Program-made: the position numbers and the translations under genes
Shown: positions 1 to 21,099 of the stretch, piece after piece
Layout of the letters: every line of letters begins with the position of its first letter
Position numbering within the stretch: the stretch's first letter is position 1
IMG/VR virus record: IMGVR_UViG_3300049223_000071
Span: 1-21,099 of that record
Source: a virus
Length of the DNA stretch: 21,099 nucleotides
Reading direction: 5' to 3' (one strand)
The notes under the pieces: generated by a model
Database searches by the model: none
Told to the model about the DNA's origin: nothing
What the model saw: the letters and a program-made list of their open reading frames with translations, nothing else

Positions 1-1
1 A

Positions 2-1342
2 GGTATTGCATCAGGTATTTACTTCGATGTTGACCTTGAAGATGCACCGGATGACACTAAGATTGCTTTCGATCCTGAAGAAGAAACAACGTATGATGAC
101 GATAAAGTACGTCTAACAACCTACTACGGTAAAGTTCCTGTAGAAATGTACAATGAAGAGTTGTACGGTGAAGTGATGTCTGAAGAAGACGAAGATGACT
201 TTGCTACAGGTGCTTACATTGAAGTTGTTGCAGTCATTGCTAACGAAGATCAGCTACTAAAACTAGAAGCTAACCCGTACATGATGCAGGATCGTCCTGT
301 TGTTGCGTTTGCATGGGATAACGTACCGTCTCGTTTCTGGGGTCGTGGTGTTTGTGAGAAAGGTTACAACAGCCAGAAAGCTCTTGACACTGAACTCCGT
401 GCACGTATTGATGCTTTAGCACTTACAGTACACCCAATGATGGCTGTCGATGCTTCACGTCTACCACGTGGCGCTAAGATGGAAGTTAGACCCGGAAAAA
501 CTCTGCTTACTAACGGTAATCCAGCAGAGATTCTGCAGCCGTTTAAGTTTGGCAATCTTGACCCTAACACTTTCAATCAGTCTGCAGCACTACAGCAGAT
601 GGTTCAGCAAGCTACTGGTGCTATTGATACAGCAGGTATCCCATCATTTGCTGGCAGTGAAGCTACTGCAGCAGGTATCAGCATGTCTCTTGGTGCTATC
701 ATCAAGCGTCATAAGCGTACCTTGCTTAACTTCCAAGACAGCTTCTTGATTCCTTTCGTATCTAAAGCAGCTTGGCGTTACATGCAGTTCAATCCTGAAC
801 TATACCCAGTCAATGACTACAAGTTCTGTGCATCGTCATCATTAGGTGTTATTGCACGTGAATACGAAGTAACTCAGCTAGTACAACTACTGCAGACTAT
901 GTCTCCTGACAGTCCTCTATACCCTGCACTCATCGAATCTATTGTTGATAACATGTCGTTGTCTAACCGTGAAGAGTTGATTGCTAAGCTACAGCAAGCT
1001 GCTCAGCCTAATCCACAGGCACAGCAAGCACAGATGCAACAACTACAGATGGCTATGGCTAAAGAACAAGCTACGCTTGATTATGTCAAGGCACAGACTA
1101 TGGAGATTCAGACACGTATCCAGCAGAACCAAGTTGAGACAGAACTACTGCCAGTCGAAGCACAAGCTAAGTTGGCTGCAGCACTGTCTAACAACCTTAA
1201 AGAAGGTGAAGCGGATGACATGGAGTTCCAGCGTCGAGCTAAAGCTGCTGAGTTGATGCTGAAAGAGCGTGACTTGGATATTAAAGAAAAGACTATGGAC
1301 AATCAGTTTAAGATGTCTGTAGCTAAGGAGATGAAGAAGTAA
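2..1342 (+). CDS. Portal (head-tail connector) protein, 5' end cut by window
   Basis: The reading frame is open from base 2, so the gene begins upstream of the window; the first in-window ATG (146) is internal. The visible part has 446 codons plus stop. It looks like the C-terminal portion of a podovirus portal, the dodecameric ring at the capsid vertex through which DNA is packaged and ejected. Seen: an acidic stretch, then a conserved-looking core with segments such as RFWGRGVCEKGYNSQKALD and the GAIDTAGIPSFAGSEATAAG region, typical of the portal clip/wing as I recall it, then a long Gln/Ala-rich, strongly helical C-terminus (about the last 120 residues) that fits the portal barrel or a coiled coil. 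Neighbours agree: scaffold and capsid genes follow. The stop TAA overlaps the next start by one base (TAATG). Family assignment is by recognition plus gene order. Confidence 0.8.
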   Translation, partial: GIASGIYFDVDLEDAPDDTKIAFDPEEETTYDDDKVRLTTYYGKVPVEMYNEELYGEVMSEEDEDDFATGAYIEVVAVIANEDQLLKLEANPYMMQDRPVVAFAWDNVPSRFWGRGVCEKGYNSQKALDTELRARIDALALTVHPMMAVDASRLPRGAKMEVRPGKTLLTNGNPAEILQPFKFGNLDPNTFNQSAALQQMVQQATGAIDTAGIPSFAGSEATAAGISMSLGAIIKRHKRTLLNFQDSFLIPFVSKAAWRYMQFNPELYPVNDYKFCASSSLGVIAREYEVTQLVQLLQTMSPDSPLYPALIESIVDNMSLSNREELIAKLQQAAQPNPQAQQAQMQQLQMAMAKEQATLDYVKAQTMEIQTRIQQNQVETELLPVEAQAKLAAALSNNLKEGEADDMEFQRRAKAAELMLKERDLDIKEKTMDNQFKMSVAKEMKK

Positions 1343-1497
1343 TGGTTACACAGAAAGATATACAGGATGTAGTCAAAGCTGTGAACGAAGTGTTGCGAGA
1401 GATTGATAAGCGACTTTGTGCACTAGAGGAGGCGGCTAAGAAGCCGTCTTCTACACCCTCTGTAGGGCGTCCACGTAAAAAAGTTGAAGAAAAGTAA
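1342..1497 (+). CDS. Small coiled-coil protein, 51 aa, unknown function
   Basis: A short gene in the gap after the portal, starting at the ATG that shares its A with the portal stop codon (TAATG); an AAGGAG lies about 11 bases upstream inside the portal gene. The product has a heptad-like helix (VVKAVNEVLREIDKRLCALEE) and then a basic, Ser/Pro-rich tail with GRPRKK, an AT-hook-like or nucleic-acid-contacting pattern. Its position between portal and promoter suggests co-expression with the portal. I do not recognise a family. The overlap, length and composition make it likely to be a real gene. Confidence 0.6.
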   Translation: MVTQKDIQDVVKAVNEVLREIDKRLCALEEAAKKPSSTPSVGRPRKKVEEK

Positions 1498-1506
1498 AGA
1501 AAAAGC

Positions 1507-1535
1507 TTGACAAACTCTTAAAAGTGTGCTATGGT
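1507..1535 (+). promoter_or_regulatory. Sigma70-type promoter with extended -10, upstream of the assembly block
   Basis: A consensus -35 TTGACA (1507-1512), a 17-base spacer and an extended -10 TGCTATGGT (TG at 1527-1528, hexamer TATGGT 1530-1535). It lies in the short gap between the 51-aa and 80-aa genes and reads into the 80-aa, scaffold and capsid genes. The same layout recurs at 10082-10110, which strengthens both calls. It implies recognition by host RNA polymerase. Confidence 0.8.
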
Positions 1536-1571
1536 TCTACATACTATTAACATAAAGAACGGATAAAGTCA

Positions 1572-1814
1572 ATGACCCCCGAACTAGAGAAATACTACGA
1601 AACATACTTCGACCTATTCACAACCGATGGTTGGAAGCAATTTGTTCAAGATGTTACGGAAAGTGCTGATGTATTCAATGTACGCCATGTTGAAGACGAA
1701 GGCAAACTCAGATTTGTTCAAGGACAGCTTGCTGTGATGGACAAACTTATTAACTGGGAAGTATCTGTAAAAGCTACATACGACCAAGTTAAAGAAGAAG
1801 AAAACGAAGAATAA
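1572..1814 (+). CDS. Conserved small phage protein, 80 aa, in the capsid-assembly block
   Basis: First gene after the promoter at 1507-1535. The product is acidic and helical, beginning MTPELEKYYETYFDLF and ending in a charged KEEENEE tail, with aromatic residues in the first half. I recall similar 75- to 85-residue proteins (MTPELEKYY...GWKQF pattern) next to scaffold genes in marine phages, but they have no known function. Its place directly before scaffold and capsid suggests a role in head assembly. The ribosome site is weak (GGA eight bases before ATG). No transmembrane segment or cysteine motif is seen. Confidence 0.75.
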   Translation: MTPELEKYYETYFDLFTTDGWKQFVQDVTESADVFNVRHVEDEGKLRFVQGQLAVMDKLINWEVSVKATYDQVKEEENEE

Positions 1815-1882
1815 ACTCATAGCGTTGGGCATGAGCCTCTTCTATATTTATCCACAATACTGTTATCAGTACGGAGTTTTTA

Positions 1883-2692
1883 ATGGCAGAACTAATTGAC
1901 GAAAACGTAGATGAAACCCTACCAGAGGGCGAAGAGTTTGCATCCTTTGATGAACCGGACACAGAACCGGACAACTCAGAAGAGGAAAACCTTGCAGAGC
2001 CAGAAGTGGCGCAGGACGAAGACGAAGATATTCCGGACAAATACCGAGGCAAGAGTGCTAAGGAAATTGTTAGGATGCACCAAGAAGCTGAGAAGCTACT
2101 AGGTCGTCAGAGTTCAGAGGTTGGCGAGCTACGTAAGATGGTAGATAACTTTATCTTAAGTCAAACACAAGCTGCGAAGCCCACGGAAGAAGACGATGTA
2201 GACTTCTTTGAAGACCCTAAGAAAGCTGTTGAAGCTGCGATTGCTAAGCATCCTAAGATTCAAGCTGCTGAACAGATGGCATCTACGATGCATCAGAAGT
2301 CAGTGCATGAAATGCTTAAGGCTAAGCACCCAGACTTTGGCAACATTCTGAATGACCCTAGCTTTGCACAGTGGGTTCAAGGTTCTAAAGTGAGGATGGA
2401 ACTATTCGCACGTGCCGACAAGACCTATGACTTTGATGCAGCCGATGAGCTGTTGTCTACTTGGAAGGAGCGCCAGCGAGTGGTAAACCAAACTAAAGAA
2501 GTTGAAGAGAAGGAAATTAAACGCTCACGCAAAGCTGCTGCAACTGGTGGTGGAGCTGGTAGCGGTGAAGGACGTTCTCGTAAAGTATATCGTCGTGCTG
2601 ACATTATCAACTTAATGCAAAACGATCCGGCTCGATACCTAGAGTTAGCTGACGAAATTACTGCAGCTTATTCAGAAGGTCGAGTCAAATGA
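1883..2692 (+). CDS. Capsid scaffolding / assembly protein
   Basis: A 269-aa product directly upstream of the major capsid gene, the usual place of the scaffold, which guides capsid subunits into a prohead and then leaves. Seen: a very acidic, disordered first ~50 residues (Asp/Glu-rich), helical charged segments in the middle (about 60-115 and 125-165) including a DDVDFFEDPKKAVEAAIAKH stretch I associate with phage scaffolds, and a basic, Gly-rich linker near 215-230 before a C-terminal helix (about 235-269) of the kind that binds capsid protein. An ACGGAG precedes the ATG. Composition, length and order all fit; no protease signature is visible, so this is a scaffold without a maturation protease fused to it. 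Confidence 0.8.
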   Translation: MAELIDENVDETLPEGEEFASFDEPDTEPDNSEEENLAEPEVAQDEDEDIPDKYRGKSAKEIVRMHQEAEKLLGRQSSEVGELRKMVDNFILSQTQAAKPTEEDDVDFFEDPKKAVEAAIAKHPKIQAAEQMASTMHQKSVHEMLKAKHPDFGNILNDPSFAQWVQGSKVRMELFARADKTYDFDAADELLSTWKERQRVVNQTKEVEEKEIKRSRKAAATGGGAGSGEGRSRKVYRRADIINLMQNDPARYLELADEITAAYSEGRVK

Positions 2693-2744
2693 CCTGCGGT
2701 CGCTAAGACTGTAAGTCGATAACATTTATTGAAGGTAAATTAAA

Positions 2745-3626
2745 ATGGCTCTTGGCTCAAATCATGTAACAAACGCAACTGCAGCAACTTTTATCCCAGA
2801 ACTATGGTCTGACGAAATCGTAGCTGCGTACAAAAACTCGCTAGTAATGGCTAACGTAGTAAACAAAATGCCAATGAAAGGTAAGAAAGGTGATACTATT
2901 CACATTCCTAAGCCTACTCGTGGTTCTGCGTCTGCTAAAGCTGCTTCTACTCAGGTAACGCTACAGGCTGCTACTGAGTCTGAAGTTGTTGTTACTATCG
3001 ACAAACATTACGAATACTCACGTCTAATCGAAGACATCACCGAAGTACAGGCTCAGGCTTCTCTTCGTAAGTTCTACACTGACGACGCTGGTTACGCTCT
3101 AGCTAAACAGGTTGATACTGACCTATTCGCTGAAGCTGAAGGTAACTTCACTCTTTACACTCCAAGCGGTTCTGGTCTTGTTGCTTACACTGCAGGTACT
3201 ACTACTGCTGGTGCATTTGACGATGCTTCTTTCCGTGACGGTATTCAGCTTCTTGATGACGAAGACGTACCAATGGAAAACCGTGTACTAGTTATCCCAC
3301 CATCAGCAATCAACACTATCCGTGGTATTGATCGTTACATGTCTTCTGACTTCGGTGGCGCTGGTACTATCAAAGGTCAGATCGGTACTCTTTACGGTAT
3401 CCCTGTTGTTGTTTCTACTAACTGTCCAGTTATCTCTGGCGGTGCTGGTGAGAAACTTGGTGTACTAATGCATAAAGATGCTATCGTATTCGCTGAGCAA
3501 GTTGGCGTTCGTTCACAGACTCAGTACAAACAAGAATACCTATCAACTCTGTTCACTTCTGACACTCTTTACGGTGTAGAAACTCTACGTGCAGAATCTG
3601 GTATCGGTATCGCACTACCAGCATAA
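2745..3626 (+). CDS. Major capsid protein
   Basis: A 293-aa protein that forms the icosahedral shell. It lies between the scaffold and a strong terminator. Seen: an N-terminal arm (MALGSNHVTNATAATFIPE) followed by LWSDEIVAAYKNSLV, a conserved region KKGDTIHIPKPTRG, then a helix with EYSRLIEDI and a long run of alternating beta and helix typical of the HK97 fold in T7/HMO-2011-like podovirus capsids. The length is short for HK97 but in range for this group. Codons are more uniform and favour GAC/TAC/ATC and GCT more than in neighbouring genes, as expected of the most highly expressed phage gene. An AAGG lies about nine bases before ATG. There is no sign of an N-terminal delta domain, so assembly depends on the separate scaffold. 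Confidence 0.9.
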   Translation: MALGSNHVTNATAATFIPELWSDEIVAAYKNSLVMANVVNKMPMKGKKGDTIHIPKPTRGSASAKAASTQVTLQAATESEVVVTIDKHYEYSRLIEDITEVQAQASLRKFYTDDAGYALAKQVDTDLFAEAEGNFTLYTPSGSGLVAYTAGTTTAGAFDDASFRDGIQLLDDEDVPMENRVLVIPPSAINTIRGIDRYMSSDFGGAGTIKGQIGTLYGIPVVVSTNCPVISGGAGEKLGVLMHKDAIVFAEQVGVRSQTQYKQEYLSTLFTSDTLYGVETLRAESGIGIALPA

Positions 3627-3635
3627 CGCTGACTA

Positions 3636-3673
3636 GCGGGGTAGCTTCTTCGGAGGCTATTCCGCTTCTTTTT
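3636..3673 (+). terminator. Strong rho-independent terminator after the capsid gene
   Basis: A 13-bp stem (3636-3648 with 3653-3665, four of the pairs G-T wobbles) is closed by the very stable C(TTCG)G tetraloop and followed by TTCTTTTT. It starts ten bases after the capsid stop. It should end most transcripts coming from the promoter at 1507-1535 and let a fraction read into the fibre genes. Confidence 0.92.
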
Positions 3674-3674
3674 A

Positions 3675-3699
3675 AAGTGTATTAGTTCTTAGTACACTT
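3675..3699. repeat. Near-perfect 25-nt palindrome just after the terminator
   Basis: The arms AAGTGTATTAG and TTAGTACACTT can pair over 11 positions (two G-T) around a three-base loop. It begins two bases after the terminator's T-run and lies about 30 bases before the fibre gene start. It has no T-tract of its own. It could be an operator-like site, an RNA stem that stabilises the fibre mRNA, or an RNase processing site. The structure is seen; the function is not known. Confidence 0.55.
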
Positions 3700-3728
3700 C
3701 ACAAAGAATCCAATAAAGAGGGCATAAC

Positions 3729-4916
3729 GTGGCAATATACCGTGGGACTGGTGGCTCTGTTGAAGTTAACAACGATGCTACGGTCAATGAAATTGCAAAC
3801 TATGCTGCGTCTGCCAGTGCATCTGCTACTGAAGCTGCAACCTCTGCTACTGAAGCTGAAACATCTGCTACTAATGCTGCGTCATCTGAAACTACTGTAG
3901 CCGCTAGTGCTACTGCAGCAGCTACATCAGCAACTGAATCTGCTACATCTGCTACAGCATCTGCCTCAAGTGCAACAACTGCTGGAACATATGCAACGAG
4001 TGCTACGACTTCTGCTACTAATGCTGCTACGTCAGCTAGTGAAGCAAGTGCTAGTGCCTCAGCAGCAAGTACATCAGCTACCAATGCATCTACGTCTGCT
4101 ACGTCTGCTAATACATCAGCAACAAATGCAGCTAACAGTGCATCAGCGAGTGCAGCGTCAGCTACAGCATCTGCTACTAGTGCAACACAAGCAGCTAGTT
4201 CAGCTACAGCAGCTAACACATCGGCAGTAGCGGCATCGGCATCAGAGACAGCAGCAGCAGCTAGTGAATCAGCAGCAGCAACATCAGAAAGTAATGCATC
4301 GTCTAGTGCTACTAATGCAGCTACATCAGCTACAGCGTCTGCTAATAGTGCTACAGCATCTGCTTCATCAGCTAGTGATGCTAGTACATCAGCAACTAAC
4401 GCAAGCAACAGTGCTACAGCAGCAAGTACGTCAGCCACTAATGCTGCATCGTCAGCTACTGCAGCAGCTACATCAGCTACTAATGCAAGTAATAGTGCTA
4501 CAGCATCAGCCTCTAGTGCTACAGCATCTGCATCTTCTGCTACTCAAGCAGAGACAGCACAGACTGCAGCAGAAACTGCTCAGACAGCAGCAGAGACAGC
4601 TCAAGCAGCCGCTGAAGCAGCACAAGAAGCTATTGATGGGTCATACCTTGGTGCACAGTCATCAGACCCTTCAGTAGATTTGAATGGCGCAGCAGTTACT
4701 GCAGGTGATTGGTACTTCAATACTACGAATAATGTAACACGTGTTTATAGCGGAAGTGCTTGGAACACTGTAGCATCAGTGACGTTGTCTAACTGGACAA
4801 TCACAGAAACATCAGGTGTCCTGTACTTTGCTACAAGTGGCGTAAACAAAATGAAGCTAGATGCAGACGGTAACTTGACAGTGGTCGGTGACGTTGTAGC
4901 TGGCGGTACAATTTAA
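3729..4916 (+). CDS. Tail fibre protein with 39 tandem heptads
   Basis: A 395-aa protein with a GTG start supported by AAAGAGGG upstream. Residues 1-30 form a short head (MAIYRGTGGSVEVNNDATVN) of the kind I recall in podovirus fibres. Residues 31-303 are 39 consecutive seven-residue units of the form TSATxAx with no break in phase, almost only Ala, Ser and Thr, matching the trimeric coiled-coil or stalk repeats of long phage fibres. The last four units change to TAQTAAE/AAQEAID. Residues 304-395 hold a globular end: GAQSSDP, GDWYFNTTNN, then WTITETSGVLYFATSG. That end is related to the 82-aa protein at 12305. It is followed closely by a second fibre gene, and the two probably act together in host binding. 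No enzymatic motif is seen. Confidence 0.85.
   Translation: MAIYRGTGGSVEVNNDATVNEIANYAASASASATEAATSATEAETSATNAASSETTVAASATAAATSATESATSATASASSATTAGTYATSATTSATNAATSASEASASASAASTSATNASTSATSANTSATNAANSASASAASATASATSATQAASSATAANTSAVAASASETAAAASESAAATSESNASSSATNAATSATASANSATASASSASDASTSATNASNSATAASTSATNAASSATAAATSATNASNSATASASSATASASSATQAETAQTAAETAQTAAETAQAAAEAAQEAIDGSYLGAQSSDPSVDLNGAAVTAGDWYFNTTNNVTRVYSGSAWNTVASVTLSNWTITETSGVLYFATSGVNKMKLDADGNLTVVGDVVAGGTI
3819..4637 (+). repeat. 39 tandem 21-bp codon repeats (Ala/Ser/Thr heptads)
   Basis: Within the fibre gene, 819 bp encode exactly 39 heptads. At DNA level the copies are degenerate (GCTACATCAGCTACTAATGC-like variants), so the protein period is kept while the bases differ. 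The low complexity also creates long open frames in other phases and on the other strand, which are artefacts. Confidence 0.9.
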
Positions 4917-4934
4917 TAACGAAAGGAATATAGA

Positions 4935-6482
4935 ATGTCTTCTACTCTTTCAGGAAATAGTTTAGCCACTGAAGATATTACAGTCAGTGGTGACATTACA
5001 TTAGCAGATAATAGCAAAGCCATCTTCGGTGCTGGCAGTGATTTGCAGATTTACCATGATGGTAGTCATAGTTATGTAAAGGATGCTGGTACAGGCAACC
5101 TAGTATTACAAGGTGCTAATGTAGAGATATATGACGGTGCTGGTGATACATTGATGCTTAACGCCAACAATAATGCTGGTGTTGGGCTTTGGTACGCAGG
5201 TAGCAACAAACTAGCCACAACCTCCACAGGCATTGACGTAACTGGCACAGCTACAATGGATGGGCTGACTGTTGATGGCACTATTGAGTTATCAGAAGGC
5301 AATGCTTTACGCTCTAGTGGTGAGCTTGTCGTTAGACGTTCATCTAACCAAATCAGACTTGGATCTGGTAATGTTTCTGATTCTACATCAGTGTACGCAG
5401 GGGCTCAAAAACGTATAACAGCAGCTACTAACGGAGACATCAGCTTCTACGAAGATACTGGCACAACGGCTAAGTTCTTCTGGGATGCTTCTGCGGAGTC
5501 TTTGGGGATTGGTACTAGTAGTCCTAATGCCAAAGCTGAAGTGTATGGCGGTAATTTGCGTGTTGCATTAGATGGAGCATCTGCTGCTAGCTTTAGAGGT
5601 GTTGAATTTTCTTCATCAGGTACAGAGATTGGGTCGCTAGAAATGGAGGCTTCAGGCGGTGAGATGCGACTTACAAGCGGGTTTAGCGGGTATGGTGGTT
5701 ACTCTACTTTTTACACCAACGGCTCAGAACGTATGCGTATAGACTCCAGCGGTAACTTGTTGGTGGGTAAGACGAGTACAGACTTTGTAGGGACTCAGGG
5801 TACATACATTGCTTCCACTGGACAAGTAGGGGCAACTAAGACAAGTGGGGCAGGGCTTGCTGTAAATCGTTTATCAACTGATGGAGATATTGCACAGTTC
5901 TACAAAGACGGCACCACTGTGGGGAGTATTGGTACTAACGGTGACGACTTACTTATAGCAAATGGTGATACAGGTATTAGATTTTTTGATGCAAGCAGCG
6001 CAATTATACCTAGAACGTCAGCGGGTCAATCTAGTAATGGCTCAATTAATTTAGGATTAGATATTCATCGCTTCAAAGACCTCTACCTATCAGGCGGTGT
6101 CTACTTAGGTGGCACAGGTGCGGCTAATAAGCTGGATGACTATGAAAGTGGTACGTGGACTCCTAGCTTTAACGTAAACGGCTTTACGCAATCTATTTCA
6201 TCAGCAAGTGGTACATATGTTAAAGTTGGGGATATTGTAATTGCAAATGCTGTATTCAGTCTTTCTAGTGCTGGGTATTCAGCTGGTTATTCTCGCATAC
6301 AGGGATTACCGTTTACTCCTTCTGAACACACTGCTGGTTCTTTTAGTTCTGTATCAGGAACTGGAGGAGCTAAAGGAGGAACTGCCTATAATTACGAAGG
6401 TATAGCTTCAATTTATACTCAGGCAAGTTTCTCCACTAACTCAGCAGTCACATGGATGGTAACTGTTACATTTAAGGTTTAA
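4935..6482 (+). CDS. Second tail fibre / receptor-binding protein
   Basis: A 515-aa beta-rich protein preceded by AAAGGA seven bases before ATG, 18 bases after the first fibre gene. Seen: repeating short beta units common in phage fibres and adhesins, such as DITLADNSKAIFGAGSDLQI near 18-37, a WDASAESLGIGTSSPNA pattern near 187-203, a NGSERMRIDSSGNLLVGKTS pattern near 262-281, and an LGLDIHRFKDLYLSGGVYLG pattern. The end (about 403-515) has YESGTWTPSF and GTYVKVGDIVIANAVFSL, which I recognise as a recurrent C-terminal tip module in marine phage fibres. It most likely forms the distal trimer that contacts the host surface. No chaperone domain is evident. Confidence 0.8.
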   Translation: MSSTLSGNSLATEDITVSGDITLADNSKAIFGAGSDLQIYHDGSHSYVKDAGTGNLVLQGANVEIYDGAGDTLMLNANNNAGVGLWYAGSNKLATTSTGIDVTGTATMDGLTVDGTIELSEGNALRSSGELVVRRSSNQIRLGSGNVSDSTSVYAGAQKRITAATNGDISFYEDTGTTAKFFWDASAESLGIGTSSPNAKAEVYGGNLRVALDGASAASFRGVEFSSSGTEIGSLEMEASGGEMRLTSGFSGYGGYSTFYTNGSERMRIDSSGNLLVGKTSTDFVGTQGTYIASTGQVGATKTSGAGLAVNRLSTDGDIAQFYKDGTTVGSIGTNGDDLLIANGDTGIRFFDASSAIIPRTSAGQSSNGSINLGLDIHRFKDLYLSGGVYLGGTGAANKLDDYESGTWTPSFNVNGFTQSISSASGTYVKVGDIVIANAVFSLSSAGYSAGYSRIQGLPFTPSEHTAGSFSSVSGTGGAKGGTAYNYEGIASIYTQASFSTNSAVTWMVTVTFKV

Positions 6483-6487
6483 TTGCT

Positions 6488-6994
6488 ATGAAAACCTGCA
6501 CTAAATGTAAAACAAAGAAGTCACTAGATCAGTTCTATAAACGTGCTGATCGTGACACTTATCATTCATGGTGTAAGCAGTGTAAACATGAGTCTGGTAA
6601 GTCTTGGCATAGTCGTAACAAAGAACGTCATGCTGAACTTACTAGACGATGGTATGAAGAGAACAAGGAACAACACTTAGCTAACAGTAAGGAATGGTAC
6701 GAGGCTAATAAATCACGCAAACTAGAGACTACTACAGCTAGGGAGAAGCGTTGTGTTCTTGCCACACCAACATGGGCAGATCGTGAACTGATTAAAGAGC
6801 TGTACGAACTGGCTAGGAAGCTAACAGAGCAGACAGGTATACAACATGAAGTGGATCATGTTATACCGCTACAAGGCAAAGAGGTTAGCGGCTTACACGT
6901 TCCAGATAACCTTCAAGTCATAACGGCTGAAGAAAACAGACGCAAGTCTAACAAGTATGACGTTACTGGAAGTAGCGTTGGACAACTTAACTAG
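6488..6994 (+). CDS. HNH endonuclease with N-terminal zinc ribbon, homing type
   Basis: A 168-aa protein. Residues 4-32 carry two CxxC pairs (C4/C7 and C29/C32), a zinc ribbon. Residues 40-80 are highly charged helices with a repeated WYExNK pattern (55-60 and 70-75). The HNH core is near 118-156: HEVDHVIPL (D123, H124), then GLHVPDNLQVI with N141, then N150 and N155, the usual metal-binding and catalytic positions. Such proteins nick or cut DNA and often spread as homing genes. It sits as a single unit between fibre and structural genes with only a weak AAGG ribosome site, fitting a mobile insertion. No intron is visible next to it, so it looks free-standing. Confidence 0.88.
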   Translation: MKTCTKCKTKKSLDQFYKRADRDTYHSWCKQCKHESGKSWHSRNKERHAELTRRWYEENKEQHLANSKEWYEANKSRKLETTTAREKRCVLATPTWADRELIKELYELARKLTEQTGIQHEVDHVIPLQGKEVSGLHVPDNLQVITAEENRRKSNKYDVTGSSVGQLN

Positions 6995-7003
6995 GAGGCT
7001 ATA

Positions 7004-7285
7004 ATGGCTTTACAAAAGATTACAAACGAACTAGACAAGATTGAAATCGTAGGTGACTACAAGCACATCCAGATTCGCTCTGCTGAGTGGGTTGAGGATA
7101 CGGATACAGGTGAGCAGTTTGGTTCACCTAAATATTCACGCAGAGTGATTGCACCTAACGATGACATCTCAGGCGAATCTGCTGAAGTACAGGCTCTAGT
7201 AGCCGCTGTACACACACAAGAGATTAAGGATGCTTATGCGGCATTCCTAGCTGAACAGGCAAATGAACTAGGAGGTGCTGAATAA
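7004..7285 (+). CDS. Conserved small phage protein, 93 aa
   Basis: Preceded by AGGAGG five bases from the ATG, one of the strongest ribosome sites in the window. The product MALQKITNELDKIEIVG... has an N-terminal beta-rich half (HIQIRSAEWVEDTDTGEQF) and a helical second half (AEVQALVAAVHTQEIKDAYAAF). I recall similar proteins in marine podoviruses and cyanophages next to fibre genes, but not a function. Its stop overlaps the start of the 97-aa gene (TAATG), so the two are probably translated together. No membrane segment or cysteines. Confidence 0.7.
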   Translation: MALQKITNELDKIEIVGDYKHIQIRSAEWVEDTDTGEQFGSPKYSRRVIAPNDDISGESAEVQALVAAVHTQEIKDAYAAFLAEQANELGGAE

Positions 7286-7578
7286 TGGCAACATTTACAT
7301 GGACTATTGCTAACCTAGAGCGAGCACAAGATGACTACATCACTATCGTACACTGGCGTTGTGATGGCGAAGAAGGCGAGCACAGCATTGGTGCGTATGG
7401 CACAATCAGCTTTACACAGGAAGAAGGTGAAGAGATTATTCCATTCGCTGAACTAACTGAAGAGCTAGTGACTGGCTGGATGTTTGAGAAGCTAAACAAA
7501 GAAGAAGTGGAGGCGGCTGTTCAGGCTAAACTGGACGAGCTTGCTAATCCTCCTCTAGTTTCTGGCTTGCCTTGGTAA
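7285..7578 (+). CDS. Conserved small phage protein, 97 aa, WTIANLER family
   Basis: Begins ATFTWTIANLERAQDDYI and ends LVSGLPW. This pair of ends is familiar from a widespread small protein family in marine tailed phages (a DUF; I think DUF7936, number from memory). The middle is beta-rich with GEHSIGAYGTISF, then acidic, then a helix KEEVEAAVQAKLDEL. The start overlaps the previous stop by one base and has AGGAGG nine bases upstream. Function is unknown. Placement behind the fibres suggests a virion or fibre-assembly role, but that is inference only. Confidence 0.72.
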   Translation: MATFTWTIANLERAQDDYITIVHWRCDGEEGEHSIGAYGTISFTQEEGEEIIPFAELTEELVTGWMFEKLNKEEVEAAVQAKLDELANPPLVSGLPW

Positions 7579-7588
7579 GGAATGACAT

Positions 7589-7840
7589 ATGAGCCAAGAG
7601 ATATTCAACTGGGTCTTAGGTGGCTTGGGAATGTTACTTGGCTTTGTCGTTAAGGCTATGTGGGATGCTGTGAAAGACTTGCAAGCCTCTGACAAAGACT
7701 TAGCTGACAAGGTCAGTAAGATTGAGGTGTTAGTTGCTGGTGAGTACGTCAAGAAGGATGAGTTTAACTCTATCATGCTACGTATCTTCGAGAAGCTAGA
7801 TCACATCGAAGGTAAGATTGACGGGAAGGCAGACAAGTAA
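7589..7840 (+). CDS. Small membrane protein with coiled coil, 83 aa
   Basis: Residues 6-24 (FNWVLGGLGMLLGFVVKAM) form one membrane helix, followed by an amphipathic coiled coil with KDLADKVSKIEVL and KLDHIEGKID. This one-helix plus cytoplasmic or periplasmic coiled-coil plan resembles phage accessory lysis proteins, and I recall close relatives in several phages annotated only as hypothetical. AAGGA lies seven bases before ATG. Its stop overlaps the next start (TAATG), and three membrane genes follow one another, so a lysis-related or membrane role for the set is likely. It could also be an inner-membrane spanin-like subunit, but no outer spanin lipoprotein is seen. Confidence 0.68.
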   Translation: MSQEIFNWVLGGLGMLLGFVVKAMWDAVKDLQASDKDLADKVSKIEVLVAGEYVKKDEFNSIMLRIFEKLDHIEGKIDGKADK

Positions 7841-8037
7841 TGGAACAGAAACTACTACAGGTTGCAGTGGGAGTCTTAATGGCTCTCATGGCATGGAACT
7901 TCAAGACACTAAACGACATACAGCTTCAGATGGAGACTGTCATGTATAAGTACGCTAACCAAGCTGACATTGCAGAGATGCGTCTGTCTATTAAAGAACT
8001 TGAGTGGCGACTACAAGCGGATGCGAGTGCTAAGTAA
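7840..8037 (+). CDS. Small membrane protein with coiled coil, 65 aa
   Basis: One membrane helix at the N-terminus (about residues 4-20, LLQVAVGVLMALMAWNF) followed by a charged coiled coil (IAEMRLSIKELEWRLQ). The plan matches the preceding 83-aa protein, and the two may pair. The start and stop are both TAATG overlaps with the neighbouring genes, so translation is probably coupled. I do not recognise a specific family. A holin-class or spanin-like membrane role is possible from size and position only. Confidence 0.65.
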   Translation: MEQKLLQVAVGVLMALMAWNFKTLNDIQLQMETVMYKYANQADIAEMRLSIKELEWRLQADASAK

Positions 8038-8468
8038 TGCTAACTGAAATACTCCCTCTTGTTGGCGGTGGCATCTTTGGTGCTGTCGTCAAGCTATTGA
8101 GCATGGGTATGCAGAATAAGGCTGAAGAACGTAAGGAGATGTTCCAAGCCTTTGCTGCACGTCAAGGAGCTATTGATAAAGTTAATGAACAGGCTGCGTC
8201 TAATAGTGCTTTTGCCTTTACACGTAGGGTTATTGCATTATCTATTACAGCAGTGATTGTCATGCTTGCTTTAGCTCCTATTGCTCAGCCAGTAAATGTA
8301 TTACAAGAAGTACAGACTGGCGGTAGCTACTTGTTTGGGTTGATTGACACTACACAGATAGAACAGAAGTGGGTACAGCTACAAGGAAGTGTTGTACTGC
8401 CTGTTATCATTCCCAGCTTTCAAGCAATCATCGGTGCATACTTTGGTGCATCAATAGCAGGAAAATAA
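8037..8468 (+). CDS. Three-helix membrane protein, candidate holin
   Basis: A 143-aa protein with three hydrophobic stretches: about 4-22 (EILPLVGGGIFGAVVKLL), 65-84 (RVIALSITAVIVMLALAPIA) and 118-140 (SVVLPVIIPSFQAIIGAYFG). The pattern (an arginine pair before the second helix, and a Phe/Gly-rich GAYFGASIAG end) resembles the three-helix holin family known from gene-transfer agents (GTA_holin_3TM), as I recall it. Holins open the inner membrane at lysis. It follows two other small membrane proteins with TAATG coupling, forming a possible lysis set, but no endolysin lies beside it. Confidence 0.5.
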   Translation: MLTEILPLVGGGIFGAVVKLLSMGMQNKAEERKEMFQAFAARQGAIDKVNEQAASNSAFAFTRRVIALSITAVIVMLALAPIAQPVNVLQEVQTGGSYLFGLIDTTQIEQKWVQLQGSVVLPVIIPSFQAIIGAYFGASIAGK

Positions 8469-8471
8469 ATA

Positions 8472-10085
8472 ATGGCATCATTATTCTCTAACCCTCTGGG
8501 GTCACAGATAGTTACAGGCACGCCAGAAGCTGCAGCTAAGCGATACGCTGGGCTAGAGCAGCAGACTGGTGAGTCATTGCGAGACTATTACACTCGCCTA
8601 CGTAATACACGTGAAGGTGGTATTCTAGGTACTAGTGGTCTTGCTGACATGAAAGACCTAATGAACGAAGGCTCTAAAGAAGCAGAACAAGCTGTAGAGC
8701 AGCTAACATGTCCTGAAGGTTATGAACTAAAAGATGGGCAGTGTGTGCCTGTTAGTAGCGGTGGCTCACAGGAAGAAACTGTAACTCCCCTACCAACAGT
8801 ACGTTGGGAAGCAGGTGATGATCCATTCGGCACTGGCTTAAACTATGGTGGTTACACGACAGGTCTTGCTGGTGGTCAAGGAATGACTGGTGATGCTGCT
8901 GTAGACATGGGCTTTGGCTTGATGAACTACGGTGGTAAGATTGTTGGTGCATTGACTAACCCTCTACTAGGTAAGCTAGTTGAAGCAGGTGGTGGTTGGA
9001 TGCTTGACAATGAGATTGATAAGCGTGCTGCGTCTATTGATGCACTGACTCCTAATGTTAATGATCCTGCATACGCTAACCCTGCTGGCTTTGATGAGCC
9101 TGCTATGACTGTTAGTGATAAGTACGGCAATGTTCGTACACTAACAGGTAGTCAAGTAGGTGCAGACTTAGACTTAATTCGTAATACTACACCGTCTGGA
9201 ACTATTCAGTCAGGTTTGTTTGACTCTAGTGCGTTTAATAATGCTAACGAAGCTAAGGCTGTCTTGCAATACGGCTTAGGTAGTGATGCACAGTTTAAAG
9301 CTATTGACGATCAGTTTGCTTCACTTCCTGTAACTGCAGGTTCTACTAAAACAAATACAGTAAATAATGTACTGTCAACTCCTACAGCTACATATCAACC
9401 TGCTACTACATACGCTGCTCCTCAGTACATGGGCTTTAACTTTGGTACTAGCGGTTTAGATGCAGAAGAGCAAGCAATATCTCGATCACTAGCTCAAGGT
9501 GCTGATGCTACTGCATACAATGGTGGATTGATGTCAGATGAAGCTGCTATTACACAAGTAGCTCAAGATGCGTTTGAACAAGCTATTGCACAAGACACAG
9601 CAAACCGTAGTAGTAGTTCTTCTAGCAGCAGCGATAGTAATTATAGCTACTCTGCTCCTTCAACTACTGTTAGTGATGATGAGTTTGAAGCTGCTATTGC
9701 TGAAGATACGGCAAACCGCAGTAGTTCTTCTAGCAGTGACTCCGGCAGCAGCGGTGGCGGTAAGATTGTATGTACTGCAATGAATGAACGCTATGGCTTT
9801 GGTAGCTACCGTAATGCTATTTGGCTTAAATACTCTGCAGACCACATGACCAAAGAACATGAAGTTGGTTATCATGCGATGTTTTTGCCATTGGTTGACT
9901 ACGGATTTAAACAAGGCGATGGTATTACACACCGTATAGTTCGTAAAGCACTAGAGCACATTGCACGTCATCGTACTACTGATATACGTGCTGAGCTGAA
10001 AGGACGTAAGCGTGATACACTAGGTCGTGCATACCGTGCAGTACTTGAACCACTATGTTATGTAGTAGGTAAACTTAAGTCTTGA
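8472..10085 (+). CDS. Large virion-like protein with Ser-rich linker and conserved C-terminal domain
   Basis: A 537-aa protein, start ATG with AGGA nine bases upstream. Layout: helical N-terminus (about 15-77); a small cysteine loop CPEGYELKDGQC (C80, C91); a Gly-rich hydrophobic region (about 115-180, GLAGGQGMTGDAAVD, GGKIVGALTNPLLG); a beta/low-complexity middle; two copies of an AIAxDTANRSSSS unit around residues 370-425 separated by a Tyr/Ser spacer; then a compact C-terminal domain (about 430-537) starting GKIVCTAMNERYGFGS, with HIARHRTTDIRAE and LGRAYRAVLEPLCY. I recall this last domain at the C-terminus of other marine phage structural proteins, function unknown. It is likely a virion component, perhaps internal or tail-tip. 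The stop codon lies inside the -35 of the promoter at 10082. Confidence 0.65.
   Translation: MASLFSNPLGSQIVTGTPEAAAKRYAGLEQQTGESLRDYYTRLRNTREGGILGTSGLADMKDLMNEGSKEAEQAVEQLTCPEGYELKDGQCVPVSSGGSQEETVTPLPTVRWEAGDDPFGTGLNYGGYTTGLAGGQGMTGDAAVDMGFGLMNYGGKIVGALTNPLLGKLVEAGGGWMLDNEIDKRAASIDALTPNVNDPAYANPAGFDEPAMTVSDKYGNVRTLTGSQVGADLDLIRNTTPSGTIQSGLFDSSAFNNANEAKAVLQYGLGSDAQFKAIDDQFASLPVTAGSTKTNTVNNVLSTPTATYQPATTYAAPQYMGFNFGTSGLDAEEQAISRSLAQGADATAYNGGLMSDEAAITQVAQDAFEQAIAQDTANRSSSSSSSSDSNYSYSAPSTTVSDDEFEAAIAEDTANRSSSSSSDSGSSGGGKIVCTAMNERYGFGSYRNAIWLKYSADHMTKEHEVGYHAMFLPLVDYGFKQGDGITHRIVRKALEHIARHRTTDIRAELKGRKRDTLGRAYRAVLEPLCYVVGKLKS
9571..9738 (+). repeat. Two direct repeats encoding AIAxDTANRSSSS
   Basis: Copies at about 9571-9632 and 9681-9738 encode FExAIAxDTANR followed by a run of serines. 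The intervening segment is Tyr/Ser-rich. The repeat looks like an internal duplication that lengthened a flexible linker before the C-terminal domain of the 537-aa protein. Confidence 0.75.
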
Positions 10086-10110
10086 CAAACAATGCAAAGT
10101 ATGCTACCCT
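10082..10110 (+). promoter_or_regulatory. Sigma70-type promoter with extended -10, upstream of the tail block
   Basis: TTGACA (10082-10087), a 17-base spacer, then TGCTACCCT (TG 10102-10103, hexamer 10105-10110). It matches the first promoter in TTGACAAAC, in AAAGT before the TG, and in TGCTA, with identical spacing. The hexamer TACCCT is a poor -10, so the extended TG should matter. It sits 28 bases before the adaptor gene. Confidence 0.72.
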
Positions 10111-10137
10111 CTACTCCATAGATAGGACACAGAAAAC

Positions 10138-10785
10138 ATGACGTACATAGATATGGTTAACAATGTACTGAGACGCTTAAGAGAACGTACAGTAACAAAT
10201 GTTAACGACAACGAATATTCATCATTAATCGGTGTCTTGATTAACGATGCTAAGAAAGAAGTTGAAGATGCTTGGGATTGGAGTGCATTACGTACTACAC
10301 TTACAGCAACTACTTCTGATGGTGTTTATAGTTACGAACTGAATGGTTCACAGAATAACATTAAAGTATTAGATGTCTTGAACGACACTGACGACATCTT
10401 CATGAAGTACGTAGACAGTCACTGGATGAATAAAATGTTCCTAGCTGTCACGCCTGAAACAGGTTCTCCGTACTACTATAACTTTAACGGTGTCTCGTCT
10501 GATGGCGATACTCAAGTAGACATCTATCCTATCCCTGACGGTGCATACACACTACGCTTCAATGCTATTCAACGTACTCCTGCATTGTCAGCTAACAGTG
10601 ATCAGGTCTTGATTCCTACACAGCCAATCCTCATGCTTGCTTATGCTAAAGCTATTGAAGAGCGTGGAGAAGATGGCGGTGTTGGTGCATCGTCTGCTTA
10701 TGCTACAGCAAACCGTTCATTGAATGATGCTATTAGCTTTGATGCAGCACGTCATCCTGAAGAACTAATCTGGCAGGAAGTATAA
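10138..10785 (+). CDS. Tail adaptor (tail tubular protein A / gp11-like)
   Basis: A 215-aa protein. The start MTYIDMVNNVLRRLRE and the segment EVEDAWDWSALRTTLTATT are characteristic of podovirus adaptor proteins such as T7 gp11 and the P22 gp4 group: an N-terminal helix bundle that docks beneath the portal, then a beta region (SYELNGSQNNIKVLDVLND), and a C-terminal helix (LMLAYAKAIEERGED). The length is typical. It lies first in the block driven by the promoter at 10082 and is coupled to the next gene by TAATG. It works as a ring between portal and tail nozzle. Confidence 0.85.
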   Translation: MTYIDMVNNVLRRLRERTVTNVNDNEYSSLIGVLINDAKKEVEDAWDWSALRTTLTATTSDGVYSYELNGSQNNIKVLDVLNDTDDIFMKYVDSHWMNKMFLAVTPETGSPYYYNFNGVSSDGDTQVDIYPIPDGAYTLRFNAIQRTPALSANSDQVLIPTQPILMLAYAKAIEERGEDGGVGASSAYATANRSLNDAISFDAARHPEELIWQEV

Positions 10786-12305
10786 TGGCTAAGCCTTTAG
10801 AGACAATTAGTATAGCAGCGCCTGGATTCTTTGGTGTCAATACACAGGCTTCTTCTGTTGGTCTTGATCAAGGCTTTGCACTAGAAGCAACAAACTGTGT
10901 TATTGATAGCTTTGGTCGTCTTGGTGCACGTAAAGGTTACTACTACCAGACAGAAGGTAATACAGGCGTAGAGTTAAAAGGTATTCATGACTTCATCGAT
11001 GTAACTGGTTTACATACTCACGGTGCATGGACTGATACAGGCTTCTACATCATTGACGGTGCTGACTTAAATGCTGTTACATACTCTGGTGATAACACAC
11101 TAAACGGTACTAACTGGCAAGCAGCTACACTTAACGATGCTGCATACCTGTTTGATTCAAACTACAAGCCAATATACTTCAATCCAGCTACAGCTACTCT
11201 TTCTGATCTTGAAGATGCAGGACACGGTACACCACCTCAAGGTAACTGTGTACTATCTGCTTATGGTAGGCTTTGGATTGCTGGTGTTGATAGTGCTAAG
11301 TCTACTGTGTACTGGTCTACGTTAACTAACGGTGCAGACTTTAATGGCGGTGACTCAGGCTCTCTTGATCTTACAGGTGTCTTGGTACAAGGCAATGATG
11401 AGATTATTGCTTTAGGTGCTCACGCTGGTCGTCTAATAATCTTCTTAAAAGATAGTATTGTTATATACGGAGATAATAGCAGTACATCATTAGACCCTAC
11501 TACTATGTCATTAGTAGAAGTTATTAAAGGCACTGGTTGTATTGCACGTGACAGTGTACAGAATACTGGTACTGACATTCTTTTCTTGTCTGATCGTGGC
11601 TTAATGTCATTAGGTCGTCTAATACAAGAGAAGTCACAGCCAGAACGTGATCTGTCTCGTAATATTCGTGATGAGTTTGTACGTGCTATATCTCAAGAAG
11701 ACCCTACATTAATACGTTCTGTGTACAACAGCAGAGAAGGTTTCTATTTATTATACCTTCCGTCATTCCAGATGGCGTATTGCTTTGACATGAAGCAAAC
11801 ACTGCAAGATGGTAGTGCACGTGTTACTGAGTGGAATAATCAGACATATAACAATGTACACATGGTCGATGGTCAAATGTGGTTTGCTGCAGCAGACGGT
11901 GTAGCAGTATATAGTGGGTATCAAGACAATGGCAACAGCTACCGTCTTAAATACTACACTAACCACTTTGACTTTGGTGATGCTACAAGACAGAAATACT
12001 TGAAGCGTGTTGCAGTAACAGTTATTGGTGGTGTCAATCAACCTATTTATTTTAAAGCAGGGTTTGATTATAACAACAGCTACCGTAATTTTACTACTAC
12101 ACTTGATGGTGGTCTTGCTGCACAGTATAACATTTCAGAGTACAACGAATCAGAATATACTTCTGGTGTAATTGCAAGTAACATTCGCACCCCTTTAGGT
12201 GGACAAGGTAGCGTAGTTCAAGCAGGTTTTGAAGCTGTAATAGACGGTGCTCCGTTTTCAATACAGCGATTAGATATTTACGTTAAGGGTGGGAGAGTCT
12301 ACTAA
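10785..12305 (+). CDS. Tail nozzle / stabilization protein (tail tubular protein B-like)
   Basis: A 506-aa, beta-rich protein beginning PLETISIAAPGFFGVNTQAS, with NCVIDSFGRLGARKGY soon after, the hallmark start of phage stabilization or nozzle proteins of the P22 gp10 and T7 gp12 type as found in marine podoviruses. The rest shows repeated beta-blade-like units (for example RLWIAGVDSAKSTVYWS and RLIIFLKDSIVIYGD), fitting the propeller-like body of the nozzle. It is directly after the adaptor, as expected. Start and stop are both TAATG overlaps. It would form the hexameric end of the short tail that seals and then releases DNA. Confidence 0.85.
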   Translation: MAKPLETISIAAPGFFGVNTQASSVGLDQGFALEATNCVIDSFGRLGARKGYYYQTEGNTGVELKGIHDFIDVTGLHTHGAWTDTGFYIIDGADLNAVTYSGDNTLNGTNWQAATLNDAAYLFDSNYKPIYFNPATATLSDLEDAGHGTPPQGNCVLSAYGRLWIAGVDSAKSTVYWSTLTNGADFNGGDSGSLDLTGVLVQGNDEIIALGAHAGRLIIFLKDSIVIYGDNSSTSLDPTTMSLVEVIKGTGCIARDSVQNTGTDILFLSDRGLMSLGRLIQEKSQPERDLSRNIRDEFVRAISQEDPTLIRSVYNSREGFYLLYLPSFQMAYCFDMKQTLQDGSARVTEWNNQTYNNVHMVDGQMWFAAADGVAVYSGYQDNGNSYRLKYYTNHFDFGDATRQKYLKRVAVTVIGGVNQPIYFKAGFDYNNSYRNFTTTLDGGLAAQYNISEYNESEYTSGVIASNIRTPLGGQGSVVQAGFEAVIDGAPFSIQRLDIYVKGGRVY

Positions 12306-12553
12306 TGAGTGACTACAACAAAGTAACGGACTTTGCTGCTAAAGATGCGCTACCAAGCGGCAATGCAGCTAAGGTTGTAAAGGGTACAGAAATTGATGAT
12401 GAGTTAAATGCTCTGGAGATTGCTGTATCTTCTAAACTAGATCAGACTATTGGTTCATGGACAATTGAACAGTCTGGTGATGACTTAGTATTTAAATATG
12501 ATGGTTCAGTTGTGCTACGCCTAGACACTGCTGGTCAGATTGTCGTAGCATAG
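12305..12553 (+). CDS. Short fibre-anchor-like protein, 82 aa
   Basis: The first half (YNKVTDFAAKDALPSGNAAK, then VVKGTEIDDELNAL) is what I recall as the N-terminus of longer fibre proteins located right behind the nozzle gene in marine podoviruses; it probably anchors to the nozzle. The second half (from W52: WTIEQSGDDLVFKYDG, LRLDTAGQIVV) is a small beta module that aligns without gaps to the end of the 395-aa fibre (10 of 30 identical). The protein ends there, so it seems to be an anchor and one beta module with no fibre shaft. It may be a shortened fibre, or an adaptor onto which the separately encoded fibres dock. Confidence 0.7.
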   Translation: MSDYNKVTDFAAKDALPSGNAAKVVKGTEIDDELNALEIAVSSKLDQTIGSWTIEQSGDDLVFKYDGSVVLRLDTAGQIVVA

Positions 12554-12562
12554 GAGTAAATG

Positions 12563-14038
12563 ATGGCAGATATATTTGGTTTTGACATCGGCTTAGATGA
12601 TGTCCTAGACTTCGGGTCTAAATGGAAAGCAGCCAGTGATGTTGAGAGTGCTGCATCAGATGCCTCAGCAGCGTCAATTGCTTCAGCAGCTATCGCAGCA
12701 GACGCAGCAGCTTTTAAACCTTACGGTGTAACTACAGGCTTTGGTACTGGTTACTTTGACCCTGAGAATCAAACAGCAGGGTACATGCTTGATCCGGCAC
12801 TTGCTGCATACCGTGATGAGCTATTTGGCTTAGGTACTCAAGCACTACCAACAAGCATTCAAGGTCCACAAGCAGCAGGTCTGCAATACTTCCAAGACCT
12901 ACAAGCATACGGTGGGCTACCATCTACTATTGCTAAGCAGTACGGAGACTTAGGTGCTCAAGCTGCCGGTAATATCCCTACAGACATGAGTCAAGCCTAC
13001 GCAGGTATTGGTCCTTCTGCATACTCTAACATGGCACGTAGTCAAGCAGGTATGTTTGGACAAGCTGGCGCTAATGCGTTAGGACAGCAAGTAGCAGATG
13101 TGTCAGGTGCTTACGCAGGTATGTCACCAGTTGACTACTCTAACCTAGCATCACAGACTGCACAGCAATATGCTACTGCAGGTTCTCAGGCACTAGGTCA
13201 GGCTACGCCAACGGCTGAATCACTATACGATCAGATTCGTGCAATGCAACGTCCTGAAGAAGAACGTGCACAGTCTGCACTTGATCGTAGCTTGTTTGGT
13301 TCTGGTCGTGCTGGTATGCGTACTGCTGAGTTTGGCGGTACACCTGAACAACTAGCTCGTGCTAAGGCTGTTGAAGAAGCTAAAAATACTGCAGCTTATC
13401 AGGCTATTTCTCAAGCAGATCAGTTGGCTACATCGCAACAAGCACGTGCACAGCAACTTAGTCAAATGGGTCTATCAGCAGATCAAGTTAGTAATGCACT
13501 ACGCTCTGAACAGTTCGGACAACAATACCAGTTGGCTGGCGCAGGTATTCAAGCAGCTCAAGCTCAGCAGGGTCTACAGACTGGTGCTCAGCAACAAGCT
13601 CTTGCACTTGCTCAGCAAGGTTTGTCAGCAGATCAAATTGCTAACCAACTTGCAGCTAACCGATTCAATCAACAGATGCAACTTGCTCAAGGTGGCTTAA
13701 CAGCAGGACAGGCGCAAGCTAACCTAGCTAATCAGCTATCTCAGATGGGTATGTCTGCTGATCAGATTGCTTTGGCTCAGGCAGCTTCTGCACGTGCATC
13801 AGGTATGTCAGAACTAGACTCTGCATTAACTCGTGGTCAAGGACTTATGACTGCAGGTTACGGTGTAGAGAAACTAGGTATGACTCCTCTTGAAATGGGT
13901 GCAGCATACGGTGCTAAAGCAGCTAGTCCGGCTGGTGCGGATGCACTACTAACGGGTGGCTTGAATGCTGCTCAGATTAACCAACAAGCCGCTAATACAC
14001 AAGCAGGTTTGTGGTACGGCATGTTAGGTAATCAATAA
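12563..14038 (+). CDS. Ala/Gln-rich repeat protein, probable internal virion protein, 491 aa
   Basis: Two ATGs lie side by side (12560, 12563); the second is chosen because AGGAG is six bases before it. The N-terminus has FGFDIGLDDVLDFG and a run of Ala/Ser. Residues about 140-200 hold two related segments (AYAGIGPSAYSNMA and AYAGMSPVDYSNLA). From about 295 to 400 there are three copies of an LSQMGLSADQ-like unit with Gln/Ala-rich helices between. Such long, helical, Gln/Ala-rich proteins placed between nozzle and largest protein are typical of podovirus internal core or ejection proteins that enter the cell with DNA. No catalytic motif is seen. Exact role unproven. Confidence 0.7.
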   Translation: MADIFGFDIGLDDVLDFGSKWKAASDVESAASDASAASIASAAIAADAAAFKPYGVTTGFGTGYFDPENQTAGYMLDPALAAYRDELFGLGTQALPTSIQGPQAAGLQYFQDLQAYGGLPSTIAKQYGDLGAQAAGNIPTDMSQAYAGIGPSAYSNMARSQAGMFGQAGANALGQQVADVSGAYAGMSPVDYSNLASQTAQQYATAGSQALGQATPTAESLYDQIRAMQRPEEERAQSALDRSLFGSGRAGMRTAEFGGTPEQLARAKAVEEAKNTAAYQAISQADQLATSQQARAQQLSQMGLSADQVSNALRSEQFGQQYQLAGAGIQAAQAQQGLQTGAQQQALALAQQGLSADQIANQLAANRFNQQMQLAQGGLTAGQAQANLANQLSQMGMSADQIALAQAASARASGMSELDSALTRGQGLMTAGYGVEKLGMTPLEMGAAYGAKAASPAGADALLTGGLNAAQINQQAANTQAGLWYGMLGNQ

Positions 14039-14049
14039 GGAATACAATA

Positions 14050-14691
14050 ATGGCTGATAGAATTGGATTGTTTGCTTCTCCTGAAGAAGTGCGTAATGCT
14101 CGTATTGATGAGATACGTCAACGACAGATGGAGAGTGCACCGAAAGGCTTTAACTTTGGTATGTCATTAGGTCAAGGAATGCGTGAGAGTGCTAATAACA
14201 TTCTCGGCATTACTAACCCTATGGAAGCTAAAGCTGCTGAGCTACAAGCAATGATGCAAAGCATTGACCCTAATAGTCCTGATGACTTAGCTAACATTGC
14301 TAAGATGATGAATGAGTTAGGCTACACTAAAGAAGCTATTGCTCTTCTTGAGCGTCGTAATGCTGTTGTTAATCAACAGAATAAAGAACAAGAAGCTACT
14401 ACGAAGAAAGCACAAGGCGATACACGTACAGTGCAGAAGGTTGTTATGCGTCCAATGCAAATTGGCAGCGGTAAAGATGCTAAAGTTGTTCAAGTTCCTA
14501 CACAGGTTAGCATTACTCAAGAATGGAAAAATGGAGCATGGGTAGACATTGTACCTGACACAGCGTCAACAGCTGCTGATGGTAAATACGGTGGTATTAC
14601 TGTAATCGATCCTAAAACAGGAATGACTACGCTAAAGCAAGGTGATCCAGCGGTTGATGGATTTACTGAAGACTTAACTATTTCTCCATAG
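14050..14691 (+). CDS. Hypothetical virion-block protein, 213 aa
   Basis: Starts MADRIGLFASPEEVRNARID after AAGGA eight bases upstream. The first half is helical with QRQMESAPKGFNFGMSLG and then a repeat-like helix region (AAELQAMMQSIDP, LANIAKMMNELGYTKEA) reminiscent of short alpha-solenoid units. A charged linker follows, then a beta-rich end (VVMRPMQIGSGKDAKVVQVP, GGITVIDPKTGMTTLKQGD). It sits between two probable internal proteins and is presumably part of the same core or its assembly. I do not recognise a family with a known function. Confidence 0.65.
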   Translation: MADRIGLFASPEEVRNARIDEIRQRQMESAPKGFNFGMSLGQGMRESANNILGITNPMEAKAAELQAMMQSIDPNSPDDLANIAKMMNELGYTKEAIALLERRNAVVNQQNKEQEATTKKAQGDTRTVQKVVMRPMQIGSGKDAKVVQVPTQVSITQEWKNGAWVDIVPDTASTAADGKYGGITVIDPKTGMTTLKQGDPAVDGFTEDLTISP

Positions 14692-14699
14692 GAGTAAGC

Positions 14700-17600
14700 A
14701 TGGGACAGCTACAGCATCCAGTGTTGGGGACTCTTGAAGTCCCTGACCGTTTGTTAGAACCAGAGAATCGTGAGGAGCTAGAGCAGAATCTGTTGCAGAT
14801 GGCAGCAGACACTCTACCTCAAGACGAGGCATGGTATGAAACATTCACTAAACAATTCGGACGTACAGCGTCTGAGACTGCTCGAGGAGTAGCTGATCTT
14901 ACTGGCATGGAAACGCCAGAGAACGACTACACTATAGAGTTTGTACGTAGAGCACGTGCTATTCAGAATCCTAATTCTGCATTTGCTGGTGAACTTGCTG
15001 GTGCGATAGGTGATGTACCTTCTTATTTATTTGGTGGTGTTGCACGTAAAGGTGCTGGTCTACTAGAGCAAGGTATTGAGCGTGGTATGTCAGTAGGCGG
15101 TATCTCAGGTGCTTTGATGCCTGTATACGATATGTTCGGAGATGATCGCATTGACAATGCTACTGTCGGTGCTACGCTTGGCGGTGTACTAGGCGGTGCT
15201 GGCGGTGCTGTCCTTAAACGTCTTGGCTATAAAACAGAAGAAGAATTAGCTGAGGCTATGCGTCGATCTACTCCAGAAGAGCAAGCTCAGATTGAAAGCG
15301 TAATGCAGGAAGAAGTATTACGTCTTGAATCTCCTGAAGCAATGGATGCTCGTAAAGCTGCAGAAGAACAGCCAATGTTTTCTGACCAGCCTGAAGAAGT
15401 ACAGCGTGCTCAGATTAATAAGATGAAAGAGGCTTGGCAGAAAGAGATTGATGAACTTGATTTGTCTACTCCTGTAGGTCAGGACCGCTTAGCTAAACTA
15501 AAAGCTGAGTTTCAAGATAGTGTCGATGAGGCTTTTCAACTAGAACGTCAACAAGCAGAAGAAGCTATACGCAGAGAAACATTGAAGATGGAAGATGAGG
15601 TCATGAACCTACCATCAAAAGGTGCTATTGATGCTGCTGCTAAAACTGTTAAGTCTACTGAAGGGAAAGTTAATGCTCTTGATGTAAACATTAATAAGTT
15701 ACGTACTGATCTTAGTAAAGTTAAGAATGCTAAGATGCCTCGTAAGATTCAGTCACAGAAGATACAAGAAGCTCAGGCACGTCTCGATGCTGCTGTAACT
15801 CAACGTAACGCAGCAGATGCAGAACGTAGAGCAGCGTCAGCTGTTACAGATGCATACAAGCAAGGCATAGAGACACGTAGACAATTAACTAACTGGCGTG
15901 AAAGAGGGGAAGTTCCTACTCGCATTAAAGCATTAGAGTTTAAACAGCCAGCTACACGAAAAGAAGGTGTTAAGCGTCAACCACTGCCACGTGGTGCTAC
16001 TGCTATTCCACCACAGCTAACTGGTGGTACTTCAGTAGCTCGCTCTAAAATACCTAAAACACAAAATAACCGTGACTTGATTCCTGAGCAACCAATACCA
16101 GAAGTAGCAATGGGAAGACAAGAGGCTCCTGTATACGGCGTTGGAGAAACTACTACTATTCCACGTCCTCCTCGTCAAATAGAGATGAAAGCTACAGAGC
16201 AGCCTTCTCAGCCTGTTTCTGCTGCTCCTAGTGCTACCCAAGAGGGTGTGGCTAAAGCATCTCCTGAAGCAGTAGAACCTGCTCCTACGACAGTTGCTAA
16301 AGACCAAGGAAAAGTAGGTCAGTTTACTGACAAACTACTAGGCAGTGTGTCTACACGTCTTAAGAATATTTCTGAGGCGATTGCTGGACGTATGCGTAGG
16401 TATGAGTTTGATGTTGAAAGTGGATCACAGGATAAGCTATCACGTGTCGAATCGTTCATGCGTATGGATAATAAACTAGCTCCTACAGTACGTGACGACT
16501 TAAACCTTGCATTGATGAATGGTGAATTCGGTAAAGCTATGAAGCTCATGACTCCAGAAATGCGTAAGGAGTTTGTTGCTGTGCGTAAGATGTTAAAGGA
16601 TACGTACAAAGAGTTAAAGGATGCTGGTATTGATTTCCCTGCACTGGACAACTACTTCCCACGTAAAGTTAAAGATTATGACGCACTGCTAAACGCAATG
16701 GGTCGTGAGAAACGTGGTGTATTTACTGAAGCATTGAATGTATATGCTAAAAAGAATACAGGTGGGAATGTTGAAGCTATTCCTGCTGATATACGTAGTG
16801 ACATTATTGATCAGGTAGTTCGTGGTGTATTCCGTAAAGGTGACACTGCTGTAATGCCAAATGCTAAACAGCGTACTATTAGTCAAGTACCGAGCGAACT
16901 TCTGCCTTTCTATGAAAATGCATCGACTGCTCTATCCTATTATATTAGGAATACACAGCAGACTATTGCTAAAGCTAAGTTCTTTGGTCGTACATTGAAC
17001 AAGACATCTACTGGTAATGTTGATGTTGAAAAGTCTATCGGTAACTTCATTGAAAGCGAAGTAGTTAATAAACAACTATCTGCTCAGCAAGAGAAACAAT
17101 TGCTAGATATGCTACGTGCACGTTTCATAGAAGGTGAACTATCTCCTAATAACTTTATTTCTGTTGTTCGTGATACTGGATATGCAGGTACAATTGCTAA
17201 CTACATCTCAGCACTAACACAGCTGGGTGACTTAGGTACGTCAGGCGCACTTCACGGCTTAAGCAATACTATAGGTGCAATGTTCAATACTAAAAACTAT
17301 AAGGCTATTGATCTAGGCATTGACCACACTATTGCACATGAGCTACAGAACGAACGTGCTACATCTAAAGCACTGAATAAACTGTTTGGTTTATCGGGCT
17401 TCCGTATGATAGATCGTCTTGGTAAAGAAACTATCATCAATGCAGCCATGCGTAAGAACGAAAAGCTAGTTAAGAGTGCAGAAGGTGAAGCAGCATTTCG
17501 TAAGAAATGGAGTGGTATCTTCGGTGATGAGATCGATAGTGTCATCACTGACCTTAGACAAGGCAACATGACAGACAATACTAAGTTCTTAGCATTCAAT

Positions 17601-18161
17601 GAGATTGCTGATGTACAGCCTATTGCTTTGTCTGAGATGCCTGAGGCTTACTTGAAGTCTCCTAACGGACGTATCTTCTACATGCTTAAATCATTCACGC
17701 TAAAGCAAATTGACCTTGTCCGTAGGAACATTGTACAAGAAGCTAAGCAAGGTAATGTAGATAATGCAATTAAGAATGCTGTCTTGCTTGGTGGCTACTT
17801 AATGGCAGCCAATACAGGTACACAGGCTGTGAAGGATATGCTACTAGGACGTGAAGTACGTACAGAAGATTTACCTGATCGTGCTGTGTGGTCTGTCTTG
17901 AGTGTGTTTGGTATTAACCAGTACATAACTGATCGCTACTTAGCACAAGGTGACATCATGGGTGCTGTTGGAGCTACAGTCACTCCTGCAACTCCAGTGG
18001 CAAACTTAGCTAAGGATGTGTACAAACAAGGCAAGGCTATTGTAGAAGGTGACGAAGTAAACCTATTCAAAGCAACTAAGTCTATACCGCTTGTAGGACC
18101 AATCGTATACAGTTGGTTAGGCGGTGGTAAAGAAAACTTTAACGATAGGTTGGAGGACTGA
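14700..18161 (+). CDS. Very large internal virion / ejection protein, 1153 aa
   Basis: The largest gene in the window, preceded by AGGAG five bases before ATG. Layout: helical start (1-60); a Gly-rich, weakly hydrophobic region (about 97-175, with GATLGGVLGGAGGAVLKRLG) that could insert in membrane; charged coiled coils (about 180-400); a Pro-rich disordered linker (about 440-540); then a large helical domain to the end with QTIAKAKFFGRTLN, NYISALTQLGDLGTSGAL, FMLKSFTLKQ-like and GGYLMAANTGTQA stretches. I recall this last part as one of the large-polyvalent-protein associated domains (LPD38, number from memory) common in podovirus virion proteins. It occupies the place of T7 gp16 but shows no visible transglycosylase motif at its N-terminus. 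Likely exported with the genome to help DNA cross the envelope. Confidence 0.75.
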   Translation: MGQLQHPVLGTLEVPDRLLEPENREELEQNLLQMAADTLPQDEAWYETFTKQFGRTASETARGVADLTGMETPENDYTIEFVRRARAIQNPNSAFAGELAGAIGDVPSYLFGGVARKGAGLLEQGIERGMSVGGISGALMPVYDMFGDDRIDNATVGATLGGVLGGAGGAVLKRLGYKTEEELAEAMRRSTPEEQAQIESVMQEEVLRLESPEAMDARKAAEEQPMFSDQPEEVQRAQINKMKEAWQKEIDELDLSTPVGQDRLAKLKAEFQDSVDEAFQLERQQAEEAIRRETLKMEDEVMNLPSKGAIDAAAKTVKSTEGKVNALDVNINKLRTDLSKVKNAKMPRKIQSQKIQEAQARLDAAVTQRNAADAERRAASAVTDAYKQGIETRRQLTNWRERGEVPTRIKALEFKQPATRKEGVKRQPLPRGATAIPPQLTGGTSVARSKIPKTQNNRDLIPEQPIPEVAMGRQEAPVYGVGETTTIPRPPRQIEMKATEQPSQPVSAAPSATQEGVAKASPEAVEPAPTTVAKDQGKVGQFTDKLLGSVSTRLKNISEAIAGRMRRYEFDVESGSQDKLSRVESFMRMDNKLAPTVRDDLNLALMNGEFGKAMKLMTPEMRKEFVAVRKMLKDTYKELKDAGIDFPALDNYFPRKVKDYDALLNAMGREKRGVFTEALNVYAKKNTGGNVEAIPADIRSDIIDQVVRGVFRKGDTAVMPNAKQRTISQVPSELLPFYENASTALSYYIRNTQQTIAKAKFFGRTLNKTSTGNVDVEKSIGNFIESEVVNKQLSAQQEKQLLDMLRARFIEGELSPNNFISVVRDTGYAGTIANYISALTQLGDLGTSGALHGLSNTIGAMFNTKNYKAIDLGIDHTIAHELQNERATSKALNKLFGLSGFRMIDRLGKETIINAAMRKNEKLVKSAEGEAAFRKKWSGIFGDEIDSVITDLRQGNMTDNTKFLAFNEIADVQPIALSEMPEAYLKSPNGRIFYMLKSFTLKQIDLVRRNIVQEAKQGNVDNAIKNAVLLGGYLMAANTGTQAVKDMLLGREVRTEDLPDRAVWSVLSVFGINQYITDRYLAQGDIMGAVGATVTPATPVANLAKDVYKQGKAIVEGDEVNLFKATKSIPLVGPIVYSWLGGGKENFNDRLED

Positions 18162-18163
18162 TC

Positions 18164-18460
18164 ATGGCTACAGCAAAAAAGAAGGATAGTAGATTAGAGA
18201 GGGCAGGCGTTGATGGCTACAACAAACCGAAGAGGACACCTAACCACCCAACCAAGTCACACGTTGTGGTGGCGAAGGAAGGTGATCAGGTCAAGACCAT
18301 CCGCTTTGGAGAGCAAGGAGCCAAGACAGCCGGTAAACCCAAGAAAGGTGAGTCAGAAGCGATGAAGAAGAAGCGTGCCAGTTTTAAAGCTAGACACGCA
18401 AAGAACATCAAGAAAGGTAAGATGTCAGCAGCCTACTGGGCTAACAAGGAGAAATGGTAA
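18164..18460 (+). CDS. Conserved basic protein, 98 aa
   Basis: A very basic product (Lys/Arg throughout): starts MATAKKKDSRLERAGV, has YNKPKRTPNHPTKSH, then VKTIRFGEQGAKTAGKP and ends FKARHAKNIKKGKMSAAYW. I recognise this sequence pattern as a small protein found in many marine podoviruses, cyanophages and SAR11 phages next to the large virion gene (a DUF family, possibly DUF6321, from memory). Composition suggests DNA binding or packing in the virion. GGAGG lies seven bases before ATG, overlapping the end of the 1153-aa gene. Its stop overlaps the 43-aa gene (TAATG). Confidence 0.8.
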   Translation: MATAKKKDSRLERAGVDGYNKPKRTPNHPTKSHVVVAKEGDQVKTIRFGEQGAKTAGKPKKGESEAMKKKRASFKARHAKNIKKGKMSAAYWANKEKW

Positions 18461-18591
18461 TGCCATACGCAAAGAAACCAGTACGTGGATCACGTGTTAA
18501 AACAAACAAGGCAAAGTCGGCATTCAAACCTTGCCGTGGTTGTCCTACTCCAGCTGCTTGTAAGAAAGCAGGTAAGTGTAAGGGTAAGTGA
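18460..18591 (+). CDS. Tiny basic cysteine-rich protein, 43 aa
   Basis: Starts at the ATG overlapping the previous stop (TAATG), with AAGGAG eight bases upstream. The product MPYAKKPVRGSRVKTNKAK is followed by CRGCPTPAACKKAGKC: four cysteines (25, 28, 34, 40) that could bind one zinc. It is Lys/Arg-rich like its neighbour, so nucleic acid binding is a fair guess. It is the last gene of the plus-strand block; the next gene is on the other strand. I recall similar small Cys proteins following the 98-aa family in related phages, without a function. Confidence 0.68.
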   Translation: MPYAKKPVRGSRVKTNKAKSAFKPCRGCPTPAACKKAGKCKGK

Positions 18592-18605
18592 CAGATAAAC
18601 TGTCA
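18589..18605. repeat. Short inverted repeat at the meeting point of the two transcription blocks
   Basis: TGACAG - ATAAA - CTGTCA, a six-bp stem with a five-base loop, containing the stop codon of the 43-aa gene and lying just before the minus-strand stop at 18608. It has no T-run on either side, so it is a weak candidate for a bidirectional terminator. Confidence 0.35.
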
Positions 18606-18607
18606 GG

Positions 18608-18787
18608 CTAGTCCATCTCATCAGGAGGTGTAAGAGATACGGTGATGTTTCCTTTGGCTACGTCATAGCAAGCGTCACCGTATCCCTGTTCATATCCCAA
18701 CGCTTCTGCTTTATTCCACGTCAAATATATCCCCGTCCCGAACACAGCCCCAATAATAAAGGCTGCTTCATACGTTAACTGAATCAA
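18608..18787 (-). CDS. Small one-helix membrane protein, 59 aa, TTG start
   Basis: Last gene of the minus-strand train. The TTG start is supported by AAGGAGG seven bases upstream and by a four-base overlap (TTGA) with the preceding stop. Residues about 6-24 (YEAAFIIGAVFGTGIYLTW) form one membrane helix with small residues (GxxxG-like); the rest is a soluble tail rich in acidic and Tyr residues (KAEALGYEQGYGDACYDVA, then TVSLTPPDEMD). The plan fits a small membrane accessory protein. Its strong ribosome site with a weak start codon suggests tuned expression. No family recognised. Confidence 0.68.
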   Translation of the reverse strand: MIQLTYEAAFIIGAVFGTGIYLTWNKAEALGYEQGYGDACYDVAKGNITVSLTPPDEMD

Positions 18788-19002
18788 TGTAAATCCTCCT
18801 TCTTAGCAGGACGTGATGTAATCATGCTGTCTGTTATCAGGTAGGTTGCATGTTGTAGGAACATGACGTATTCGTTCATCAGTGCTAGTAGATCAGCAGG
18901 GTCTTGACATATTTCTAGTTCTTCTAGGAATGTATCGCTACTGTCCTTCATGCTACCGTACAGTTCTGTTAGTACGATGTCAAAGCTAGTGTAATCACTC
19001 AT
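18784..19002 (-). CDS. Small acidic protein, 72 aa, unknown
   Basis: Two adjacent ATGs (19005 and 19002); the second is chosen because AGGA is seven bases before it, giving a one-base overlap with the previous stop (TGATG). The other start would give a four-base ATGA overlap, also plausible. The product (MSDYTSFDIVLTELYGSMKD, then ELEICQDPADLLALMNEY) is helical and acidic with a short basic end RPAKKEDLH. No motif or membrane segment; no family recognised. Its stop overlaps the TTG of the next gene. Confidence 0.65.
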   Translation of the reverse strand: MSDYTSFDIVLTELYGSMKDSSDTFLEELEICQDPADLLALMNEYVMFLQHATYLITDSMITSRPAKKEDLH

Positions 19003-19184
19003 CATTTATTCCTGTGTTTCTTGCACCAATAGCCATAACCCCACTTGTTACTAGGGTAGGTACGTAGCCTACCAGTGAATGGCTTACCTCGTTTATGATT
19101 CAGATGTGTAACAACGTGCATTATCTGATACTTCTTAAAAGCACCTTTACCCTTCAAGCTCCAATAGAACTTAGACATGGTCAT
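19002..19184 (-). CDS. Small basic protein, 60 aa, unknown
   Basis: Start at the ATG at 19184, with GGAG seven bases upstream; a GTG at 19187 and an ATG at 19178 are weaker choices. The product is strongly basic and aromatic (SKFYWSLKGKGAFKKYQIMH, then HKRGKPFTGRLRTYPSNKWG, ending YWCKKHRNK), suggesting nucleic acid contact. It overlaps the upstream gene by 14 bases in another frame. I do not recognise it. Its composition contrasts with the acidic proteins on both sides. Confidence 0.62.
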   Translation of the reverse strand: MTMSKFYWSLKGKGAFKKYQIMHVVTHLNHKRGKPFTGRLRTYPSNKWGYGYWCKKHRNK

Positions 19185-19356
19185 CACGCTTCTCCATGTA
19201 AGCCTTTAGTATCGCTATAGGGTCATCGCCTGTCACACCTGCAACGATAGACCACAAGATACCTTGCTGTGTCATCAGGATACGTTCTTCTTCTGTCATG
19301 TCGAAGGTGTACGTAGCACTGCCGTCTTCGTGTTCTATTTCGTCAATGATCTTCAT
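19171..19356 (-). CDS. Small conserved phage protein, 61 aa, DGSATYTFDMTEEE type
   Basis: The start chosen is the ATG at 19356, which forms an ATGA overlap with the preceding stop and has GGGAG upstream; a TTG at 19371 is possible but unneeded. MKIIDEIEHEDGSATYTFDM followed by TEEERILMTQQGILWSIVAG resembles a common small phage protein with one beta hairpin (DGSAxxTxDxTEEE) and a helix, which I recall as widespread and of unknown function. It overlaps the next gene by 14 bases. Confidence 0.68.
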   Translation of the reverse strand: MKIIDEIEHEDGSATYTFDMTEEERILMTQQGILWSIVAGVTGDDPIAILKAYMEKRDDHV

Positions 19357-19541
19357 CGTCCTCTCCCACAATCCATCTTGTGTTGACCTTCAGTACACCT
19401 GCACTCAGGACAGATGTCGTACAGTTTGTACATACGGTCTATGCCTTCTTGTATTCCTGCTTCCCATGCGTAATGTACATCAGCATATTCATTACTAGAC
19501 ATGGTTTCTATACGGTCTCCAATGAATTCTTCAAATGTCAT
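19353..19541 (-). CDS. Small protein with C-terminal cysteine cluster, 62 aa
   Basis: Starts at an ATG overlapping the stop of the preceding gene (ATGA). The N-terminal half is an acidic helix (MTFEEFIGDRIETMSSNEYA); the end has CPECRCTEGQHKMDC, with four cysteines and a histidine that could bind zinc, followed by a basic GRGR. It may be a small regulator or RNA/DNA-contacting protein, but only the metal-binding pattern is seen. Confidence 0.66.
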   Translation of the reverse strand: MTFEEFIGDRIETMSSNEYADVHYAWEAGIQEGIDRMYKLYDICPECRCTEGQHKMDCGRGR

Positions 19542-19759
19542 ACTCGTACTCCAAAGAACTCTAGCGTTGTCTTGATAGCCTCTAGGTATCTCAAGTTATT
19601 CTCAATATCCTCAGCTTCATATGGCTTTATGTTCTCTTTGTCTGATAGTCTTTTAATATCTTCTTGCAAGAACCTGTAGTGCCATTCAAGCGTGTGGCGT
19701 GTAATCTCTTCACCTGCTTCAGTAGAGTCTAGTATCTCTAGTAGTGTTAGTTTATTCAT
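19538..19759 (-). CDS. Small helical protein, 73 aa, first gene of the six-gene train
   Basis: The start chosen is the ATG at 19759, which has AAGGAG seven bases upstream; the frame stays open further (a TTG at 19825), but that lacks a ribosome site. The product is charged and helical (MNKLTLLEILDSTEAGEEIT, then WHYRFLQEDIKRLSDKENIK, NNLRYLEAIKTTLEFFG) and would form a helical hairpin or coiled coil. It follows the 342-nt gene-free region, so that region likely holds its control signals. No family recognised. Confidence 0.66.
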   Translation of the reverse strand: MNKLTLLEILDSTEAGEEITRHTLEWHYRFLQEDIKRLSDKENIKPYEAEDIENNLRYLEAIKTTLEFFGVRV

Positions 19760-19874
19760 CACTCTTCTCCTTAATAGGTGTTGGCACTCGGTTAGGTAGT
19801 CCCGACCCTTATCCAACGTTATCAACCTACGTGCACATAGGAATTACAAAGTGGTTCTTCTCAGGATAGGCTTG

Positions 19875-19901
19875 GGAGGTACTGATGATGGAGTGACCTC
19901 C
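19875..19901. repeat. Inverted repeat GGAGGT...ACCTCC
   Basis: Six-bp outer arms (19875-19880 and 19896-19901), with a further three pairs (ACT/AGT) inside past a single unpaired base. No T-run follows on either strand. In the minus-strand transcript it lies about 115 bases upstream of the 73-aa gene and contains an anti-ribosome-site-like CCTCC, so it may be an RNA control stem in the leader. Confidence 0.45.
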
Positions 19902-19998
19902 ACGATTTGAGCATCACCGTGAATTCTTGAGGGTTTTACTATTTAACGACAGATAACCCACAACTATGTCGACATTTGTCTCTCATATTTTGCTAAAT

Positions 19999-20027
19999 GT
20001 GATAAACAAAGTGTTCTATTGTGACAA
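19999..20027 (-). promoter_or_regulatory. Weak candidate promoter for the six-gene train
   Basis: Read on the minus strand: TTGTCA (20027-20022), a 17-base spacer, TATCAC (20004-19999). The -35 is close to consensus; the -10 matches four of six and has no TG extension. The -35 overlaps an ATTGTG-type repeat, so protein binding there would compete with polymerase. Confidence 0.35.
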
Positions 20028-20081
20028 CTATGCTTACCTTATTGTGCCATGTTCTACTCACTATGCGCCATATTGTGCCAT
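20018..20081. repeat. Cluster of ATTGTG repeats, possible binding-site array
   Basis: ATTGTGACAA (20018), ATTGTGCCAT (20041), TATGCGCCAT (20062) and ATTGTGCCAT (20072); another ATTGTGCAT lies at 20174 inside the 39-aa gene. The starts at 20041, 20062 and 20072 are 21 and 10 bases apart, on the same face of the helix. This looks like an array for a DNA-binding protein (iterons or operator sites). Confidence 0.5.
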
Positions 20082-20101
20082 AATGAGCAGATATGGTGTC
20101 A

Positions 20102-20221
20102 CTATAGGTCATCGTAATGTGTACGGACATACTGCTTGCACATAGAATATGAACCAGTGAAGACAGCTAACCCATTGTGCATAACCTTATAGGTGAAGCC
20201 GTCTACTCTAGTTATAAACAT
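20102..20221 (-). CDS. Tiny protein, 39 aa, coupled to the HNH gene
   Basis: Starts at an ATG that overlaps the stop of the HNH-AP2 gene by one base (TAATG in the minus strand). The product MFITRVDGFTYKVMHNGLAV then FTGSYSMCKQYVRTHYDDL reads like a small beta-beta-alpha phage protein (…YKVMHNGLAVFTGSYS…), a pattern I have met in other small phage proteins without a known function. It has no good ribosome site of its own, so translation would depend on the HNH gene. Short length keeps confidence moderate. Confidence 0.55.
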   Translation of the reverse strand: MFITRVDGFTYKVMHNGLAVFTGSYSMCKQYVRTHYDDL

Positions 20222-20565
20222 TATATAACATGATACTTAGTTTTAGCACGTAGGTATTTTGCTCTAGCTTCTAGCATACAATCACTACGTCCTAAGTTAA
20301 TCATCTTACCATCAAGGTAAATGTAAGAACGCCATTTATTACGCTTAGCATCCCAGTTAAATCCCTTAACACCGGAACGATTGAAGTGGTTCTGCTGGCA
20401 AGTAACAAGACGTAAGTTCTCAATGCGGTTATCATCACGTATGCGATTAATATGATCTATCTGCATACCTTCTGGAATTTTACCGTGGTGTTGTTCCCAT
20501 ACAATACGATGGTCATGCACAGGCTTACCGTTAACCATTGACATGGTATATCCACTACTTTTCAT
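20221..20565 (-). CDS. HNH endonuclease with AP2 DNA-binding domain, homing type
   Basis: A 114-aa protein when started at the ATG at 20565, which forms an ATGA overlap with the preceding stop and has GGAG ten bases upstream; a GTG at 20574 would put GGAG too close. Residues 17-60 hold the HNH_3-type core: HDHRIVWEQHHG, then MQIDHINRIRDDNRIENLRL (D37, H38, N50) and the final N59/H60. Residues 65-112 (GVKGFNWDAKRNKWRSYIYL, LGRSDCMLEARAKYL) match the AP2 DNA-binding fold often fused to such nucleases. It probably nicks a specific site and spreads as a selfish gene. It sits inside the small-gene train with tight overlaps on both sides, so it is well assimilated into the operon. Confidence 0.9.
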   Translation of the reverse strand: MKSSGYTMSMVNGKPVHDHRIVWEQHHGKIPEGMQIDHINRIRDDNRIENLRLVTCQQNHFNRSGVKGFNWDAKRNKWRSYIYLDGKMINLGRSDCMLEARAKYLRAKTKYHVI

Positions 20566-20732
20566 AGGCGACACGCTCCGCCAGCACAGCCATCGTCTTC
20601 ATCGAAGCTAACCTCTTCTAGCTCCATGATCTCTAGCTCGTTAGCAATAGCGTCCATCAGCTCAGGCTCACCGCCTTTCTCTTCCAATGCTTCAAAGATT
20701 ACAATCAAATCTTCTTTACTAAAGTTGATCAC
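20562..20732 (-). CDS. Small acidic protein, 56 aa
   Basis: GTG start with AGAGGG about nine bases upstream. The product INFSKEDLIVIFEALEEKG, then GEPELMDAIANELEIMELEE, is acidic and helical and ends in DDGCAGGACRL with two cysteines. It overlaps the zinc-finger gene by 14 bases and the HNH gene by four (ATGA). Its two short helices and acidic surface would suit a small inhibitor or adaptor protein, but nothing specific is recognised. Confidence 0.65.
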   Translation of the reverse strand: MINFSKEDLIVIFEALEEKGGEPELMDAIANELEIMELEEVSFDEDDGCAGGACRL

Positions 20733-20883
20733 CTGTCTTACCCTCTATTAATACTGACTTCTGTTTAGGTTTTAGTGTCCACTTATTATAATACTTACAA
20801 TCAGGACACATACGCTTGTCGATTGAGGACAGCAGGATCATCGACCCTACGTATCCACACTTCATGCAACGTGAGTTGTTCAC
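20719..20883 (-). CDS. Small zinc-ribbon protein, 54 aa
   Basis: GTG start in a GTGA overlap with the stop of the MazG-like gene. Two CxxC pairs (CMKC at 6-9 and CPDC at 26-29) make a classic zinc ribbon, followed by a basic stretch (YYNKWTLKPKQK) and a short tail. Zinc ribbons of this size in phages often contact nucleic acid or a host polymerase subunit; here only the metal site is visible. Confidence 0.7.
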   Translation of the reverse strand: MNNSRCMKCGYVGSMILLSSIDKRMCPDCKYYNKWTLKPKQKSVLIEGKTGDQL

Positions 20884-21099
20884 TCAGCATCCTTGACGAA
20901 CACACCATCAACCATCTTGCCACTGCGCTGAGCGATGACACCATATGCCTTGCATAGGCTTTCGTATGCTGACATACCCATCAACTCAGCGAGGATGATT
21001 AGGACAACCTGCATGTCACCGATGGCATCAGCAATCTCTTCTGCATTATCAGCAGCAATAGCGTCAATGAGTTCGTTATGTTCTTCAGCTAGTTTGTCT
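20880..21099 (-). CDS. MazG-like nucleotide pyrophosphohydrolase, start outside window
   Basis: The last 72 codons and stop are in the window; the gene begins to the right. It shows the all-alpha NTP pyrophosphohydrolase signature: EEHNELIDAIAADNAEEIAD then AIGDMQVVLIILAELMG, with paired acidic residues in two helices (E..E, then E..D and GD) that bind magnesium and the triphosphate. The tail SAYESLCKAYGVIAQRSGKM matches phage and cyanobacterial relatives. In phages these enzymes split NTPs or dNTPs (or ppGpp in some reports) to adjust the nucleotide pool. It heads the train of small minus-strand genes and is joined to the next by GTGA. Confidence 0.8.
   Translation of the reverse strand, partial: DKLAEEHNELIDAIAADNAEEIADAIGDMQVVLIILAELMGMSAYESLCKAYGVIAQRSGKMVDGVFVKDAE

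Follow-up and report, generated by a model that had tools for sequence, protein, structure and literature searches.

The amount of DNA precursors available to a cell is set by ribonucleotide reductase (RNR). The flexible C-terminal tail of the enzyme carries a Cys pair that is supplied with electrons by thioredoxin or glutaredoxin and, after each turnover, reduces the disulfide in the active site again. The tails of class I RNRs are disordered and use a double-Cys motif to re-reduce the active site, the CX4C form being an E. coli-type minority (PMC9669993; PMC5704485). In the split class II RNR NrdJa+b of Pseudomonas aeruginosa, the terminal-reduction module NrdJb and the catalytic subunit have separate genes (PMC5704485), and in the account cited in PMC5704485 a small protein, the yeast RNR inhibitor Sml1, is proposed to act on RNR regeneration via the tail region. 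HNH homing endonuclease genes have been found at the RNR-tail coding end, in Aeromonas phage Aeh1, whose NrdA is split, and in T4, where the start of the HNH homing endonuclease gene mobE overlaps the nrdA stop codon (PMC2988022).

The virus DNA analysed here (the window, 21,099 nucleotides in full) carries on its minus strand a train of small genes. All 11 tiny frames of the original prediction are present:

20880..21098, minus strand: 3' part of mazG, 72 codons, cut by the window end (Pfam PRA-PH 2e-5, MazG 8e-5; PHROG MazG-like 1e-19)
20719..20883, minus strand: g2, 54 aa, GTG start, two CxxC pairs, zinc-ribbon-like by sequence
20562..20732, minus strand: g3, 56 aa, predicted helical-hairpin head and class I RNR-type redox tail (11-member alignment)
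20565..20597, minus strand: tail codons of g3 (DDGCAGGACRL), with K in place of R in all 10 other aligned homologues
20221..20565, minus strand: putative HNH_3 + AP2-like homing endonuclease gene, 114 aa (Pfam HNH_3, PF13392, 2e-21; PADLOC homing-endonuclease model, 2e-8)
20102..20221, minus strand: g5, 39 aa, synonymous divergence unusually low
20054..20090, minus strand: conserved dyad CTGCTCATTATG-N13-CATAGTGAGTAG in the 342-nt gap, candidate operator or RNA hairpin
19538..19759, minus strand: g6, 73 aa, variable cassette gene, homologues in L012 and L013, pN/pS 0.27
19353..19541, minus strand: g7, 62 aa, variable N-terminus and conserved CX2CX6HX3C zinc-knuckle-like end
19171..19356, minus strand: g8, 61 aa, 'EHEDGSAT' family, predicted beta-hairpin and two helices (AlphaFold2 pLDDT 92)
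19002..19184, minus strand: g9, 60 aa, basic, conserved YPSN(K/R)WGYGYW (13-member alignment), pN/pS 0.28
18784..19002, minus strand: g10, 72 aa (73 from the upstream ATG at 19005), acidic, most conserved gene of the train
18608..18787, minus strand: g11, 59 aa, TTG start, hydrophobic N-terminus of variable sequence, conserved C-terminus

The original prediction described nearly all junctions as overlaps, and nine of ten are; for the plus-strand genes of the window the figure is 6 of 20. The distances (negative for overlap) are -4 for mazG-g2, -14 for g2-g3, -4 for g3-HNH, -1 for HNH-g5, +342 for g5-g6, -4 for g6-g7 and g7-g8, -14 for g8-g9, and -4 for g9-g10 and g10-g11, so that the gap after g5 is the one exception, a single break splitting the train in two. 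Gene overlap per se is ordinary, and the two overlaps at the HNH gene were both created by its insertion. The view that the frames are more than chance ORFs holds as well: in all train genes except the HNH gene (10/11), change relative to homologues is mostly synonymous, with pooled pN/pS from 0.09 (g10) to 0.48 (g7), and gene order is largely preserved even in relatives with protein identity as low as about 45%, while the order and presence of g6, g7 and g8 vary, making up a variable middle. Judged from these comparisons of sequence, the train genes are coding and under purifying selection.

The surroundings of the train are those of a replication operon. IMG/VR relatives show the order primase-helicase, PolA, exonuclease, metallophosphoesterase and MazG, followed by the train. 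Other phages have these small genes flanked by thymidylate synthase (ThyX) on one side and ribonucleotide reductase (NrdB) on the other, and in L006 NrdB directly follows the g11 homologue. In the sister phage G002 MazG is followed by NrdA, whereas in the lineage of the window it is followed by g2-g3; the G002 stretch between NrdA and g8 falls outside the contig, so that G002 cannot strictly be said to lack g3. The last gene, g11, which has homologues in L004-L011, lies ahead of the convergent late operon. From this arrangement in the compared genomes, the train is the downstream end of a phage replication/dNTP-synthesis operon, meeting convergent late genes, and this operon context makes late, virion-associated expression of the train less likely.

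The train had been singled out as the spot in the window to seek something new, and g3 bears this out, as its C-terminus copies the redox tail of class I RNR. The family ends in ...DDGCAGGAC(K/R)L, which matches the redox-active end of class I RNR large subunits (DDGCxxGACK[I/L]), with both Cys at the exact C-terminus and with predicted disorder. The likeness to NrdA is confined to about 12-14 residues; the head is different, the catalytic barrel (Ribonuc_red_lgC) is absent, no Pfam family was matched and the gene encodes 56 aa only. The tail is of the CX4C type. Invariant columns make up 12 of 14 in the tail versus 13 of 43 in the head. AlphaFold2 predicts helices at 6-19 and 23-40 with high confidence and the C-terminus with low confidence; a low-confidence tail on a folded hairpin is as expected for a flexible redox tail. 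When the g3 profile was compared with all PDB sequences, the top match was the extreme C-terminus of RNR alpha (the QDDGCAGGACKI end, 7mdi), with an E of 0.23 that is not significant alone and is weak because just 12 residues are matched. A kinship of the g3 fold to the antikinase Sda, the best PDB fold match (E 1.1), was rejected, as only weak helical-hairpin matches were obtained.

An IMG/VR-wide scan for contigs with a frame ending in DDGCxxGACK[ILMFV]-stop returned 74 contigs, made up of 56 with NrdA (in 38 the ORF has 500 codons or more, in 18 it is partial or shorter), 15 with g3 homologues, 3 with other, unrelated microproteins and none with anything else. NrdA and NrdB were not found in 13 g3 contigs, most of them fragments, and g3 was not found in seven relatives with NrdA and/or NrdB. 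Thus g3 and an RNR gene occur together in 0/20 contigs, a count in which most contigs are fragments, leaving RNR absence unproven for any single phage, and which represents fewer than 20 independent events because the contigs are related. A search of 10 g3 contigs for a class II RNR (NrdJ) homologue, run without a positive control, found none. No g3 was confirmed in 84,980 bacterial and archaeal genomes, and neither the g3 consensus nor the joined small train proteins (tblastn) matched isolated phages.

We infer, with a probability of roughly 60%, that the train is the distal part of a replication/dNTP operon with small accessory proteins and that g3 is a free-standing RNR tail acting in trans on host RNR or redoxins. 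The train members would then be accessory proteins of the replication/dNTP pathway, with g2-g3 standing behind MazG where G002 has the RNR large subunit. On its small helical carrier, g3 would present a class I redox tail in trans, which would dock host redoxins and/or enter the host RNR active site and thereby alter dNTP production by the host where the phage has no RNR of its own. NrdJb is similar in that the reduction module is separate from the catalytic subunit gene; however, NrdJb is a zinc-binding Cys-rich class II domain, whereas g3 has a tail of class I, and its contigs showed no RNR gene to partner it. Since dNTPs are required for phage replication, stimulation of host RNR as an electron relay is slightly preferred over inhibition, in which g3 would compete with the tail of NrdA itself.

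A less probable alternative is that g3 is an inhibitor or decoy like Sml1, its tail blocking the entrance to the host NrdA active site or tying up thioredoxin/glutaredoxin, which would lower dNTP synthesis or divert reducing power. The PDB profile match and the NrdA-specific motif scan fit this too, and there is a precedent in Zhang et al., as far as that work is cited; Sml1 and g3 are likened by small size and proposed action. However, both Cys and the terminal K-I/L are kept exactly, favouring working redox chemistry over mere binding, and low dNTPs would be of little gain to a lytic phage. It is unlikely that the train is a takeover or anti-defence island unrelated to nucleotide metabolism, in which the tail resemblance means something else. 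Its genes are indeed small and mostly unnamed, with the variable middle, but the conserved neighbours are replication and dNTP-synthesis genes, the C-terminal motif is specific to NrdA, and PADLOC gave no defence or anti-defence match, only homing-endonuclease models for the HNH gene. Of the takeover idea in the original prediction it is therefore the generic island that falls, while it is plausible that at least one product, g3, targets a host enzyme. Decay of an RNR gene that once followed MazG is a very improbable origin of g3: g3 does occupy the position of NrdA in G002, but its head has no RNR match (Pfam, PHROG, PDB profile), NrdA of the related phages G017 and G018 ends in a CxxC tail (...EECLSCHG) rather than CX4C, and the 11 aligned homologues all keep the tail, the pN/pS of g3 being 0.18.

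The HNH gene is probably a free-standing homing endonuclease, given its HNH domain and the empty allele in relatives: in L004, L007, L008 and L009 the gene is absent between g3 and g5 and both flanks are intact. By this comparison it is a recent insertion. It overlaps the g3 stop as T4 mobE overlaps the nrdA stop, but its neighbour is a 56-aa tail protein and not NrdA; the likeness to T4 and Aeh1 is one of position.

In the 342-nt gap, the dyad was found in the same four relatives, by fold in L037 and as a related hairpin in L014. The gap repeats were rejected as a multi-copy phage promoter, since each of the phage contigs examined has the 21-mer element at a single locus (<=5 mismatches). Rfam detected no intron or riboswitch in the gap, and a tRNA search of the region found none. 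Pooled pS is 0.17 in g5, compared with 0.34-0.72 in the other ten train genes, suggesting that the g5 DNA itself may be constrained.

The visible part of MazG passes the curated cut-offs for MazG and PRA-PH (25.2 and 23.3 bits versus 21.3 and 22); the homologous full ORF in L007 has 102 aa, while the window copy is incomplete, so that the 114-residue limit given in the original prediction applies to the other ten products. The Cys residues of g2 are conserved in L004, L007 and L008 (pN/pS 0.20), and g2 has no significant family match in Pfam, PHROG or NCBIfam, the last of which matched none of the train proteins. The g6 homologue in L013 adjoins a g7 homologue, and the CX2CX6HX3C motif of g7 is also fused to ThyX in L039. 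Identity of g10 is 92-93% in five aligned relatives. The g8 family has 163 IMG/VR relatives, in which the invariance of EHEDGSAT is partly by construction, since the scan pattern included EHEDGSA. For g8 no Pfam or PHROG family was found, its fold had no PDB match at E <= 0.001, and its sequence profile gave only chance-level cysteine synthase matches in the PDB. ThyX, Nrd, polymerase, exonuclease, primase or metallophosphoesterase is present at 70 of 80 g8-family loci, with ThyX at most 200 nt away at 20 of the 80.

Free-standing tails are not confined to g3. PHROGs 14561, 24014 and 38753, jumbo-phage microproteins of 'unknown function', end in an RNR-type tail; their N-terminal half (IPGLDPDAGVEGGVD) differs from that of g3, and in the comparison of g3 with PHROGs phrog_14561 was matched at the tail only. 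In jumbo enterobacterial phages such tails, unrelated to g3, lie close to genes for thymidylate synthase, dCMP deaminase and MazG, on contigs (243 and 246 kb) that have neither NrdA nor NrdB; in phiEaH2 and CR5 the tail microprotein gene is in a thymidylate synthase/MazG neighbourhood. Neisseria and Moraxella carry free-standing tails of their own. We propose a group of free-standing RNR-tail microproteins, which are short and have a non-RNR head, a C-terminal RNR tail, a dNTP-gene neighbourhood and no RNR in the same phage; g3 shows these sequence and context features, its carriers' lack of RNR being judged from fragments. The chances are about even that RNR-less phages copied the redox tail of the host RNR into a stand-alone protein at least twice independently, as g3 in marine podovirus-like phages and as the phrog_14561/38753 group in jumbo enterobacterial phages, with one also in Neisseria/Moraxella, and that these form a class of RNR-directed microproteins which we did not find described in the literature.

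The widespread, unnamed EHEDGSAT family is now placed beside thymidylate synthase and other dNTP/replication genes. If g3 copies the RNR tail, a protein of 56 residues would be a simple and testable means of influencing dNTP synthesis in the host. This would also be the first functional hypothesis for several PHROGs of 'unknown function' from isolated phages, and trans-acting RNR tails would become directly testable with purified components.

Gene 3 (g3) of the minus-strand train ends in DDGCAGGAC(K/R)L, which matches the end of class I ribonucleotide reductase (RNR) alpha subunits. The regions of the window discussed with it are:

20562-20732, minus strand: g3, 56 aa, helical-hairpin head and RNR-type redox tail
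20054-20221, minus strand: g5 with a 37-nt dyad
19353-19541, minus strand: g7
19171-19356, minus strand: g8
18164-18460: 98-aa Lys-rich protein, first gene of the convergent late operon

The best match to the g3 profile among all PDB sequences was also an RNR alpha C-terminus (7mdi, E 0.23), and within g3 conservation peaks in the tail, where 12 of 14 columns are invariant versus 13 of 43 elsewhere. A codon-level search for DDGCxxGACK[ILMFV] followed by a stop picked out 74 of 2.9 million viral contigs, in which the tail belonged to NrdA (the class I alpha subunit, 56), g3 (15) or another microprotein (three), and to nothing else. AlphaFold2 predicted helices 6-19 and 23-40 of g3 with high confidence and the tail with low confidence. 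Class I RNR tails are disordered, and their double-Cys motif re-reduces the active site (PMC9669993); the Cys pair is reduced by glutaredoxins or thioredoxins, and the tails are able to serve another subunit (PMC5704485).

Free-standing tails in jumbo phages and bacteria are parallels independent of g3. The 51-aa family phrog_14561 (related: 24014, 38753) carries the same tail on a different head in 60 phage records, chiefly Erwinia and Salmonella jumbo phages. In phiEaH2 its gene has thymidylate synthase on one side and MazG on the other; it occupies the same neighbourhood in CR5, and in pEa_SNUABM_1 it is near dCMP deaminase; NrdA and its partner NrdB were not found in two IMG/VR contigs (243 and 246 kb) with this family. 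Neisseria and Moraxella genomes (L207-L212) contain chromosomal ORFs of 42-60 aa ending in an RNR tail. At L208 (N. polysaccharea) and a further locus, L149, the tail ORF is flanked by genes reading as iscS and iscU.

NrdA and NrdB (Pfam PF02867, PF00268) were found in none of 13 g3 contigs, mostly fragments, and a class II RNR search (phage query, run without a positive control) gave no match in ten of them. g3 is absent from the relatives with NrdA and/or NrdB (G002, G004, G017, G018, G023, G025, G026); in G002, NrdA begins directly after MazG, the slot of g2-g3 in the window lineage. The case that g3 and a phage-own RNR do not co-occur is strong but not conclusive, because the contigs are mostly fragments and related to each other. 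NrdA of G017 and G018 has a CxxC tail, so the CX4C tail of g3 was not derived from that enzyme; the tail may have been copied from a host-type NrdA.

Beyond the sequence, context and predicted structure of g3, what we infer is best read as action in trans on host RNR or its redoxins. Acting as a separate molecule, the protein would lend its redox tail to the host RNR, or else engage host redoxins. On selective grounds, a relay is mildly preferred over a block.

Gene neighbourhoods in relatives show that the train closes a replication/dNTP operon at its distal end. The order mazG-g2-g3-(g5)-(g8/g7, either order)-g9-g10-g11 is kept, followed by the convergent late operon, and primase-helicase, DNA polymerase A, T7-like exonuclease and metallophosphoesterase genes lie upstream of MazG. 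In the more distant phages L053 and L055, MazG, glutaredoxin and NrdA precede a g7-g8-g9-(g10-like) block located between the thymidylate synthase ThyX and NrdB, an arrangement seen in part in L039 and L054; in L006, NrdB directly follows g11. In Lentibacter phage ICBM2 (Cobavirinae), ThyX and exonuclease flank a g8-like gene; MazG lies just past this region, as does a cobalamin-dependent RNR. ThyX, Nrd, polymerase, exonuclease, primase or metallophosphoesterase is present at 70 of 80 g8-family loci, and at 20 of the 80 ThyX lies within 200 nt. The g8 protein is a member of a widespread phage family, 'EHEDGSAT' (163 IMG/VR loci), that often adjoins ThyX and has no entry in Pfam or PHROG.

The g7 relatives (window, L007, L009, L022, L040, L055) look like mosaics, with the conserved blocks MTFEEW..., AGIQEGI... 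and CX2CX6HX3C recombined across different small genes. The L039 ThyX (502-1209) carries the CX2CX6HX3C zinc-knuckle end of g7 fused at its C-terminus (...ICPECQVAGGQHKLDCGRGR); related ThyX proteins stop short of it. Synonymous divergence in g5 is far below that of its neighbours, and the dyad after it is single-copy in each phage contig examined; together they suggest an element constrained at the DNA or RNA level. The region of the 98-aa protein has 79% DNA identity to Roseobacter phage CRP-603, a hint, and the best pointer, to a Rhodobacteraceae host. At 3729-4916, after the coat gene, lies an Ala/Ser/Thr-rich repetitive protein of 395 aa, by eye probably fibre-related.

In four relatives (L004, L007, L008, L009) the g3 stop and the g5 start are directly contiguous, and in the window an HNH_3 gene sits exactly at this junction. 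Its ATG overlaps the g3 stop and its stop the g5 ATG, and the final g3 codons read ...ACRL versus ...ACKL in relatives. These overlaps result incidentally from the insertion. T4 mobE likewise begins on a stop codon, that of nrdA (PMC2988022). A different HNH gene lies between MazG and g2 in L037 (2586-2900); junctions of the train would be repeated homing sites. Another HNH-like gene was seen by eye amid the tail genes of the window (6488-6994, plus strand).

The original prediction of an eleven-gene overlapping train was correct: in the window, a 21,099-base virus fragment from IMG/VR, 18608-21099 holds eleven minus-strand frames, with mazG cut by the window end, and nine of the ten junctions overlap, the remaining one being a 342-nt gap. 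Dense gene packing is common in phages. Since 6 of the 20 plus-strand junctions in the window overlap too, that of the train is a difference of degree. Pooled pN/pS among IMG/VR homologues was 0.09-0.48 for ten of the eleven genes, which are therefore real proteins. The train was also rightly singled out as the place for novelty. The proposed host-takeover or anti-defence role found only partial support: nothing pointed to defence, but a host-directed RNR device, if g3 is one, would be a takeover function.
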